Shown here: one piece after another, positions 1 through 64,000 of the stretch
Position numbering within the stretch: position 1 is the first letter of the stretch
Layout of the letters: each line of letters opens with the position of its first letter
Assembly (NCBI RefSeq): GCF_024584705.1
Contig: NZ_CP097384.1
Coordinates: forward strand, 5,084,001 to 5,148,000
Reading direction: 5' to 3'
Length of the DNA stretch: 64,000 nt
Origin: Blastopirellula sp. J2-11
Lineage (GTDB): Bacteria > Planctomycetota > Planctomycetia > Pirellulales > Pirellulaceae
Notes under the pieces: model-generated
What the model was told of the DNA's origin: nothing
The model's database searches: none
What the model saw: the letters and a program-made list of their open reading frames with translations, nothing else
Position numbers and translations under genes: made by a program

Positions 1-731
1 TCTAGCAAGACCGACTCGGCGTAGAAGTTCCGCAAGCGACCTTCGACCATCTTTTCGATGATCTTGTCCGGCTTGCCTTCGTTGCGCGCCGCTTCGGTCA
101 AAATCGAGCGTTCGTTTTCCACGACCTTCGGATCGAGTTCATCGACATTCAAGGCCGAGGGACTCATCGCGGCAATGTGCATCGAAACGTCTTTGGCCGT
201 CTCGCTGTCGCCCCCTTCGACTTCGATCAGCACGCCGGCAACCGTCGAACTGTTGTGGCTGTATCCGCCGGTCGGAGCGTCGATCCGGATCATGCGGCCG
301 ATGTTGAAGACCTCACGAACGCGATTGAACAGGTCAAGCTTCAGTTCGCCCAGAGTCGTACCCGGCTTGATGGTCGACGGTTGAGCCAGCAATTCGTCAG
401 GGGTCGCTGCGCCCGGCCCTTCGGCCAAGACCTTCGCCAAGTCTTCCGCCAGCATGATGAAATCTTCGAGCTGGGTGACCGAGGCGCTTTCGCACTTCAG
501 TTCCACCATGGCGCCAACGCCTTTTTCGAAGTCCGCGAAGACCCCGAAGCGACCGAATTCAGTCACGCGGTCTTGACGCTTGCCTTCGATGGCGACGCCG
601 TTTTCGCGCAACCAGCGGATCGCGCCTTCTTCGTCGCCGCTGGTTTCGACCAGCGCCTTCTTACATTCCATCATGGGAAGTCCGGTTTTTTCGCGGAGTG
701 ACTTTACCGCAGCCGCCGAAATTCCAGCCAT
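1..731 (-). CDS. tsf: Elongation factor Ts, 3' end cut by window edge
   Basis: EF-Ts is the nucleotide-exchange factor that regenerates EF-Tu-GTP during translation. The reverse-strand reading begins with ATG at 731 and opens MAGISAAAVKSLREKTGLPM, followed by MECKKAL, the conserved N-terminal EF-Tu-contacting module. About 243 residues are visible; the end lies outside the window, so this is partial. It lies 107 bp downstream of rpsB on the same strand, the classic rpsB-tsf order, and probably shares its transcript. The start was chosen because the family's N-terminus aligns directly to this Met. The identification is secure. Confidence 0.95.
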   Translation of the reverse strand, partial: MAGISAAAVKSLREKTGLPMMECKKALVETSGDEEGAIRWLRENGVAIEGKRQDRVTEFGRFGVFADFEKGVGAMVELKCESASVTQLEDFIMLAEDLAKVLAEGPGAATPDELLAQPSTIKPGTTLGELKLDLFNRVREVFNIGRMIRIDAPTGGYSHNSSTVAGVLIEVEGGDSETAKDVSMHIAAMSPSALNVDELDPKVVENERSILTEAARNEGKPDKIIEKMVEGRLRNFYAESVLL

Positions 732-838
732 ATCAGATTCTCCGAGATTTAGTCGGTGTCAGAATTTAAGTTCACAATAGCGGGAAGGAGATTTTATCCG
801 CTTCCCTTGAATCTTTGATGAACGAGCCTCACTTCACG

Positions 839-1588
839 TTACGAAGCGGGGACTGCGTCTTTGCCCTTCATCGCGACGTTGTGCTTGCCGTCGAGAACCG
901 CGTCCGCCAGGTGTTTGGTGAACAGTTCGATCGAGCGGATACCGTCGTCGTTGCCCGGCACCGGCAAATCGATCTCATCCGGATCGCAGTCGGTATCGGT
1001 CAACGCAACCGTCGTGATTCCCAGCGAATGGGCCTCGCGAATCGCGTTCTTTTCCTTCTTCGGATCGACGATCACCAACGTTTCGGGCAGGCGATTCATC
1101 GTGCGCAAACCGTTCAGGTTGCGGTACATCTTGCGATATTCGCGGGCGAGCGAAGATTGCATCTTCTTCGAGTATTTGGAGAGTTCGTCCCCTTCCAAAA
1201 TTCGTTCCAGCTCTTCCAGACGGGTTAAGCGGCTACGAATCGTGCGGAAGTTGGTGAGCGTACCACCGAGCCAACGCTCGTTGATGAACGGCATGCCGCA
1301 GCGTTCGGCTTCGCGTTCGATCGAGGCGCCGGCCTGACGCTTGGTGCCGACGAACAAGACCAACGAGCCCCCTTCGGAGACTTGGGTCAGGTATTTTTTG
1401 GCTCGCAGCAGACCGCGAATCGTTTCGCGGACGTCGATAATGTGGATCTGGTTCTTTTTGGCGTAGATATACGGCGCCATCTTCGGGTTCCACCGGCTGG
1501 TGCGGTGACCATAGTGAATTCCCGATTCGACCAGTTCTTTGATGACGGAGTTTGCACTGCCGTCTTTCACACTACCATCAGTAGACAT
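839..1588 (-). CDS. rpsB: 30S ribosomal protein S2
   Basis: S2 is a late-assembling protein of the small ribosomal subunit that docks S1. The 249-residue product has the family signature regions IKELVESGIHYGHRTSRWNP near residue 18, IHIIDVRETI, LFVGTKRQA and ERWLGGTLTN near residue 100, and PKKEKNAIREA further on. Length fits bacterial S2. It is first in an rpsB-tsf operon and divergent from trxB. A good sigma70-type promoter lies about 310 bp upstream, giving a roughly 300-nt structured leader. A short non-conserved N-terminal extension (MSTDGSVKDGSANS) precedes the core. Confidence 0.97.
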   Translation of the reverse strand: MSTDGSVKDGSANSVIKELVESGIHYGHRTSRWNPKMAPYIYAKKNQIHIIDVRETIRGLLRAKKYLTQVSEGGSLVLFVGTKRQAGASIEREAERCGMPFINERWLGGTLTNFRTIRSRLTRLEELERILEGDELSKYSKKMQSSLAREYRKMYRNLNGLRTMNRLPETLVIVDPKKEKNAIREAHSLGITTVALTDTDCDPDEIDLPVPGNDDGIRSIELFTKHLADAVLDGKHNVAMKGKDAVPAS

Positions 1589-1672
1589 AAAGGCTTTCCT
1601 TCAACGAGGGGAATGCCCGGAAACAATACGTGCAAACAGAGCGATGCCGGCGCCTAAATAAGCCGGAGACAA

Positions 1673-1693
1673 GCCGAACCGCGAAGGTTCAGC
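1673..1693 (-). promoter_or_regulatory. Hairpin in the rpsB leader
   Basis: On the minus strand GCTGAACC, a five-base loop TTCGC and GGTTCGGC form an eight-pair stem with one G-U pair. A second weaker pairing (CCGGC with GCCGG, about 1647-1664) lies closer to the gene. Several ribosomal-protein operons are controlled by the protein binding its own leader; whether that happens here is inference. Confidence 0.4.
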
Positions 1694-1894
1694 CTCTGCG
1701 AAGCGATACCCATATCTCTCAGGCCGTGGATCTGTCCAATTGGGCTGACAGCTCCTGACCGATCCGCCTCACTTCGCCAGCAGCGGATCGACAGCTAGAA
1801 AGACGTTTTCCGCATGCTCCGGTTTGGGGCGCTGGGCCCACTTCCCGGTGAATATGCGCCTCTGCGACTTGCAGGGGACGAAAACAAGCGGCTG

Positions 1895-1923
1895 ATCCTA
1901 CCAGAGAGGGCGAAATTCGTCAA
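1895..1923 (-). promoter_or_regulatory. Predicted sigma70 promoter for rpsB-tsf
   Basis: Read on the minus strand there is a -35 TTGACG (1923-1918), a 17-nt spacer and a -10 TAGGAT (1900-1895). These match the consensus at 5/6 and 4/6 positions. Transcription from about 1888 would give a leader of about 300 nt before the rpsB start. This is seen by eye, not scored. Confidence 0.6.
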
Positions 1924-1942
1924 CTGGCGCCGCTTGCATGCA

Positions 1943-1971
1943 GTGGACTACTACTTGGATCCGCCTATAAT
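1943..1971 (+). promoter_or_regulatory. Predicted promoter for trxB
   Basis: A perfect -10 TATAAT sits at 1966-1971. The best-placed -35 is a weak GTGGAC at 1943-1948 with a 17-nt spacer. The predicted transcription start is near 1978, about 57 nt upstream of the trxB start. Confidence 0.45.
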
Positions 1972-2034
1972 GACTCGCTTCGAGCAGTTATGGCCGACGC
2001 GCCTAGCTATTACCTAAAATCATAGGAAGATTAC

Positions 2035-3084
2035 GTGGCCGAGAAAGTCGTCATCATTGGAAGCGGACCTGCTGGGTGGACTGCGGCGATCTACGCCGCC
2101 CGAGCCGAGCTTCAACCCTTGGTATACGAAGGCGCTCCGCTCCAAGAGCATTACGATGTTGGTCGTGGACCGCTCGGTCAGCTGGCGATGACGACCGAAG
2201 TCGAGAATTTCCCTGGCTTTCCGTCCGGCGATATGACCGCCTATCTCGACGGCTCGATCGACAATTCGATCCGCCAATATATGGCCCCCCACATGAAACA
2301 TGGGGTCAGCGGTCCCGAGTTGATGGAGCTAATGCGTCAGCAGGCCAAGAACTTTGGAACGCGGATCGTTGGGGACGACATCGTCGAAGTCGACTTCGAA
2401 AGCCGACCATTCCGCCTGAAATCGCGTGAAGGAGAATGGATTGAAGCTCATTCGGTGATTGTCGCGACCGGCGCTCGGGCCAACTATCTAGGGCTGCCCT
2501 CCGAAAACAAGTTCAAAAACCGCGGCGTTAGCGCCTGTGCCGTTTGCGACGGAGCGCTCCCTCGCTTCCGCGGTGAGCCCTGTATTGTTGTCGGCGGCGG
2601 CGATTCGGCGGTAGAAGAAGCCGACTATATGGCCAAATTCTCGTCGAAAGTCTATTTGGTTCACCGCCGTGACGAGCTGCGAGCCTCGAAAATTATGGCC
2701 GAACGAGCCGAGAAGAACCCGAAAATTGAGATCGTCTGGAATTCAGTCGTCGACGAAGTGATAGGCGATGACGAAAACGGCGTCACCGGAGCCAAGCTGA
2801 CGAATGTGGTCGAAAACACGTCGAAGGTTTACAACGCGACCGGCTTCTTCCTTGGAATCGGTCACACGCCGAATACCGACTTCCTGGTCGGCAAACTGGA
2901 TATGACCGACAAAAAATACCTCCAATGGACGGTTCCATTCCGCACCAACACCAGCGTCGAGGGCGTCTTCGCCGCTGGCGACGTCGCGGATGACAACTAT
3001 CGCCAAGCGGTCACCGCCGCCGGTACCGGTTGTATGGCCGCGCTTGACGCCGAACGGTATCTAGCCGCTCAAGGTCACCACTAA
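2035..3084 (+). CDS. trxB: Thioredoxin reductase
   Basis: A cytosolic FAD/NADPH enzyme that reduces thioredoxin. The 349 residues include an N-terminal FAD fold ([19 protein letters not shown]), the redox-active pair in CAVCDG near residue 169, an NADPH-binding fold [10 protein letters not shown] with HRRDELRA, and a C-terminal FAD motif [11 protein letters not shown]. It starts with GTG, preceded by an AGGAAG ribosome-binding site at 2022-2027. It is longer than the usual 310-320 residues, mainly from an insertion ([18 protein letters not shown]) near residues 78-95. A hairpin follows the gene. The call is secure; the linked thioredoxin is not in the window. Confidence 0.95.
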
Positions 3085-3106
3085 AACGCAAAGTCTCGCA
3101 AATATT

Positions 3107-3136
3107 TTGTAGCGCCTTACACAGAAGGCGCTACAA
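3107..3136 (+). terminator. Hairpin after trxB
   Basis: TTGTAGCGCCTT (3107-3118), a six-base loop and AAGGCGCTACAA (3125-3136) form a perfect 12-bp stem. No T-run follows on plus, so it may be a weak terminator or an mRNA 3'-end stabiliser. Confidence 0.55.
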
Positions 3137-3207
3137 GCGGGAAACGATGCGCTTTACACTAGACCCTCCTCAAGATCTTCTCCCTCACCACGAGTTCTGC
3201 CCCAGCC

Positions 3208-5040
3208 ATGTCTGAATCGAACGCTACCGGCGCGGAAACGCCGCCAAGTAACCACGTTCAAACTGATCGAGAAATTTTGCAAGAGGCCCACGAGAAAGGG
3301 ACAGCGGCGACGATCTTCGCCTTTGTTCGACTCTCGGGTCCCGGCTGGCTGCAAAGCGCGATAACGCTGGGAGGCGGATCACTCGCTGGAGCCCTGTATC
3401 TGGGCTCATTGGGCGGCACTAACATGCTCTGGTTGCAGCTGATGGCGATCATCATGGGCGTCGTGATGCTATCAGCGATCAGCTATGTCACGCTCTCAAC
3501 CGGGCAAAAACCGTTCGGTCAGATCAACGATCACATTAATCCGGCACTTGGCTGGGGCTGGGTCATCGCGACCAGTCTGGCCAACATGATCTTTATCATG
3601 CCGCAGTTTTCGCTTTGCTACGACTCGCTCGATAAAAACTTAATCCCCGGTTTTCTGGACGGCAGCGTTACGTCGAAGGTCGTCGTTTCAGTCATCCTGT
3701 TGTTAGCCGGCGGATTCGTCGTGCTGTTGAACACCCGCGGCGGAACCGGAGCCAAGATCTTTGACACGGTGCTAAAACTGCTTGTCGGCATGGTAGTGAT
3801 TTGCTTTTTTGGCGTAGTAGTGCTGATGGCAGGCGAGGGAGCGCTCAATTGGAGCGAAATCTTCGCCGGCTTCATTCCTGACCTCAGTCAATTGAGTGCG
3901 CCTACCGGCGACTTAGCCGAGCTTGTCAAACAGGCGAGCGAGTCGCATCAAGAGTTCTTCCGCAAACGGATCGTAACCGCCCAAAGCGACGTAATGATCG
4001 GCGCAGCCGCGACGGCGGTCGGCATCAACATGACCTTTTTGCTCCCTTACTCGATGTTGGCGCGCGGTTGGGATCGCCCGTTTCGCGGCTTGGCCCGGTT
4101 CGACTTGTCGACCGGCATGGCCATTCCTTACATCATCGTCACCAGTTGCGTTGTGATCGCATCCGCGGGACGCTTTAACGGCAGCAACTACAACGACCCG
4201 AAGGTCGATCCTTACTGGCTGAGCAGTGATCCAGCGGAAGTCGACAAATCGCCGATAATCGGTGGCGCTACTGCGGTAATTACTCCGCTTCTCAAGCAAG
4301 AATACGCCGACCAGTTTACTGCGATTACCACCGGCGACACCCAGCTGACCAACATCGAAATCGCCAAACAGCAAAGTGAATTAGCCAAAAAACTGGCGCC
4401 AGAATACCTGGTGACGCTGAACGAAGCGGACCGGCTGATCGTCGCGTCCCTGGTGCAACGCAACGCCGATCAACTGTCCGCAGCGCTAGCGCCGCTGTTG
4501 GGCAAAAATACAGCCCGGCTGATTTTCGGACTCGGCGTCTTCGGCATGGGCTTCTCGACGATTATCATTTTGATGTTGATCAACGGCTATGCATTTACAG
4601 AGATGTTCCAAGCCAAGGCCGGCGGCGCGCCGCACGTCATTGGTTGCCTCATCGCTGGACTGGCCGGCGCATCGTGGTTCTACTTCTGGACCGGCGAAGC
4701 GAGGATCTGGCTCGCGATTGTCGCGTCTAGTTTCGCGATTCTGCTGCTGCCGATCGCCTATACGACGTTCTTTCTGATGATGAACAGCAAACGAATCCTG
4801 GGAAGCCAAAAGCCAACCGGCGTTTCGATGGTCATTTGGAACGTCCTCATGGTTTTTGCGGTTGTGGGAGCGTTTGGCGCCGCGGGACAATCGCTCTGGG
4901 CGAAAGCGACCGATAGCGATCCGGCCAAGGCTCTGGCGACCAATGTCGTGATGGGACTAGTCGTGTTCTACATCGTCTCGGTATTCGTCGGCTTTTTCTT
5001 CTGCAAACGAGATGACGCTCCGGCGGACATCGCAGAATAG
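3208..5040 (+). CDS. Nramp-like divalent metal transporter family protein
   Basis: A 610-residue polytopic membrane protein with about 11-12 hydrophobic segments and a hydrophilic N-terminus (first ~40 residues). The TM1 stretch FVRLSGPGWLQSAITLGGGS resembles the Nramp opening (GPGxx), and the segment INMTFLLPYSML in the middle resembles Nramp TM6. The metal-coordinating DPGN of TM1 is replaced by GGGS, and the TM6 MPH region by LPY. A large soluble insertion (about residues 315-415) interrupts the membrane core. Function is inferred to be ion or magnesium-like transport; substrate is unknown. It is a single gene followed by a good terminator. Confidence 0.7.
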   Translation: MSESNATGAETPPSNHVQTDREILQEAHEKGTAATIFAFVRLSGPGWLQSAITLGGGSLAGALYLGSLGGTNMLWLQLMAIIMGVVMLSAISYVTLSTGQKPFGQINDHINPALGWGWVIATSLANMIFIMPQFSLCYDSLDKNLIPGFLDGSVTSKVVVSVILLLAGGFVVLLNTRGGTGAKIFDTVLKLLVGMVVICFFGVVVLMAGEGALNWSEIFAGFIPDLSQLSAPTGDLAELVKQASESHQEFFRKRIVTAQSDVMIGAAATAVGINMTFLLPYSMLARGWDRPFRGLARFDLSTGMAIPYIIVTSCVVIASAGRFNGSNYNDPKVDPYWLSSDPAEVDKSPIIGGATAVITPLLKQEYADQFTAITTGDTQLTNIEIAKQQSELAKKLAPEYLVTLNEADRLIVASLVQRNADQLSAALAPLLGKNTARLIFGLGVFGMGFSTIIILMLINGYAFTEMFQAKAGGAPHVIGCLIAGLAGASWFYFWTGEARIWLAIVASSFAILLLPIAYTTFFLMMNSKRILGSQKPTGVSMVIWNVLMVFAVVGAFGAAGQSLWAKATDSDPAKALATNVVMGLVVFYIVSVFVGFFFCKRDDAPADIAE

Positions 5041-5066
5041 AAAAATTGAGAAATCAAACGAACTCC

Positions 5067-5105
5067 AGGGCGGTCCTTGCATTGGGCAAGCGGCCGCCCT
5101 TTTTG
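5067..5105 (+). terminator. Rho-independent terminator after the Nramp-like gene
   Basis: AGGGCGG (5067-5073) pairs with CCGCCCT (5094-5100), with an inner TTGC/GCAA pairing, followed by TTTTT at 5101-5105. Confidence 0.85.
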
Positions 5106-5164
5106 CTTTCGAGCTACTGCGGCTAGAATAACGGACTTCGCACCGCAGGCACGGAAGGTTCGTC

Positions 5165-6556
<1,392 letters not shown>

Positions 6557-6600
6557 GGTCTCCACGACTTCACGTTCCGATTATTCGGAGGATTCGCTTG

Positions 6601-7053
6601 ATGACGGCTCGCACGAATATGACGCTGATCGCGATGATGCTGATCAGCGTCTCCGCAAGTATCGCCCGCGGCGAAGACCTGAAGCAGGTGCTGGAGAAAT
6701 TCAAACAGGGCAAAGCGGTCCTGCTCGATGTGCGCGAAGAAGTCGAGTGGAAAAAAGGACACCTAGCCGGAGCAACCTTGGCGCCGTTCTCCAAGATCGC
6801 GTTCGATCCCGAATGCCGCAAAATCATCGCCGCATTGCCGCCAGGCAAAGAGGTTTACACGTATGGCGACACCAACAGACTCGCCTTCTTTGCCGCCAAT
6901 TATCTGGAACAACGCAATGGGCAACCGGCGACCGCATTGAGAGTCAGATACAGCGCGTTGGTCGCCGCAGGCTTCAAAGAAGCGGATCTGCGACCGAAAG
7001 GTTTCTTGCAACAACTCAAAGAGCAAGAAGAAAAAGAGTTGGGGAAGAAATAG
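6601..7053 (+). CDS. Exported rhodanese-like domain protein lacking the active-site Cys
   Basis: 150 residues with an N-terminal signal peptide (about 1-22, ending SIARG) and a rhodanese fold: VLLDVREEVEWKKGHLAGAT is the typical entry strand and CH2A motif. At the position of the catalytic loop, where active rhodaneses have CxxGxR, this protein reads YTYGDTNR with no cysteine, so sulfurtransfer is unlikely. Start: ATG at 6601 with GGAGGA eight bases upstream, preferred over an in-frame TTG three bases earlier. It has a Lys/Glu-rich tail. Possibly a non-catalytic binding domain in the periplasm. Confidence 0.75.
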   Translation: MTARTNMTLIAMMLISVSASIARGEDLKQVLEKFKQGKAVLLDVREEVEWKKGHLAGATLAPFSKIAFDPECRKIIAALPPGKEVYTYGDTNRLAFFAANYLEQRNGQPATALRVRYSALVAAGFKEADLRPKGFLQQLKEQEEKELGKK

Positions 7054-7104
7054 TAGAGTCCAGTTGCTTTTCAAGTCATTCTGCGGGCTAAGGTCAAAAT
7101 CGAC

Positions 7105-7476
7105 CTATCTTCCGATCTGCACGAAGAACGCGACCCAAGGCAAAAGGCCGATGACCACCATCGCGCGCACGATCGCTTTGGGGGGAGCGGAGCGGCGCTG
7201 TTGCAAAACAACCGGAATTAACAGTACGCTGATCGTGCCGGTCACCATGGCGACCATCAACAGCAGCATCGAGATCGCTTCGAGTTGCGGCGACGGCTCG
7301 CCACTCGCCCAGATAGAGCCCTGCACGCAGATGATCGCGATTTCGGCCAGCAATGTGGTGACTCCGCACAGCATCCAAAAGATGGTCATCGAATCGGCGG
7401 CGCGCAACTCGGGGTCGGCGCCAACGCGGTGACTGTGCGTCTTCGGCTTGCGAGCCGTTTTCGACTTTTTGCTCAT
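7105..7476 (-). CDS. Small membrane protein, unknown function
   Basis: About 123 residues. A basic N-terminus (MSKKSKTARKPKTHSHR) is followed by three hydrophobic helices near residues 35-55, 66-88 and 100-120. No family was recognised. The start was placed at ATG 7476, which has GAAGG upstream; an in-frame upstream Met at 7536 lacks a clear site. It is convergent with the rhodanese-like gene. Annotated only as an integral membrane protein. Confidence 0.6.
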   Translation of the reverse strand: MSKKSKTARKPKTHSHRVGADPELRAADSMTIFWMLCGVTTLLAEIAIICVQGSIWASGEPSPQLEAISMLLLMVAMVTGTISVLLIPVVLQQRRSAPPKAIVRAMVVIGLLPWVAFFVQIGR

Positions 7477-7552
7477 AGAGAACGCCTTCAGAATGGGGAG
7501 AGTGGGGGCGACGCTTCTACCTTCTATCGTACCCATTCAACGCCGTTCAGGG

Positions 7553-7586
7553 CAAAAGAAAAACCCCGCCAATACGTGACGGGGTT
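7553..7586 (-). terminator. Rho-independent terminator for the cysteine-rich gene
   Basis: On the minus strand AACCCCG pairs with CGGGGTT across an 11-base loop and is followed by a T-rich run (TTTTTCTTTT). It lies 47 bp past the stop of the minus-strand gene at 7633. Confidence 0.8.
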
Positions 7587-7632
7587 GGTAGATTTTCTTT
7601 CGCCCTGATCGGCGCAACGTTGGCGAGGACGA

Positions 7633-8043
7633 CTAGTAGTATGAGTGGACGATCAAGTCGCCGCAGCGGGTGAAGACCATCCGGATATGGAATCCGCAGC
7701 ACCAGTCATATTCGACGATGGTACGTCCAAAGATGCCGGGATGGCTGCAAACCGTCGGCGCTCTTTTGCAACAAGCGGGAACGCAAACCGGCACTTCAAA
7801 CGCACAACTCGTGCAAGGTTTTTCTACAACCAGCACCATCTTGACCGGCGGCGCACAGCTGCAGCACTTGCGTGCGAATAGTTTGTGATGATCGCGATAC
7901 GAGATGCAAGGGGGCGCGCAGCACTCGACCGGCTCTGGAGCACAGCAGGACGGGTCAGCGGAAGCAGCGCTGGCGCCGCTTACCATACCGAGTGAGGCGA
8001 TCATGGCGAATACCAACGCCGGAATCAAAGTCGTACGAATCAT
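7633..8043 (-). CDS. Cysteine-rich exported protein, unknown function
   Basis: 136 residues with a clear Sec signal peptide (about 1-26, ending SGASA) and 17 cysteines in the mature part, many as adjacent CC pairs (SCC, ECC, KCCSC, ACC, WCC). No known metal-binding family was recognised. The start has AGGAGA upstream and the gene has its own terminator, so it is very likely expressed. A disulfide-rich or metal-binding envelope or secreted protein is the reasonable inference. It stands alone between unrelated genes. Confidence 0.75.
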   Translation of the reverse strand: MIRTTLIPALVFAMIASLGMVSGASAASADPSCCAPEPVECCAPPCISYRDHHKLFARKCCSCAPPVKMVLVVEKPCTSCAFEVPVCVPACCKRAPTVCSHPGIFGRTIVEYDWCCGFHIRMVFTRCGDLIVHSYY

Positions 8044-8397
8044 TGAGAATGTCTCCTGCGTAGTTGCTAAACGAGCTTCGCTGTCTGACTTAACCCTAAC
8101 ATGCTTTTCGGCGTGTGAAAAAGGGGCTGTGTCGATTATAGCGACTGCAGAGGATGCGACAAATGTATCGATATATACCCATCCCTAGGAAAAAGTAAAC
8201 ATTCACGATCTTGATTCTTTGCCTGCGGGACGATTTCGACCTACTTTTCAGTTGGCGAAGGTCGCAACCGACTGAACCGCCGCTACTTTCTTTTCAGTGA
8301 CGGAGGCGCATCGCCGCTTCCACTGCTTTTCATACGCAGGCTCGCGAAGACCGCGAGCAGACGAAACGATCACGCCTGGGTGGGAAGAAGAATCGCC
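8044..8397. other. Intergenic region, no gene seen
   Basis: 354 bp between two divergent genes. It must hold both promoters. I see no strong -35/-10 pair, no hairpin and no plausible short gene. The minus-strand reading frames entering from 8775 and 8857 are shadows of the coiled-coil gene. Confidence 0.5.
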
Positions 8398-9306
8398 GTG
8401 ACTGCCAGTCCAGAACAGTTGCTCCAGGTAGGTTACCCTGCCTTGGAAGAGGCGCTCGAACAGCTGAGGGCTCATAACCAGGGCCTGGAGCAATTCGTCG
8501 AAGAATTGGTGGCCGAACTTGGACGTTTGTCCGCTGAGTTCGAGCGCCGCTCGCTCGAAGCGTCTCAAGCCGCCGCGCAACAATCGACAGACGCAAATTC
8601 GGCCGCACAAAACTCGGCGGAACTTGCCCTGCTGCAACAAACGATCTCGGATCGCGAAAATCGTCTCTCCGCAGCCGAAGCGCAATTGAACGCCGCTCGT
8701 GCGGAGATCGATCAATGGAAATCTCAATGCAGCGCCGCCGAGTCGAGCGCCCAACGCCTGGCTGAGATGGAGCAAAGGAACGCCGAGCTAGAGCGACAAC
8801 TGCATGAATCGATCCAAGCGATGCGCGAGCTCGAAGAAAGCCGCGGTGAAATCTCACATCTGAAACAACAACTTGCGACGGTCAAAATCGAACTGCTCGA
8901 TGCGCAGCAGCAGTTTGAACGAGTCGACAGTTATGGAGCGGAGAGCGACGAGGAGCCGTTTGGCGAACTCGAAGATGAACTCGCTCGCGTTCGTAACCGC
9001 GCGGCCGAACTAACCGCGACGGTCGATCGACAGCAACGTGAAATTGCGGCGGAGCGGGCCGAATGGTCAACCGAATTGAAGTCCATGCGAACGATGTTGG
9101 AACGCCAGTCCGGTGCGATCGCGACACGTCCGGTTGCCGCCGACCAGTCACTCTCATCCACTTCGGTTGGAACCAACACCGTGGTGCGTGAATCGGCTCA
9201 ATCTCGTCCGCTGGGCGCCGACAATGTCGTCGATTCAGTAATGGCGCAATTCGCCAAATTACAACGTGACATCAGTCGTCGCCGAACCAACGGCCAAACG
9301 CGATAG
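8398..9306 (+). CDS. Coiled-coil protein, first gene of the GTPase operon
   Basis: About 302 residues, dominated by long heptad-like coiled coil (roughly residues 5-235), rich in Glu, Gln, Ala and Arg (for example LEEALEQLRAHNQGLEQF). A low-complexity linker and a conserved-looking C-terminal helix follow (VDSVMAQFAKLQRDISRRR). There is no signal peptide or membrane span, so it should be cytosolic. The start is GTG 8398, seven bases after GGAAGAA; an upstream GTG at 8380 is less well placed. It is 51 bp from the FGE-like gene and shares strand with three further genes. It is plausibly a scaffold; function unknown. Confidence 0.7.
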   Translation: MTASPEQLLQVGYPALEEALEQLRAHNQGLEQFVEELVAELGRLSAEFERRSLEASQAAAQQSTDANSAAQNSAELALLQQTISDRENRLSAAEAQLNAARAEIDQWKSQCSAAESSAQRLAEMEQRNAELERQLHESIQAMRELEESRGEISHLKQQLATVKIELLDAQQQFERVDSYGAESDEEPFGELEDELARVRNRAAELTATVDRQQREIAAERAEWSTELKSMRTMLERQSGAIATRPVAADQSLSSTSVGTNTVVRESAQSRPLGADNVVDSVMAQFAKLQRDISRRRTNGQTR

Positions 9307-9357
9307 TCGCAATCGCTGCTCAGGGGCAATGTCAAACTTGTTGCAGGACTGATTCCA

Positions 9358-10557
9358 ATGCTTTTCATCAAACAACACTGGACGACACTCGCGATCGGCG
9401 TCGCCGTCGGCGCGTTGGGGATCGCCTGGCTTGCAGGACTTTGGCAAATTGTCGTCGGCGTAGCCGCACTCGCTGCGGTCGCCGCATTCGTATTTCGCAT
9501 CGTACGCCATCGCCGACTTGCGGTAGCTGCATCGACAAGCGTAGCGCGCCCTCAAAGACCGAAATCACGCCCTGAGCCAGAGCCCTCCGATACGGAAGCT
9601 CTGGCTCGCTTGATGTTAGAGCAAGCACGATACGCTTTGCTGTTGCGACCCCAAATCGCGGCCAACCTGCCGCCGCATCTGTTAGACCAAGCCCGCGAAG
9701 CGTTTGACGACCAGATGACCATCGTCCCAGAAGGGGACGTCCTAGTCGGTCGTTGCAAAGGAAATGACGACCAGGAGCAAGCCTATGGCGGCAACCTGAT
9801 TCGGGTCGAAGCGGTCTATCTTGATCGCTTTCAAGTGACAAATGAAGAATACCAAGAATTTGTCAACGCCGGCGGATACGAACAGATGCCGCTGTGGGAC
9901 CCCGAAATCTGGCCGGCAGTGCTCGACTTTGTCGATCAGTCAGGCCTGCCGGGTCCCCGTTATTGGCGCAACAGCAAGCATGTCGAAGGGGAAGAACGAT
10001 TGCCGGTAGTCGGTCTTTGTTGGTACGAAGCGGCCGCCTATGCGCGCTGGGTCGGCAAACGACTTCCGTCTGATCCCGAATGGATGAAGGCCGGAGCATG
10101 GCCGGTCCCGTTGCCTGGCGCCGAACCAATCCAGCGCCGCTTTCCTTGGGGAGAGTCGATGGACCAAGGCCGAGCGAACCTTTGGGGCTGCGGTCCCGAG
10201 CATGTCGTCTCCGTCGATCAATACGGAAGCGGAGCAAGCGTAGGCGGGTGCCACCAACTGATCGGCAATGTTTGGGAATGGACCTCCAGTCGCTTCGGCG
10301 CCTGGCGATCTCCCGGAGATCAATTGGTGATGGATAGTGCGATGCGCAGCTTACGCGGCGGCGCCTATGACACCTATTTTGATCATCAAGCTTCGTGCGA
10401 TTATCAAAGCGGCGACAAGGCGGTCGCTCGCAAGCACAACATCGGGTTCCGCTGTGCGGTCAGCTTTTGCGATATTTTGCTCGAAGACGACTCGTTTGAT
10501 TCGGCAGGATCAGAAGACGAACTAGAAGCCGCCGGCGCGGCTGGGATGGAGAACTAA
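9358..10557 (+). CDS. Membrane-anchored formylglycine-generating-enzyme-like (SUMF1/FGE-sulfatase) protein
   Basis: 399 residues. An N-terminal pair of transmembrane helices (about 9-28 and 30-47) is followed by RIVRHRR, which by the positive-inside rule puts the rest in the cytosol. A ~70-residue linker leads to an FGE-sulfatase domain (about 120-372) with FPWGE, GNVWEWTSS, LRGGAYD and a final NIGFRCA. By hand alignment to human SUMF1, one active-site cysteine is kept (ASCDY) but its partner is Asp, so oxidase activity is doubtful. Its stop is 2 bp before the GTPase start. A binding or sensor role is inferred. Confidence 0.8.
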   Translation: MLFIKQHWTTLAIGVAVGALGIAWLAGLWQIVVGVAALAAVAAFVFRIVRHRRLAVAASTSVARPQRPKSRPEPEPSDTEALARLMLEQARYALLLRPQIAANLPPHLLDQAREAFDDQMTIVPEGDVLVGRCKGNDDQEQAYGGNLIRVEAVYLDRFQVTNEEYQEFVNAGGYEQMPLWDPEIWPAVLDFVDQSGLPGPRYWRNSKHVEGEERLPVVGLCWYEAAAYARWVGKRLPSDPEWMKAGAWPVPLPGAEPIQRRFPWGESMDQGRANLWGCGPEHVVSVDQYGSGASVGGCHQLIGNVWEWTSSRFGAWRSPGDQLVMDSAMRSLRGGAYDTYFDHQASCDYQSGDKAVARKHNIGFRCAVSFCDILLEDDSFDSAGSEDELEAAGAAGMEN

Positions 10558-10559
10558 TT

Positions 10560-11462
10560 ATGGTACGCAAAGCGCTCGTAGCCATGGAATCGTATCGCTT
10601 GGCGCAATACGCAGTTCCGATTTCCTGTTACATCTGCGGCGGCGACAACAACTACGATGTTGAGTTATGTCGTCACTGTTCGGCGCCGATGGCCTTGTCG
10701 CATCAAGCCAATTCGCAAGGGATCGAGCCTGGAATGATCGCCGTGCTGGGAACCGCCGCAGCTGGCAAAACCGTCTACTTGGGGATGCTGCTGGATATGC
10801 TGACGCGCCGAAACAATCGCGTGCAAGTATTGGCTCGCGGCGCGTTTTCGATCACCCTGCAACAACGCACGATGGCGGCGCTGGCCGCTTCCGCATTTCC
10901 TGAAAAAACGCCTAACGAACCAGATCGCTGGAACTGGGTTCATTGCCAAGCGAAGCTCCCCAGCCAAAAACGGCCGATCGAATTGATCATGCCCGATATG
11001 GCCGGCGAGGCGATCCTGGAAGAAGTCGATCACCCCCATTCGTATCCGGCGATTCACTCCTTCTTGAAAAAATGTGCCGGCGTTTTATTGTTAATCGACA
11101 CCGAACGGATCGAAGACGGCTCGCAAGAACAAAACTATTTCATGATGAAGCTGATTACCTATCTCAGCGAACAATCGCAAAAGAAACGTCGTGGCAAGTG
11201 CGTACGCCCTATGGCGATCGTATTTTCCAAAGCGGATCAGTGCGATCCCTGCTTCGCCAATCCGGATCGATACGCGCGTGATCGTACGCCGAACCTCTGG
11301 CAGCAGATCGGCGAACGTTTTGAGACGGTTGGCTTCTTCGCTTCCAGCGTGACCGGCGCGTGTACGCAGAAGATGGATCATGGCTTGAGGGTAAACGTAC
11401 CGCTGCGAATCGAACCGCGCGGCATTGTCGAGCCATTCGAGTGGCTCATTCGCAAAGTTTAA
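10560..11462 (+). CDS. Zinc-ribbon P-loop GTPase (double-GTPase/GAP1-type conflict-system family)
   Basis: 300 residues. An N-terminal zinc ribbon has Cys23, Cys26, Cys37 and Cys40. Next comes a GTPase-like domain with P-loop GTAAAGKT (64-71), Walker B/G3 as DMAG (146-149) and a G4-like SKAD (223-226) in place of NKxD. That set points to the TRAFAC GTPase class. ATG at 10560 has GGAG about 11 bases upstream; MESYRLAQY at 10584 is an alternative start. Placement between the FGE-like and GAP1-like genes suggests a nucleotide-switch component. Comparison to the 'DO-GTPase' families is from memory and unverified. Confidence 0.75.
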   Translation: MVRKALVAMESYRLAQYAVPISCYICGGDNNYDVELCRHCSAPMALSHQANSQGIEPGMIAVLGTAAAGKTVYLGMLLDMLTRRNNRVQVLARGAFSITLQQRTMAALAASAFPEKTPNEPDRWNWVHCQAKLPSQKRPIELIMPDMAGEAILEEVDHPHSYPAIHSFLKKCAGVLLLIDTERIEDGSQEQNYFMMKLITYLSEQSQKKRRGKCVRPMAIVFSKADQCDPCFANPDRYARDRTPNLWQQIGERFETVGFFASSVTGACTQKMDHGLRVNVPLRIEPRGIVEPFEWLIRKV

Positions 11463-11515
11463 ATCGGTTTGATCATCGCTTGCCTCCAACTTCCCCTCGC
11501 AGGTTCTCATCCTTT

Positions 11516-12895
11516 ATGGGCGTCACGATCCAACAAGCAATTTTCACTTCGGCGCAAACCTCGCGTCTTGACGGCTATCAACTGGTCGCCGCTAGTCGCG
11601 GAGTTTCCGTAGAAGACTCGCGCGAACTAGCGACTTGGTGCCCGGCGCACGATGCGATGCTACGTGATGATTTCGCCGCTTACAGCGTCAATTTTCATCC
11701 GATTGGCGCCGGTCGATATTGCGTCTCGCGCACCATCAATGGACAGACCGAATATAGCGGCCGCGGCGGTCGCCAGGTGTACACCCACTGTCTGTTGATT
11801 GACGCGCCGCAGTTTGCGCTATTCGCCAACAATCCGTTTCATCTGCTGACCGCCGCAACGGTCGACGCGAATATTTGTTGGCAAAGCTCGCTTCCGTCCG
11901 AACTTTCCGAAATCAAGCTGCTTCCCGCCAGCAAAGGGATCGATCTGGCGTTGTTCAAACAATCGCAAAAAGACAGAACTCCCTACTTGCTGACCGCCTG
12001 GTTTCAGGAAGCGCTCGATAAGCCTCGCTTGGCTCTGACCGGATACGGGGGGGATGAGAGTCTCTTCGCTCAGTTCTTCAATCTGACGCCGATTAGTCTC
12101 CGTCCACAATTCTCCTTCTCGACCGGGCTCCGCTATTCACAGCGGCGACCATTCCGGTTTCTCGGATTGGAAAGCAATCATGAAGAGCAACGGCGAGCCG
12201 TTCGCGGAGAAGGGATGACGCTGCTTGATCTGGCGAATCCGCCGATGAACGGGGACCGCTTGCGAAACGCGTGGGCGACATGGATCTTGGTCGCGTTGCG
12301 CACCAATTTACCAGCGTCTGCGGTTAAGCTACTTAGTCAGGCAGATCCCCGTCTCGACATGTCGCAGCTCGATGTCTTGGGCCAACAATTGCGACTCAAA
12401 TTGCTCTCCATGGAAGAGGACGAAACGCAGATTGCCGCCGATATGGAACGTGAAGACGTAGTCGCCTCCGCGATCACCGCCGTCGACGCACCCAACACGT
12501 CAGAAGGACAACGCAAGATTGTCCGCAGCCACGCGCCGCATCCGGCTCACTCACGCGCCGCTAGTTCGGCTCGCTTGGTGCAAATTGCTGGACCATTACC
12601 CTCGACGCAAATCGCAGGAATCTCGATTCATGAGCAGCAGCGATTGGCGCAGCTGGATGAGTTGGTCGCTGGAGCTCTGACCGGCAGCATCGAATCCCTC
12701 GCCCAATTGCAGAACGTCTGGCCCGAGATTGCGTGTGAACTTCCACCGTCCCTGCGCAGTGACGTGCAAGAGCGGTACCTTGCCTACGCCGTTGTCGCTT
12801 GGAAGCGGCTCAACGACCGACGCATCAGCCGCAATCCGCAAACTGCAGCAAGTTTGCTCGACGTCCTCTCGCTGATATTCACATCCGCGGCCTAG
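11516..12895 (+). CDS. GTPase-associated protein 1 (GAP1)-like protein
   Basis: 459 residues, cytosolic. The N-terminal ~100 residues carry a motif series that I recall for the GAP1 N-terminal domain: IQQAIFTS at the start, GYQLVAASRGVS (20-31), ELATWCPAHD, SVNFHPIGAGRYCVSRT and YSGRGGRQVYTHCLL. The middle (about 180-300) contains FNLTPISLRPQFSFSTGLRYS, and the tail is Ala/Arg-rich with a helical end. The start was set at ATG 11516, 53 bp after the GTPase stop; an upstream in-frame extension to 11360 would overlap the GTPase gene. No strong ribosome-binding site is visible. It probably partners the GTPase. The family call is a motif match only. Confidence 0.7.
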   Translation: MGVTIQQAIFTSAQTSRLDGYQLVAASRGVSVEDSRELATWCPAHDAMLRDDFAAYSVNFHPIGAGRYCVSRTINGQTEYSGRGGRQVYTHCLLIDAPQFALFANNPFHLLTAATVDANICWQSSLPSELSEIKLLPASKGIDLALFKQSQKDRTPYLLTAWFQEALDKPRLALTGYGGDESLFAQFFNLTPISLRPQFSFSTGLRYSQRRPFRFLGLESNHEEQRRAVRGEGMTLLDLANPPMNGDRLRNAWATWILVALRTNLPASAVKLLSQADPRLDMSQLDVLGQQLRLKLLSMEEDETQIAADMEREDVVASAITAVDAPNTSEGQRKIVRSHAPHPAHSRAASSARLVQIAGPLPSTQIAGISIHEQQRLAQLDELVAGALTGSIESLAQLQNVWPEIACELPPSLRSDVQERYLAYAVVAWKRLNDRRISRNPQTAASLLDVLSLIFTSAA

Positions 12896-12901
12896 AGAAC
12901 C

Positions 12902-14035
12902 TTACTTGCGCCCCGCCGGTTTCGCAGGCGTTGCCGGCGGTGGATTGTTCGTCGGCATTTTTGGTTGCGGGGGCTTTTGCAACTTCGGCGGCAAGATCGC
13001 GTCAACTTGGATCGCTTTGCGGCCTTTGAACGCGCCTGGAAAGGCCAGAAACTTGGTCACGCCGTTCACGCTTACTTGCAGCGGTTCGCGTGAATCCTTC
13101 GGCGTTGTAATCACATCCCCCACGCGCAGTTCCAGCAGGTCTTCGGTCGTAATCTTCGTCTCGGCCAGCGTCACGCCAACTTCGACCGAAGCGCCGTCGA
13201 TCTGCGTACTGAGCGCCTGTCGCGACTCTTCGCTCACTTCCGAAGTGCCGTAGGCGAACCAGGTATTCGCGGTCAATTTGCCGCCGATTCGTTCGATCGA
13301 ATTGAACGGGATACACAAGTTCATCATCCCGCGTACGTCGCCGATCGTCAGTTCAAAACTGATCAGCACGACCACTTCATTCGGTGGGACGATCTGCACC
13401 AACTGCGGGTTACTCTCGACGCGGACGACGTTCAATTGCAGGTCGAGGACGTTCTCCCAGGCAATTCGCAGCTCACGCAAAAATAAATTGGTGATCCGCG
13501 CAACCAGCGTTAGTTCGATCTCGGTCAGTGGGCGGCGTGAAACTGGGCTGCTCTCTTTGCCGCCCCCCAGTAAACGATCGATGATCGGATACAGGATCGA
13601 CGGATTGATGTCGAGAATCAGGTTCCCTTCCAGCGGACTGGCGGTCAACAAATTGAAACAACTGGGATTCTCAAGACTGAAGATGAACTCGCTATAGGTC
13701 AGCTGATCGACGCTGGTCAGTTTCACTTCGACGATGTTGCGCAGCAGCCCCGAAAGAGCGGCGCCAAAGTTTCGACCGAAGCCTTCGTGCATCGATTGCA
13801 GCGCCCGCATCTGCTCTTTGCCGACGCGTTCTGGACGCTTGAAGTCGTAAGGAGTGATCTTCTCGCGCGGGCGCGCAGGCTTCGTAATGTCGTCGCTGGC
13901 GGACGTGGTCGCGGCGACGTTCTGGACGCTGGCTTGCTGTGGACTGGCGGCCTCGGGCTTTTTGGGCCCGCTCGCTTCCATCGCGTTCAGCAGGCTTTCG
14001 ACCTCCGCCTGGCTCAGCACATTGTCGTTGCCCAT
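12902..14035 (-). CDS. fliM: Flagellar motor switch protein FliM
   Basis: FliM sits in the C-ring of the flagellar motor, binds CheY-P and sets rotation direction. The 377 residues begin with LSQAEVESLL, the CheY-binding N-terminal peptide. After a Pro/Ala/Ser linker comes the middle domain (ITPYDFKRPERVGKEQMRAL, FSLENPSCFNLL, PSILYPIIDRLLGG) and a C-terminal SpoA-like domain (ISTTEDLLELRVGDVI type, here ITTEDLLELRVGDVI). AGGGAGGG precedes the ATG. No other flagellar gene is nearby; it lies 42 bp downstream of proA and converges with the GAP1-like gene with 6 bp between stops. Confidence 0.95.
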   Translation of the reverse strand: MGNDNVLSQAEVESLLNAMEASGPKKPEAASPQQASVQNVAATTSASDDITKPARPREKITPYDFKRPERVGKEQMRALQSMHEGFGRNFGAALSGLLRNIVEVKLTSVDQLTYSEFIFSLENPSCFNLLTASPLEGNLILDINPSILYPIIDRLLGGGKESSPVSRRPLTEIELTLVARITNLFLRELRIAWENVLDLQLNVVRVESNPQLVQIVPPNEVVVLISFELTIGDVRGMMNLCIPFNSIERIGGKLTANTWFAYGTSEVSEESRQALSTQIDGASVEVGVTLAETKITTEDLLELRVGDVITTPKDSREPLQVSVNGVTKFLAFPGAFKGRKAIQVDAILPPKLQKPPQPKMPTNNPPPATPAKPAGRK

Positions 14036-14077
14036 GAATCCCTCCCTGAATTCAATCGGTTCGTCGCGGACGAGCCG

Positions 14078-15352
14078 TTACGAGCGTATCTGACCGTCGC
14101 CGTAAACGACGTATTTGTAACAAGTGAGCGCCTCGAGACCGCACGGCCCCCGCGCATGGAACTTGTCCGTACTAATTCCAATCTCGGCGCCCAGGCCAAA
14201 TTCGCCGCCATCGTTGAATCGCGTGCTCGCGTTCACCATCACCGCCGAACTGTCAATCCGCGAAGCGAATTCACGAGCCGCCGCCAGATTGCGCGTCACG
14301 ATCGATTCGGTATGTTTTGAGCTATACAGATTGATATGGCGAATCGCCGCGTCGAGCGACTCCACCACTTTCACACTGATGATCGGGCCCAGGTACTCGG
14401 CGGCGAAGTCCTCATCGGTCGCCGTCTTCGCTTTCAAGATCAACGATTGCGTGGTCGCGTCCCCCCGAATCTCGACTCCCCGTTCAATCAGCGCGGCGCC
14501 GATCGCCGGCAAAAATTGATCGGCCACATCTTGATGCACGACCAACGACTCGGCGGCGTTGCAGACGCCGTAACGATGGCACTTGCTGTTGACCGTGATC
14601 GACATCGCCATGTCGAGATCGGCGTCGCGATCGACGTAAACATGACAGTTGCCGTTGAAGTGCTTGATAACCGGCATCGTCGCTTCGTCGGCGACGCGGC
14701 GAATCAGCCCTTCGCCGCCGCGCGGAATCGCGACGTCGATATATTGATTCAGTTTTAAAAAGTGCCCGACCGCGGCTCGATCGGTCGTGTTGACCAACTG
14801 CACCGCCGACGAGGGAATATCAAAATCGAGCGCCGTCTCTTGCATCACTTCGACAATCGCCCGCGACGAATGAGCCGCTTCTTTGCCGCCACGCAAGATC
14901 ACGGCGTTGCCGCTCTTCACGCAGATCGCGGCGGCATCGGCGGTCACGTTGGGGCGCGACTCGTAGATGAAGAAGACCACGCCCAGCGGGACGCGTACTT
15001 TTTGAATGTCGAGGCCGTTCGGACGAACCGTCGAGTCGATCACCGAGCCGATCGGATCGGCCAGCATCGCGATCTCTTCCAGACCGGTCGCGATCCCCTC
15101 GATCCGCTTGCTGTCAAGTTTCAACCGGTCGATCTCGGCCGCGGTCAGACCATATTCGGGCGCCGCCGCCAGGTCGATCGCATTGGCCGCGATGATCGCT
15201 TTTTCGGCCGCACGCAGTTGCTTCGCTGATTCTCGCAGCCAGCCGTTCTTCTGTGCGCCGGAGACCAAAGCCAAAGCGGCCGAAGCCTCTTTCGCCCGGA
15301 GCGCGGTTTCCAGACAGTACTGGGCCAGATCTTGGTTCTCGAGAATCGACAT
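14078..15352 (-). CDS. proA: Gamma-glutamyl phosphate reductase
   Basis: Second step of proline biosynthesis: NADPH-dependent reduction of gamma-glutamyl phosphate. The 424-residue form starts at ATG 15352 (MSILENQDL) with AAGG upstream; a Met 14 codons earlier has no site. The catalytic cysteine is in YGVCNAAESLVVH, and the cofactor-fold strands include GVVFFIYESRPNVTADAAA and NAVILRGGKEA. The C-terminal signature GLEALTCYKYVVYGDGQIR is intact. proB is not in the window. It is 42 bp upstream of fliM and may be co-transcribed. Confidence 0.96.
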   Translation of the reverse strand: MSILENQDLAQYCLETALRAKEASAALALVSGAQKNGWLRESAKQLRAAEKAIIAANAIDLAAAPEYGLTAAEIDRLKLDSKRIEGIATGLEEIAMLADPIGSVIDSTVRPNGLDIQKVRVPLGVVFFIYESRPNVTADAAAICVKSGNAVILRGGKEAAHSSRAIVEVMQETALDFDIPSSAVQLVNTTDRAAVGHFLKLNQYIDVAIPRGGEGLIRRVADEATMPVIKHFNGNCHVYVDRDADLDMAMSITVNSKCHRYGVCNAAESLVVHQDVADQFLPAIGAALIERGVEIRGDATTQSLILKAKTATDEDFAAEYLGPIISVKVVESLDAAIRHINLYSSKHTESIVTRNLAAAREFASRIDSSAVMVNASTRFNDGGEFGLGAEIGISTDKFHARGPCGLEALTCYKYVVYGDGQIRS

Positions 15353-15533
15353 GAAACCTTGAATTGGTAATGGGTTAGCGAGCTGAGGGCGCACAGGCGT
15401 CCAACTCGGTAGTATCGAGGGATTCGCCGTTTAAGTCAATGGAAACGCAGCGGCGAACAAGGTTCACGATTTTAATGCAACCTGCTTCACAGAAAGCACT
15501 TACGATCGACCTCCACGCTTTGCGGGATTCGCT

Positions 15534-16076
15534 CTAGAGACGAGACAACAGATATTTGTGGATATTGCCGTTCATCCTCCATCCAATCAGCACGCAGCCC
15601 AGGCCAAATGCCGCGCCGGCTGAAAGCTTCCAGATCAGCGGCAGCCCCTGTTGAAGCGGCAGGATGTAGAGGATCGGTCCCCAGAGGATCACCAGAGGAA
15701 AGACATATCCCAATACGGCAGTAGTCGTTCGGTGTCGATCAGCATTTCGCAGCGCAAAAGCAATGCTGCCGTGACACAGTCCACTCATCCCGCCTAACAA
15801 TCCGCCAAAGAGTGCAAGTTGCAGCAATTGAGCTCCCAGCATGGTTCGTCCCCCCGCTGAATAGACAAACTCACCGAATGCCCCCACCGAGAGATAGAAC
15901 AGACAGACCAGCGAGAAGCCGACGATCCCAATGACGCCAGCGCCATTCAGAGCGCCGGAGATTAGCGGCAGCGCCAACCAACGCCCGATCCGATCCCCAT
16001 CGATCAACGGCGCGTCAGCCGGATCTTCATCCTCGATCGGCGGGCTGGCGAACGGGTTGCTGTCAGGTTCGGTCAC
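15534..16076 (-). CDS. NPFASP-type membrane protein, unknown function
   Basis: 180 residues. A short acidic N-terminus carries NPFASPPIEDED (residues 7-18), followed by four hydrophobic helices (about 40-65, 80-105, 118-140 and 148-168). It starts with GTG, whose first bases overlap the stop of the upstream gene (GTGA), so translation of the pair is probably coupled. The N-terminal NPxASP tag is shared with that neighbour. No function can be assigned; this is the last gene of the long operon. Confidence 0.65.
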   Translation of the reverse strand: MTEPDSNPFASPPIEDEDPADAPLIDGDRIGRWLALPLISGALNGAGVIGIVGFSLVCLFYLSVGAFGEFVYSAGGRTMLGAQLLQLALFGGLLGGMSGLCHGSIAFALRNADRHRTTTAVLGYVFPLVILWGPILYILPLQQGLPLIWKLSAGAAFGLGCVLIGWRMNGNIHKYLLSRL

Positions 16077-16678
16077 GATGACGACGACTCTTGCAAAAGG
16101 CGGGGATCCGTACTATCTCGACTTCGAAACAGCGTGCCCGTGATGAGTGAGAAGACGTAAATCCCAACTCCGCCCGAACTGAGCAGAATGGCGAACGCTG
16201 AAACCATACCCGGTCCCGGATCGATCGTTCCCCCTGCGAGTACAGTAGAACTCACCAGTATCAGTACTGGGAGCGTCGACAGGATCAGGCAGAGCAAAAA
16301 CAGTATCCACTCACGATAGCGGAACTTCTGCAAGCCATAGGCGATTAGCCCCAAAAAAAGAGCACTCACACCGGAAATCGCACAACCGAGGAGAACCATG
16401 AGCAAGAATGCCAGGACGAGGGATTTCAGGTTCGACCAATCGGTGAGCAGAAACCAAAATACGGTCCATCCATTAAGGATCGCCGTGATGCCCAAGCTCA
16501 TCAAAAACAGTAAGCACCCGGCTACGACGCCGCCGATTATCCCGCGACGAGCGGACCACCAAAGCCAGATTCGCAGCGGATGCGGTGCGCCGCTTACCGG
16601 CGATTGGACTTCGGCGTGAGACCGATCCTCGCGTGGACTGGCATACGGATTTTCGTCGACTGTCTTCACATCATCCAT
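16073..16678 (-). CDS. NPYASP-type membrane protein, unknown function
   Basis: 201 residues. The start is set at MDDVKTVDENPYASPREDRS, giving the N-terminal NPYASP tag seen in the next gene; an upstream Met at 16744 would overlap folP. There are four hydrophobic helices. It is 23 bp downstream of folP and overlaps its partner by 4 bp. The pair appears to be an old duplication with diverged sequence. Confidence 0.65.
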   Translation of the reverse strand: MDDVKTVDENPYASPREDRSHAEVQSPVSGAPHPLRIWLWWSARRGIIGGVVAGCLLFLMSLGITAILNGWTVFWFLLTDWSNLKSLVLAFLLMVLLGCAISGVSALFLGLIAYGLQKFRYREWILFLLCLILSTLPVLILVSSTVLAGGTIDPGPGMVSAFAILLSSGGVGIYVFSLITGTLFRSRDSTDPRLLQESSSS

Positions 16679-16701
16679 TCTACCCGCCAAGTGTGAACGT
16701 C

Positions 16702-17604
16702 TTACGAAGAAATTTCGCCCGCAACTCCATCCACTCCGCCGCACGCAACAAACAGCCGCAGCGCCTCGAAGTTCGCACGGACGTCATGCACGCGAATCAC
16801 CTGCACGCCTAGGCGTGCCAAAGCCAATGTTCCGCCAACACTGCCGTACGCTCGGGCAATCTCTTTGTCTTCTAGCAGTTTGCCGATGAATCCCTTGCGG
16901 GAATGCCCCACGAGCAGCGGTCGCTCCAGTTCATGATAACGCCCGCAGCCGGCCATCAAGTCAAGATTATGCTGATGCGTCTTGCCGAATCCCACGCCGG
17001 GATCGAGACAGATACGCGTTTGCTCAATTCCTGCTGCGATCAACGCATCGCGCCGCGCAGTCAGGTAGGCGAAGATATCCTCGACCACGTCCACGTACTG
17101 CGGATCGTCCTGCATCGTTTGCGGCGTTCCTTGCATGTGCATCGCACAGACGCCGGCGCCGCAATCGCGGGCAACGTCGATCATTCGCGGGTCGCCGCAG
17201 AGGCCGGTCACGTCGTTGATGATCTCGGCTCCGGCGGCGATCGCCTCTTTGGCGACAACCGCTTTAGAGGTATCGATCGAGATCGGCACATTGGTCACTT
17301 CGCTGAGATGCCGAATGACCGGAATCACGCGGCGCAGTTCTTCCGATACGTCGATCGGCTCTGAGTAAGGGCGCGTGCTCTCGCCGCCGATGTCTAAGAT
17401 CGCGGCGCCTTCGTCGACGCACCGCAGCGCGTGTTCTACGGCCTGCATTGGATCAAAGAAATTCCCGCCATCCGAGAAGCTGTCTGGCGTGACGTTGACA
17501 ATCGCCATCAACAGCGGCGTACGATCGAACGTAAGCGTGCGACTCCGCAGCTTCCAAGTAAGAGCTCGGGTGGGGAATCGGGCGGATAGTTCTTCGTGCG
17601 GCAT
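16702..17604 (-). CDS. folP: Dihydropteroate synthase
   Basis: Joins 6-hydroxymethyl-dihydropterin pyrophosphate to p-aminobenzoate in folate synthesis; target of sulfonamides. The 300 residues hold the full signature set: MAIVNVTPDSFSDGG at the N-terminus, GESTRPYSEPI, ISIDTSKAVV, EIINDVTG, CLDPGVGFGK and LLVGHSRKGFIG. It lies 32 bp downstream of the lptE-like gene and 23 bp upstream of the NPYASP pair. Confidence 0.97.
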   Translation of the reverse strand: MPHEELSARFPTRALTWKLRSRTLTFDRTPLLMAIVNVTPDSFSDGGNFFDPMQAVEHALRCVDEGAAILDIGGESTRPYSEPIDVSEELRRVIPVIRHLSEVTNVPISIDTSKAVVAKEAIAAGAEIINDVTGLCGDPRMIDVARDCGAGVCAMHMQGTPQTMQDDPQYVDVVEDIFAYLTARRDALIAAGIEQTRICLDPGVGFGKTHQHNLDLMAGCGRYHELERPLLVGHSRKGFIGKLLEDKEIARAYGSVGGTLALARLGVQVIRVHDVRANFEALRLFVACGGVDGVAGEISS

Positions 17605-17636
17605 CCCCTCAGTTTATCAGGGGGGCGCAGTACAAA

Positions 17637-18170
17637 TCACCAGGGCGCCTGCATGTTTCGGACGATTTGCACCGCCAAATCGCGGATCGCTTCTTCCTGG
17701 GCGATCGCCATGGTTTGCCCCGCTTCGGGAACATACTTGCTCGCCACATTGAGCGAATCGGCCGAAAGTGCCGGGGCCAGCGTCAGTGACAACGGCTGCT
17801 GCAGCACGTTGCCGCGAGAATCGGTCCAGCGATAGACGACGGTTAGATTTTCTTGAATGATGCGAGCTTCGTCCAAGCCGTTTCCGGCGATGACCGACTT
17901 TTGATCGGCGATCAATTCGCCGCTCAGCGTGCTGTCAGCCATCTCTTTCGACACCACTTTGTAGGGCGTTGTCGCATGGATCTCGCGGACGACTGCTTCC
18001 GTCAGACGTTCTCCCAGTCCAAATCGAAACGACTCCGAAGCGAACATCGGCACGTAGACTGTTTGAATGTCAGGCCGATAGAGGGTGCGCGCCCCAATTT
18101 GATAGCAAGCGCAGCCCCCGCTGAAAAGCGTGACCAATAGCGGCATCCATATCCAGCGACGATCGATCAT
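17637..18170 (-). CDS. LptE-like LPS-assembly lipoprotein
   Basis: About 177 residues. A signal peptide with a lipobox at FSGGC (Cys near 20) predicts an outer-membrane lipoprotein. The mature part (YQIGARTLYRPDIQTVYVPMFASESFRFGLGERLTEAVVREI, seen in two blocks) matches the pattern I know for the LptE family, which plugs the LptD translocon. Its start ATG overlaps the stop of the BamD-like gene (ATGA). Two outer-membrane-biogenesis lipoproteins in tandem support the call. The family has low sequence identity, so the symbol is withheld. Confidence 0.7.
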   Translation of the reverse strand: MIDRRWIWMPLLVTLFSGGCACYQIGARTLYRPDIQTVYVPMFASESFRFGLGERLTEAVVREIHATTPYKVVSKEMADSTLSGELIADQKSVIAGNGLDEARIIQENLTVVYRWTDSRGNVLQQPLSLTLAPALSADSLNVASKYVPEAGQTMAIAQEEAIRDLAVQIVRNMQAPW

Positions 18171-19480
18171 GGGGCCTGAACGTTTGCGGTGCGCGGGGTC
18201 GAATCTTCCGGAGCGATCTTCGGCATGTCCTTGTCCTCGTCGTAGTCGATCAGATCGACCAACCATTTCGCCTTTTGCGGCGCGTGGTCGGGACGATCGG
18301 CGATTTCAACCATCCGCTGGCGAGCGGCGTCGGCCATGTTCGAGTTCGGAAATTCTTGAATGACCTGATCGTAGTAGAAGCGAGCTCCACCGTATTGCTG
18401 CCGTCCTTCAAAGAAGGTCGCCAAGTGCCACAAGCGCTCGGCTTGTTTGGCGCGAACTTCTTTCTTTGCGGCGTCGATCGCTTCACGATGTTCGATCACC
18501 CGATCGGGGAATTGCCGCTCCATTCGCTCGGCCAACTTGCCGGCTTCTTCGAGCGACTGTCCGTCATAGGAGGGGCCCTGGTACATCTTCAGCTTGCAGA
18601 ACATGCCGAGATAGTGCCCGATGAATTGATGTTCGCTGGACGGGAAGTTCTGTCGCAAGTCGGTATAGAACCGGTCCGCCGCTTCGTACTTACCCCGCTT
18701 GAAGTTGGCGTTGGCCGCCGCCAAAGTCGCGTCATCCGCCAATTTGCCGGTCGGATCGTCCAGCCGGATCATGTCGTACAACTTGATCGCGTTGCCAAAT
18801 CGGTCAAACAGCGGTCGCTCTTCGTCGGTAAAGTTGGGCGCCAACGTCCAATCTGGATTCTCCGAATATCGATCGACCCAATAGCGGGCCAGTTTGAACC
18901 TGCGATTGCCGACCTGATCCAGATATTTGGTGTTCGGGTACTTTTTGACCAGCTTTCCATACATCTCAACAGCGTCGGGATACTCATCCAAAAAGTAATA
19001 GCACTCAGCTGCATACATCAGCGAGTTTTCTTCGAGGTCCGATTCGGGGTAGTACTTACCCGCCGTGATGAAGTTGTCGGCCGCTGAGTGCAGCGCGTCG
19101 TCACGCTGGCCGACCGGCGCCTTGAGCCCTTGTTCGTACGCTGCTTCGGCTTCAGCGTAGAGTCGCTTCGCCCGCGCTTTGTCTTGCACAACCTTGCCGG
19201 TCGTTTCGCGGATCGATCGTTCGACCGAGCTTCCGCCCAACGATCGCCACCACGATTTTTTCTCAACCTCAACCGGCTCGACATCGGCGCCGGGCGGTTG
19301 GTTTTCTTCAAAGGCGACCTGGCGAACGCCTGGCGACATGACAGGGGTTTGGGCGACCGTCTCGGCGCCGCCTGGTCGCCATGAAGCGCAGCCCAACACC
19401 GCCGCCATGCAGGCAAGAACCGCAAAGCGTCCTGCCTGTGGCGATCGACAGGGGCATCCATGTCCCGGCATTCGTGTCAT
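18167..19480 (-). CDS. BamD/YfiO-like TPR lipoprotein
   Basis: 437 residues. The start at ATG 19480 (MTRMPGHG) overlaps the recO stop by 4 bp. A signal peptide with lipobox VLGC (AVLGCASW) is followed by a linker and repeated TPR-like units: LYAEAEAAYEQGL, AADNFITAGKYYPESDLEE, YAAECYYFLDEYPDAVEMY and a C-terminal FYYDQVIQEFPNSNMADAA. That is the layout of BamD, the lipoprotein in the outer-membrane protein assembly complex, though it is nearly twice as long as E. coli BamD. Its role in outer-membrane assembly is inferred from fold and neighbours. Confidence 0.75.
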   Translation of the reverse strand: MTRMPGHGCPCRSPQAGRFAVLACMAAVLGCASWRPGGAETVAQTPVMSPGVRQVAFEENQPPGADVEPVEVEKKSWWRSLGGSSVERSIRETTGKVVQDKARAKRLYAEAEAAYEQGLKAPVGQRDDALHSAADNFITAGKYYPESDLEENSLMYAAECYYFLDEYPDAVEMYGKLVKKYPNTKYLDQVGNRRFKLARYWVDRYSENPDWTLAPNFTDEERPLFDRFGNAIKLYDMIRLDDPTGKLADDATLAAANANFKRGKYEAADRFYTDLRQNFPSSEHQFIGHYLGMFCKLKMYQGPSYDGQSLEEAGKLAERMERQFPDRVIEHREAIDAAKKEVRAKQAERLWHLATFFEGRQQYGGARFYYDQVIQEFPNSNMADAARQRMVEIADRPDHAPQKAKWLVDLIDYDEDKDMPKIAPEDSTPRTANVQAP

Positions 19481-20229
19481 TCGCTCAGCATTCCCAGCTT
19501 GTCGTGCATCTTGAGCCGATGGCCGGCTTGATGCGTGATGTATCGGTTGATTACGCCGCGGCATTCGCCGCGACGACTGGCCGGAATCTCCACCAGCCGC
19601 CAACTTTCTCCCGGTTCGGCAAGCCGACGGAAGATATCTAACGTTTCTGCACTGACATCGATCACCTGCCGATGTCCGGCTCTGGCTTCGGGCGACAATA
19701 TGCCTCCCGCCAACAGCCCCAACGGCACGCGTCCCGTTTTAGGAGCAGGTCTCCCGGTATCGACGCAAAACGACAATTCCGGCAGTTGCCCCAACAATCT
19801 CAACAGCGAAAGCTCGAAATGAAGCACTAGCTTCGGTACGTTGCCCCCGCTATCCAGTTCGGCCAAAGTTTGATCCGCGATGTGGAACAACTCCGCATAC
19901 GGATCAGACTCGTGCGTAAATTCTCCGAGCAACTCGGCGATGTAGTAGCCTGCGTACAAATGAGGCAAACTACGCTGAGCCGAGCGAAACTTACGCAGTA
20001 ACTTCGCTTCGGTCAGGATGTCGAGGGAGTCGCTCGTTTTGTGGAGGAACACTATGCGACAGAGCGACAACAGGTCAATAGCAGACTCGAACGCACTTTT
20101 AGGGCGGCGGCACCCCTTGGCGATCCCAGAGATTTTGCCGAAATCCTCGGTAAACAGCGTTGTAATACAACTGCTTTCGCTAAATTCGACAATGCGAATG
20201 ACGATCCCGGTTGTTTTTTCGCTCGACAT
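19477..20229 (-). CDS. recO: DNA repair protein RecO
   Basis: RecO helps load RecA on SSB-coated gaps in the RecFOR pathway. From ATG 20229 the protein is 250 residues, with the N-terminal OB fold (TTGIVIRIVEFSESSCITTLFT and DFGKISGIAKGCRRPKS). The C-terminal zinc-finger cysteines common in RecO are missing (FCVDTGRPAPKTG keeps one Cys). An upstream in-frame TTG at 20274 is possible but has no ribosome-binding site. It overlaps the BamD-like gene by 4 bp. Confidence 0.88.
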   Translation of the reverse strand: MSSEKTTGIVIRIVEFSESSCITTLFTEDFGKISGIAKGCRRPKSAFESAIDLLSLCRIVFLHKTSDSLDILTEAKLLRKFRSAQRSLPHLYAGYYIAELLGEFTHESDPYAELFHIADQTLAELDSGGNVPKLVLHFELSLLRLLGQLPELSFCVDTGRPAPKTGRVPLGLLAGGILSPEARAGHRQVIDVSAETLDIFRRLAEPGESWRLVEIPASRRGECRGVINRYITHQAGHRLKMHDKLGMLSE

Positions 20230-20311
20230 AGAAGTAGTGCTAGCTGGCGGCGTGTTGATTTTTTTCTTAGTCAAACGCCGTAGGGTTCAGAAGGAGACAG
20301 GATACTCGAGA

Positions 20312-21604
20312 TCACGTCGAAGGAGATTCGGCTGGATCGAGTTTCGTCAGTTGCAATTTTTGAATTCGACGGCGGTCGGCTGCTATCACAACGATCTCGA
20401 CATCCTCGATCCGAATGCGATCGCCGGTCTTGGGAATTTTTTGCAAACGACTGATCACCATTCCGGCGAGCGTGTCATAATCGTCGCCGACCGGCAAGTC
20501 GAGTCCCAACTCTTCGTTCACATCGTCGATGTGGGCGCGACCTTGCACCTCGGCTTGATCGCGACTGATGCGGACAATTTCTTCTTCTTCATCCTGATCG
20601 TGCTCGTCGACAATCTCGCCGACGATTTCTTCCAGGATGTCCTCAATCGTGATCAGCCCGGCGACGGCGTGGTATTCGTCAATCACGATCGCCATGTGAT
20701 TTCGTTCCCGCAAAAATTGCTTGAGCAATTCGTCAATCGGCATCGATTTGGGAACCATCGCCGCTTTGCGCGCCAAATCACGCAGCGACTGGCGGTCGGC
20801 GGCCGGCTTGACCAGTTCTGACAGCATATCTTTCACATAAAGGACGCCGACAATCTGATCGAGCCCCTCGTGATAAGCCGGAATCCGCGTGCGACCGGTC
20901 TCATGGACAAACTTCACGGCGTCTTCCCACGACGTTTCGACCGGCAGCGCGTCGACCTCGCTGCGTGAAGTCATCACGTCGGCGACGTCGATATCCCCCA
21001 GCTCGATCACGCTTTCGATCATTTCACGCGCATCTTCTTCGAGCAGTCCTTCCCGCAGTCCCTCGGTCACGATCGTGCGGATCTCGTCTTCAAACTCTTC
21101 CTCTTCGTCGACGACTTCATGCGGAATGTTCGCCAAGCGGCGGAGGAATCCTTCGACAAAGCGAACGCCCCAAGCGAGCGGCGAAAAGATGATGCTTGCG
21201 ACGGCCCAAAACCGCCAGGTGTAGTAGATGAACTGCGGTGCGAAATGCTCGGCGACCGCCCAGGGAAGCCAGACCGTTGACGCGAGCAATACGAAAGCAA
21301 CCGCCAGCACATCGGTCGCAAATCCGGCCGGGGTCAGCGAATTGGTCTTCCCCAAGTCAAGCAACCAGGCCTGACCGGCGACGAGAAAGAATGCCGTCCC
21401 TAACACCTGCAGACACTGAGCGGCGAACCCGGCGTCTTCGTGATTCTCGTGAATGATTCGAAACCAGCGGATTTGTCGGCGACGATCACAGAACTCTTCT
21501 AGTTCGTGCCAACTCAAGTCGTGCAGCACACGACCAGTAACCGCCGCCAAAATCATGAATGCGGCGCCAGCACACGAGGTCCAAAATAAGAGCGACGCAT
21601 TCAT
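20312..21604 (-). CDS. CNNM/CBS-domain (CorC/HlyC-type) membrane protein
   Basis: 430 residues. The N-terminal membrane domain (about 1-150, four helices) is CNNM/DUF21-like. A pair of CBS domains follows (VADVMTSRSEVDALPVETSW and later GLITIEDILEEIVGEI), then a C-terminal CorC/HlyC domain (GRAHIDDVNEELGLDLP). Members are linked to Mg2+/Co2+ export or general ion homeostasis. Its ATG overlaps the ybeY stop by 4 bp, a neighbourhood conserved in many bacteria. No catalytic function is implied. Confidence 0.88.
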   Translation of the reverse strand: MNASLLFWTSCAGAAFMILAAVTGRVLHDLSWHELEEFCDRRRQIRWFRIIHENHEDAGFAAQCLQVLGTAFFLVAGQAWLLDLGKTNSLTPAGFATDVLAVAFVLLASTVWLPWAVAEHFAPQFIYYTWRFWAVASIIFSPLAWGVRFVEGFLRRLANIPHEVVDEEEEFEDEIRTIVTEGLREGLLEEDAREMIESVIELGDIDVADVMTSRSEVDALPVETSWEDAVKFVHETGRTRIPAYHEGLDQIVGVLYVKDMLSELVKPAADRQSLRDLARKAAMVPKSMPIDELLKQFLRERNHMAIVIDEYHAVAGLITIEDILEEIVGEIVDEHDQDEEEEIVRISRDQAEVQGRAHIDDVNEELGLDLPVGDDYDTLAGMVISRLQKIPKTGDRIRIEDVEIVVIAADRRRIQKLQLTKLDPAESPST

Positions 21605-22098
21605 CGGGCGGCGCCTCGTTCGGTCTGTGGAGCATCTAAATGGCGATGCGACTCGGGGGGCTCCAATCCGACTTGTTCGAGATAAACCCGTTCGAGCCGC
21701 CGCATCGTCAAGCGATCTTCGTCTTCATGGTCGTCATATCCGACCAGGTGCAAAGCGCCATGAATGACGTAGAGGAGCGTTTCATGCTCAGCTGGCCACT
21801 GGTACTTTTCGGCCTCGGCCGCCGCATATTGGCAGCTAATGACGATTTCCCCTTCCAGCAGATCATCGTCCGACGAAAGATTGAACGTCACGACGTCGGT
21901 GGGGTAATCATGTTGGAGAAAACGGCGATTCACCTCATGAATCTCCGCATCGTCGACTAGCGCGACGCTGACTTCGTACGCTTCAATAGACTCGCCGGCA
22001 AAAACCGCCGCTATCGCTTGGCGAACCGCTTCGTCGGTCGGCGCCGCATGTTGCGTGCGACGCGTGATTTCGACCGCCTCGTCGGGCTCATCATCCAT
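21601..22098 (-). CDS. ybeY: Endoribonuclease YbeY (rRNA maturation factor)
   Basis: A metallo-endoribonuclease needed for 16S rRNA 3'-end processing and ribosome quality control. The 165 residues carry the zinc motif HGALHLVGYDDHED. The first two histidines and spacing match the family HGxxHLxGYDH, but the third His is one residue later because of an extra Asp. It sits 8 bp after the 7TM-HD gene and overlaps the corC-like gene; the phoH-HD-ybeY-corC order supports the name. Confidence 0.92.
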   Translation of the reverse strand: MDDEPDEAVEITRRTQHAAPTDEAVRQAIAAVFAGESIEAYEVSVALVDDAEIHEVNRRFLQHDYPTDVVTFNLSSDDDLLEGEIVISCQYAAAEAEKYQWPAEHETLLYVIHGALHLVGYDDHEDEDRLTMRRLERVYLEQVGLEPPESHRHLDAPQTERGAAR

Positions 22099-22106
22099 GG
22101 GAGGTT

Positions 22107-24395
22107 CTAGGCTCGCTGTTGACTGGGGTATTTTACGCGACCGTGATAAACGGCCGTCAGACTCTTCGTAACGCTATCTTGAATCTTCCGCAATTCGGAA
22201 AGGGTCAAACCTGATTCGTCAAACTGACCATCCAGCAGACGCTTCATCGTCAGTTCTTCGACCAGGTTTTCGATACGTGCCGGAGTCGGATCGACCAGCG
22301 TGCGACTGGCGCTCTCGATCATGTCGGCGATCATCATCACCCCGGCCTCTTTCGATTGCGGTTTGGGACCGGGATATCGATAGCTGCTTTCGTCGACTTC
22401 TTCCGAACTGGAAGGATCGCTTTCATTGCGACGGCTCGCTTCGCGATAAAAATACTCGACCAGCGTCGTACCGTGGTGTTGTTCGATAAAGTCGATAATC
22501 GCGCGGGGCAACTTGTGCTTGCGCGCAAGGTCGGCGCCATCTTTCACGTGAGCGATAATAATCAATGTGCTCATCGCCGGCAGCAAAGTGGCGTGACGGT
22601 TTCCTTCGCCTGACTGATTTTCGATGAAGTACTCCGGCTTCATCATCTTGCCGATGTCGTGGAAGTAAGCGCCGACGCGGGCCAATAGCCCATTGGCTCC
22701 AATCGCATCAGAGGCCGCTTCGGCGATCGACGCGACGTTGATCGAGTGGTTATAGGTGCCGGGAGCGCGGCGGACCAACTCTTGCAGCAGCGGGTGAGCG
22801 GCGTCCCCCAGTTCGAGCAAACTGATATCGGTCAATACGCCGTAGCTTTTTTCGATAAACGGCAACAGGCCGGTCATTAAGAAGCCGGTCACAATCGCCC
22901 ATCCAGCTTGCCAGGCGGCGATTTCTAACAGGCGCAGTCCCAGCGGTTGACCAACCACGACTCCCACGCCTAATTGCGTTGCGAAAGCAGCGATACCAGC
23001 CCAAACGCCGACAAAAATCAGCTTGGTGCGACTGCGGATGCGAACGGTCATTAAGATCGCCGTCGCTGTCGCCGCCGCGATCGTTACGAAGGTCGCTAAA
23101 CCTTCACCGACCAAAAAGACGACCGCCAGCATGGCGCAGGCCGAAACCAACAGCGCCAACTCTTGGCGATAGACGATCGCCAACAACATGCCGAGCGCCA
23201 TCAGCGGCACCAGTTCGGCGCGCCAAGCGTCGTCGATCCAGTACGACAACACCACCGCGCCGGCGACCGGAGTCAAAAACATCAAGAAGTCATGGACCGA
23301 ATGCAGCACCTGGGGAGACTTGAACGCCAGATAGACGCCGGACAAAGTCGCCAAGGCGATAAACATGCCGAAGATCGAAAGCGATCGCCATAGTTGCTTG
23401 GTCAGCGGCAGACTATCGCAAAAGGCGACGTGCTCGCTGCGAAGCAGCTTCAGCGATTCCCCTTCGAGCGGCACTCCTCCCTTGGCGAGAGCTTCGCCCA
23501 AGGGAATATGCCGCATGACCGGCTCAACTTTGTCGATCGTCGCTTGTCGTTGGGTGTTCGTGGCAATTTCGTTTTTCGTCAACGTGCTGGGCAAGTTGGC
23601 GCTCATCCAGTAGTAGATCGGGTCGATCACCTCGGCGTTCGACTCTTCTTCTTGCAGCTGGCTTAGCTCGATTTCGAGATTCTTTTTCAGATTGTTGCGT
23701 GCCTGCGCGATCAACAAGTCGGAGATCGAAACGGTCCGCCGCGCATCGGGTTCCCCCTTGCGATAGACGATGACTTCGGCTTTGTTTCCTTTGTTCTCGG
23801 CCTGGTCGTTGTTGTCCATCAGGCCGTTTTTGGTGAAGTTCGTCAGCGCGGCGGCGACTCCCTGCTCCAGCGCCGTCAGCTTTCCTTCTTTGGCGTAGAA
23901 CGCGTGAAACTTGTCAAAGTGGCGGCGTTTTTCGGTTTCCGGAATCGCCTGATCCGGGGCGGCCGGCGTTTTCAGAAACTCATCCCAAGCGGCGGCGATC
24001 TCAGGAGTGAATTCATTGGCCGAAACAATCCTCGCTAGGGCCGACTGCAACTTTCCGCGCATTTGCTCGAGCGGCGCAGGATCATTTTCATAGACAGTCA
24101 GCGCATTAGCGGCGGCCGCATCGCGAGCACGCTGGTCTCCCGCCGGGTCAGGCACGGCGAAATCAATGCGGGAAACGACGTCACGCGGAGGAACAAAATC
24201 CTCGCGAAACGAGAACGGCGGCATCCAAGAGATCGTCACCGCCCACAAGATCAGCGCCGACATCGCGGTCAGCGCCACCATCGCCGCATTCTCAGGACGC
24301 TGAAGTTGCGCGATCCAGCGACGCATCGCGCCTGGTTTCAGGACGATGCTGCTAACGTGATCCGAGCGAGTTTTTGATTTGATATGGGGAGGCAT
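22107..24395 (-). CDS. 7TM-HD family phosphohydrolase (PgpH-like)
   Basis: 762 residues: a short cytosolic N-terminus, one TM helix (about 38-57), an extracytoplasmic 7TMR-HDED-type domain (about 60-335), seven TM helices (about 340-515) and a C-terminal HD domain. The HD motif is intact: YNHSINVASIAEAA, YFHDIGK, then D/H residues around HVKDG and EQHHGTT. PgpH of Listeria is a c-di-AMP phosphodiesterase; that activity is a family-level inference here. It follows phoH by 13 bp and precedes ybeY by 8 bp. Confidence 0.9.
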   Translation of the reverse strand: MPPHIKSKTRSDHVSSIVLKPGAMRRWIAQLQRPENAAMVALTAMSALILWAVTISWMPPFSFREDFVPPRDVVSRIDFAVPDPAGDQRARDAAAANALTVYENDPAPLEQMRGKLQSALARIVSANEFTPEIAAAWDEFLKTPAAPDQAIPETEKRRHFDKFHAFYAKEGKLTALEQGVAAALTNFTKNGLMDNNDQAENKGNKAEVIVYRKGEPDARRTVSISDLLIAQARNNLKKNLEIELSQLQEEESNAEVIDPIYYWMSANLPSTLTKNEIATNTQRQATIDKVEPVMRHIPLGEALAKGGVPLEGESLKLLRSEHVAFCDSLPLTKQLWRSLSIFGMFIALATLSGVYLAFKSPQVLHSVHDFLMFLTPVAGAVVLSYWIDDAWRAELVPLMALGMLLAIVYRQELALLVSACAMLAVVFLVGEGLATFVTIAAATATAILMTVRIRSRTKLIFVGVWAGIAAFATQLGVGVVVGQPLGLRLLEIAAWQAGWAIVTGFLMTGLLPFIEKSYGVLTDISLLELGDAAHPLLQELVRRAPGTYNHSINVASIAEAASDAIGANGLLARVGAYFHDIGKMMKPEYFIENQSGEGNRHATLLPAMSTLIIIAHVKDGADLARKHKLPRAIIDFIEQHHGTTLVEYFYREASRRNESDPSSSEEVDESSYRYPGPKPQSKEAGVMMIADMIESASRTLVDPTPARIENLVEELTMKRLLDGQFDESGLTLSELRKIQDSVTKSLTAVYHGRVKYPSQQRA

Positions 24396-24408
24396 AATTT
24401 GCGTTGGA

Positions 24409-25353
24409 CTAGGTCGTGTTCGGTCCCCGTTCGTAAGCGTTCACAATTTCTTGCACCAGCGCGTGCCGCACGATGTCGGCTTGCGTCAGCTGCACCTGGC
24501 CAATTCCCTGGATATCCTTCAGTCGCAGGATCGCGTCGCTCAAGCCGCTGCTTACGTTATGCGGCAAGTCATTTTGCGTCGCGTCGCCAGAGATCACCAT
24601 CCGTGAGTTCTTTCCCATGCGGGTCAAGAACATCTTCATTTGTGAGATCGTCGTGTTTTGCGCTTCGTCTAAAATAATGAACGCATCGTTCAGGGTCCGT
24701 CCCCGCATGAACGCTAGCGGAATTACTTCGATCACGTTCTGCTCCATGTACCGCGCGACCTGGTCGCGATCGATCATTTCGCCTAGCGAATCGAGCATCG
24801 GCTGCAAATAAGGATTGATCTTCTCGTGTAGCGTACCAGGGAGAAACCCAAGTTGCTCTCCCGCTTCGACCGCTGGACGAACCAGGACGATCTTGCGGAT
24901 GCGTTGCTCCAACAGAGATTCAACCGCCAATGCGACCGCTAGAAAGGTCTTCCCGGTACCAGCTGGTCCCAACGCAAACACCATTTCATGCTCGCGCATC
25001 GTCTCGACATAGACGGCCTGACCAGGGGTCATCGGCGAGACCCGCTGCGTCTTCTTGAAAACGGCGATCGGCAGCGTCTTCGGCTTGATCGTTTCGCCGG
25101 TCACGTCGGCCAGCGAATCTTCTACTTCGTCCAGCGTGATCAGTCCTTGGCGTTCCACTTTTTTTCGCAGCGCCTCAATGACTTTGGTCGCCTGGGCGAC
25201 GGCGACTTCGCGGCCGGAAATGCGCACCTGTCCATCGCGATGCGTAATCGTCACGCCCAGTGATTCGCGGATACGGCGAACATGTTGATCGCGTGCGCCA
25301 AATAGCTGGAGAACGGACGAGTTGTCGAGAAATCGGATAGTCGCTTCGTACAT
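24409..25353 (-). CDS. PhoH-like ATPase
   Basis: 314 residues. An N-terminal KH-like region (about 10-75) precedes a PhoH P-loop domain with Walker A GPAGTGKT, VRPAVEAGEQLGFLPGTL and Walker B IILDEAQN, plus a helicase-like VISGDATQND. PhoH-like proteins act with YbeY in RNA metabolism in some bacteria, and here they are in one operon. A 170-bp gap separates it from cdsA upstream, so it may have its own promoter. It begins the ten-gene run that ends at 15534. Confidence 0.9.
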   Translation of the reverse strand: MYEATIRFLDNSSVLQLFGARDQHVRRIRESLGVTITHRDGQVRISGREVAVAQATKVIEALRKKVERQGLITLDEVEDSLADVTGETIKPKTLPIAVFKKTQRVSPMTPGQAVYVETMREHEMVFALGPAGTGKTFLAVALAVESLLEQRIRKIVLVRPAVEAGEQLGFLPGTLHEKINPYLQPMLDSLGEMIDRDQVARYMEQNVIEVIPLAFMRGRTLNDAFIILDEAQNTTISQMKMFLTRMGKNSRMVISGDATQNDLPHNVSSGLSDAILRLKDIQGIGQVQLTQADIVRHALVQEIVNAYERGPNTT

Positions 25354-25523
25354 GCAGAAAGCGCTGACCGCAAAGGCCCTCGCAGGAAGAATGATTTCAA
25401 CACCACTAAAAATATAGACAATCTTTCGTCGGACGAAATCGAAATTCCGCCGCCGATGCGCTAACTTATTTCATGATAGCACTTTACATTCCTTTAGACC
25501 GTCTTAATCGGGTTGAAATCTGG

Positions 25524-26435
25524 TTACCGTGGCCCGATCAGCCCGATTTCCCAGAAAAATAGCGCCATCGGTGCGGCGACCAATATCGAATCCATCACGT
25601 CGAGCACCCCCCCCAGGCCGATGAGCCAAGTGCTGGAGTCCTTGCTTTCCATGTCCCGCTTAAATAGCGACTCGGCCAAATCGCCGATCATGCCGGCGAT
25701 CGCCACACAGACCGCATAGAGACAGAGTCGCCAGAACGCAGGGGGTTCGCTCGTTGTCAGTTGCGGCGCCACCACGGCGAATACGATCCAGGCGCCAAAC
25801 ACGGCCGCGACCAATCCGCCGATCGCCCCTTCGACCGTTTTGCCGGGACTCAGATTGGGCGCTAATTTCGTGCGACCCAAAAATCGCCCGGTGAAATAAG
25901 CGCCGGCGTCCGACGTTTTGGTCGCAACAATCATTGAGAGCAGGGCAATCATTCCCCACGCATTGCCGTCGGGCAAGTCGCTATGCATCAGGCGCAGCCG
26001 TAAAAGAAAGCTCATCAAGCCGCCGACATAGGCGATCGTAAAGATCGTCAAACCGACATGCACGATCGCCCAGCCTGGCTTTTCGTACCGGCGCATTTCG
26101 CTAATCATCGACAAGACCATGCCTGCGGCAAGTGCGAACAAGATCCACTTGGACGGATCTGGGGGAAGCGTCTCTGGTGCAAACGGCCACAAGATCGACA
26201 GCCCGGCGCTTCCCATCACCAGCAAAGCGCCGACGTGACAAGCCCATCCGGCGGGACGCAACTTTTTCGCGCGCAGCAGCCCAAGCACTTCTTCCGAAGC
26301 GGCGATTGCAATCAGAATCGCCAACGGCAGGAGCCAAATTCCAGGGCGGTCAAAGTTCCAGCTGTAGTCCAGCCAGCAAAGCAGGACTACCGGAACGATG
26401 ATCGCCACAGCGCCGATCAATCGCCATCTCAGCAC
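25524..26435 (-). CDS. cdsA: Phosphatidate cytidylyltransferase
   Basis: Makes CDP-diacylglycerol, the branch-point phospholipid precursor, in the membrane. The 303 residues have about eight TM helices and the C-terminal signature around SLFKRDMESKDSS. The following segment reads IGLGGVLDVMDS where the textbook motif has PGHGGxxDRxDS, so the His and Arg are altered. The start is GTG, 3 bp after the uppS stop; the two genes are coupled. Confidence 0.9.
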   Translation of the reverse strand: MLRWRLIGAVAIIVPVVLLCWLDYSWNFDRPGIWLLPLAILIAIAASEEVLGLLRAKKLRPAGWACHVGALLVMGSAGLSILWPFAPETLPPDPSKWILFALAAGMVLSMISEMRRYEKPGWAIVHVGLTIFTIAYVGGLMSFLLRLRLMHSDLPDGNAWGMIALLSMIVATKTSDAGAYFTGRFLGRTKLAPNLSPGKTVEGAIGGLVAAVFGAWIVFAVVAPQLTTSEPPAFWRLCLYAVCVAIAGMIGDLAESLFKRDMESKDSSTWLIGLGGVLDVMDSILVAAPMALFFWEIGLIGPR

Positions 26436-26438
26436 GGG

Positions 26439-27218
26439 CTAAGTCGCTCCTTCCGCAGAATCGACCTTTAATCCGCCAAATCGCCGGTCTCGTCCGGCAA
26501 AGTCGCGTATCGCCTGGTGCAAAGTTTCTTCACAAAATTCAGGCCAACATTGCTGCGTGACCCAAAGCTCGGCGTAACTGATCTGCCAAAGCAAAAAGTT
26601 GCTGATCCGCATTTCGCCGGCAGTGCGAATCAACAGGTCGGGATCCGGCATCCCGGCGGTGTACAAATGGGCGGCGATGTCGTCTTCGGTGATCTTCGCC
26701 GGCTCCAGCGTTCCGGCGACCGCTGCGCTGGCCATCTTCCGGACTGCATCGACCATTTCGCCGCGACCGCCATAGTTGATCGCCAGACAAAGGGTCGTAC
26801 CGGTATTGGCGGCGCTCAGCTCGATCGTGCGATCCATTTCGTGCTGCACCTGCTCGGGAATGCCGTCGCGGCGGCCGATGATGCGGACTTGGATATTGTT
26901 GGCCATGATCGTGCTCCGTTCTTCGATCATGTACTGCTCGAGCAGATGCATGAGAAAGTCGAGCTCGTATTGCGGCCTTTTCCAGTTCTCACTCGAAAGA
27001 CAGTAGAGCGTCAGCTGTTCGATCCCCAACCGGGCGCACTCTTCCGTGGTGCGGCGAACCGACGTAACTCCGCGACGGTGCCCTTCTACACGCGGCAAGC
27101 CTTGCCGCTGCGCCCAGCGACCGTTGCCATCCATGATCACGGCAATGTGACGCGGCAGACGTTCGGCCGCGACGCCGAGGTCAGATTGCACAGATTGACT
27201 GGACGATTCAGAAGTCAT
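26439..27218 (-). CDS. uppS: Isoprenyl transferase (undecaprenyl diphosphate synthase)
   Basis: A cis-prenyltransferase that builds the C55 lipid carrier for cell-wall and polysaccharide synthesis. The 259 residues show HIAVIMDGNGRWAQRQG with the catalytic Asp, GHRRGV, LTLYCLSSENWKRP, and the C-terminal DLLIRTAGEMRISNFLLWQ and YAELW. ATG is at 27218. It is translationally adjacent to cdsA (3-bp gap). Confidence 0.96.
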   Translation of the reverse strand: MTSESSSQSVQSDLGVAAERLPRHIAVIMDGNGRWAQRQGLPRVEGHRRGVTSVRRTTEECARLGIEQLTLYCLSSENWKRPQYELDFLMHLLEQYMIEERSTIMANNIQVRIIGRRDGIPEQVQHEMDRTIELSAANTGTTLCLAINYGGRGEMVDAVRKMASAAVAGTLEPAKITEDDIAAHLYTAGMPDPDLLIRTAGEMRISNFLLWQISYAELWVTQQCWPEFCEETLHQAIRDFAGRDRRFGGLKVDSAEGAT

Positions 27219-27342
27219 GGCGAACAGCGGGAGCGATCAATGCGATACCGGTCGAACAAATACAACCACGAAAACCAGACCAGGCTTTCGCTTCGTGTTG
27301 CGTCATTGTAACGACTCGTCCCCTCGCCATGCGAGCGGTGAA

Positions 27343-28659
27343 TTACGACGCGGCGCCCGCCAACATGGCCATCGGCTCGGTAAAAATCGTTTGCTTGCGG
27401 TCTGGACCGACTGAAACGACCCCTACTTCGCACCCTACCAGTTCCGAAATCCGCTCGATATAGGCGAGTGCGTTGGCTGGCAAATCCTCCAGGCTACGAG
27501 CGCCGGTGATTTCTTCCGCCCAACCGGGGAGCGTTTCGTAAATCGGCTTCACCTGGCGAATGTCATCGACATGACTGGGGAAGTGGGTCAAACGCTCTCC
27601 GTTCAGGTCATACGCGACGCAGATCTTGATTTCGTCCAACGTCGACAACACGTCCAACATCATCAGCGCCAGCGTATCGACGCCGCTAATCCGCGCGGTG
27701 TAGCGAACGGCGACCGCGTCAAACCAGCCGCAACGTCGTGGGCGACCGGTAGTTGTGCCAAATTCGTTGCCGCGAACACGGATCTTTTCGCCCAGCTCAT
27801 TTTCCTGCTCGGTCGGAAAAGGTCCGCCGCCAACACGAGTGCTGTACGCTTTGATGACGCCGATCACCTGGGTGATGAACTTGGCGGGAACGCCTGATCC
27901 GGCCGAAGCGCCGACGCCAGAACTATTGCTGCTGGTCACAAACGGGTAGGTCCCGTGATCAACGTCCAACAGCGCCCCTTGGGCGCCTTCAAACAAAATG
28001 CGTTTGTCCTCATCGGCCGCATCGAGCAGATAGGCGGTTGAGTCGGTCACATATTCGCGCATCTGATCGGCATACGCGGCGTATTCGGTATAGATCGCAT
28101 CAGCGTCGAGCGGCGTAAAAGCTCCGCTGTCATACATGCTGGCGATCGTCTTGTTTTTGGCGGCCGTAATCAGCGCAATCTTTTCTTTCAGACCGGGACG
28201 AACCAGATCGCCAAGTCGAATCGCATGGGCGCGGCCGACTTTATCACGATAGCAAGGTCCGATACCGCGCATCGTGGTGCCGATATTCTCGCCATCGGCG
28301 GTCGATTGATTCATGGCCCGATCTTCGGCCATGTGCCATGGGAAGATGATATGGGCGCGATCGCTGAGTTGCAGGTTCTTCACCGGCACTCCACGAGCTT
28401 TCAGCCCATCAATCTCTTGCAACAAAATCGGCGGATTAATAACGACGCCCGCCGTGACGACGTTGGCGACGTCGAGGCTGAGAATCCCGCTCGGAATATG
28501 GTGCAGCTTATAGGTGTTTTCTCCGTCGACGACGGTATGGCCGGCGTTTGCGCCTCCCAAAAACCGAGCGACCACATCGTGGCGCTTCGTCAACAAATCG
28601 ACGAGCTTGCCTTTGGCCTCGTCCCCCCACTGCAAGCCGATGACGCACGTTCCAGGCAC
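27343..28659 (-). CDS. purA: Adenylosuccinate synthetase
   Basis: Converts IMP and aspartate to adenylosuccinate with GTP, the first committed step to AMP. About 438 residues from a GTG at 28659, which has GGAG about seven bases upstream; a TTG start eight codons earlier is possible but poorly placed. Motifs: [16 protein letters not shown] (most PurA have GDEGKGK), [35 protein letters not shown]. It lies 125 bp upstream of uppS. Confidence 0.96.
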
Positions 28660-28759
28660 CGGATTCGCTCCGCTATATATCAAGTCTAAGAACTAACACA
28701 CAAACTTCCCATGTTACGGCGGCTGGATCCGCTCGGTCAACCAGTAAGAGGGTAAACCG

Positions 28760-28796
28760 CTGGCGAGGGGGATCTCCGTGATCCCTTTTCCGCCAG
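28760..28796 (+). other. Hairpin upstream of the CPBP protease gene
   Basis: CTGGCG (28760-28765) pairs with CGCCAG (28791-28796), and an inner GGGAT pairs with ATCCC (28769-28773 and 28781-28785). It lies 17 bp before the ATG. There is no T-run, so a leader structure is as likely as a terminator. Confidence 0.4.
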
Positions 28797-28812
28797 ACCA
28801 ATCGGCGGCGGA

Positions 28813-29580
28813 ATGACTTCGCACGGCAACTGCGGTACGATAAGCGGCGGGAAATGCCGCTGCAGGCAAGTCGCCCATTCGCCAGCCGCCGAGAATTCTT
28901 TGCCTGAAGATGACCCCCAAAACGAGCCGGAAATCGACGAAGCGCCGCCGCTTAGTCCTCGCGAGCATGCGGAATACTTTGTTCGTTCGGTCGTTTTGCT
29001 CGAAGCGGCGCTGCTGGGCGTCGCCATTTTATTGGGCTGGATATTTGGCGTTTCCCCCTGGCAAAGCGCCAGTTGGACATCGGAACAGCCGTTGGCCGCC
29101 GCTTGGGCATTTGGAATCGGCGTCGTCGCGACCTTGCCGCTGATCGCCTTTTTCTTCTTTCTCCGCTTTAACAAAAGCGCCGCGTCGCTGGATTTGCGGC
29201 GTGTGATGGAAACGCAAGTTGTCCCTCAATTTTCCTCGGCCACCATGCTCGAACTGGGAATTGTTGCGTTTGCCGCGGGACTCTGCGAAGAGGCGCTCTT
29301 CCGCGGTTTTCTGCAATCTGGTTTAACGTCGATCCTGTCCGATTCGTTTGGGGGCGCTGCGACGGCGATCCTTGTCGCCAGCGCCTTATTTGGACTGGCC
29401 CACTATCTTTCGCCTGAGTACGCCGCCGCCGCGACCACCATGGGCTGCTATTTTGGGCTGCTGTTCTATTGGACAGACGACCTAATCGCGCCGATCACCA
29501 CGCACTTTCTGTATGATTGGTTCGCGCTGGTTTACATGCGCAGCCGCGGCGCAACATCCGCCGATTCTGTCGACGACTAG
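28813..29580 (+). CDS. CPBP-family intramembrane metalloprotease
   Basis: 255 residues. A hydrophilic N-terminus (~45 residues, acidic) precedes about six TM helices. The CPBP (CAAX-protease/bacteriocin-processing) motifs are EEALFRGFLQ, with the paired Glu and the Arg, then FGLAHY and a later HFLYDW. Members cleave prenylated or small membrane peptides; the substrate here is unknown. The ATG at 28813 has only a weak site; a TTG at 28903 is an alternative. Single gene. Confidence 0.8.
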   Translation: MTSHGNCGTISGGKCRCRQVAHSPAAENSLPEDDPQNEPEIDEAPPLSPREHAEYFVRSVVLLEAALLGVAILLGWIFGVSPWQSASWTSEQPLAAAWAFGIGVVATLPLIAFFFFLRFNKSAASLDLRRVMETQVVPQFSSATMLELGIVAFAAGLCEEALFRGFLQSGLTSILSDSFGGAATAILVASALFGLAHYLSPEYAAAATTMGCYFGLLFYWTDDLIAPITTHFLYDWFALVYMRSRGATSADSVDD

Positions 29581-29668
29581 TCGCACGACGGCGATTGTAG
29601 AATCTCCACCGTTTCTCTAATAATAGAGAACGCAGACGCATGTCCGACCGCAAGCCGAAAGACGCCCG

Positions 29669-31228
29669 ATGGAAACGCTGGATCTGAAGGATTTTGAGTG
29701 GAAAACTGTCATCCGTAATCTGACGATCGATGACTTTGACCAGTTGGTCGAAATGCAAAGTCGTTGCTTTCCGGGGATGAATCCCTGGAGCCGCGAACAT
29801 ATCGAGAGTCAGATCAAAACCTTCCCCGACGGACAGATCTGCATCGAAATCGACGGCAAACTGGCCGCTTCCAGCAGCAGCTTGATCGTCGACTACAACC
29901 CGAACATGGCCTGGCACAACTGGTCCGCCGTCGCCGACAACGGTTACATTCGGAATCATAATCCCAAGGGAGACACGCTCTACGGGATCGAAATCATGGT
30001 CGACCCCGAGTTCCGCGGCATGCGACTCTCGCGGCGTCTCTATGACGCTCGCAAAGAAGTTTGCCGGCATTACAATCTCTCGCGAATCATCATCGGCGGT
30101 CGCATCCCCGGCTACCACAATCACGCCGATTCGCTTTCGGCCCGAGAATACATCGAAAAAGTGATCGAGCGGGCCCTGTTTGACCCGGTGCTAACCGCCC
30201 AACTGGCCAACGGATTCGCCCTGCAAGGTTTGATTCCCAATTATTTTCCTGGCGACGAAGCGTCACGCGGCTACGCGACGTTTCTCGAGTGGCTCAACCT
30301 CGACTATCAACGGGGCGCCAAGCGTCGCTATCACCATGTGGTCGAACCGATTCGCCTGGCGGTGGTGCAATACGAAATGCGCCCCGTGAAAGACTTCAGC
30401 GAGTTCGCGACGCAGTGCGAGTTCTTCATTGACGTCGCCTCCGATTACAAAAGCGACTTTGTGGTCTTTCCAGAACTCTTCACCACCCAGTTGCTCTCGT
30501 GCGTCGCAGGCTCGCGTCCCGGTCAGGCGGCTCGCCGTCTGGCCGAGTTCACGCCGCAATATCTCGACCTGTTCACCGAGATGGCGGTCAAACACAACGT
30601 TAACATCATCGGCGGTTCGCAGTTTGTGATCGAAGATGAGACCCTTTACAACGTCTCTTATCTGTTCCGCCGCGATGGGACGCTCGGCAAGCAATACAAA
30701 ATTCACATCACCCCCAGCGAACGCAAATGGTGGGGCGTTTCGCCCGGCGACAAAGTCGAAGTGTTTGACACCGACTGCGGCAAAATCTCAATCCTGGTCT
30801 GTTACGACATCGAATTTCCCGAGCTTGTCCGCATTGCGGCTCAAAAGGACGCCGGCATCGTCTTTGTCCCCTTCAATACTGACACGCGACAAGGCTACCT
30901 GCGGATTCGTCACTGCGCGTTGGCTCGTTGCGTCGAAAATCACGTTTATGTCGCCGTGTCTGGCTGCACCGGCAACTTGCCTTTCGTCGAAAACTCGGAT
31001 CTGCACTACGCTCAATCGGCAATTTTTACGCCGGCAGACGCCGAGTTCGCCCGCGATGCGATCGCGGCCGAGTGCAATCCGAACATCGAGACGATGATTA
31101 TCCATGACGTCGACGTCGAGCAATTACGCCGGCACCGAGAAAGCGGCAACGTGCAAAACTGGAATGATCGCCGCCGCGATCTCTACAAAGTCGTCTACAT
31201 GGAAGATGGCGCCGAGCGAGAGATTTAA
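29669..31228 (+). CDS. GNAT acetyltransferase-nitrilase fusion protein
   Basis: 519 residues. The N-terminal ~210 residues are a GNAT-type acyltransferase domain ([20 protein letters not shown] is the acetyl-CoA loop), joined to a carbon-nitrogen hydrolase domain (about 225-510). The nitrilase triad is visible: Glu in FPELF, Lys in YKIHITPSE and Cys in [10 protein letters not shown]. Such fusions are known in several phyla; substrates are not established. Its stop overlaps the convergent lhgO stop by 4 bp. ATG lacks a strong ribosome-binding site, and a 15-codon reading frame (29640-29687) overlaps its start. Confidence 0.88.
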
Positions 31229-32406
31229 AGCGTATCGACGATCGTTTTCGCAATTTGCAGCGAAGATGTCGCCGCGGGACTCGGCGCATTGAGCACGTTC
31301 ACCATGCGCCCTGCCCGCTGAATCAAAAAATCGTCGACCAGATCGCCGCTTGGAGCGATCGCTTGCGCGCGAATGCCGGCCGGCGCCGACGAGATGTCGG
31401 TCGCTTGAATCTCCGGCATCAAACGCTGTAGCGACCTTAAAAACGCCGTCCGCGAGCAAGAACGATAGAACTCTTGCAGGCCTGCTTTCCAGTGACGCCA
31501 GGCCAGTTTCCGAAAACCGCCGTACGAAATCGACTCCCACAAATCACGCAAATTGACATCCAATTTGCCGTATCCTTCACGAGCCAGCGCCATCACGGCG
31601 TTGGGGCCGCACTCGACGCCGCCGTGGATCATCCGCGTAAAATGAACGCCCAAAAACGGAAAGCTAAGATCGGGAACGGGGTAAATCAGGTTGCGGCAAA
31701 GGCGCTCCGCTTCGGGACGCAACTCGAAGTATTCGCCCCGAAACGGCACAATCTTGGCCTCAGGGTTAGCGCCGGAAAGTCGCGCAACTCGATCGCTATA
31801 GAGCCCGCAGCAGTTGATTGCGATCTCGCCGACAAGCGCCCCAGCGGTCGTTTCGACAGCGGTTTCACTTTCGAGTTCGGTGATCGAAAGAACTTTTGCA
31901 TTTAGCCAAATTTCGCCGCCCCGCTGGCGAATCGAATCCGCCAGCTTTTCACTGACCTGGCGATAGTCGACGATGCCGGCCTCCGGCACATGAATCGCTT
32001 CGATACCGGCGCAGTACGGCTCTAACTCAAGCAGACGTTCGCGGCCAATACGCTCGCAGCGGACGCCGTTGGCTTGCCCCCGCTGATAGATCTTCTCCAA
32101 TTGCGGCAACTCGGCAGGCTCGACCGCGACAATGACTTTCCCGCAAATGTCATATGGGATCGACTGCTCGCGACAAAACTGCTCCATCAATGCTTTGCCG
32201 GCGCGGCAGTTGGTCGCCTTCAGCGAACCAGGCTTGTAGTAAATGCCCGAGTGGAGCACACCTGAATTGCGACCTGTTTGATGCGTCGCCAATGCGGCCT
32301 CTTTCTCACAGACGATGACGTGACGGCGGGGATCACGTAGCAGCATTTCGTAGGCGGTTGCTAGCCCGACAATTCCTCCCCCCAAGACGATAGCATCGTA
32401 GCGCAT
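31225..32406 (-). CDS. lhgO: L-2-hydroxyglutarate oxidase
   Basis: An FAD-dependent oxidase of the DAO family that returns L-2-hydroxyglutarate to 2-oxoglutarate. The 393 residues start [20 protein letters not shown] (dinucleotide-binding fold), then [16 protein letters not shown], a typical LhgO stretch, and a C-terminal block around [10 protein letters not shown]. It overlaps the upstream gene by one base (TAATG), so the two form an operon. Confidence 0.9.
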
Positions 32407-32744
32407 TACGAATCTTTCTCGCCGCTAGCTGTATCCAACGTCTTCAGTTTGCGTCCAAGCTTTTGTTCGACCGCATCGACTTTTGTTTGCAAGCGTCCTG
32501 AATAGCCAGCTCGATAGTCAAGTTTTGCCGTGCACGTAACTCGGTCGCAATCGGCGGCCATTGCCTCTAAACAGGCTTTGAGGACCGCTAGCACTTCATC
32601 AATCTCGCCTTCAATGATCGTTCCCATGGCATGAAGTCGATATTCGAGTCCACTTTTGTCGATAATATCGAGACTGCGGGCGACATATTGGCTGACGCTA
32701 TCCCCCTGATTAAGGGGAGACATACTGAATTCCAACAAGACCAT
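32406..32744 (-). CDS. MTH1187/YqgV-type thiamine-binding protein
   Basis: 112 residues. The N-terminus [20 protein letters not shown] and the central [20 protein letters not shown] are the pattern of the small MTH1187 (thiamine_BP) family, ferredoxin-like folds that bind thiamine in some members. It is the first gene of a pair with lhgO (one-base overlap). Function in this context is not known. The start has a weak ribosome-binding site. Confidence 0.8.
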
Positions 32745-32786
32745 GGCTTAATCAATGTTTCGCTAGCGGAAATATTTTTGAAATTC

Positions 32787-32800
32787 GTGAACCGGTTCAC
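32787..32800. promoter_or_regulatory. 14-bp palindrome upstream of the thiamine-binding gene
   Basis: GTGAACCGGTTCAC is a perfect 14-bp palindrome 43 bp upstream of the minus-strand start at 32744. Its half-site GTGAAC matches that of the LexA-type box at 52219, but the spacing is two bases instead of four. It could be an operator; no regulator is known. Confidence 0.35.
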
Positions 32801-32934
32801 CTTTGAGACGAAAAGTGGTCTAGAGCCGGCCAACCCCAATCACTAAACTACGCCCCCTCAAGTTTCACCGCGAAAGTCTAGGGATGAACTCCCTGCTCGC
32901 GTTGAAGTTTAAACGGCAAGAGCGGAAGTAGGAC

Positions 32935-34002
32935 ATGAAATCCGAAATAGGCGAAAGAACGACTCTTCGTTGCGCGGTTTACATCGCTGCAGGGATGATT
33001 GTCTGGTTGTTCTTGGACGCCGGCTCTGCGCTGGCTCAGTACCCTGAAGCCTACCAGCGCGACCTCAATACCTTAATCCCCGGCGACGAATATACTGGAC
33101 CGCGTCCAACCTTTGCTATTTCGCATCTCGAAACGAGTCACCAAGCAGCGTTGCCGTTCCCGGATCGGCCGATCGAAGTTTCGGAATACGAACTCGAAGA
33201 TTACAACCAACCTTGGTACGACGCTTCAGGCGACTACGACGACTGGCAAGTACTGCCGACAGGTCACATCTACAAAGCGCATCTGGCGGATGTCAAAGAA
33301 TCTCGCTTAGCGGTGAAAATCGTTGACCTAACCGGCGACACGACCATTCTGGATGGCAATCTCGGCGGTCGCTTTGGCGTCTTTCGTTATGGCAACCATG
33401 ATCCTTACCTCCCGCAAGGCGTTCAGTGGGACGTCGAAGGATCTGCGCATGTGCGACTTGATATTCCGGAAGAAGTGGACGTTCGCAGCGCCGACTTTCG
33501 CGCCGGAAATCAACTGACCTGGAGCTATGACCGAGCCCCCAACCATCGCACGCGATTTGGCTATTACCATCTCAGCTCGCACTTAGGCGACGAATTCCTG
33601 ATCAAAAACCCAGGCTACAACCGGCTGAACTACTCACGGGACGTACTCATCCTGGGACATTCAGTCTACTTGAACGAGAAGACCCGAATCTACGGCCAAA
33701 TCGGCTGGGCGTTCTACACGACTGTATCGAAGCCGTGGGAGCTGAGCTTCGGCTTTGAACGAGCGCCGACGCATGCAACCGGACCGTGGGGCGAACCCTT
33801 TTTCGCGGTCAATGGAGAACTGCGTGAAGAGGTCGATTGGGGCGGCAGCTTCACCCTGCAAACCGGCTGGGCGTGGGTCGGGGATGACTCGGGCCATCTC
33901 CTTCGGATCGGTCTGCAATATCTCAACGGCGCGAGTAGCCAATATTCGTTCTACCAGCAGTGGGAACAGCAAATCGGCTTCGGCATCTGGTACGATTACT
34001 AG
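32935..34002 (+). CDS. DUF1207 exported protein
   Basis: 355 residues. A signal peptide (about 1-35, ending SALAQ) is followed by a soluble then beta-rich C-terminal portion. The stretch LPTGHIYKAHLADVKESR and later GGRFGVFRYG are the pattern I recall for the DUF1207 family, common in planctomycetes. Alternating strands in the second half (for example LRIGLQYLNG, WEQQIGFGIWYDY) with a terminal aromatic suggest an outer-membrane beta barrel. Function unknown. ATG is preceded by GGAAGTAGG. Confidence 0.75.
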   Translation: MKSEIGERTTLRCAVYIAAGMIVWLFLDAGSALAQYPEAYQRDLNTLIPGDEYTGPRPTFAISHLETSHQAALPFPDRPIEVSEYELEDYNQPWYDASGDYDDWQVLPTGHIYKAHLADVKESRLAVKIVDLTGDTTILDGNLGGRFGVFRYGNHDPYLPQGVQWDVEGSAHVRLDIPEEVDVRSADFRAGNQLTWSYDRAPNHRTRFGYYHLSSHLGDEFLIKNPGYNRLNYSRDVLILGHSVYLNEKTRIYGQIGWAFYTTVSKPWELSFGFERAPTHATGPWGEPFFAVNGELREEVDWGGSFTLQTGWAWVGDDSGHLLRIGLQYLNGASSQYSFYQQWEQQIGFGIWYDY

Positions 34003-34020
34003 TCGCCAAGGGCGCTGGCC

Positions 34021-34046
34021 AGAGAAGCGGATAAATCCGCTTCTCT
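34021..34046. terminator. Bidirectional hairpin between DUF1207 and lipoprotein genes
   Basis: AGAGAAGCGGAT and ATCCGCTTCTCT form a perfect 12-bp inverted repeat separated by two A residues. It is 18 bp past the DUF1207 stop and 40 bp past the convergent stop at 34087. There is no T-run. Confidence 0.55.
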
Positions 34047-34086
34047 GCAATTCCAACTTGTCGCTGCGCCGTGATTCTTATTCGCC

Positions 34087-34497
34087 CTACTTGGCCCGTT
34101 CGACGGTGAAAGTCGGCGTATTCGTGCCGGCGGTCACTTCCAGTTCCAGGCCTGAAGTTTCGTAGCGCTGGAACTTCGATTCGATCACTTTACTAACGCG
34201 TTCATCGCCTGTTGCTTGTCGCGGGACAATTAGCACACGATGCTTTCCAGGCAATGCGCCATCTTCGGCCTCGAAGGTCGAGATCACGAACTTCCCCTGA
34301 TCGTCGATCGAACCGCGTGCGCTGACATCCTGTTCCAATGAATCCAGTTCGACAGCGCCGCCACTGAGTTCCTTAGCCGGAGTGCCGTCTGGGTAGACGA
34401 TCGATCCATGCACGGGATAGGTCCCGTTACCGCACCCGACGGAAATGCTGAGAATCGCGATACATCCGACTGCCAATAACACTTGCCGATATTCCAT
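34087..34497 (-). CDS. Small lipoprotein, unknown function
   Basis: 136 residues from ATG 34497 (MEYRQVLLAVGCIAIL). The lipobox SVGC predicts a lipid-modified Cys. The mature protein begins GNGTYPVHGSIVYPDG and ends in a beta-type tail (LELEVTAGTNTPTFTVERAK). The pattern matches the small transthyretin-like lipoproteins that planctomycetes encode next to DUF1559 genes. It is divergent from the DUF1559 gene at 34820. A second such lipoprotein lies beside the DUF1559 gene at 45124. Confidence 0.7.
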   Translation of the reverse strand: MEYRQVLLAVGCIAILSISVGCGNGTYPVHGSIVYPDGTPAKELSGGAVELDSLEQDVSARGSIDDQGKFVISTFEAEDGALPGKHRVLIVPRQATGDERVSKVIESKFQRYETSGLELEVTAGTNTPTFTVERAK

Positions 34498-34819
34498 AAA
34501 GTTACCTGTGATTATGCAAAAAGTGCTTTCAATCTCCCTGTAGTTTAGTAAATTTATTAGGAATCGGAAACACATTGAGATTTATTGCGGTTATTTGTTA
34601 CACAACACTTCCTCACTTCCTTCCCTGCCCCACCGGGAATGGCCGTAGAGCTTATTGACTTTTGAATCTGTTTTCCCTTCATGCCATCCACTGCCGATTA
34701 ACTGGCCGCATCTCGCCGTTGAGAGTTCCCCCGAATCGGCCCTGATGCGTGCAATCCGCTTCCCCATGCATGCGACCGGATTGTCCATTTCTTGGTTTGA
34801 ATTTACGAAGGGCGAACTC
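34498..34819. other. Divergent intergenic region, lipoprotein/DUF1559
   Basis: 322 bp with an AT-rich left half. I see no gene; the longer in-frame reading upstream of 34820 lacks a ribosome-binding site. It presumably holds both promoters. Confidence 0.5.
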
Positions 34820-35722
34820 TTGACGTACCAATTTACTTCTCGCCGCACAGGGCGAACTGCTTTCACCTTGGTGGAGCTTCTGGTGGTGATCGCGATCATC
34901 GGCGTGCTGATCGCTTTGTTGTTACCGGCGGTTCAGCAGGCGCGTGAAGCCGCGCGTCGGATGAGTTGCAGCAACAATCTAAAACAGATGGGGCTGGCGC
35001 TGCACAATCACCACGATACCTACGGGCACTTGCCCAATAGTCGACGCGACGCCTACCCCAACTGGATCGTCGACACGCTGAAATTCCTCGAACAGAACAA
35101 TTTGTCGGATCAATGGGACCGCACCAAAAACTACTACCACGCTGATAACAAAACTGCCCGAGAAACTTCGGTCGAACAGTTATATTGCCCGTCACGTCGC
35201 GGGCCCATGTTGAGCGAGCCAGAGTCGTTGCAAAACGCCGAGGTAACCTACGCGGTTGGCATGGTCGGCGATTATGCCGCCAACGTTGGCACCGGCACGA
35301 ATGACTATGCGAATGACGTAAACTTCACGGGCTTGTTCCAACTCTTCGGGGCCAGCGGCGGCAAAGGAGAACCGCAAGGTCTGGCGTTCCGAGACGTCAC
35401 CGACGGCACGAGCAACACGTTTCTCGTCGGCGAAAAACATGTCGACATCAAACAGTTTGGAGTCGGAGGACTCGAATTTACCGACGGTGGAGCTTACAAC
35501 GGTGACGGCTTCAACTCGATGCGTTTCGCTGGCCCCAGCAAAACGTTGGCCCGTTCTCCCACCGAGACGGCTTCGAACATTTTCGGGAGCTACCATCCCG
35601 GCATTTGCCAGTTCGTATTCGTGGACGGCAGCGTTCAGTCGATCCCAGTGACGATCGACTCCACAACTCTGGGCTATCTGGCGGCACGTAACGACGGCGA
35701 AGTCATCAACACCAATTGGTAG
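34820..35722 (+). CDS. DUF1559 pilin-like protein (copy 1)
   Basis: 300 residues from TTG 34820, which has AAGGG seven bases upstream; starting here gives [14 protein letters not shown] before [14 protein letters not shown] and a length matching its paralogues (292, 298 and 309 residues). The N-terminal prepilin-type leader (here RTA|FTLVE rather than G|FTLVE) and hydrophobic helix run into [17 protein letters not shown]. The mature part ends in the H-X9-DG motif ([12 protein letters not shown]). DUF1559 proteins are abundant in planctomycetes; their role is unknown, but they resemble type II/IV pseudopilins. First of three tandem copies. Confidence 0.88.
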
Positions 35723-36040
35723 TCAAGTCGGCGTTTGCACGGCAAGCCGGTCGCACCTCAGTGCGGCCCAGCTTGCCGGTATCTAATACTTTCAGCTTGT
35801 TTTGGGCGGTCTCTTCCGCCTTCCGCTAGTTCCTTCTTGGCTAGCAATGCCGTCCATATTCGAGCGGTGACCTCTCGTTCGGAAATGTTGCAGCCATAAA
35901 CGACTTGCAACGCCGAAAAATCCGCTACAATGGATCACAATGGCTTTGAAGTAAGTTTTAAAGTTGTTATTTTACATCTGTATTCCGATATTTAGTTAAA
36001 TCTCTTATCAACCTCTCTTCTTAGCAAAGGCGGCATCGCT
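35723..36040. other. Intergenic region between DUF1559 copies 1 and 2
   Basis: 318 bp. It contains the hairpin at 35740-35778 and an AT-rich right end with a weak -35/-10 pair (TTGAAG 35946-35951; TATTTT 35968-35973; 16-nt spacer). There is no gene. Confidence 0.5.
35740..35778 (+). terminator. Hairpin after DUF1559 copy 1
   Basis: CGGCAAGC (35740-35747) pairs with GCTTGCCG (35771-35778), with a further inner stem (GGTCGCA/TGCGGCC). It is followed by GTATCTAATACTTT, only weakly T-rich. Confidence 0.5.
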
Positions 36041-36919
36041 ATGCATATCTCCTCCCAGCGATCTCGTTTCCGGCCCGGCTTTACCCTGGTCGAGTTGTTA
36101 GTCGTGATCGCGATCATCGGTGTTTTGATCGCCCTGCTGCTGCCAGCGGTGCAACAGGCGCGCGAGGCGGCTCGACGCATGAGTTGCTCGAACAATCTGA
36201 AGCAGATTGGTCTGGCGATGCACAACCATCACGACACCTACGGCGCGCTTCCCTTCAGCCGTCGCGACGTCCGCCAAACCTGGCTGGTCGACATCATGCC
36301 GTTTGTCGAACAGAGCAATCTGTACGATCAGTGGGACCTGACGAAGCTGTACTACGACCCCGACAATCAAGCGGCGCGAGAAACTTCGGTCGCGGAGTAC
36401 TTTTGCCCTTCACGACGCGATGGTAAGGAAATCAGCCAAGATGATGTGAGTGACGATGGAAATTACACGGTCAAAGGCGCACTAGCGGACTACGCGTGCA
36501 ATGCCGGAACGAACAGTCCCGATTACGCCAGCAGCACCTCCTTTGACGGCCTCTTCTGGGTCAACGGCAACGGTGCGGACAAAGCTCTTGGACTTCGTGA
36601 CATCATTGACGGTACAAGCAACACGCTGATGGTCGGTGAAAAACATGTGAACCAAGATCGCTTCGGAGAAAAAGGCGCCGGTGATAGCGGCGCCTACAAC
36701 GGGGATCATGGTCAATCTAATCGCTACGCAGGCTCGGGCCATTCGCTGGCTCGCACCAAACGCGATACCGGCGGCAGCATCTTCGGCAGCTATCATCCTG
36801 GTATTTGCCAATTCGTCTTTGCTGACGGCAGCGTCCGCAACGTCGAAGTGACCATCGACACGACAACGCTCGGTTATCTGGCGGCCCGCAATGACGGCAA
36901 AGTGATTGACCTCAACTAG
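36041..36919 (+). CDS. DUF1559 pilin-like protein (copy 2)
   Basis: 292 residues. The leader [12 protein letters not shown] fits prepilin peptidase cleavage, and the hydrophobic helix and [17 protein letters not shown] match copies 1 and 3. H-X9-DG is present ([12 protein letters not shown]). Copies 2 and 3 share long identical runs through DIxPFxEQ and DLTKxYYD. AAAGGCGG precedes the ATG. It is tandem with copies 1 and 3, all on plus, each with its own upstream region. Confidence 0.9.
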
Positions 36920-36936
36920 TCGATTCGCTGCCTTTC

Positions 36937-36972
36937 GCGTTCCAATGCTCTAGCAAACGATTACTGGAACGC
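36937..36972 (+). terminator. Hairpin after DUF1559 copy 2
   Basis: GCGTTCCA (36937-36944) and TGGAACGC (36965-36972) form an eight-pair stem with a 20-base loop. The flanks extend it imperfectly; there is no T-run. Confidence 0.4.
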
Positions 36973-37084
36973 AAAGGGCTATATCGAGCCACTAGCCTGA
37001 AACATCCCTTAGGAGCCTCCAACAGCGGGGATTCCCGCAAAAACCAGAGCCTGGAGATTTAGACATTTCCATTTCCCTGCCATT

Positions 37085-37113
37085 TTGCAGTAAAATCGCT
37101 GTTTAGCGATAAT
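37085..37113 (+). promoter_or_regulatory. Predicted promoter for DUF1559 copy 3
   Basis: TTGCAG (37085-37090), a 17-nt spacer and GATAAT (37108-37113), which matches the -10 consensus at five of six positions. It is about 38 bp upstream of the ATG. Confidence 0.45.
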
Positions 37114-37150
37114 TTTATCTTTTTATCGAATTCCTTGGGGTCACTTATCT

Positions 37151-38047
37151 ATGATCGCACTCCATCACAACCGATCTCGAACCGGTTTCACCTTGGTTGA
37201 GTTGCTGGTAGTCATTGCGATTATCGGCGTCTTGATTGCATTGTTGCTTCCCGCCGTACAACAAGCGCGAGAAGCGGCGCGGCGCATGAGCTGCTCCAAT
37301 AATCTGAAGCAGATCGGCCTGGCGATGCACAATCACCACGACACTTTCGGACATCTGCCGAATGGCCGCGTCGACCTTCGTCAAACTTGGCTGGTCGATA
37401 TCTTGCCGTTTGCGGAGCAGCAAGTTTTGTTCGATAAGTGGGACCTGACGAAACAGTACTATGATTCCGCGAATCAACTGGCTCGCGAAACCCCCTTTTC
37501 CGCCTACTTCTGCCCTTCGCGCCGTTCTCCCGAAGAATTGAGCGACGGCGACGTGCGTGACAACTCATCGCCCCAAGTCATTGTCAATGGTGCGCTGGCG
37601 GACTACGCCGCGAATGCTGGAACCACCGGCTCGGACTACTGGACCTCAAGTTCATTCGACGGCGTGTTTTATCGCCTGCAAGGAGACCCGTCGAGTTCCG
37701 GCAGTCAAGAAGGTCTCGCATTCCGCGACATCACCGATGGCCTCAGCAACACGATCTTGGTCGGCGAGAAGCATGTTCACATCGATCACTTCGGAGAAAA
37801 GGGATACGGTGACAGCGGCGCCTATGACGGCGACCACGGCAGTTCCGTTCGCAAGGCCGGCTCAGGGTATTCGCTATCTCGTACGATTCGCGAAACCAGC
37901 GGCGGCCTGTTTGGCAGTTACCATCCTGGAATTTGCCAATTTGTTTTTGGCGACGGCAGCGTGCGTAACGTCAACGTCACCATTAACACGACCACGCTTG
38001 GCAACATGGCCGCGCGTAATGATGGCAAGGTCATCACATTCGATTAA
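37151..38047 (+). CDS. DUF1559 pilin-like protein (copy 3)
   Basis: 298 residues with leader [12 protein letters not shown], the same helix and [17 protein letters not shown], and H-X9-DG ([12 protein letters not shown]). Relative to copy 2 it has a longer mid-region (around [20 protein letters not shown]). It is followed by a strong bidirectional terminator. The three tandem genes look like local duplication. Confidence 0.9.
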
Positions 38048-38077
38048 TCGCCCCACGGCAACACCCCATCTGTCGTC

Positions 38078-38114
38078 AAAAAGCTCTGCGATCTCCGGTT
38101 CGCAGAGCTTTTTT
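38078..38114. terminator. Bidirectional Rho-independent terminator
   Basis: AAAAAGCTCTGCGA (38078-38091) pairs perfectly with TCGCAGAGCTTTTT (38100-38113), with an eight-base loop. T-runs occur on both strands. It serves DUF1559 copy 3 on plus and the NUDIX gene on minus. Confidence 0.88.
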
Positions 38115-38130
38115 GTGCGCGGACCAGCGG

Positions 38131-38631
38131 TTAGGATCCGCGGCCAAAACGCTCGTAGTACAACAAGCCTGCGATGGTCTTGCCGTCCTTGATGCGGCCA
38201 TCGCCGATCATCGCGATCGCTTCGGAAATCGGTACGACCAGGTTTTCGATCTCTTCCCCTGCTTCACGCGCGGGAGTTCCCTCCTTGAGTCCGCTGGCGA
38301 CATAGACAAACATCCGCTCATCCATGATCCCCGGCGATGGATAGAACTGGACCAGCAGTTCGACCGATTCGGCCGAATAGCCGGTCTCTTCGGTCAATTC
38401 GCGGGCAGCGGTCACCTCAGGAGGCTCCTGCGGTTCAAGCGTACCGGCCGGAAGTTCGATCAGCGTTTCTTCGACCGAAACCCGATAGTTGCGAATCAAA
38501 CAAATCTGATCGACGCCAACAATCGGCACTATCACCGCGGCGCCGGGATGACGAACGATATCGCGCTGTCGCCCATCATGCACGACCCGATCCACCGCGA
38601 AACGAACTCCCTCATAGCGACGATCGACCAT
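38131..38631 (-). CDS. NUDIX hydrolase (ADP-ribose pyrophosphatase type)
   Basis: 166 residues from ATG 38631, which has AAAGGGAA upstream. The NUDIX box is complete: G-x5-E-x7-REL-x-EE-x-GY in GTLEPQEPPEVTAARELTEE followed by TGY. Context LIELPAGT before it and a C-terminal GEEIENLVVPI fit the ADP-ribose/ADP-sugar branch. It would remove toxic or signalling nucleoside diphosphate derivatives. Single gene with its own terminator. Confidence 0.88.
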   Translation of the reverse strand: MVDRRYEGVRFAVDRVVHDGRQRDIVRHPGAAVIVPIVGVDQICLIRNYRVSVEETLIELPAGTLEPQEPPEVTAARELTEETGYSAESVELLVQFYPSPGIMDERMFVYVASGLKEGTPAREAGEEIENLVVPISEAIAMIGDGRIKDGKTIAGLLYYERFGRGS

Positions 38632-38728
38632 CCGTTTCCCTTTATTAAAAACTGCTGGACCTGCGAATGACGGCCGGTACATTGACAAAAGGATCAAAGA
38701 GTTTTCGCACAACAACGGGAGCATACCA

Positions 38729-39172
38729 ATGTCATCCACCACCGTTAACCAGGGAGCGATGGTCGTTTCGTGTCTGCGATATCGCAACGCAGCAGCGGCT
38801 ATCGATTGGCTCTGCGACGTGCTTGGTTTTGAACGACACGCGGTTTATCCCGGCGAAGGAGAAAGGATCGCCCATGCTCAACTCACATTTCCCGGGGGTG
38901 GAATGATCATGCTGGGATCTGTCGAAAATCAATCCGAGTGGGGCAAGTTGGTGAAACAGCCCGACGAAATCAACGGCTGCGAAACGCAGAGCGTCTACTT
39001 GATCACGCCCGACGCTGACGTGATTTACGCCAAAGCAAAAGCGGCCGGCGCCGAAATCGTGATTGATATCCGAGACGAAGATTACGGCGGTCGCGGTTTC
39101 ACTTGCCGTGACCCGGAACATCGTATCTGGACGATCGGCACTTACAATCCTTGGCAACCTCCCAAGTCCTAG
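38729..39172 (+). CDS. VOC-superfamily (glyoxalase/bleomycin-resistance-like) protein
   Basis: 147 residues with the betaalphabetabetabeta pattern of a single VOC domain doubled: CLRYRNAAAAIDWLCDVLGF near the start, then a second module with SVYLITPDADVIYAKAKAAG and DEDYGGRGFTCRDPEH. That GGRGFxxxDPEGN-like tail is typical of PhnB/YCII-type VOC proteins. No substrate can be named. GGGAG precedes the ATG. It converges with the EF-hand gene. Confidence 0.8.
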   Translation: MSSTTVNQGAMVVSCLRYRNAAAAIDWLCDVLGFERHAVYPGEGERIAHAQLTFPGGGMIMLGSVENQSEWGKLVKQPDEINGCETQSVYLITPDADVIYAKAKAAGAEIVIDIRDEDYGGRGFTCRDPEHRIWTIGTYNPWQPPKS

Positions 39173-39187
39173 CATCGCCGCAGGGTC

Positions 39188-39219
39188 AAAAAAAAGGGAC
39201 GAGCGTTTCGGCTCGTCCC
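39188..39219. terminator. Terminator between VOC and EF-hand genes
   Basis: GGGACGAGC (39196-39204) and GCTCGTCCC (39211-39219) form a nine-pair stem. On minus it is followed by eight T residues (39195-39188), the typical shape for the EF-hand gene's terminator. Confidence 0.85.
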
Positions 39220-39238
39220 CTTCTGACATGATTCTGAA

Positions 39239-39964
39239 CTAGCGACCGCCGCCGCCCTGGCCTCCTTGACCGCCGCGTTGACCTCCTTGACCACGAGGTC
39301 CGCCTTGACCGCCTTCCTGACCGCGTGGACCACGTTCGCCACGCGGCGGGCCCCCTTGTTGACCATCTTGGCTTTGTCCGCCGCGCTGACCTCCAGGACC
39401 GCCCTGCATCATTTGGGCGCATTGCTCTTTTTGTTCCTCAGTCAAGATGTTCGCCAATTCGGCGTTCACCTTCTGTTGCAGCGCCGCCATTTGGGCTTGC
39501 TGCTGCGGAGTCAGCTTCAACATCTGCTGCAGGAAGCCAGGCATCACTTCGCCGATGCGCGGAGGTCCCATCATGCCGCCTGGCCCCATTCCGGGACCAC
39601 CAGGTCCCATGCCGGGGGCACCTTGCTGGCCGCGCGTGTTGTTCGTCTGGCTGGCGAAATGGGCTTTCAGTTCATCGGAAGTCACTACGTCGTCTTTGTT
39701 GGCGTCCGCCGCCGTAAACAAACGCAGTAAGCGACGATCGTTCACTTCGTCCTTGGCAAGCTGACCATCTTGATTGGCGTCCAGCTTCATCAGTCGGGCC
39801 AACATCTCGTCGGGACCGCCGCCCCCCCGCTGTTGATTGCCGCCGCGTTGACCTCCAGGTCCACCGGGTCCGCCCGGACCACCGGGGCCTTGCGCCCAAA
39901 GCGAGGTCGTCGCCAATCCCAGTGACACAGTCAGCGCTAGCGACGCTACGTTTTGCCATCTCAT
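39239..39964 (-). CDS. Exported EF-hand protein with Gly/Gln-rich low-complexity tail
   Basis: 241 residues. A signal peptide (about 1-24, ending SLWAQ) is followed by Gly/Pro-rich repeats (GPGGPGGPGG), two EF-hand loops (DANQDGQLAKDE and DANKDDVVTSDE), a Met/Gly-Pro stretch, a helix (TPQQQAQMAALQQKVNAELA) and a long GGQ/RGG-rich tail. The protein probably binds Ca2+ outside the cytoplasm; such proteins are common in planctomycetes. AGGAG precedes the ATG. Confidence 0.8.
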   Translation of the reverse strand: MRWQNVASLALTVSLGLATTSLWAQGPGGPGGPGGPGGQRGGNQQRGGGGPDEMLARLMKLDANQDGQLAKDEVNDRRLLRLFTAADANKDDVVTSDELKAHFASQTNNTRGQQGAPGMGPGGPGMGPGGMMGPPRIGEVMPGFLQQMLKLTPQQQAQMAALQQKVNAELANILTEEQKEQCAQMMQGGPGGQRGGQSQDGQQGGPPRGERGPRGQEGGQGGPRGQGGQRGGQGGQGGGGR

Positions 39965-39996
39965 GTTCCAAACTCCTGAAGAAAAGAAAGATCGCG

Positions 39997-40704
39997 TTAG
40001 CGCGAGCCGCGGCGATTTGAGGGGAAATCTCGATCATCCGGAGTACGCCCGATGACGAAATCAAAAGTAGCCGCCAGTTCGCCGATTTTTGATTCGGGGA
40101 GCGGCGTAAATTCGGTCGTCACCAATTCGCGATCGATCAGATCACCAGCACTATGGTAGACGCCATCGCGAGCATTTCCTGCCGCTCCGGCCACAAAGAT
40201 CTGAGTCGTCAGCACTTCACGCCCCCCCACTTTCACCTTTGCGTGAATGTGCCCGGCAGGACGCCCTGGATAGGGGACCGGCTTGATTGTGCGAAAGCGA
40301 TATTCACCGGTCGAAGCGGTTTCAAATCGGCCGAAGCCCTGAAAGTGCTTGTCTTGTTGGCTCTGCTTGCGACCACTATCGGCGGTATGTAAATAGACGG
40401 CGTTTGCATCGCACTGCCAGATCTCGACGGTTGCATTGCGAATTGGTTCTCCGCTGCTCGACAACACGCGCCCGGTCAAATGCGTGATCTCGCCTACCGC
40501 CGGCGTAAGACTGTCTTTGATCAAAATCAGGTCGTTATCTTGGTCAAGCGGCATCTTATCGGGATAGAACGGCCCTTCAGTCAACGAGGGAGAAGGCATC
40601 AGATATTCGGCGAACAACCCGCGGGTCGAAAAACAAGCGATGCCGAATGCGCCCGCCATCCAGCGGCGGCGAGAAAATGAAGTCGAATGATTCATTACAG
40701 TCAT
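39997..40704 (-). CDS. Exported intradiol ring-cleavage dioxygenase-family protein
   Basis: About 235 residues. The N-terminal SRRRWMAGAFGIACF resembles a Tat signal. The body is the intradiol dioxygenase fold: TEGPFYPD, LTGRVLSSSGEPI, VEIWQCDANAVYLH and the Fe(III)-ligand region VPYPGRPAGHIHAKV, with the Tyr and two His visible. Family members split catechol-type rings; exported planctomycete forms are of unknown substrate. Two nearby Met codons (40704, 40695) follow AAGGA, so the exact start is uncertain. Confidence 0.8.
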   Translation of the reverse strand: MTVMNHSTSFSRRRWMAGAFGIACFSTRGLFAEYLMPSPSLTEGPFYPDKMPLDQDNDLILIKDSLTPAVGEITHLTGRVLSSSGEPIRNATVEIWQCDANAVYLHTADSGRKQSQQDKHFQGFGRFETASTGEYRFRTIKPVPYPGRPAGHIHAKVKVGGREVLTTQIFVAGAAGNARDGVYHSAGDLIDRELVTTEFTPLPESKIGELAATFDFVIGRTPDDRDFPSNRRGSR

Positions 40705-40831
40705 AATTCCTTGGAACAAAGCGATGCGGATCGGGCGTTCGGCGTCGCCCGGCGACATCTGATACAACCGATTAAACAGTAGAATGTTTCGCCGGTGGTG
40801 GAAAATGTCGATAATCTCGACAAAATGCGAA

Positions 40832-41965
40832 TTATTTGAAATCCTCTCGGTCCAATAGACCATCCTGATTGCGGTCCAAAACCGGAAACAGGCGGGGAGG
40901 TCCGTCGAACTCCTCTTTAGTCACCTGGCCATCTTTATTGCGATCGGCGCGAGCCATCACTTGCTCGTAAGTGAGCCGACGTTCACGCCCCATCGGCGAG
41001 CTTCGCGACGAACGCGACTCGCTTGCTTTGCTGTGGGACATAACGGCCTCGTGCTTCACCGCCTGGTCGCTCTTCAGCGTACGGTCAAAAAACTGATTGA
41101 CCATATCCGATACTTCGGCGCCGCCAAATCCTTTTCCATGTCCGCCTCCTTCGATGGTATGGAAATGAACCGGCAGCTCCGCTTTCTTCAGCGCCTCAAA
41201 GAGCAACTCACTCTGATAGTGGGCGACAGTCGGATCGGCGTCTCCGTGCACGATCAAAAATGGGGGAGTCATTTCGCTGATGTACTCGATGGGGTTCGCC
41301 TTCGCCGCTTTCGCTTTGTTTTCGAGAATCGGTCCGCCAATCAACTTCGACTCAGGCGAGTTCGGATCGAGATGCTTCAAACGCGCTCCAGGAATCGCGT
41401 TCACGTCCATCTGCAGCAGGTCGGTCGGGCCATAGTAGTCGCAAACGGCCTGGACTCGGCTCGAAACGTCGAGATGCTCTCCCTTATTAAACTCCCCGCT
41501 ATCACTGGTCGTCCCCAACAAAGACACCAGATGCCCACCGGCTGAACTTCCCCAAACGCCAAACTGATCGGGGTTGATGCCGTACTTACCAGCGTTGGCT
41601 CGTAACCAGCGAACGGCCGCTTTGCAGTCTTCGATCTGAGCCGGAAAAATCGCTTCGCCGCTCAGACGATATTCGACGCTCGCGACGGCATAGCCATCGG
41701 ATACCAGCCACCGCGCAGGACAACCATTTTTGCTTCCCCCCATCCACCCACCGCCGTGAACCCAGATGACCAACGGCAACGGCTCCTGCGCTTCCTTGGG
41801 CAAATAGAGATCGAGCTTCAGTTCGCGATCCCCGATCTTGGCGTAGGTCAAATCCTTTTGCATGCTGACTCCTGAAGGAAGCTGCCGGGGCGACTGTCCG
41901 AGCGCCGCTGTTGATACGATTGTCGCCAAAATCAGCGATGCTGCGCTCATCACGTTGGTCAGCAT
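40832..41965 (-). CDS. Exported alpha/beta-hydrolase esterase with C-terminal EF-hand pair
   Basis: 377 residues: signal peptide (about 1-23), alpha/beta-hydrolase domain (about 40-300), a Ser/Arg-rich linker and two EF-hand loops (DRNKDGQVTKEE, DRNQDGLLDRED). Catalytic features: oxyanion motif HGGGW, nucleophile in GSSAGG, acid in HGDADP and His in GGGHG, typical of BD-FAE-like carbohydrate esterases. The fusion to EF-hands is a lineage habit of planctomycetes. Its start has GGGGAGG upstream and lies divergent from the DUF2239 gene. Confidence 0.88.
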   Translation of the reverse strand: MLTNVMSAASLILATIVSTAALGQSPRQLPSGVSMQKDLTYAKIGDRELKLDLYLPKEAQEPLPLVIWVHGGGWMGGSKNGCPARWLVSDGYAVASVEYRLSGEAIFPAQIEDCKAAVRWLRANAGKYGINPDQFGVWGSSAGGHLVSLLGTTSDSGEFNKGEHLDVSSRVQAVCDYYGPTDLLQMDVNAIPGARLKHLDPNSPESKLIGGPILENKAKAAKANPIEYISEMTPPFLIVHGDADPTVAHYQSELLFEALKKAELPVHFHTIEGGGHGKGFGGAEVSDMVNQFFDRTLKSDQAVKHEAVMSHSKASESRSSRSSPMGRERRLTYEQVMARADRNKDGQVTKEEFDGPPRLFPVLDRNQDGLLDREDFK

Positions 41966-42123
41966 GGTAAATACCTCCCCAGATTTGTTATGAAACCGGT
42001 TTTACCGTTATCTACCGAACGCGTGGGAGATGGAGAAGTTTCGCGACTTGCTGCAAGTACTGGAATATAACGGTTGCAAATTGCCTCTCGATTTCCCTCA
42101 TTTTCTCCCGTCCCGCTTGCCGA

Positions 42124-42147
42124 TTATTTTTACCCGGGTAAAAATAA
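42124..42147. promoter_or_regulatory. 24-bp perfect palindrome in a divergent intergenic region
   Basis: TTATTTTTACCC is followed directly by its exact complement in reverse. It lies 30 bp upstream of the DUF2239 start and 158 bp from the divergent esterase start. An uninterrupted 24-bp palindrome in a promoter region is the form of an operator for a dimeric repressor. The regulator is unknown. Confidence 0.6.
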
Positions 42148-42177
42148 AGCATCAAAAAAATGGCACAGGAGAGAAAC

Positions 42178-42819
42178 ATGCAAGCGACGGCAAGAACTGC
42201 GTGCACCGCATTTGAGGGCTTCCGGCTGATCGGTTCGGGTGAGTTGGCCGCCATCTCACCGGCGATCTATCGGGCGCTTCAAAAGGCGGATCATGCGCCG
42301 ATTCAGATTTTCGACGACGCATCGGCGCATCAGGTGGAAGTTGACTTTCGGGGAGACCTGGCCGACGTGTTGGATCGACTGGAAACGGCGGCTCAATGGG
42401 CGATCGAAGATGCGCCGCCTGCGCCCACCAACGAGAATGCGTCCGTTTCGCCGCCGCGCGGTCGTGGTCGCCCCAAGCTGGGAGTGGTCGCTCGCGAAGT
42501 GACGCTGTTGCCGCGACATTGGGACTGGCTCGATACCCAACCCGGCGGCGCGTCAGCATCTTTGCGTCGGCTGGTCGAAGAAGCGAAGCGGATCAGCGGC
42601 CCCGCCGATCGAATTCGCCGCTCCCAAGAGGTCGCCTATCGCTTTATGTCGATGATGGCTGGCGATATGGAGGGATTTGAAGAAGCGTCGCGTGCGTTAT
42701 TCGCGGCGGAAGAAACGCGATTTGACGAGATGTCAGCGGCTTGGCCGGCGGATGTTCGCAACTACGCCAAACGCCTGGCCGAAGCGGCGTTTGGCTCGGA
42801 TCTTGCGCCCAACACTTAG
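42178..42819 (+). CDS. DUF2239 family protein
   Basis: 213 residues from ATG 42178, chosen because AGGAGA lies four to ten bases upstream; an earlier ATG at 42160 has no site. The central GRGRPKLGVVAREVTLLPRH and the following WDWLDTQPGGASASLRRLV are the hallmark of DUF2239, as are RFMSMMAGDMEGFEEASRAL and WPADVRNYAKRLA. Cytosolic. No function is known to me. The preceding palindrome suggests tight control. Confidence 0.85.
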   Translation: MQATARTACTAFEGFRLIGSGELAAISPAIYRALQKADHAPIQIFDDASAHQVEVDFRGDLADVLDRLETAAQWAIEDAPPAPTNENASVSPPRGRGRPKLGVVAREVTLLPRHWDWLDTQPGGASASLRRLVEEAKRISGPADRIRRSQEVAYRFMSMMAGDMEGFEEASRALFAAEETRFDEMSAAWPADVRNYAKRLAEAAFGSDLAPNT

Positions 42820-42866
42820 CGGATCGTGCATGTCCGTCCCTAGTCAGACAATCTCAAGAAATAAAA

Positions 42867-42900
42867 AAAGCCGAAGACAAGTCACCCAGTCTTCGGCTTT
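42867..42900. terminator. Bidirectional terminator between DUF2239 and DEAD-box genes
   Basis: AAAGCCGAAGAC (42867-42878) pairs perfectly with GTCTTCGGCTTT (42889-42900), with a ten-base loop. On minus a seven-T run follows (42869-42863). Confidence 0.88.
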
Positions 42901-42916
42901 CGTTTACAAATTGCGA

Positions 42917-44281
42917 TTACTCGGGGCGCTTCGACTTGGCGCCGAACGGGCGCTTGCCGCCGGTCCGTTTGGCTCCGCCGCTGCGACCTGCACCGTACGA
43001 TTTCGGGCGTTCGCTTGAATCGCCGCCCCCTTGCGAATATCCGCCGCTACGACCACCACCGTGGCCGCCGGGACGTCCCGACGACTTGCCGTAGCTACGA
43101 CGAGGACCGCCGCCTGAGCGCGAACCGCGCGAACGAGGTTCGACATGGAACGGGTGATCGGCGTCGACCGTAATTGTCGTGCGAATCAAACGCTCAATCG
43201 CACGCAACGTGCCATGCTCGCTGAAATCGCAGAACGAGAGAGCGATCCCTTCTTTGCCAGCGCGCCCGGTACGACCAATGCGATGGACGTAGCTTTCTGG
43301 ATCGATCGGCAAATCGAAGTTGACGACATGCGTCACGCCATCGACATCGATACCGCGAGCGGCGACATCGGTAGCGACCAACACTTGCAAGCGACCGCTA
43401 CGAAAGCTTTCCAAGGCGCGATTGCGTTTGTTCTGCGTCTTGTTGCCATGAATCGCATCGGTGCGAATCCCCGATGCGTTCAGTTCTTTGGCCAAACGAT
43501 CGGCGCCATGTTTGGTCTTCGTGAAGACGAGCGTGCGACCAACTCCGTCGGCCTGCAGCGAGTGTTCGAGCAACGCTCGCTTGTCCCCTTGGTTGACATA
43601 CAGCAGGCGCTGTTCGACCCGTTCGGCCGTGGTCGATTCGGGCGCGACTTCGATCCGCACCGGGTTGTTCAGCAAACCGGAAGCCAACTGCGCCACCTTC
43701 GGCGGCATCGTCGCCGTGAAGAAAATAGTTTGACGCTGCTTCGGCAACTTCGAGACGATCGTCTTGAGCGCCGGCATGAAGCCCATATCGAGCATGCGGT
43801 CCGCCTCATCCAGGACAAACGTTTTCGCTTGGCTTAGATCGACATAGCCCTGATCCATCAGGTCGAGCAAACGACCCGGCGTTGCAATCGCGACATGTAC
43901 GCCGCGTTTCAAAGCACGAACCTGCGGATTTTGGCCAACGCCGCCAAAGATGGTGGTCAAGCGAAACTTGACGTTTCGACCGTAGACGTTGAAGCTTTGG
44001 GCGATTTGAGTCGCCAACTCGCGGGTCGGCGACAAAACCAACACCTGCGGAGCACACGAATCGGCGCGAGTGCGGCCTAAATCCAATTGATTCAAAATCG
44101 GCAATGCGAACGCGGCGGTTTTGCCGGTTCCGGTCTGGGCGCAACCGATCAAGTCGCTCCCTTCCAGCAAATGCGGAATCGCTTGGCCTTGAATCGGGGT
44201 CGGCGTGTGATAATTCTCGGTGGCCAAGGCTTCTTGGATCGCTTCGCTAAGCTGCAATTCGCGGAAACTAGTGATACTCAA
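42917..44281 (-). CDS. DEAD-box RNA helicase (RhlE-like)
   Basis: 454 residues from TTG 44281 (reading SITSFRELQLSEAIQEAL), with TAGGA upstream; upstream ATGs would add an unconserved segment. The helicase motifs are complete: TPIQ, AQTGTGKT, PTRELATQ, TPGR, DEAD, TAT, ATDVAARGID and HRIGRTGRA. A C-terminal tail (about 375-454) is rich in Arg-Gly-Gly repeats, as in cold-shock or ribosome-assembly helicases. A palindrome lies 47 bp upstream, and the preceding 840 bp contain no gene. The terminator is shared with DUF2239. Confidence 0.93.
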   Translation of the reverse strand: MSITSFRELQLSEAIQEALATENYHTPTPIQGQAIPHLLEGSDLIGCAQTGTGKTAAFALPILNQLDLGRTRADSCAPQVLVLSPTRELATQIAQSFNVYGRNVKFRLTTIFGGVGQNPQVRALKRGVHVAIATPGRLLDLMDQGYVDLSQAKTFVLDEADRMLDMGFMPALKTIVSKLPKQRQTIFFTATMPPKVAQLASGLLNNPVRIEVAPESTTAERVEQRLLYVNQGDKRALLEHSLQADGVGRTLVFTKTKHGADRLAKELNASGIRTDAIHGNKTQNKRNRALESFRSGRLQVLVATDVAARGIDVDGVTHVVNFDLPIDPESYVHRIGRTGRAGKEGIALSFCDFSEHGTLRAIERLIRTTITVDADHPFHVEPRSRGSRSGGGPRRSYGKSSGRPGGHGGGRSGGYSQGGGDSSERPKSYGAGRSGGAKRTGGKRPFGAKSKRPE

Positions 44282-45123
44282 ATCATTCCTAACGTAGTTA
44301 AGTGCAATGCGACCGCAACGGGCGCAGTCCTCGAGCGCTCGAGGATATAGGTGTATGCTCCGGCGGGTACTGGCGGCGTCAATGACCATACAAATTGGTG
44401 CAATGACCAATTCGCGCGACAAGACGCTCATGTCGAGAGACGCAAAGATCCGCTACCTGCAGATCGGCCGCGAGCCAGTCGCGTTCATTCGGCCTGTCAT
44501 TTCAGATTCGCAAGCAATTAGGCAAGCGGCCGAATGAAAGGAAGCGATATATGCCAGTCTGATAATCTTGAACGCCGAGCAAATCCGAGGAAGCCTGGCC
44601 AAAAGATTGAAGTAGATCAAACCAACGCCCCTGAAGACGTTGGTGCGTGCTCAACTCTTAAACCGACGAGATATCCATCTGATCGGTTCAGTGCCAAATT
44701 GTAGCTGCAAACGTGATTTTGAATAGGGGGAAAATATATTCCCTCCCACAGAATGCCGAAGTTAGGAGCGGCTGCTCGAATAATCGGCGCCCCTATTCCG
44801 AAATAAATAAAAGCTCCGACTATTGAGCCCTCGCAAGCTACGGGAGCCCGCAGCCGTTTGCCCACTATTTACGCGAAGCAATCACTCCTTTGCGCAGAAT
44901 CCAGCCGTTTTGCCTTTCCAAGTAAAAAGATTTATTTAGTGCGAAACTGGCTCGCGAAATGCATCTGTAGAGTCTTTGGCTTTGTCGCCAATTGAGCTGC
45001 TGCTCCCCTAAGCACCCCTGATAACGATCTGAACGTCTAGTTATTTCTCCTTCGTATTTTTCCTCCACATATTGTGTGGTATTTGTCCTTCGCCATCCAT
45101 GGATTCGTTTTAAGGAATAGTTG
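44282..45123. other. Long gene-free region between DEAD-box and DUF1559 (copy 4) genes
   Basis: 842 bp with no convincing gene. It has the palindrome at 44328 and a hairpin ACCAACG/CGTTGGT (44621-44627, 44638-44644). The 82-residue minus-strand frame at 44617-44865 shows no family pattern. AT content rises toward the right end. Helicase genes of this type sometimes have long leaders, but I see no diagnostic element. Confidence 0.5.
44328..44345. promoter_or_regulatory. 18-bp perfect palindrome upstream of the DEAD-box gene
   Basis: TCCTCGAGC followed directly by GCTCGAGGA, 47 bp upstream of the helicase start. It may be an operator or a zero-loop hairpin in the leader. Confidence 0.4.
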
Positions 45124-46053
45124 ATGAAAAGTTCGAAGCTGTCTCGCTTCCGCGGTTTCACCCTAGTGGAACTACTTGTCGTGATCGCAATTATTGGCGT
45201 TCTGATCGCCCTGCTGTTGCCTGCCGTCCAGCAAGCTCGCGAAGCGGCCCGCCGTATGAGTTGCATGAATAATTTGAAGCAGCTCGGCTTGGCGCTGCAC
45301 AACTATCACGACACCTTCGGCACATTGCCGTCAGGCTACATCGTTCGTACGCCCAATAGCTGCGGCGTCGCCGATCAATCGCCCGCGAACAATCGTCTGG
45401 CGCCGTGGACCGTGTTGGTTTTGCCGTTTATCGAACAAGATGCGCTGCACGATCAGTTTGATTTCAATATCGACTTCAGCGGATCGCAAAACTGCAGTGA
45501 TTTGACCTCGGGCGCCAACGCGACGCCGTCAAAAAACACACTTTCCGCCTACCAATGTCCGTCTCATCCCGGCGCCGGCTCGACCAACAAACTGCACTAC
45601 GAAGGAGTTCAGGGCGGCGGCGCCGCCTATCGCTGCGCTCGCAACAGCAGCAAGCGGCTCTTCTATGAAAACGGCGTTCTCTACGCCAACTCGAAAACCC
45701 GACTAGCCGATTTGATCGACGGAACTTCCAACGTCCTGATGCTCGGCGAAACGAACATGAACGACTGCGGCTGGGCACATAGCCACAAAGGAGATGGTTC
45801 AGCCGGGGTTCCCTACACCGTCGCGGCGGCCAAAGATCCGATCAACATCTACAACGGCTGCATGAAAGCTGACGCCGAGTGCGGCTACGATTATCAATCG
45901 AAATCATTCGGCAGCTTCCACCCCGGCGGCGCGATGTTTGTTCTCGGAGACGCTTCAGTTCATTTCCTCTCGGAGACGATGGACACCACGACGTATCAAA
46001 ACCTGGGCATTCGCAACGACGCTTTGCCGGTTGGCGGATTCTCGACCAACTAA
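45124..46053 (+). CDS. DUF1559 pilin-like protein (copy 4, diverged)
   Basis: 309 residues from ATG 45124 with AAGGA seven bases upstream. The leader [12 protein letters not shown] and helix are the same as in the tandem copies, but the body differs and is Cys-richer (SCGVADQ, QNCSDL, YQCPSHPG). The terminal motif reads HPGGAMFVLGDAS, with DA instead of the DG of H-X9-DG. It is 36 bp upstream of a lipoprotein gene that is probably co-transcribed. Confidence 0.87.
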   Translation: MKSSKLSRFRGFTLVELLVVIAIIGVLIALLLPAVQQAREAARRMSCMNNLKQLGLALHNYHDTFGTLPSGYIVRTPNSCGVADQSPANNRLAPWTVLVLPFIEQDALHDQFDFNIDFSGSQNCSDLTSGANATPSKNTLSAYQCPSHPGAGSTNKLHYEGVQGGGAAYRCARNSSKRLFYENGVLYANSKTRLADLIDGTSNVLMLGETNMNDCGWAHSHKGDGSAGVPYTVAAAKDPINIYNGCMKADAECGYDYQSKSFGSFHPGGAMFVLGDASVHFLSETMDTTTYQNLGIRNDALPVGGFSTN

Positions 46054-46089
46054 TCCCGAGCGATAGGCCACCAAACTGGAGGAGTCGAT

Positions 46090-46518
46090 ATGAACTGGAA
46101 GTCGGATTTCTATTCACAGAGCGCTCAGTACGCGCTGCTTGTGACGATCCTGCTTGCACCCGTTGGCTGCAGCCAATCCAACGGTCTAGAGCGCTATAGC
46201 GTCTCTGGCGAAGTCCGGTATGACGGCAAACCGGCGCCACTGGGCGAGATCATGTTCTTGCCCGATCGTGACGCCGCAAATCCTGGGCCCGGATCGATCG
46301 TCGAATACCGCGACGGCAAGTTTAACTTGCAAGACAAAGGAGTGATCGGCGGCGCCTATCGACTGCGCATCACCGGCTACGATGGAATTCCGGTGCGAAT
46401 GGAGAGCGGAGTTGATCCCGGCGGTCGTCAAATTTTTCCGCCGTACGAAATGACATACGAGTTTCCGAAAGAGGACACGACGTTAGTGATCGATATTCCT
46501 CAACGAAAGTCACGTTAA
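46090..46518 (+). CDS. Small lipoprotein paired with DUF1559 copy 4
   Basis: 142 residues. Signal peptide with lipobox APVGC (Cys near 27), then SVSGEVRYDGKPAPLGEIMF, a transthyretin/carboxypeptidase-regulatory-like beta domain, and a tail with VIDIPQ. GGAGGAG precedes the ATG. It follows DUF1559 copy 4 by 36 bp and is followed by a strong terminator, so the two genes form one unit. The same kind of lipoprotein is divergent to DUF1559 copy 1. Confidence 0.78.
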   Translation: MNWKSDFYSQSAQYALLVTILLAPVGCSQSNGLERYSVSGEVRYDGKPAPLGEIMFLPDRDAANPGPGSIVEYRDGKFNLQDKGVIGGAYRLRITGYDGIPVRMESGVDPGGRQIFPPYEMTYEFPKEDTTLVIDIPQRKSR

Positions 46519-46545
46519 TTCTCTCCGGCTGTTGTTCACCCATTG

Positions 46546-46578
46546 GGCCGACGCATCTCTCCGATCGTCGGCCTTTTT
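46546..46578 (+). terminator. Rho-independent terminator after the lipoprotein
   Basis: GGCCGACG (46546-46553) pairs with CGTCGGCC (46566-46573), followed by TTTTT. Confidence 0.88.
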
Positions 46579-46677
46579 GGTTCTTGCCGCCAAGAAAGCC
46601 AATCTGCCGCGGTTGGCGTTGTTCCTCAGTAGCGTACAATCGACTCCGACACATCCGTTGTGAATTGGGAGAAACGC

Positions 46678-46842
46678 TTGAATACGCCGCTGCTTGTCGC
46701 CGCCAGCGTGATCATTCCGCTTATCTGGGGATGGGGAACGCATCTGCTGTTCACTTGGATTTGGCCTCCCCAATCGGCTCGCAGCGTTGATTCCAACGAT
46801 CCGCAGCCCCCGCAAGGACCTCCGTTCGACTATCAGATCTAA
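46678..46842 (+). CDS. Small single-pass membrane protein, unknown function
   Basis: 54 residues from TTG 46678, which has GGGAGA six bases upstream (a GTG at 46660 is the longer option). One hydrophobic helix (LLVAASVIIPLIWGWGTHLL) is followed by a Pro-rich tail ending PPFDYQI. It lies 10 bp before the TauE/SafE gene on the same strand, so it may be a small accessory subunit. There is no family match by eye. Confidence 0.5.
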   Translation: MNTPLLVAASVIIPLIWGWGTHLLFTWIWPPQSARSVDSNDPQPPQGPPFDYQI

Positions 46843-46852
46843 GGTCCGTGTA

Positions 46853-47641
46853 ATGATCTCTCCTGAAATTCAAGAGTTCCTGCGTTACGCGCCGATCGGC
46901 TTTCTGGTCGGCGGCTATGGAACGTTGGTCGGCGCCGGAGGCGGATCGGTGTTGGTGCCGATCTTGCTGATGATGATGCCGGATGAATCTCCCGCCAAGA
47001 TTACGGCGATCTCGCTGGCGGTCGTCTTCTTCAACGCCTACTCCGGCACGGTCGCCTACATGCGAATGGGGCGCATCGACTATCGCGCCGGCACGATCTT
47101 CACCGTCGCAGGCATTCCCGGCGCGATCCTCGGTACAATGCTCGTACGAGCGATGCCGCGGGAATTATTTGACCCGATCTTCGGCACGCTGCTGGTTCTC
47201 ATCGGCGCTTGGCTATTCTCCAATCCGCTAGGATCAACCAGCGATACGGACAACACGAACCAACCGATCGCTGGGACGCGGATGTTGATCGGCTCGCTCG
47301 GCAGCGCCTATATCGGCGTCGTCTCCAGTTTACTGGGGATCGGCGGCGGAATCATTCACGTGCCGTTTTTGATCCGCGCCTTGAAGATGCCCCCTCACTT
47401 CGCCACGGCGACCTCTCACTTTGTTCTCACTTTTATCGCATTGACCGCGACGATTACGCACGTCTGCATGGGAGAGTTTCAGGGAGAACTCTCGACCACA
47501 ATGTATCTGGCGGTTGGCGTCATGATGGGCGCTCCGATCGGTGCGGCCGTTTCGACCAAACTGAAAGGTTCGCTCATCGTGAAAATGCTCGCCCTGGCGC
47601 TCTGCTTTGTCGGCATCCGGCTGTTAGTGCGGATGTTCTAA
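46853..47641 (+). CDS. TauE/SafE-family permease
   Basis: 262 residues with about eight TM helices. The N-terminal GFLVGGYGTLVGAGGGSVLVP and the repeat SLLGIGGGIIHVPFL are the twin Gly-rich motifs of the TauE/SafE (DUF81) family, exporters of sulfite or organosulfonates. Start ATG 46853 with AAGG upstream. The substrate cannot be named. Its stop is 9 bp from the convergent ilvA stop. Confidence 0.88.
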   Translation: MISPEIQEFLRYAPIGFLVGGYGTLVGAGGGSVLVPILLMMMPDESPAKITAISLAVVFFNAYSGTVAYMRMGRIDYRAGTIFTVAGIPGAILGTMLVRAMPRELFDPIFGTLLVLIGAWLFSNPLGSTSDTDNTNQPIAGTRMLIGSLGSAYIGVVSSLLGIGGGIIHVPFLIRALKMPPHFATATSHFVLTFIALTATITHVCMGEFQGELSTTMYLAVGVMMGAPIGAAVSTKLKGSLIVKMLALALCFVGIRLLVRMF

Positions 47642-47650
47642 AGCGTCCGC

Positions 47651-49228
47651 TTACAGAAAGAGTCGATAAGCCGGGTTGTTGGTCTCATCGACGCACGGAT
47701 AGGCCAGCCCGCTCAGAAATTCTTCGAAGCCGGTCATCTCGCTATCGGGCACTTGGAGCCCGGCCAAAATCCTCCCTACATCGCCTCCTTGGCTGCGATA
47801 GTGGAACAGGCTGATATTCCAACTAGGCGGCATGTGCGAGAGAAATTTCATCAGCGCGCCGGGGCGTTCCGGAAAATCGAAGCGATACAGCCGTTCGTTT
47901 TGGACATGCGGACTTCGCCCACCGACCATGTAACGGACATGCATTTTGGAGAGTTCGTCATTGGTCAAATCGACCGCAGCAAACGCATGCGTGTTCAGCT
48001 TCTCAATCATCTCGGCGGTATCTTGTCGGTTGGAAGTAGTGAGCCCGACAAAGACATGCGCCTGGGTTTTGTCCGACATGCGGTAATTGAATTCGGTGAT
48101 CCCGCGGGTACCCAACAACTCACACAAGCGTTTGAAACTGCCTGGTTGCTCCGGAATCGAAACGGCGATTAGAGCCTCACGCTGCTCACCCACTTCGGCC
48201 CGCTCAGCGACAAATCGCAGCCGATCAAAGTTCATGTTGGCGCCGCACGTGACGGCGATCAAGTTCGTTTCGCTCAGCTGCTTCTCGGCCGCGTATTGCT
48301 TCAGACCGGCGACGCTCAATGCGCCCGCAGGCTCCAAAATACTGCGAGTATCTTCAAACACATCTTTGATCGCGGCGCAAACGGCGTCGTTGTCGACCAC
48401 CACAAACTCGTCGACCAGCGCCTGCGTCATCCGGAAGGTTTCTTCGCCGACCAACTTTACCGCCGTGCCGTCAGAGAAGAGCCCGACCTCGTTCAGTTGG
48501 ACGCGTTGGCCTGCTTCGACCGATTGGACCATCGCATTAGAATCCGCGATCTGCACGCCGATCACTTTGATCTCAGGCCGGACCGCTTTGACATAAGCGG
48601 CGACGCCAGAGATCAAACCGCCTCCGCCGATGGCGCAAAAGATCGCGTGAATCGGTTGTTGCAATTGCTGTAAGATCTCCATCGCGATCGTCCCCTGACC
48701 GGCGATCACGTCAGGATCATCGAAAGGATGCACGAAAGTCAGCCCGTGCTCGACGGCAAGCTCGGTCGCATAGGCGTAGGCGTCTGAGTAGCTTTCGCCA
48801 TGCAGCGTGACCTCTCCATGAAACGAGCGAACCGCTTCAATCTTTAGCTGGGGAGTCGTCACCGGCATGACGATCATCGCACGACATCCCAAACGGTGGG
48901 CGCTGAGCGCCACTCCTTGCGCGTGATTTCCGGCCGAAGCGCAAATGACGCCGCGCGACAGTTGTTCCGGCGTCAGATGGGCCATCTTGTTGTAAGCGCC
49001 GCGCAGCTTGAAGCTGAACGATGGTTGATTGTCTTCCCGTTTGAACCAGACCGAATTGCCAATGCGCTTTGACAACCGGGCCGCTTGTTCCAGCGGCGAT
49101 TCGATCGCGACGTCATAAACCCGCGCGTTCAATATCTTGAGCAGGTAATCGGTCAAACCAAGCGGCTGACCGTCGGATGCCGCAGCGGGCGAAAGTTGAT
49201 TGTGGGGAGTTTGGCCGGGGCCCAGCAT
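47651..49228 (-). CDS. ilvA: Threonine deaminase (threonine ammonia-lyase)
   Basis: First step of isoleucine synthesis: threonine to 2-oxobutyrate. 525 residues: PLP-dependent catalytic domain (about 30-340) with Lys in FSFKLRGAYNK, glycine-rich phosphate loop in CAIGGGGLISG and SAGNHAQGVAL; then two ACT-like regulatory domains (starting about 350 and 440) that bind isoleucine/valine. The two-ACT layout is the biosynthetic rather than catabolic form. The gene has little space to its convergent neighbour. Confidence 0.95.
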   Translation of the reverse strand: MLGPGQTPHNQLSPAAASDGQPLGLTDYLLKILNARVYDVAIESPLEQAARLSKRIGNSVWFKREDNQPSFSFKLRGAYNKMAHLTPEQLSRGVICASAGNHAQGVALSAHRLGCRAMIVMPVTTPQLKIEAVRSFHGEVTLHGESYSDAYAYATELAVEHGLTFVHPFDDPDVIAGQGTIAMEILQQLQQPIHAIFCAIGGGGLISGVAAYVKAVRPEIKVIGVQIADSNAMVQSVEAGQRVQLNEVGLFSDGTAVKLVGEETFRMTQALVDEFVVVDNDAVCAAIKDVFEDTRSILEPAGALSVAGLKQYAAEKQLSETNLIAVTCGANMNFDRLRFVAERAEVGEQREALIAVSIPEQPGSFKRLCELLGTRGITEFNYRMSDKTQAHVFVGLTTSNRQDTAEMIEKLNTHAFAAVDLTNDELSKMHVRYMVGGRSPHVQNERLYRFDFPERPGALMKFLSHMPPSWNISLFHYRSQGGDVGRILAGLQVPDSEMTGFEEFLSGLAYPCVDETNNPAYRLFL

Positions 49229-49476
49229 AGATGTCTCGTCGCGAAAGAGGAAAACGTCCCTTCAATTATAACGAACAGTCTCCGTTTCTCCTGCATGAGA
49301 CCCCCAGAGTGCGCATCGAAGTTTCTGGAGAAATCTTTCTTTCTTCAAAACGGCTTCCGTCAACTTGCCTCCGACAAACAGTTCGCGTTAATAGATAAAA
49401 GGGCGAAAAACCGGAGCGAGAGCGAATCAACGCCGCTCGGTAAGATACTTCACGAACTACCAAGGAGGCGAAGAAC

Positions 49477-50508
49477 ATGGATTACCGACAACTCGGCGGA
49501 TCAGGGCTCAAAGTTCCCGTATTGAGCTTTGGAACCGGTACTTTTGGCGGCGGGGGAGAACTCTTTAAGGCCTGGGGAAGCACCGATGTCGCGGAAGCGA
49601 CCAAGCTGGTCGACATCTGTCTCGACGCAGGCCTGACCATGTTCGACTCGGCCGACATTTATTCGCAAGGCGCCGCCGAAGAGATTCTGGGCCAAGCGCT
49701 GCGTGGACGTCGCGAAAAGGTCTTGATCTCCACCAAAGGAACCTTCCGCAGCGGCGACGGTCCTAACGATGTCGGCTCGTCCCGGCATCATTTGATCCAA
49801 GCGGTCGAATCGAGTCTGCGGCGGTTAGGGACCGACTACATCGATCTCTATCAACTGCACGGCTTTGACGCGACGACACCGGTCGAAGAGACGCTGATGG
49901 CGCTCGACGACATGGTTCGCGCCGGTAAGATCCGTTACATCGGCTGCTCGAACTTCTCTGGCTGGCATCTGATGAAATCCTTGGCTGTCTCCGAAAAGTA
50001 CGGGCTCTCCCGTTACGTCGCTCATCAAGCCTATTATTCGCTGGTCGGTCGCGACTACGAATGGGAACTGATGCCGCTGGCCCTCGATCAAAAAGTAGGC
50101 GCCGTTGTCTGGAGCCCGCTCGGCTGGGGTCGCTTGACTGGCAAGATTCGCCGCGGAAAGCCGTTGCCCGAAAATACGCGTCTGCAAAGCCAGGTCGCCC
50201 GCGACATCGGCCCGCCGGTCTCCGATGAACATGTCTATGACGTGGTCGATGCGCTCGACAAAGTTGCCGCCGAAACCGGCAAGAGCGTCGCGCAGATCGC
50301 GCTGAACTGGGTGCTGCAGCGTCCATCGGTGGCGACGGTAATCGTCGGCGCTCGCAATGAAGAACAGCTGAAACAAAACCTGGACGTGGTCAACTGGAAC
50401 CTGACAGCACAGCAGATTGCGTTGCTCGATGAAGCCAGCGAGACAACGCTGGCCTATCCCTATTGGCACCAACGTAGCTTCGAAGAGCGGAACCCGCGAC
50501 CCGTTTAA
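49477..50508 (+). CDS. Aldo/keto reductase
   Basis: 343 residues, TIM-barrel NADPH-dependent oxidoreductase. Catalytic set: Asp and Tyr in FDSADIYSQGAAEEILG, Lys in ISTKGTF and His in YQLHGFD. The C-terminal GARNEEQLKQNLDVVNW binds the nucleotide. AAGGAGGCGAAG immediately upstream of ATG is a near-perfect ribosome-binding site. Substrate unknown. Divergent from ilvA. Confidence 0.92.
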   Translation: MDYRQLGGSGLKVPVLSFGTGTFGGGGELFKAWGSTDVAEATKLVDICLDAGLTMFDSADIYSQGAAEEILGQALRGRREKVLISTKGTFRSGDGPNDVGSSRHHLIQAVESSLRRLGTDYIDLYQLHGFDATTPVEETLMALDDMVRAGKIRYIGCSNFSGWHLMKSLAVSEKYGLSRYVAHQAYYSLVGRDYEWELMPLALDQKVGAVVWSPLGWGRLTGKIRRGKPLPENTRLQSQVARDIGPPVSDEHVYDVVDALDKVAAETGKSVAQIALNWVLQRPSVATVIVGARNEEQLKQNLDVVNWNLTAQQIALLDEASETTLAYPYWHQRSFEERNPRPV

Positions 50509-50524
50509 CGCAGTAATTGGATGG

Positions 50525-50553
50525 CCCGGTCAGTCTATTCAAAACTGGCCGGG
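50525..50553 (+). terminator. Hairpin after the aldo/keto reductase
   Basis: CCCGGTCAG (50525-50533) and CTGGCCGGG (50545-50553) form a nine-pair stem with one G-U. It is followed by TCGCTTT. Its right arm is shared with the repeat unit at 50547. Confidence 0.55.
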
Positions 50554-50572
50554 TCGCTTTAACAACAAGATG
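50547..50572. repeat. REP-like repeat unit (copy 1)
   Basis: A 26-bp sequence that differs at two positions from 53534-53559 (C/T and A/G). It overlaps the right arm of the hairpin above. The same motif occurs inverted at 53672. Confidence 0.55.
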
Positions 50573-50668
50573 ACTCATCATCCGGTTGCAAAGCCCCCAG
50601 ATCTCTCTCCCCCAAACAAGCTTTCTTACTACCGCATCCGCAACTATTTCGTGGCGATGCTCTCCGCG

Positions 50669-51247
50669 CTAACTCGAAGAATTCGAGTCCGACGCAAACA
50701 GGTCTGCTGGCAAAGTTTCTGCTCCTACGACCCCCACCAACAATTCAGGAGCAAGCGTTGCATCGGGGTTATTGGAATGAAGAACAGAAATATCGCCGGT
50801 CGTTTCAAAAACCACGGCGAGCACATCGTCTAGAGTGATCACGTTCGCCTCGCGTAACTTGCCGTAAATGTCTGCATGGGTGACGTTCGCCTTTCGCATG
50901 TTCTCTTCCAGTAGTCCTCCTCGCGACATCAATAGCATGGGCTGGTTGTCAACAATCTGACTGACGGACTTCGAACTTCGTCGGAGAAAGGCCACCAACC
51001 ACTGTCCGCCGAAAAGCGTAGCAATCGCGACCAGTCCGACAGACAGGGTCGGCGTCGAACCAGACATGGTCGACGCAAAGAGGGAGCCGACGGCGATCGT
51101 CATCGCAAAGTCGGCCGCCGATATTTTGGAGAAACTGCGCAAGCCGACAATCCGAGTATACGCGAGGATTGCCCCATAGGTGATGATCCCCGAGAGAACC
51201 ACCATCGCCAGTTCGCTCCATTCCGCGGTGATCCATTCGTCGATCAT
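50669..51247 (-). CDS. DUF421 (YetF-like) membrane protein
   Basis: 192 residues. Three TM helices in the first ~90 residues and a C-terminal soluble domain with the DUF421 pattern: YTRIVGLRSFSKISAADFAM, AVGSLFAS, then LLMSRGGLLEENMRKANVTH and ITLDDVLAVVFETTGDISVL. Family members (YetF, YcaP) are of unclear function. Single gene. Confidence 0.85.
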   Translation of the reverse strand: MIDEWITAEWSELAMVVLSGIITYGAILAYTRIVGLRSFSKISAADFAMTIAVGSLFASTMSGSTPTLSVGLVAIATLFGGQWLVAFLRRSSKSVSQIVDNQPMLLMSRGGLLEENMRKANVTHADIYGKLREANVITLDDVLAVVFETTGDISVLHSNNPDATLAPELLVGVVGAETLPADLFASDSNSSS

Positions 51248-51547
51248 TTCGAGATCTTCTTTCCGGATAACATTCGCTAGTTCGCGTTGATAGTAACGGC
51301 GTAATTATCGCAACTCTCGCCTGAAGAGCAAAAATTCGTCCACGGACAATCGTAGTGAATCTTCGTCCTGCTTGGCGCATGACGAGGCGGCATGTCTCAC
51401 GCGAACATCGCCGCCGGAGCCCGCCGCGTGCAGAACCAGAGACTCTGGCCCAGGCACAGTTGCTCATTTGACAACCATTTTCCGTGACGTAGATTTGCGA
51501 GATTTCTCTCGGCAACTCTTCCCTTCCCTCGCAGAGGCTTGCGGTCT
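51248..51547. other. Divergent intergenic region, DUF421/HXXEE
   Basis: 300 bp without a convincing gene, hairpin or repeat. It must hold both promoters. Confidence 0.45.
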
Positions 51548-52150
51548 ATGTCCATCCCTGAAAAAACGCCGGCTCCGCTGAAATGGCTGGATGACAATTG
51601 GCCGTTTGCCGGCGCGGTGACGATGATCTTTCTGCTGGGAATGTTGCCGCTCGTCGCTGGCGTCTGGTCCTTTGCCCTCGTGCTGGTTTTGCTGCAGCTG
51701 ATCGTCTATCTAGCGCACCAACTGGAAGAACATCTGGGCGATCGATTTCGCCGCTTCGTCAACGAGAACGTCGCCGGCGGATACGAAGCGTTGACGCCGC
51801 GGGCCACCATGTGGATCAACGTGGGCGGCGTGTGGATCGTCTACTTTGCAGCGCTGCTGATGGCCGGACTGTTCGACGTCGGTTGGGGATTGATCGCCGT
51901 TTACACGATGCTGCTCAACGCTTTGGCCCATATCGCCGCAACCCTGGCGATGCACCGCTACAATCCTGGCCTCTGGACGGCGATCTTTTTGTTTTTGCCG
52001 GTCGGCGGTTTTACCTGGATCATCTTGAGCGAAAGCAACGGCCTGGGAATGCTGGCCCATGTGGTCGGCCTGGCGGTCGCTCTCGCGATCCATATTGGGA
52101 TCGTGCTGAGCGTCAAACATCGTCAGCAGTTGTTGATGCAAACGGCGTAA
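51548..52150 (+). CDS. HXXEE-domain membrane protein
   Basis: 200 residues with about five to six TM helices. AHQLEEHLGDRFRRF, with H-x-x-E-E, is the signature of the HXXEE family, and a later conserved-looking AHIAATLAMHRYNPGLWTA follows the expected order. Family function is unknown. ATG 51548 has AGAGG 11 bases upstream; TTG 51539 is the alternative. Confidence 0.78.
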   Translation: MSIPEKTPAPLKWLDDNWPFAGAVTMIFLLGMLPLVAGVWSFALVLVLLQLIVYLAHQLEEHLGDRFRRFVNENVAGGYEALTPRATMWINVGGVWIVYFAALLMAGLFDVGWGLIAVYTMLLNALAHIAATLAMHRYNPGLWTAIFLFLPVGGFTWIILSESNGLGMLAHVVGLAVALAIHIGIVLSVKHRQQLLMQTA

Positions 52151-52189
52151 AGCGAAGCACGCCGCTTTTCGAATTCGCAAAATTGTCTC

Positions 52190-52218
52190 TTGCTTAGGAA
52201 TTCAAAACCCGATACAAA
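52190..52218 (+). promoter_or_regulatory. Predicted promoter for the Y-family polymerase
   Basis: TTGCTT (52190-52195), a 17-nt spacer and TACAAA (52213-52218; 4/6 to TATAAT). The LexA-type box begins at the next base, over the predicted start of transcription. Confidence 0.45.
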
Positions 52219-52234
52219 GTGAACATAAGTTCAC
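52219..52234. promoter_or_regulatory. LexA-type SOS box
   Basis: GTGAACATAAGTTCAC is a perfect inverted repeat (GTGAAC-N4-GTTCAC) containing GAAC-N4-GTTC, the core of the Bacillus-type LexA operator. It overlaps the start region of a DNA-damage polymerase gene, 24 bp before its ATG, so SOS control is a reasonable inference. Confidence 0.7.
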
Positions 52235-52257
52235 CATCAGTATTGGAGGCGAGCGCC

Positions 52258-53481
52258 ATGGAAGCCATGAACTGGCTTTGGATGGACATGAATTCCTATT
52301 TCGCCTCGGTGGAGCAGCAATTGCGGCCCGAGTTGCGCAAACAACCGGTCGGCGTTGTTCCGCTCGATACCGATCGTACCTGCATCATTGCGGCCAGTTA
52401 CGACGCGAAACGTTTCGGCGTCAAAGTGGGGACGAAGGTCTATGATGCGCGGCGACTTTGTCCCGGCATTCAGCTGATCAAAGCGCGGCCCGATGTCTAT
52501 GTAAAGATGCATCATCGATTGCTCGCATCGGTCGAGAAGTGTGCTCCGATCGAGCGAATCTATTCGATCGATGAATGGACGATTCGCCTTCTTGGCGCCG
52601 ATCGACAGCTTGAGCAAGCTCGTCGCCTGGCGTATCGCATCAAGCGTCAAGTCGCCCACGAGATCGGCCTCTGGATGTCTTGCTCGATTGGGATCGCGGC
52701 CTCACGTCTGCTGGCCAAGATCGCCGCCGGTTTAGAAAAGCCGCATGGACTAACCGCTTTGCCGCAGGAAGCGCTGCCAGAGCGGATTGAACATTTGTCG
52801 CTGACCAAGCTGAACGGCGTCAATGTCGGAATCGAACGTCGCTTAAACCAGCACGGGGTGACCAACGTTCGCGAGCTCTGGAATCTGAACCGCGACGAGA
52901 TGACGCGTGCCTGGGGTTCGATCTCCGGATCGCGTTGGTGGGCAGGGCTGCATGGAATCGATGAGCCGGAACCGCCCACGCGGCGACAATCGATGAGTCA
53001 CGGCAACGTCCTTGATCCGCAGTTTCGCACCGCCGAAGGCGCTCATTGCATCTTGGTAAAGCTGATCTGCAAACTGGCCCAGCGATTGCGCCGCTCGGGC
53101 TACTTCGCCAATGTGCTGCAGCTCTCGCTCAAGGATGTGCGCGGCGGACGCTTTGAAACCAAGACGCCGATTCCTTGCCTGCAAGATACCCCTTCGCTGC
53201 TGCTGCAGTTTGAGAAGCTCTGGAAAAGTCGCCCAGTCAGCAACACGCCGCTACTCAAAGTAGACGTTTGCGTCAGCGATCTACGCCTGGCGTCGCAGGT
53301 AACGCGATCGCTGTTTCAAGAGCTGGAACAGCCGTGTAAATTGTCGGCGGTGCTGGACGAGATCACCGATCGCTGGGGACCATCAGCCCTCTTCTTCGGT
53401 TCGATCCATCGCTATCAACACGCGATGGAAGAAAAAATCGCCTTCGGTCGGATCCCGGAAAACCGCTCCTCCACTTCCTAG
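52258..53481 (+). CDS. Y-family DNA polymerase (UmuC/ImuB-like translesion polymerase)
   Basis: 407 residues from ATG 52258, with GGAGG eight bases upstream; the 13 codons before it lie in the operator. Y-family motifs: DMNSYFASVEQQ (first catalytic Asp), YSIDEW (Asp-Glu pair), and SCSIGIAASRLLAKIA. This keeps the catalytic acidic residues, so it is predicted active. The C-terminal part has the little-finger region and WGPSALFF, resembling UmuC. No umuD, imuA or dnaE2 lies beside it. Likely damage-induced mutagenic polymerase. Confidence 0.88.
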   Translation: MEAMNWLWMDMNSYFASVEQQLRPELRKQPVGVVPLDTDRTCIIAASYDAKRFGVKVGTKVYDARRLCPGIQLIKARPDVYVKMHHRLLASVEKCAPIERIYSIDEWTIRLLGADRQLEQARRLAYRIKRQVAHEIGLWMSCSIGIAASRLLAKIAAGLEKPHGLTALPQEALPERIEHLSLTKLNGVNVGIERRLNQHGVTNVRELWNLNRDEMTRAWGSISGSRWWAGLHGIDEPEPPTRRQSMSHGNVLDPQFRTAEGAHCILVKLICKLAQRLRRSGYFANVLQLSLKDVRGGRFETKTPIPCLQDTPSLLLQFEKLWKSRPVSNTPLLKVDVCVSDLRLASQVTRSLFQELEQPCKLSAVLDEITDRWGPSALFFGSIHRYQHAMEEKIAFGRIPENRSSTS

Positions 53482-53533
53482 CCTGCAGCGAAATATGCCG
53501 GAATTGAAAAAGGGAATAGGGAATACGGTAAAC

Positions 53534-53559
53534 GGCCGGGTTGCTTTAGCAACAAGATG
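53534..53559 (+). repeat. REP-like repeat unit (copy 2)
   Basis: A 26-bp unit ending in TTTAGCAACAAGATG. Inside it GTTGC-TTTA-GCAAC forms a small hairpin. It matches 50547-50572 with two mismatches and is mirrored at 53672-53693. Confidence 0.55.
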
Positions 53560-53671
53560 CTGCGCTATCGGCTCCAAACTTACAACGCGCCCTAACCTCT
53601 CGCATGCGCCAATACCGATCGCGATTGGAATGGGGAAAAGCTTTGCAACCACATGGAGAAACATCTTGTTG

Positions 53672-53693
53672 CTGTCGCAACCCAACCCGAGAA
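53672..53693 (-). repeat. REP-like repeat unit (copy 3, inverted)
   Basis: CATCTTGTTGCT-GTC-GCAACCC is the reverse complement of copy 2 except for three bases in the loop. Copies 2 and 3 face each other across about 112 bp, as in REP doublets or small non-autonomous elements. Confidence 0.5.
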
Positions 53694-53810
53694 AATTGCG
53701 CAACTTCTAGATCAATCACAACGTGCGAAGTAAGCTCGAAAGAGGTAAAATTGGCGAGAACCCTATCTCACGGTCGCTAGGCGGCTTTCATCGTGACGGA
53801 GTACATTCTC

Positions 53811-54623
53811 ATGAAGTTCTCATTCGCTCCTACGTTTCTGGTTATAAGTATTGGCGCCGCGTTCTTGGCGATCGGCTGTACGCCTGCGGATCAGACTCCC
53901 ACAGCATCCGCCGAAAAGAAATCGCTGACCGTTGCGATTTCGCCCGACATTCCGCCGTATGTGCTTGACCAAGCGACCAGCGGATTGGAAGTCGAACTGC
54001 TTCAGGCCGCCCTGCCCGACTACGAACTGAACTTCGTTCAAATGCCGTATGAAGCATTGGAGACCGCCGTGCCGCAACAGAAAGCGGCGATTTCTGTGGG
54101 CATTCGCCAAGAGAATGACCACGAATTTGATTCCCATGATTTCATCGCCTTCTCGAATGTGGCCATCGTGAAAAAGTCGGCCGACATGCAAGTCGCCAGC
54201 GTCGGCGATCTCGGCAAGTATGAGGTTTTGACCTGGCAAAACGCTTATACCGAACTGGGAGACCAATTCAAAACGATGTTCGCCCCCGGCGGTCCGGATC
54301 ACGACCACTACAAAGAAGTCGCCGATCAAAAAGAGCAAGTCGAGCAGTTCTGGAAATCGGACAACGCCGTCATTGTGATCGACCGCAACATTTTCGATCA
54401 CTTTTCCCAGTCGCTTGGTCATTCGCTGGAGGATGTCCGTGATGTCGAACTTTTCCCCGGCGTCACCAGTTTTAAAGTTGGTTTCGCCGAGGAGTCGCTG
54501 CGAGACAAGTTCAACGATCGTCTGACGGAACTATGCAGCAGTGGAAAGTACCAGAAGTTGCTGGACAAATATCAGGTTCACCTTCCAGAAACTCCTTGCG
54601 ATGCAAAGCAGGAAAACCACTAA
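53811..54623 (+). CDS. Amino-acid-type ABC solute-binding lipoprotein
   Basis: 270 residues. Signal peptide with lipobox AIGC, then a family-3 solute-binding protein fold (LTVAISPDIPPYVLDQAT, GLEVELLQAALPDY). Within the two-lobe domain, MPYEALETAVPQQKAAISVG fits, and GVTSFKVGFAEESLRDKFND is the usual C-terminal block. It would capture a small solute in the periplasm. No permease or ATPase gene is next to it, so the transporter partner is elsewhere. Start ATG 53811; a GTG at 53793 is less likely. Confidence 0.82.
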   Translation: MKFSFAPTFLVISIGAAFLAIGCTPADQTPTASAEKKSLTVAISPDIPPYVLDQATSGLEVELLQAALPDYELNFVQMPYEALETAVPQQKAAISVGIRQENDHEFDSHDFIAFSNVAIVKKSADMQVASVGDLGKYEVLTWQNAYTELGDQFKTMFAPGGPDHDHYKEVADQKEQVEQFWKSDNAVIVIDRNIFDHFSQSLGHSLEDVRDVELFPGVTSFKVGFAEESLRDKFNDRLTELCSSGKYQKLLDKYQVHLPETPCDAKQENH

Positions 54624-55330
54624 TCGCGACTAGGCGAACTCGCCAGTTTCGCTCCTAACAGGCGAAACCGGCGTAAATGTTCGGCAGGCGATGAAGGATC
54701 GCAATGATTGGGCAAGACTCCGTCCAGTTCCAAGTGAAGAGCCGCAGCGACGCTCGCGGGGATTTGCTCTGGATGTGAGTTAAAGATATCAGGCGGCAAG
54801 CGAGCCGCTTTGCGATAACTGACAAACAGGTCGCCGCTGAAGAGCAACCGCCGCTCTGGCGAGTAAAATCCCATATGACCTGCCGTGTGCCCCGGCAGGT
54901 GAACCGCCTGAAGTCCTTGCCATACATCCAGCATGTCGCCGTCATCTAACAGACGATCCGGCGTGAACCGTTGAAAACCAAGCAACGGTCGCCCGACAGT
55001 TTCTAACCACTGCGCGACGCGCGCTCTGCCCGGATAGTTCGATCTGCCTGCATATTGATCGGCGTCCAATCGCGGCGCGGCGATCCATGCGCCGTAGCGT
55101 CGTGCGATCGTTTTCACATTGAAGATGTGATCGAGATGACCATGTGTGACAATGATTCCGCGAATTGGAAATCGATCCCAGCAGCGCCGCACTAGCGCCC
55201 GCTTCATTCGTCGCAAACCGCCAATAAAACCGGCGTCAATCAAGTACAGCTCTTCTTGATCGCGCAGCACGTAAAAGTTGATCGCTGGAGCGCGAACCTG
55301 CAGAATGCGCCCCTGATCCGCGAGATTCAT
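54620..55330 (-). CDS. MBL-fold metallo-hydrolase
   Basis: 236 residues. The metallo-beta-lactamase metal motif is THGHLDHIFN, followed by HLPGHTAGHMGFY and LLFSGDLFVS, and a final His in LPNHCDP. The start ATG 55330 has GAGTGG upstream; a TTG four codons earlier is the alternative. Substrate unknown. Its stop overlaps the convergent solute-binding gene's stop by 4 bp. Confidence 0.85.
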   Translation of the reverse strand: MNLADQGRILQVRAPAINFYVLRDQEELYLIDAGFIGGLRRMKRALVRRCWDRFPIRGIIVTHGHLDHIFNVKTIARRYGAWIAAPRLDADQYAGRSNYPGRARVAQWLETVGRPLLGFQRFTPDRLLDDGDMLDVWQGLQAVHLPGHTAGHMGFYSPERRLLFSGDLFVSYRKAARLPPDIFNSHPEQIPASVAAALHLELDGVLPNHCDPSSPAEHLRRFRLLGAKLASSPSRD

Positions 55331-55602
55331 GAAACCACTCAATCGATTCCGTTACTTTCCACCAGACGCCGCTGTTATCATCCCGCGAGAATCAACAGGT
55401 GTCAAAGCAGTCCGACGCAAACGGCGTTTGACGAAGAAGTCCAGAGATTGCGAATATTCCTCACCACCTCCTATCCCTCTTAAGATGCGAGCCTAACTTG
55501 GATCCGCGGCCCCAGGGAAGGTATACTGATAGGGCCGCAAGTTACTGTCGATCGATCGTACACGCCGCCCGTTCACTATTCCCGCCATCAAGAGTCAGCA
55601 CC

Positions 55603-56742
55603 ATGACGAATCCCCTCAATCGCCGCCAGTTTCTTGCCCTTTCTTCGCTCTCGGCCGCTGCCGCTGCGTTGCCTGCATGGTCCTTTGCCCAAGAGTTGAC
55701 GCCGGAAGTCGCAGACGGCGTTGATTGGTACAACGTGCAAGACTGGGGCATCGAAGGAAAAGGGTGGAACGACACGGCTCGCTATTTTGATCGCTTGCCC
55801 AGTCGCGCCGAAGGAAAAGTTCGCGCCGCAGTTTGGAATCTCAGCCGTCACTCGGCTGGCATGCTCGTTCGGTTTGAAACCGACGCACCGTCGATTCGTG
55901 CTCGCTACAAACTACTCAGCGGCAATCTCGCGATGCCGCATATGCCTGCGACCGGGGTGAGCGGAGTCGATTTGTACACACGCAACGAACAGGGACAAGA
56001 TCGCTGGTTAGCCGTCTCCAAGCCGGCGACGCAAACGGTCAACGCGGTGCTGACCAATGACATCGATCCCCGTCCCAACGGCGAGCGACGACTCTATACG
56101 CTCTATTTGCCGCTCTACAACGGCGTTGAGTCGCTGGAGATCGGCGTCCCGACCGGCAGTGACTTCGCCGCGGTCGCTCCCCGCCAAGAAAAGCCGCTGG
56201 TCTTCTACGGCACGTCGATCATGCACGGCGCCTGTGCTTCGCGTCCCGGCATGTCAATTACCGGCATCGTCGGCCGCCGGATGAATCGCCCGGTGATCAA
56301 TCTTGGCTTCTCGGGCAACGGCCGGCTAGAAGCGGAAGTGGGTGAGTTTCTCTGCGAACTCGACCCCGCCGTTTTTATCATCGACTGCCTGCCGAACGTC
56401 GACGGCCCGGTCGTCGCGGAAAAGACCAAACCGCTAGTTCTGCAATTGCGTAAATCGCATCCCGAGACGCCGATCTTGCTGGTCGAAGATCGCACCTACA
56501 CGTTTGCGCCGTTTCGCCAGTCATCCCGAGAACGCCACGCCCGAAGTCGCGCCGCCTTCAAAACGGCCTTCGAAAACCTGCAATCCGCTGGCGTTAAAAA
56601 CCTCTACTATCTGCCAGGCGACAATCTACTAGGAAGTGATGGTGAAGCGGCGACCGACGGTTCGCATCCCAACGATCTGGGAATGATGCGCTACGCCGAC
56701 GCGTATGTTCCGGCGCTGCAAAAGATTTTAGGAAACGACTAA
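55603..56742 (+). CDS. Exported SGNH-hydrolase with N-terminal sugar-binding-type domain
   Basis: 379 residues. Tat-like signal NRRQFLALSSLSAAAAALP. The next ~170 residues form a beta-rich module (WNDTARYFDRLPSRAEGKV, LYTLYLPLYNGVESLEIGV) seen before SGNH domains of carbohydrate esterases. The SGNH core has YGTSIMHG as block I (Ser in GTS rather than GDS), GFSGNGRLE (Gly block) and DGSHPND with the Asp/His. It is predicted to cleave acyl esters, perhaps from polysaccharide. The start was chosen from the signal peptide. Confidence 0.82.
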   Translation: MTNPLNRRQFLALSSLSAAAAALPAWSFAQELTPEVADGVDWYNVQDWGIEGKGWNDTARYFDRLPSRAEGKVRAAVWNLSRHSAGMLVRFETDAPSIRARYKLLSGNLAMPHMPATGVSGVDLYTRNEQGQDRWLAVSKPATQTVNAVLTNDIDPRPNGERRLYTLYLPLYNGVESLEIGVPTGSDFAAVAPRQEKPLVFYGTSIMHGACASRPGMSITGIVGRRMNRPVINLGFSGNGRLEAEVGEFLCELDPAVFIIDCLPNVDGPVVAEKTKPLVLQLRKSHPETPILLVEDRTYTFAPFRQSSRERHARSRAAFKTAFENLQSAGVKNLYYLPGDNLLGSDGEAATDGSHPNDLGMMRYADAYVPALQKILGND

Positions 56743-56842
56743 CGACAGCTCGCTTCGTTTGATTTCGGTGGTCTGGCTCACAGCTAATCTGCTTGAAAAA
56801 AGCAAGACTGGACCAGTTCAGAAATCACCACAGGAACACGAA

Positions 56843-57388
56843 ATGCCAGAGCCGCCGCGCGGATTCGGTCGTTGGCTCCAACTTCCGCTCGAAGGAGAGC
56901 GTTGGTGGTCGCCGTGTCGCGCGATCCTGATCGGGATTGTCGGCGCGTTGATCAACTCGGCGGCGATTCGGTTCACCCAAGCGTTGGGCGTTCAGGCCGG
57001 GACAGGCGGATTCGCCAAATGGTTCCTTGCGCATCTGAACCTGTTGCTGGGAACCACGCTGCCGCTTCAATTAGGGCCGATTCGCCAAGAAGCGTTTCAC
57101 ACGGCGGTCGGCGTCGTTTCGGCGCTGATCTATGCAGGCCTCTTTTATCGACTGTTACCGGGGCCGCGTTGGTTTCGCGGGCTCCTCTATTGTCAAGGAA
57201 TGTGGGCCGTTCAAGCTTTGGTCGTGCTGCCCTGGCTCGGCAAGGGATACTTGGGGCTCGGCATTTCGACAACGGCGCCGGTTTGGTCCTGGTCGCTAAA
57301 CGCACTGTTTGGCCTGGTGATCGGCGCACTTTATTTTCCGGCGCGCAAAAAGCGACCGCCGACCAGCAACGAAGCAGCCAAGCCGTAG
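56843..57388 (+). CDS. Membrane protein, unknown function
   Basis: 181 residues from ATG 56843 with AGGAA upstream; a longer in-frame reading to 56759 lacks a site. Four hydrophobic helices (about 19-40, 69-85, 89-110 and 140-165) and a basic tail. It is 100 bp after the SGNH gene and may be co-transcribed. No family recognised. Confidence 0.6.
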   Translation: MPEPPRGFGRWLQLPLEGERWWSPCRAILIGIVGALINSAAIRFTQALGVQAGTGGFAKWFLAHLNLLLGTTLPLQLGPIRQEAFHTAVGVVSALIYAGLFYRLLPGPRWFRGLLYCQGMWAVQALVVLPWLGKGYLGLGISTTAPVWSWSLNALFGLVIGALYFPARKKRPPTSNEAAKP

Positions 57389-57391
57389 TCG

Positions 57392-57874
57392 TCACAGCCC
57401 CTTTACAAATTCCACCAGCTGATCGAGCACGGTGCTCCAGCCTTCATGAAATCCCATTTCTTCGTGCTGCTTGCGCGTCGCGATATCGGCGTGGAGCGCG
57501 ACGGCCTTATAACGCGTGCCTCCTTCCACCGTTTCCAGCGTAATGATCCCGGTCATGAACCCCTGCTCCGCCGGGCGAAACCCCGGCAGCAACATATCGG
57601 TCCAAATCAAACGCTCACCGGGAATGACTTCCAGGTAACAACCGACATTCGGAAATTTTTCTCCTTCCGGAGAACACATCGTCGTCCGGAAGATCCCACC
57701 GGGACGCAAGTCAATTTCACAGTCGGTTACAGTCCAAGGACGCGGGCAAAACCAATGGCAAACTTGCTCCGGCGTCGTCCATGCGGCCCAGATTAACTCG
57801 CGAGGGACGTCGACAACCCGCTCTAGCACCAAGTCCAGCTGCGGATCTGGATCCCTTTGGAACGATCGATTCAT
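57392..57874 (-). CDS. SRPBCC (AHSA1-like) domain protein
   Basis: 160 residues. The first half [23 protein letters not shown] is the START/AHSA1 entry and [16 protein letters not shown] at the end is the typical last helix (HxGWxxxLDxL). Such proteins bind hydrophobic ligands. Function here unknown. It converges with the membrane protein gene with 3 bp between stops. Confidence 0.82.
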
Positions 57875-57987
57875 GCTTGCTTTTCCTTCGTAGAATGGGC
57901 GATTTCCGAACAGTAGAACATGGACGTCACGGCATGTTAATATGAGAAGGCTCTAAAAACCCATCTCCTACCCTCGCTGGCCCCACC

Positions 57988-59052
57988 ATGCAAATTCCAT
58001 CCTACCTCCGCTCCGCTTCGCTCCGTTGCCTAACACTTGCGATTTTGATCGCAATCACAGCGGCGACATCTGCGGAAGAGACCTATACCGAAAACCCCGG
58101 CGACGCAGGGAACGGCGACTTTGTCATCGGTCCCGACTACAAAGTGGATCCCGATCTGACCGACCAGGGAAACCCGAAAGGAAAATACTTTACGTTCAGC
58201 ATGCCGCTGGCCGAGAGCAAGATCTTTCGTGGGGATGACAAGACGCTTGATCCGACCAAGCCGGTCCGCGTTGCGCGAAAGATCTTCGTCTACATTCCGG
58301 CCGCCTACAAAGATGGAACTCCGGCGCCGATTCTAGTGACGCTGGATGGTCCGAGTCGCTTGAATCTGGTCCGCAACGCGCTCGACAATCTCACGATCTC
58401 GAAAGATCCAACGCGGCGGATTCCGGCCTTCATCGCGATCGCGGTCGAAAACGGCGGGAACGACAGCTATGGAAGCCAGCGCGGCTTGGAATACGACACC
58501 ATGTCGGACCGGTTCGCACGCTTCATCAACGACGAAGTGTTGCCGGCCGTGCTGAACGATCCGCAAATCAAAGCCGCCTATCCGCATATTGCTTTCACTG
58601 ACAATCCCTGGGGCAAAGCGATCATGGGCTGCAGTTCTGGCGGCGCGGCCGCATTGACGGTCGGTTGGTTTCGGCCAGACCTGTTTCGTCGCTTGATCAC
58701 TTACAGCGGCACCTTCGTCGATCAGCAAGACGACGATGCAGCCGAAGAAGAGGAATATCCGCTCGGAGCATGGGAATATCATTCCGGCAAAAAGCTGATC
58801 GAAACGAGCGAAAAGAAACCGCTGCGAATCTTCACGCACGTTTCCGAGTTCGACAATCGCGCCAAAGATCCTGCCGAAACTTATCACAATTGGGTAATGG
58901 CCAACCAGCGAACCGCCGCCGCGCTCAAAGCGAAAGATTACGACTATCGCTTCGTCTACAGCAAAGCGACGCGACACTGCGACGGCAAAGTGTTTGAAGC
59001 AACCTTGGCTGATACGCTGATCTGGACCTGGCGCGGCTATCACGCTGAGTAG
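57988..59052 (+). CDS. Exported putative esterase (alpha/beta-hydrolase)
   Basis: 354 residues with a signal peptide (about 1-29, ending ATSAE). The hydrolase core has IFVYIPAAYKDG, LVTLDGP and the nucleophile elbow GCSSGGAAAL, with a final His in KATRHCDG. The layout resembles Fes/feruloyl-type exported esterases of the esterase-D fold. It lies in a group of esterases and a GH76 glycosidase. Substrate unknown. Confidence 0.78.
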   Translation: MQIPSYLRSASLRCLTLAILIAITAATSAEETYTENPGDAGNGDFVIGPDYKVDPDLTDQGNPKGKYFTFSMPLAESKIFRGDDKTLDPTKPVRVARKIFVYIPAAYKDGTPAPILVTLDGPSRLNLVRNALDNLTISKDPTRRIPAFIAIAVENGGNDSYGSQRGLEYDTMSDRFARFINDEVLPAVLNDPQIKAAYPHIAFTDNPWGKAIMGCSSGGAAALTVGWFRPDLFRRLITYSGTFVDQQDDDAAEEEEYPLGAWEYHSGKKLIETSEKKPLRIFTHVSEFDNRAKDPAETYHNWVMANQRTAAALKAKDYDYRFVYSKATRHCDGKVFEATLADTLIWTWRGYHAE

Positions 59053-59071
59053 TACAGGCTGCGCTCATGAT

Positions 59072-60010
59072 TTAGTTGGCGCGCACAAGCTGTGAATTCT
59101 CGACGATCGTGTTGAGAAACACCCGGCGAATCGCGTCATACCCACGGTCATTCGGGTCCTCGACATTTTCGTAGAACCAATAGTGCGGATCGTCCGCGAC
59201 ATAGGTCGATCGCCAGAACTGACCGCTATGCGCCCCATGCCCTAGAAAAGTTTTGTAAAACGGGACGATGTGGACGTTGGGGTGCGCCGCAGCGACCTCG
59301 TAAATCACTTCGTTATACTCGGCGTGAATCGCCAGGCCGTCATTCCAATTGGGCAGATAGATGCTCGGCGCGTCGCCGATGCCGTCGGTTGGATCATAAA
59401 TATCGGCGAGATAGATCTCGCAGCCGCCGGGAAAGCTGGCCTCAATTTTGACCAGCATCTCTTCTAAACGCGTACGAAACGCGTCAATCCACGGCTTTGC
59501 TTCGTCGAGCGTCGCGCCGTACATGGCGCACTCGCGAGGCGTCGAGCGACCGTAACTATGGATCAAGTCGTTCCCGCCGCTCGTCATCACCACCAGGCCG
59601 AATTCTTCCGGTGCATGCGTCTCGAGCCGTTCTTCAATCACCTGCAGATGATCGCGGGAAGTGGAGCCTGAGATCGCGAAGTTGTCCTCCGCCAGATTGG
59701 GTAACACCTTCGACAGACATAGCCCTTGCATCGCGGGAAACTCATCGTCCGGATTGGCGATCAACCGATTGAAGTAGGTATGACTCGGCGAGTCAGCGCC
59801 AAGTCCCGAGGTGACGCTGTCTCCGATTCCAACCAGGCGAACGGGTCGATCGGTCCAAACGCGCGCGAACGGCGCCGCATCAACTGGTGGTCCGGCCGGT
59901 CCGCTGCCGATCGATCGCAGCATGAAATACTTCACATAAAAAACGGCGCAGCCGACCAGCAACAGGCCTGCCGCCGAGATCGCCACGAGTCGCTTGCCGC
60001 GCAATTGCAT
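59072..60010 (-). CDS. Membrane-anchored SGNH/GDSL hydrolase
   Basis: 312 residues. N-terminal TM anchor (KRLVAISAAGLLLVGCAVFYV) then SGNH blocks: I VGIGDSVTSGLG, with Ser in GDS; III TSGGNDLIHS; and a His-containing late block near the C-terminus. It is predicted to be an extracytoplasmic esterase. It lies 23 bp downstream of the GH76 gene on minus, so the two may be co-transcribed. Convergent with the putative esterase. Confidence 0.8.
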   Translation of the reverse strand: MQLRGKRLVAISAAGLLLVGCAVFYVKYFMLRSIGSGPAGPPVDAAPFARVWTDRPVRLVGIGDSVTSGLGADSPSHTYFNRLIANPDDEFPAMQGLCLSKVLPNLAEDNFAISGSTSRDHLQVIEERLETHAPEEFGLVVMTSGGNDLIHSYGRSTPRECAMYGATLDEAKPWIDAFRTRLEEMLVKIEASFPGGCEIYLADIYDPTDGIGDAPSIYLPNWNDGLAIHAEYNEVIYEVAAAHPNVHIVPFYKTFLGHGAHSGQFWRSTYVADDPHYWFYENVEDPNDRGYDAIRRVFLNTIVENSQLVRAN

Positions 60011-60033
60011 CGAGTACTCCTTATATTATTCGA

Positions 60034-61134
60034 TCATTTCTCGACTTCATCCGCATTTCGCCAGAACGCTCTTCCCAGCTCGGCCTCCGTTTCCGACATC
60101 AGCCACAAGACGCGGGCAATACAGGCGCTCGACATCATGTCGTCCGGCGCGTTCGCCTTCCAGTTGGCGTAGATCGCATCGACGTTCCGCCTGGCCCGCT
60201 CAAGCAGATAGAGCTCGTTGGTCGCGCGGTAGAGTTCGAGATCGGCTTCGATCATGAAGTGCGAATATCGCACCGCGTCACGATAGAGGCCAGTATGTTT
60301 ATCCAGAAACCAATCGGCCGCTTCGCCAATTCGCTTGGCCTCCTCCAGATATTCGTTCTCGCCGGTCGCCCGATAGAGCCCTAAGTTGGCCCGCAACATC
60401 AACGCGCTGTTGTAGGTCAGCTTGCCCTGTTTGATCTCACCGGTCGCAACCACTTTGCGGTCATCAAACAAGCCGTCGTCATCCTGCAGCGCAGAATTCG
60501 TCCAAGCGACGATCTCCCGCGCCTTCTGGATCAGCGCCAGAGATTCCGCTGTTTCAAACTTGGCTAATTGCAAACAACCGACCGCCGCTGGGCCGTTGGC
60601 GCAGGTATTCTTGGTTCCGTCTTTGTGGCGTTCGTGCCACCAGATTCCGCCGCCGATCTCCTCGTCCCAACCGCTCAGTACAAATTTTTGCGTCTCGTCA
60701 GCACGCTGCAGATAGCGAGGGTCGTGATTCGTTTCGTACGCTTCCAAAAAGGTGATCACCAACCAGGCGTTATCGTCGTAATACTTGTCGTTCCCATTGC
60801 CGCGGGTCGGCGCCGCTTCATAGCCGGGGATCTTCGCCTTTGCGTCCCAATAACCATCGAGGGCCGTGAAGTAGGCGTCCAACGACGCTGCGTACTTCTC
60901 CGGGTCGATCCGCGCGGCGGCGGTAAGATTGGCGAACATCACGCTTTGCAGCCAGACATAGTCGAGTCTGTCGTGCTTCAACGTTTTGAAATAGACGCCG
61001 CTTTTGGTATCGAAGAACTTCGTTTGGATAGAGCTGGTGACTTCTTCGGCATGCTGGGCATATTGGTTCGGCTCAACGGCCCGAATTGCACTGGCCATCA
61101 CAAACAGCAGCGCGATCGTAAGAACTTTGGTCAT
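60034..61134 (-). CDS. Exported glycoside hydrolase family 76-like protein
   Basis: 366 residues. Signal peptide (about 1-19, ending IRAVE) then an (alpha/alpha)6-barrel pattern with the catalytic pair region KYYDDNAWLVITFLEAYE (two Asp), plus GGGIWWHER. GH76 enzymes cleave alpha-1,6-mannan. The specific substrate is not shown by sequence. First gene of a probable pair with the SGNH hydrolase. Confidence 0.82.
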   Translation of the reverse strand: MTKVLTIALLFVMASAIRAVEPNQYAQHAEEVTSSIQTKFFDTKSGVYFKTLKHDRLDYVWLQSVMFANLTAAARIDPEKYAASLDAYFTALDGYWDAKAKIPGYEAAPTRGNGNDKYYDDNAWLVITFLEAYETNHDPRYLQRADETQKFVLSGWDEEIGGGIWWHERHKDGTKNTCANGPAAVGCLQLAKFETAESLALIQKAREIVAWTNSALQDDDGLFDDRKVVATGEIKQGKLTYNSALMLRANLGLYRATGENEYLEEAKRIGEAADWFLDKHTGLYRDAVRYSHFMIEADLELYRATNELYLLERARRNVDAIYANWKANAPDDMMSSACIARVLWLMSETEAELGRAFWRNADEVEK

Positions 61135-61316
61135 GGGGCATTTTCTTCGCAGGGTGCGTCAATCGAGATTACTATCGTCAGCGTGCGTGGCTACGCGCCG
61201 CTAGATATCATGATAGTGCACCGCTATGTTACCGACGAGAAAATGCGGTGCGCCGCAGAAACGCATTTCCCGCAAAGCTCCCCTGCTCGCTTACTTCTTC
61301 CCCCAGGAATTGGACC

Positions 61317-62318
61317 ATGAGAGTCTTCCTCGCCCCCCTCTTCGTGTTCGCGGTGTTGTCACTAGGAACTTCGACACATTCCTCTGCCGCAGAACCTTTT
61401 CAGCCCCAGCCGATCGTCCCTGGCGGCATCCTACTGCCGCTTTATCCGGCCGATTCGCCGCAATTGAATCACGATCGCGTCCACGAAGCGGAGAACTACA
61501 ACTCGACGTTCGAAAAGAAGCCTGCGACGATTCTCAACGTAATTAACATCCACAATCCGTCGATCGAGGTCCATCTGGCGACCGACGAGCCGAACAATAC
61601 CGGCGCCGCGGTCATTGTCGCGCCAGGAGGCGGACACAAAATTTTGTGGGTCGGGCCCGAAGGCGCTGACTGCGTTCCCTTTTTCAAAAAGCAGGGAGTC
61701 TCGACCATCATCCTGCGCAATCGCCTGCGTGTGGATGGTTATGTGGCCGAGATCGACGCCGTGAACGACGCGTTTCAAGCGATTCGCCTGGTGCGTGCGC
61801 ACGCCGTCGAATGGAAATTGGATCCGGCGAAAATCGGAATCATGGGCTTTTCGGCCGGCGCCGAACTCTCGGCGCCAACCGCCGTACTGTACGAAGCGTT
61901 TGAGCGTGACAACAACGGAGCCAGCGATCCACTAGCGAAGGTTTCGGCTCGCCCTGACTTTGTCGGCGTCATCTATCCCGGACCGACTCCGTTTACCGCT
62001 CATCCAGAGACCCGCATTCCCGGCGATGTTCCTCCCAGTTTCATCGCTTCAGCCGGTTCCGGGGATAAGGTCCATGCGCTGTGGGCGACCGACTACTTCA
62101 CGGCGATGCTGAAAGCAGGCGTTCCCAATCTGGAAATGCACATCTACGGCAACGGCGGGCACGGCGGCGGCTTGCGAGATCGCGGCGGAATTCCGTTTGG
62201 CGCGTGGACCGCGCGTTATGCCGAATGGCTGAAGGATCTTGGCTTCCTCAACAAGCCTGGCCTCCCCACCAAAGCGGCCGCCGATGTCGCCGCGTATGCA
62301 AAGAAGTCAAAGCGTTAA
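61317..62318 (+). CDS. Exported alpha/beta-hydrolase esterase
   Basis: 333 residues from ATG 61317, with AGGA upstream; the earlier in-frame Met at 61248 gives no signal peptide. Signal peptide (about 1-25), then AAVIVAPGGGHKILW (oxyanion region), GIMGFSAGAE (nucleophile), and IYGNGGHGGG with the likely His. It resembles BD-FAE/Axe-type carbohydrate esterases. A good terminator follows. Confidence 0.82.
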   Translation: MRVFLAPLFVFAVLSLGTSTHSSAAEPFQPQPIVPGGILLPLYPADSPQLNHDRVHEAENYNSTFEKKPATILNVINIHNPSIEVHLATDEPNNTGAAVIVAPGGGHKILWVGPEGADCVPFFKKQGVSTIILRNRLRVDGYVAEIDAVNDAFQAIRLVRAHAVEWKLDPAKIGIMGFSAGAELSAPTAVLYEAFERDNNGASDPLAKVSARPDFVGVIYPGPTPFTAHPETRIPGDVPPSFIASAGSGDKVHALWATDYFTAMLKAGVPNLEMHIYGNGGHGGGLRDRGGIPFGAWTARYAEWLKDLGFLNKPGLPTKAAADVAAYAKKSKR

Positions 62319-62372
62319 ATGAGAGAAGCAACGCTTCGGCCTTATTGAGTCGCCATCAGCATCTCGCCAACG

Positions 62373-62409
62373 AAAAAAGCTCGTCGCAATACTATGCGGC
62401 GAGCTTTTT
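62373..62409. terminator. Bidirectional terminator
   Basis: AAAAAAGCTCGTCGC (62373-62387) pairs with GCGGCGAGCTTTTT (62396-62409), with one G-U pair and an eight-base loop. T-rich ends occur on both strands; it serves the esterase and the desaturase. Confidence 0.85.
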
Positions 62410-62439
62410 CTGATTCGATATCCAACTTCTTACGACCGC

Positions 62440-63393
62440 TTAGGCCTGAACTTTGGTGGCGGTCTTCTGATCGGGCCGCGCCACATTCCAAGCCAAACCA
62501 ACCGCTTCGAGGCAACAAATGACCCGGTACGAGAGATCCAGCTCCCACCAGCGTCTTCCATGCGCCGCGGCGGTCGGCAGCGCGTGATGATTGTTGTGCC
62601 AGCCTTCGCCGTGCGACAACAAGCCGATCAGCCAGTTGTTGCGGCTGTCGTCGCTCGTTTGATAGGTGCGATAGCCAAACATGTGCGTCAGTGAGTTGAC
62701 CGCCCAGGTGATGTGCCAGACAAAGACGGTGCGGACAAAGACTCCCCAAACCAACAAGCTCCAACTCATCCGCCAGGCTTCGCTCCAGCCACCGGTAAAA
62801 TAACCAATAGCGCCGCCGATCAGATAGATGATGAAAGCGTGTGCGATAAAAACGAGCAAGCCGTTTTGTCCCCGTTCTAACCACAGATAGAACGGGTCGC
62901 GGACAACGTCGCGTGCGTATCGGTCCAAGTGCGCCATCTTGCCGAAGTTGCGATCTTTCACCATCAGCCAACCGACCTGGCTCCAGAGGAAGTTGACCAG
63001 CGGCGTGTGCGGGTCTTCTTGCTCATCCGAATGTTGGTGATGCACACGGTGCGTCGCAACCCAACGAGCCGGCGTATCTTGCAAACAGCAAACGCCAAGG
63101 ATGGCGAAGGTATGCTCTAGCCAAAGCGGACATTGAAAACTGCGATGCGTAAGTAGACGGTGATAGCCAACCGTCATCCCAAACATGCCGAACAGATGAT
63201 GTCCAACGAACACCGAGATGACCCCGGTCCAACTGAATAGCCAAGGCCAAAACGCATAGAGCGCCAATAAATGAATCAGGCCGATGACGCCTACATACTC
63301 CCACCAGACGCGAATGGGTGTTACGCCAGACGGCTTTTCCAGGCGTTCTCGCTTCGGCGGTGATGCGACTTTGAGCACGTCAAATTCTTCCAA
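62440..63393 (-). CDS. Fatty-acid (acyl-CoA delta-9-type) desaturase
   Basis: 317 residues, four or more TM helices. The three histidine boxes that bind the di-iron centre are present: HRLLTH, HRVHHQH and EGWHNNHH. It introduces a double bond in acyl chains for membrane fluidity. The start is TTG 63393 (weak AGAAG) or GTG 63378 (GGAAG eight bases upstream); the longer form is given. It ends at a bidirectional terminator. Confidence 0.92.
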   Translation of the reverse strand: MEEFDVLKVASPPKRERLEKPSGVTPIRVWWEYVGVIGLIHLLALYAFWPWLFSWTGVISVFVGHHLFGMFGMTVGYHRLLTHRSFQCPLWLEHTFAILGVCCLQDTPARWVATHRVHHQHSDEQEDPHTPLVNFLWSQVGWLMVKDRNFGKMAHLDRYARDVVRDPFYLWLERGQNGLLVFIAHAFIIYLIGGAIGYFTGGWSEAWRMSWSLLVWGVFVRTVFVWHITWAVNSLTHMFGYRTYQTSDDSRNNWLIGLLSHGEGWHNNHHALPTAAAHGRRWWELDLSYRVICCLEAVGLAWNVARPDQKTATKVQA

Positions 63394-64000
63394 TAAGGAC
63401 TTCTGATCCGCAACCGATGCCGGACGCCTTGAGGGGGGGATTATACTGATCTCGTGTTTCTAGTGGAACATCGACATCTTTTGCCAAAAACAGACCATCT
63501 TGCCTTCGATGATGGACGTTTGCAGCTTGACCAATACGCTATTTAAGAGCTTGGCGTCGTTTGGTCAAAATACAAAGCGTATTGCCTTTGGGAAATACAG
63601 CACGCCCAGTTTAATCTACTTTCTGGGGGTATCCATCCTAGATTTGGTCCTCAACTGGCGACGCAAGCCAGTTCTATTCTGGCTTTTAGGCGAGACCGAT
63701 CAGCGGATCAATCTTTCCTTATGTACGCTGCGCCACCCTAATGAGCAAAAGAACACGCGTCAAGAGGGGTGGTTTGCGGCAATAATGCCGACCCGGCAGA
63801 TACGGCAAACACGTTGCGAATCTCGCGCCTTGAACCCCACCTTGCGGGCAAGATCGGCACAACTTGCCATTAAATACGCACAAAGAAACGACAGATCGGC
63901 GGGTCGCCGATCGGAAACGGCGCAGCTTTTGGCGAATGTTTCGGGTGAGTGGAAGTAACGTCTCTCCCTATATTTCAGCACCCGCTCAATGCGCCGTGGG
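63394..64000. other. Window end without a convincing gene
   Basis: 607 bp. A 152-residue plus-strand frame (63500-63958) exists but its sequence has no family pattern or ribosome-binding site and its second half is basic and low in hydrophobics. It is likely spurious, or a remnant. I see no tRNA or hairpin. Confidence 0.4.

Follow-up and report, generated by a model that had tools for sequence, protein, structure and literature searches.

A four-gene DO-GTPase/GAP1 operon of Blastopirellula sp. J2-11 as a candidate Ras-like signalling switch

What does a planctomycete use a Ras-like GTPase for when its gene lies between those for a predicted membrane-anchored FGE-like protein and a GAP1-type partner? 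The question is raised by a four-gene operon in a 64,000-nucleotide stretch of the Blastopirellula sp. J2-11 genome (contig NZ_CP097384.1, positions 5,084,001 to 5,148,000; hereafter the window). To our knowledge, DO-GTPase/GAP1-N2 systems are known only from comparative genomics. The core of the module is already known, since the consulted passages of Kaur et al. 2020 (PMC7159879) describe DO-GTPase/GAP1-N2 systems, cast them as antiviral and note in one sentence that FGE-like (FGS) domains occur in GAP1-N2 systems of planctomycetes. DO-GTPase is also named once in a phage-shock paper. We weigh the antiviral role against a stable signalling switch made of a Ras-like GTPase and a dedicated regulator, comparable to Frz-RomR-MglA/MglB of Myxococcus, a reading to which the sequence comparisons lead us to give about even odds (probability roughly 0.5).

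Gene content, order and conservation

ORF calls placed the four genes on one strand with gaps of 51, 2 and 53 bp (Table 1), as the first-pass annotation had described. Its identification of the products (in gene order, coiled coil, FGE-like protein with a TM hairpin, GTPase with a zinc ribbon, and GAP1) also held, with Pfam matches above cut-off for genes 2–4: FGE-sulfatase (E 3.2e-36), DO-GTPase1 (8.6e-14) and DO-GTPase2 (1.4e-13), and GAP1-N2 (E 1.2e-14, 54.9 bits against a cut-off of 24). The coiled-coil protein gave only generic coiled-coil matches, under cut-off. For GAP1, the longest ORF begins at 11360, and the ATG at 11516 was preferred, in agreement with orthologues.

Table 1. Genes of the operon and the adjoining gene, in window coordinates.
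Gene	Position	Strand	Remarks
Coiled-coil gene	8380..9306	+	GTG start; in-frame GTG at 8398 is the first-pass start; product 302-308 aa
FGE-like gene	9358..10557	+	PF03781; predicted N-terminal two-TM hairpin
Zinc-ribbon DO-GTPase gene	10560..11462	+	PF19975/PF19993
GAP1 gene	11516..12895	+	PF20013; 459 aa
fliM	12902..14035	-	PF02154, E 5.6e-63; convergent neighbour, context only, outside the claimed module

The set is not a chance cluster, since the order FGE-GTPase-GAP1 was found in 47/47 FGE-bearing loci of the first set fetched; later, FGE lay upstream of the GTPase in 112/112 loci (picked for having both), and GAP1 directly followed the GTPase in all 100 of these that bear GAP1, confirming the anticipated linkage. 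The coiled coil was found in 26 of the 47 by one-sequence phmmer. Of 134 candidates the 80 best were retained, 15 loci with duplicate GTPase sequences were removed, and a set of 113 loci was reduced by one because of a short domain. Type B loci form a clade (support 0.96 on GTPase plus FGE, 0.83 on GAP1), and type A in the tree is assigned by exclusion (neither B nor a listed C locus, with GAP1 found). The composition of the module, including the FGE-like partner, is the same across orders.

Within the genus the module is under purifying selection, with dN/dS of 0.011–0.035 for the GTPase, 0.044–0.060 for GAP1 and 0.073–0.128 for FGE, compared with 0.018–0.049 for asnS and 0.059–0.066 for fliM; in several comparisons dS exceeds 1, and the ratios there are rough. 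The row for 15534 (28–46% identity, ratio 0.26–0.45) was left out for poor alignment, and those for proA and 16073 were left out for frame errors.

These data bear directly on an NTP-dependent conflict (anti-phage) system, with GAP1 sensing the invader, a threshold set by the GTPase and the effector role falling to the FGE-like protein at the membrane. Kaur et al. treat the same core families, and their consulted text lists planctomycete FGS-domain effectors and ties GAP1-N2 to a multicellular habit (PMC7159879). Distribution in the family is patchy, at 49/149 genomes by GAP1 search (including weak matches G012 and G064, E about 1e-5) and 54/149 by strong GTPase match (leaving out weak matches G019 and G027, E about 1e-8), which suits an accessory or defence system as well. 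However, the window's genome carries one PF20013 copy, the orthologue is present in 4/4 genus members (in three with the same flanking genes alongside), dN/dS is low, and the FGE-like partner does not change between orders. PADLOC gave no match for the FGE-like protein, GTPase or GAP1, although its library may contain no such model, and only coiled-coil matches for the remaining protein; a plasmid search with the GTPase protein gave no match. No FnIII match, the mark of the variable sensor in DO-GTPase/GAP1-N2 systems, was found by Pfam in seven proteins (the four module genes and three neighbours), and in place of their highly variable effectors stands an FGE-like protein that is constant across loci chosen for FGE and GTPase and conserved within the genus. 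Together with the chemosensory operon of a sister clade (below), the fixed composition across orders, the low dN/dS and the single PF20013 copy leave the first-pass framing as a conflict system unsupported, and we regard it as unlikely.

The GTPase and its GAP1 neighbour

The GTPase retains the motifs noted at first pass (CxxC...CxxC, GTAAAGKT, DMAG and SKAD), which are conserved among relatives as Cys 23/26/37/40, GTAAAGKT, PDMAGE and SKAD; the Walker-B glutamate of DO-GTPases is present in PDMAGE. The AlphaFold model (pLDDT 88.8) has YcjX (PDB 6nz4-6nz6) as its top Foldseek match and also resembles Arl, Rab and Rag. The protein may alternate between GTP and GDP states. Position E150, corresponding to Ras Gln61, is acidic in 100/100 GAP1-bearing loci (E in 95, D in 5) and in only 3/10 loci without GAP1, a set that excludes L136 and L138, which lie at contig ends. 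Absence of GAP1 coincides with loss of the acid, an association carried mainly by a single seven-locus clade (support 0.99). The exceptions are L177 and L155, which have no detected GAP1 and retain D (the L155 contig leaves about 1.2 kb), and L154, which retains E and lies near a contig end.

GAP1 is composed of a GAP1-N2 domain followed by alpha/beta and helical regions, with conserved GYQL and EYSGRGGR motifs. At E <= 1 the window protein matched only N2 and, weakly, N1, with no GAP1-M or GAP1-C; among 46 relatives, GAP1-M was matched weakly in 12 and GAP1-C in none. GAP1 is therefore short here and lacks the three-domain (N, M, C) architecture. In the predicted structure (pLDDT 84.3), residues 3–118 are modelled in the order beta-beta-alpha-beta-beta-beta-alpha, which we take to agree with longin topology. 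Foldseek placed the type VI secretion (T6SS) regulator TagF first, followed by chains of the longin-type regulators FLCN-FNIP2, DENND10 (Commander) and GATOR1 and by a Loki longin entry; these fold resemblances are weak (low TM, only TagF at E <= 0.001). Profile searches gave no sequence support for them, the best E against PDB sequences being 0.68. TagF works by binding Fha, according to the consulted part of PMC5995506, and an FHA protein is encoded in type B. The Roadblock domain of the MglA/MglB pair gave no Pfam match at E <= 0.1 in the 46 GAP1 members. GAP1 may be a dedicated regulator of the DO-GTPase, most likely speeding hydrolysis together with E150.

The FGE-like and coiled-coil partners

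A hydropathy scan of the window FGE-like protein predicts two TM segments forming an N-terminal hairpin. At least one such segment before the FGE domain is predicted in 51/63 type A loci but in 0/23 type B and 0/9 type C, so the membrane-tethered planctomycete version proposed at first pass stands for the window's branch and fails for the other two. PDB relatives are EgtB and FGE, and the former is matched only over chain residues 174–370 of 447, leaving out its N-terminal iron-binding part. The catalytic Cys pair of FGE sits in RGGSxxCxxxxC. Across alignment A3 this pair is missing, with mostly RGGA(F/Y)D(T/S)YF in its place (RGGAYDTYF in the window protein); no cysteine is invariant, and that of IGFRC is nearly so.

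Enzymatic activity under control of the GTPase, whether formylglycine generation or sulfoxide synthesis of the EgtB kind, might be expected from the strong Pfam match and the nature of the PDB relatives. Replacement of the Cys pair by a conserved DTYF-like stretch and the partial EgtB match make this highly improbable. The NCBIfam models fell well below cut-off (EgtB TIGR03440, 112.1 bits against 360, starting at profile position 138; SenA, 88.8 against 420). The FGE C-terminus is conserved across 34 aligned proteins, which makes it a less likely target of a diversity-generating retroelement, where a hypervariable C-terminus and a nearby reverse transcriptase would be expected. We favour a non-enzymatic scaffold or ligand-binding partner whose hairpin, in the type A branch, would tether the complex to the membrane's inner face.

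At its C-terminus the coiled-coil protein has a basic helix, SVMAQFAKLQRDISRRR, that is conserved. The tail motif, composed from the same loci in which it was counted, precedes FGE in 56/62 loci of type A, 20/23 of type B and 9/9 of type C, for a total of 85/94 testable GAP1-bearing loci against 6/170 control sites; eight loci with <900 nt upstream were left out. The protein could be an elongated adaptor whose basic helix docks on the complex.

The first-pass annotation knew of no description of this four-part combination. The module shares the zinc-ribbon DO-GTPase, downstream GAP1-N2 and planctomycete FGS domains with the systems in the consulted text of Kaur et al. (PMC7159879), and differs in its short GAP1, constant FGE, paired conserved-tail coiled coil and one chemosensory-joined clade. 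Because FGS-domain planctomycete systems were already reported, novelty is limited to the coiled-coil partner, here with a conserved tail and in fixed gene order, the short GAP1 and the type B chemosensory operon. In that text coiled coils appear twice, in vWA proteins and in the tails of firmicute tubulins, and the main text does not mention chemotaxis, CheA, methyl-accepting or chemosensory terms.

Chemosensory and flagellar context

In 23/23 type B loci the module lies at the end of a chemosensory operon encoding CheW/MCP, CheA-receiver, receiver-DUF4388 and FHA-coiled-coil proteins, the last three in the same order and on the same strand throughout. We take DUF4388 to be PATAN. The module may form the output end of this pathway (MCP, CheW, CheA-receiver, receiver-DUF4388, FHA-coiled coil). 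The receiver-DUF4388 gene is absent from the window's own genome and from 26/26 type A genomes (E <= 1e-40), so the window is linked to chemosensing by relatedness only. In three genomes (G011, G069 and G133) the stretch examined contains the chemosensory genes of type B but neither FGE nor GTPase. The FHA-coiled-coil profile (E <= 1e-15) matched at least 143/149 family genomes; outside type B and G069, G096 and G133 the matches reach no more than about 100 bits and span roughly the first 200 positions, as for a generic FHA protein, and they were not taken for the protein of type B.

In the window's lineage the module stands alone, in flagellated cells. It could instead be a flagellum-linked accessory governing flagellar assembly, placement or switching, as its position beside fliM might suggest. 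Canonical FliM (>150 bits) occurs in 25/26 type A and 5/20 type B genomes, in 7/8 GAP1-less genomes and in 49/95 without the module, counts that are not corrected for kinship, and the FliM family lies within the fetched stretch of 12/47 loci. However, proA and folP, counted by eye, also occur at 12 loci each and accompany FliM, so its proximity may be ordinary synteny; many type A loci of the larger set (stretches of differing length) show no FliM, and in G044, a genome of type A, FliM was not matched at all. We consider a flagellar accessory quite unlikely.

In the sister branch the same candidate switch closes a sensing pathway, which makes a signalling role likelier than a virus-fighting one. 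As in Frz-RomR-MglA/MglB, described in the consulted part of PMC3441718, type B has a chemosensory pathway, a response regulator and a Ras-like GTPase with its own putative GAP. It differs in GTPase family, in the sequence family of the GAP and in the extra FGE-like and FHA-coiled-coil parts, and the type A window further differs in having no linked chemosensory genes. The combination of an MCP-type receptor with receiver-PATAN output in a chemotaxis-like system recalls cyanobacterial Pix/Tax with PATAN regulators, for which the consulted part of PMC7690835 mentions no DO-GTPase, GAP1 or FGE module.

The type B operon, ending in GTPase, GAP1 and FGE-like genes, offers a concrete alternative to an antiviral role, and its linkage suggests that GAP1 is the GTPase's own regulator. 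As a signalling switch, the module would probably translate sensory input into a decision on spatial organisation or behaviour at surfaces (polarity, motility or attachment), as Frz-RomR-MglA/MglB does in Myxococcus. A broader and more tentative possibility is that Planctomycetota hold an independent counterpart of that system, built from a YcjX/Rag-like zinc-ribbon GTPase, a longin-fold (possibly longin-DENN-like) GAP and a scaffold of dead FGE and coiled coil, driven by chemosensing through receiver-PATAN and FHA proteins in one old clade, and that DO-GTPase/GAP1 pairs may generally be signalling switches rather than antiviral. If true, this would be a further bacterial chemosensory pathway, besides that of Myxococcus, working through a Ras-like GTPase.

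The four-gene module and its relatives

All four genes of the operon proposed in the first-pass annotation were recovered as open reading frames and match its description. PF20013 has one match in the window genome (6.43 Mb, single contig), and the nearest named relative among the matches listed is Blastopirellula marina DSM 3645, at 99% GTPase identity. GAP1 orthologues are present in 4/4 genomes of the genus with 83–100% identity (own genome counted). Within the family, GAP1 matches were obtained in 49/149 genomes and GTPase profile matches in 56/149, two of the latter weak.

Positions of the features discussed
Feature	Position	Strand	Assignment
Small divergent gene	7105-7536	-	
Small divergent gene	7633-8043	-	
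Gene 1, coiled coil, 302-308 aa	8380 or 8398 to 9306	+	own family: none
Gene 2	9358-10557	+	FGE-sulfatase domain (E 3.2e-36), two predicted TM segments
Gene 3	10560-11462	+	DO-GTPase with four-cysteine zinc ribbon
Gene 4	11516-12895	+	GAP1-N2 (E 1.2e-14)
Adjoining gene	12902-14035	-	FliM
Type B receiver protein	L055:12022-13554		receiver-DUF4388
Chemosensory part, genome G069	L172 3000-20000		
Chemosensory part, genome G133	L173 3000-20000		

The locus set combined fetched regions with the top 80 of 134 loci in genome contigs (of these 80, 77 have titles with planctomycete taxa, two have "bacterium" only and one has Nealsonbacteria). Removal of 15 duplicates left 109 loci with GTPase plus FGE, and extra regions brought this to 113 loci kept, 112 of them in the GTPase+FGE tree. 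The expected recurrent linkage was borne out: the FGE gene lies upstream of the GTPase on the same strand in 112/112 loci, and GAP1 directly follows the GTPase in all 100 loci that carry it. In this tree 23 loci split off as type B (support 0.96; 20 family genomes, the same-class genome of L089 and two Singulisphaera), nine form type C (support 1.0; six titled Phycisphaerae or Phycisphaerales), and the remaining loci, window included, make up type A. The GAP1 tree (100 tips) recovered type B at lower support, 0.83.

The ORF upstream of FGE carries a short motif within its last 60 residues. Most Pirellulales have it as SVMAQFxxLQRDxxRRR; the type B version is QFQxLRREM-like and the type C version FRKLRRDAKRR-like. 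Counted with one pattern in loci with enough upstream sequence, it is present in 56/62 A, 20/23 B and 9/9 C loci, in 2/11 GAP1-less loci (1/9 once L136 and L138, which contig ends truncate, are excluded), at 6/170 control sites and in 250/7477 background ORFs, a contrast that is descriptive only because the pattern was written after the loci had been inspected. It was not found in L117, L133, L139, L147, L148, L149, L071, L076 and L170. The two small genes upstream of the operon have no Pfam match, and their families are common to 15/47 and 14/47 loci, respectively, at matching distance; the product of the second is cysteine-rich with, by eye, a signal-like N-terminus.

DO-GTPase/GAP1-N2 systems, planctomycete ones with FGS domains included, are already described in the text of Kaur et al. 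2020 (PMC7159879). Its main text has "coiled-coil" in two places, one of them about the firmicute tubulins in GAP1-N2 systems, and contains neither chemotaxis, CheA, methyl-accepting or chemosens nor longin, Roadblock or DENN. Among the matches listed, no paper links DO-GTPase/GAP1-N2 to planctomycete chemosensory or PATAN systems. The module differs from 11 fetched planctomycete long-type GAP1-N2 loci, in which GAP1 spans 733–877 aa in 9/11 (L085, 370 aa; L090, cut at 591), the GTPase is more distant, and the fetched stretch has no FGE match. Of these loci, L080 and L083 were listed over a longer stretch, and each shows a GYF-like gene by eye (downstream in L083); in L083, L087 and L088 one DO-GTPase gene sits between two long GAP1 genes on the same strand. 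These four genes make up a real, conserved module, a variant version of a kind of system already known.

The type B chemosensory operon

In the type B locus L055, Pfam identifies a receiver, CheW, an MCP signalling domain, a CheA-like kinase (Hpt, HATPase, CheW and receiver domains), receiver-DUF4388 and an FHA protein that also has, to judge from its sequence, a coiled coil; then come a small protein and the Pfam matches to FGE, DO-GTPase and GAP1-N2. The small protein, the type B coiled coil, has no Pfam match. In 23/23 type B loci the genes for CheA, receiver-DUF4388 and the FHA-coiled coil lie upstream of FGE-GTPase-GAP1, with constant order and strand. A profile of the small coiled coil matched in 22 of these loci; MCP was found in 19 and CheW in 7, and where MCP or CheW is lacking the fetched stretch ends there or nearly so.

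A search of the 149 family genomes for receiver-DUF4388 (profile, E <= 1e-40) gave matches in 20/20 type B genomes, 0/26 type A genomes and four others. In one of these four (G096) FGE is still present, at a contig end, and another (G011) has the receiver gene alone within 20 kb. G069 and G133, both of genus g67, hold the type B chemosensory part without FGE and GTPase, GAP1 being retained in G133 immediately 3' of the small coiled coil, an arrangement that looks like module decay. The link between module and chemosensory genes is strong, though the contents of G011, G069 and G133 show that chemosensory genes can be kept where the GTPase is lacking. The receiver-DUF4388 protein is very conserved (53% mean column identity, 19 proteins), and by eye its C-terminus resembles a second, degenerate receiver.

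The FGE-like protein, GTPase and GAP1

Across the 34 aligned FGE-like proteins, the catalytic cysteines of FGE have been replaced, mostly by DTYF; a binding role is therefore likelier than catalysis, as judged from these residues. The structure modelled for the GTPase (pLDDT 88.8) is similar to those of YcjX and the Arl, Rab and Rag GTPases. The residue after DxxG, which corresponds to the Ras-Gln61 position, is E or D in 100/100 GAP1-bearing loci versus 3/10 without GAP1 (Fisher 4e-9, loci treated as independent of kinship). Seven of the ten GAP1-less loci form one clade (support 0.99), so few independent events are represented. D is retained in L177 and L155, where GAP1 was not detected, and E in L154, where GAP1 was not detected and a contig end is near. 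FGE-GTPase pairs without detected GAP1 were observed in L178–L183 and L152; their GTPases have lost the acid after DxxG, and the coiled-coil tail motif was not found in the six with enough upstream sequence. These pairs may represent a hydrolysis-independent derivative.

In the GAP1 model (pLDDT 84.3), residues 3–118 are longin-like in topology. TagF ranks first in Foldseek (E 7.6e-4), followed by FLCN-FNIP2, DENND10/Commander, GATOR1 chains and Loki longin entries (E > 1e-3, low TM), mixed with unrelated folds. According to text of Zhang et al. 2012 (PMC3521125), longin is related to Roadblock/MglB, GAPs of MglA. The modelled likeness of GAP1 to longin-type regulators is suggestive only.

Selection, flagellar association and function

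That the module acts in biological conflict, as proposed for the systems of Kaur et al. 2020, appears rather unlikely to us. Between the window and three congeners, with dS > 1 in several comparisons, dN/dS was 0.011–0.035 for the GTPase, 0.044–0.060 for GAP1, 0.073–0.128 for FGE and 0.110–0.135 for the coiled coil, beside 0.018–0.049 for asnS (by eye), 0.059–0.066 for fliM and 0.080–0.118 for folP (by eye); no sign of diversifying evolution was seen at whole-gene level. A flagellum-specific accessory role appears improbable to us. Canonical FliM is found in 25/26 type A, 5/20 type B, 7/8 GAP1-less and 49/95 other genomes, kinship ignored. The FliM gene adjoins the operon in the window, and the genomes of the family hold many divergent FliM-like matches of about 30–136 bits beside canonical ones.

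Over both alternatives we favour, with a probability of about 0.5, a constitutive GTPase signalling switch. Eight CheW-domain matches lie elsewhere in the window genome, so the window module may receive chemosensory input from unlinked genes.
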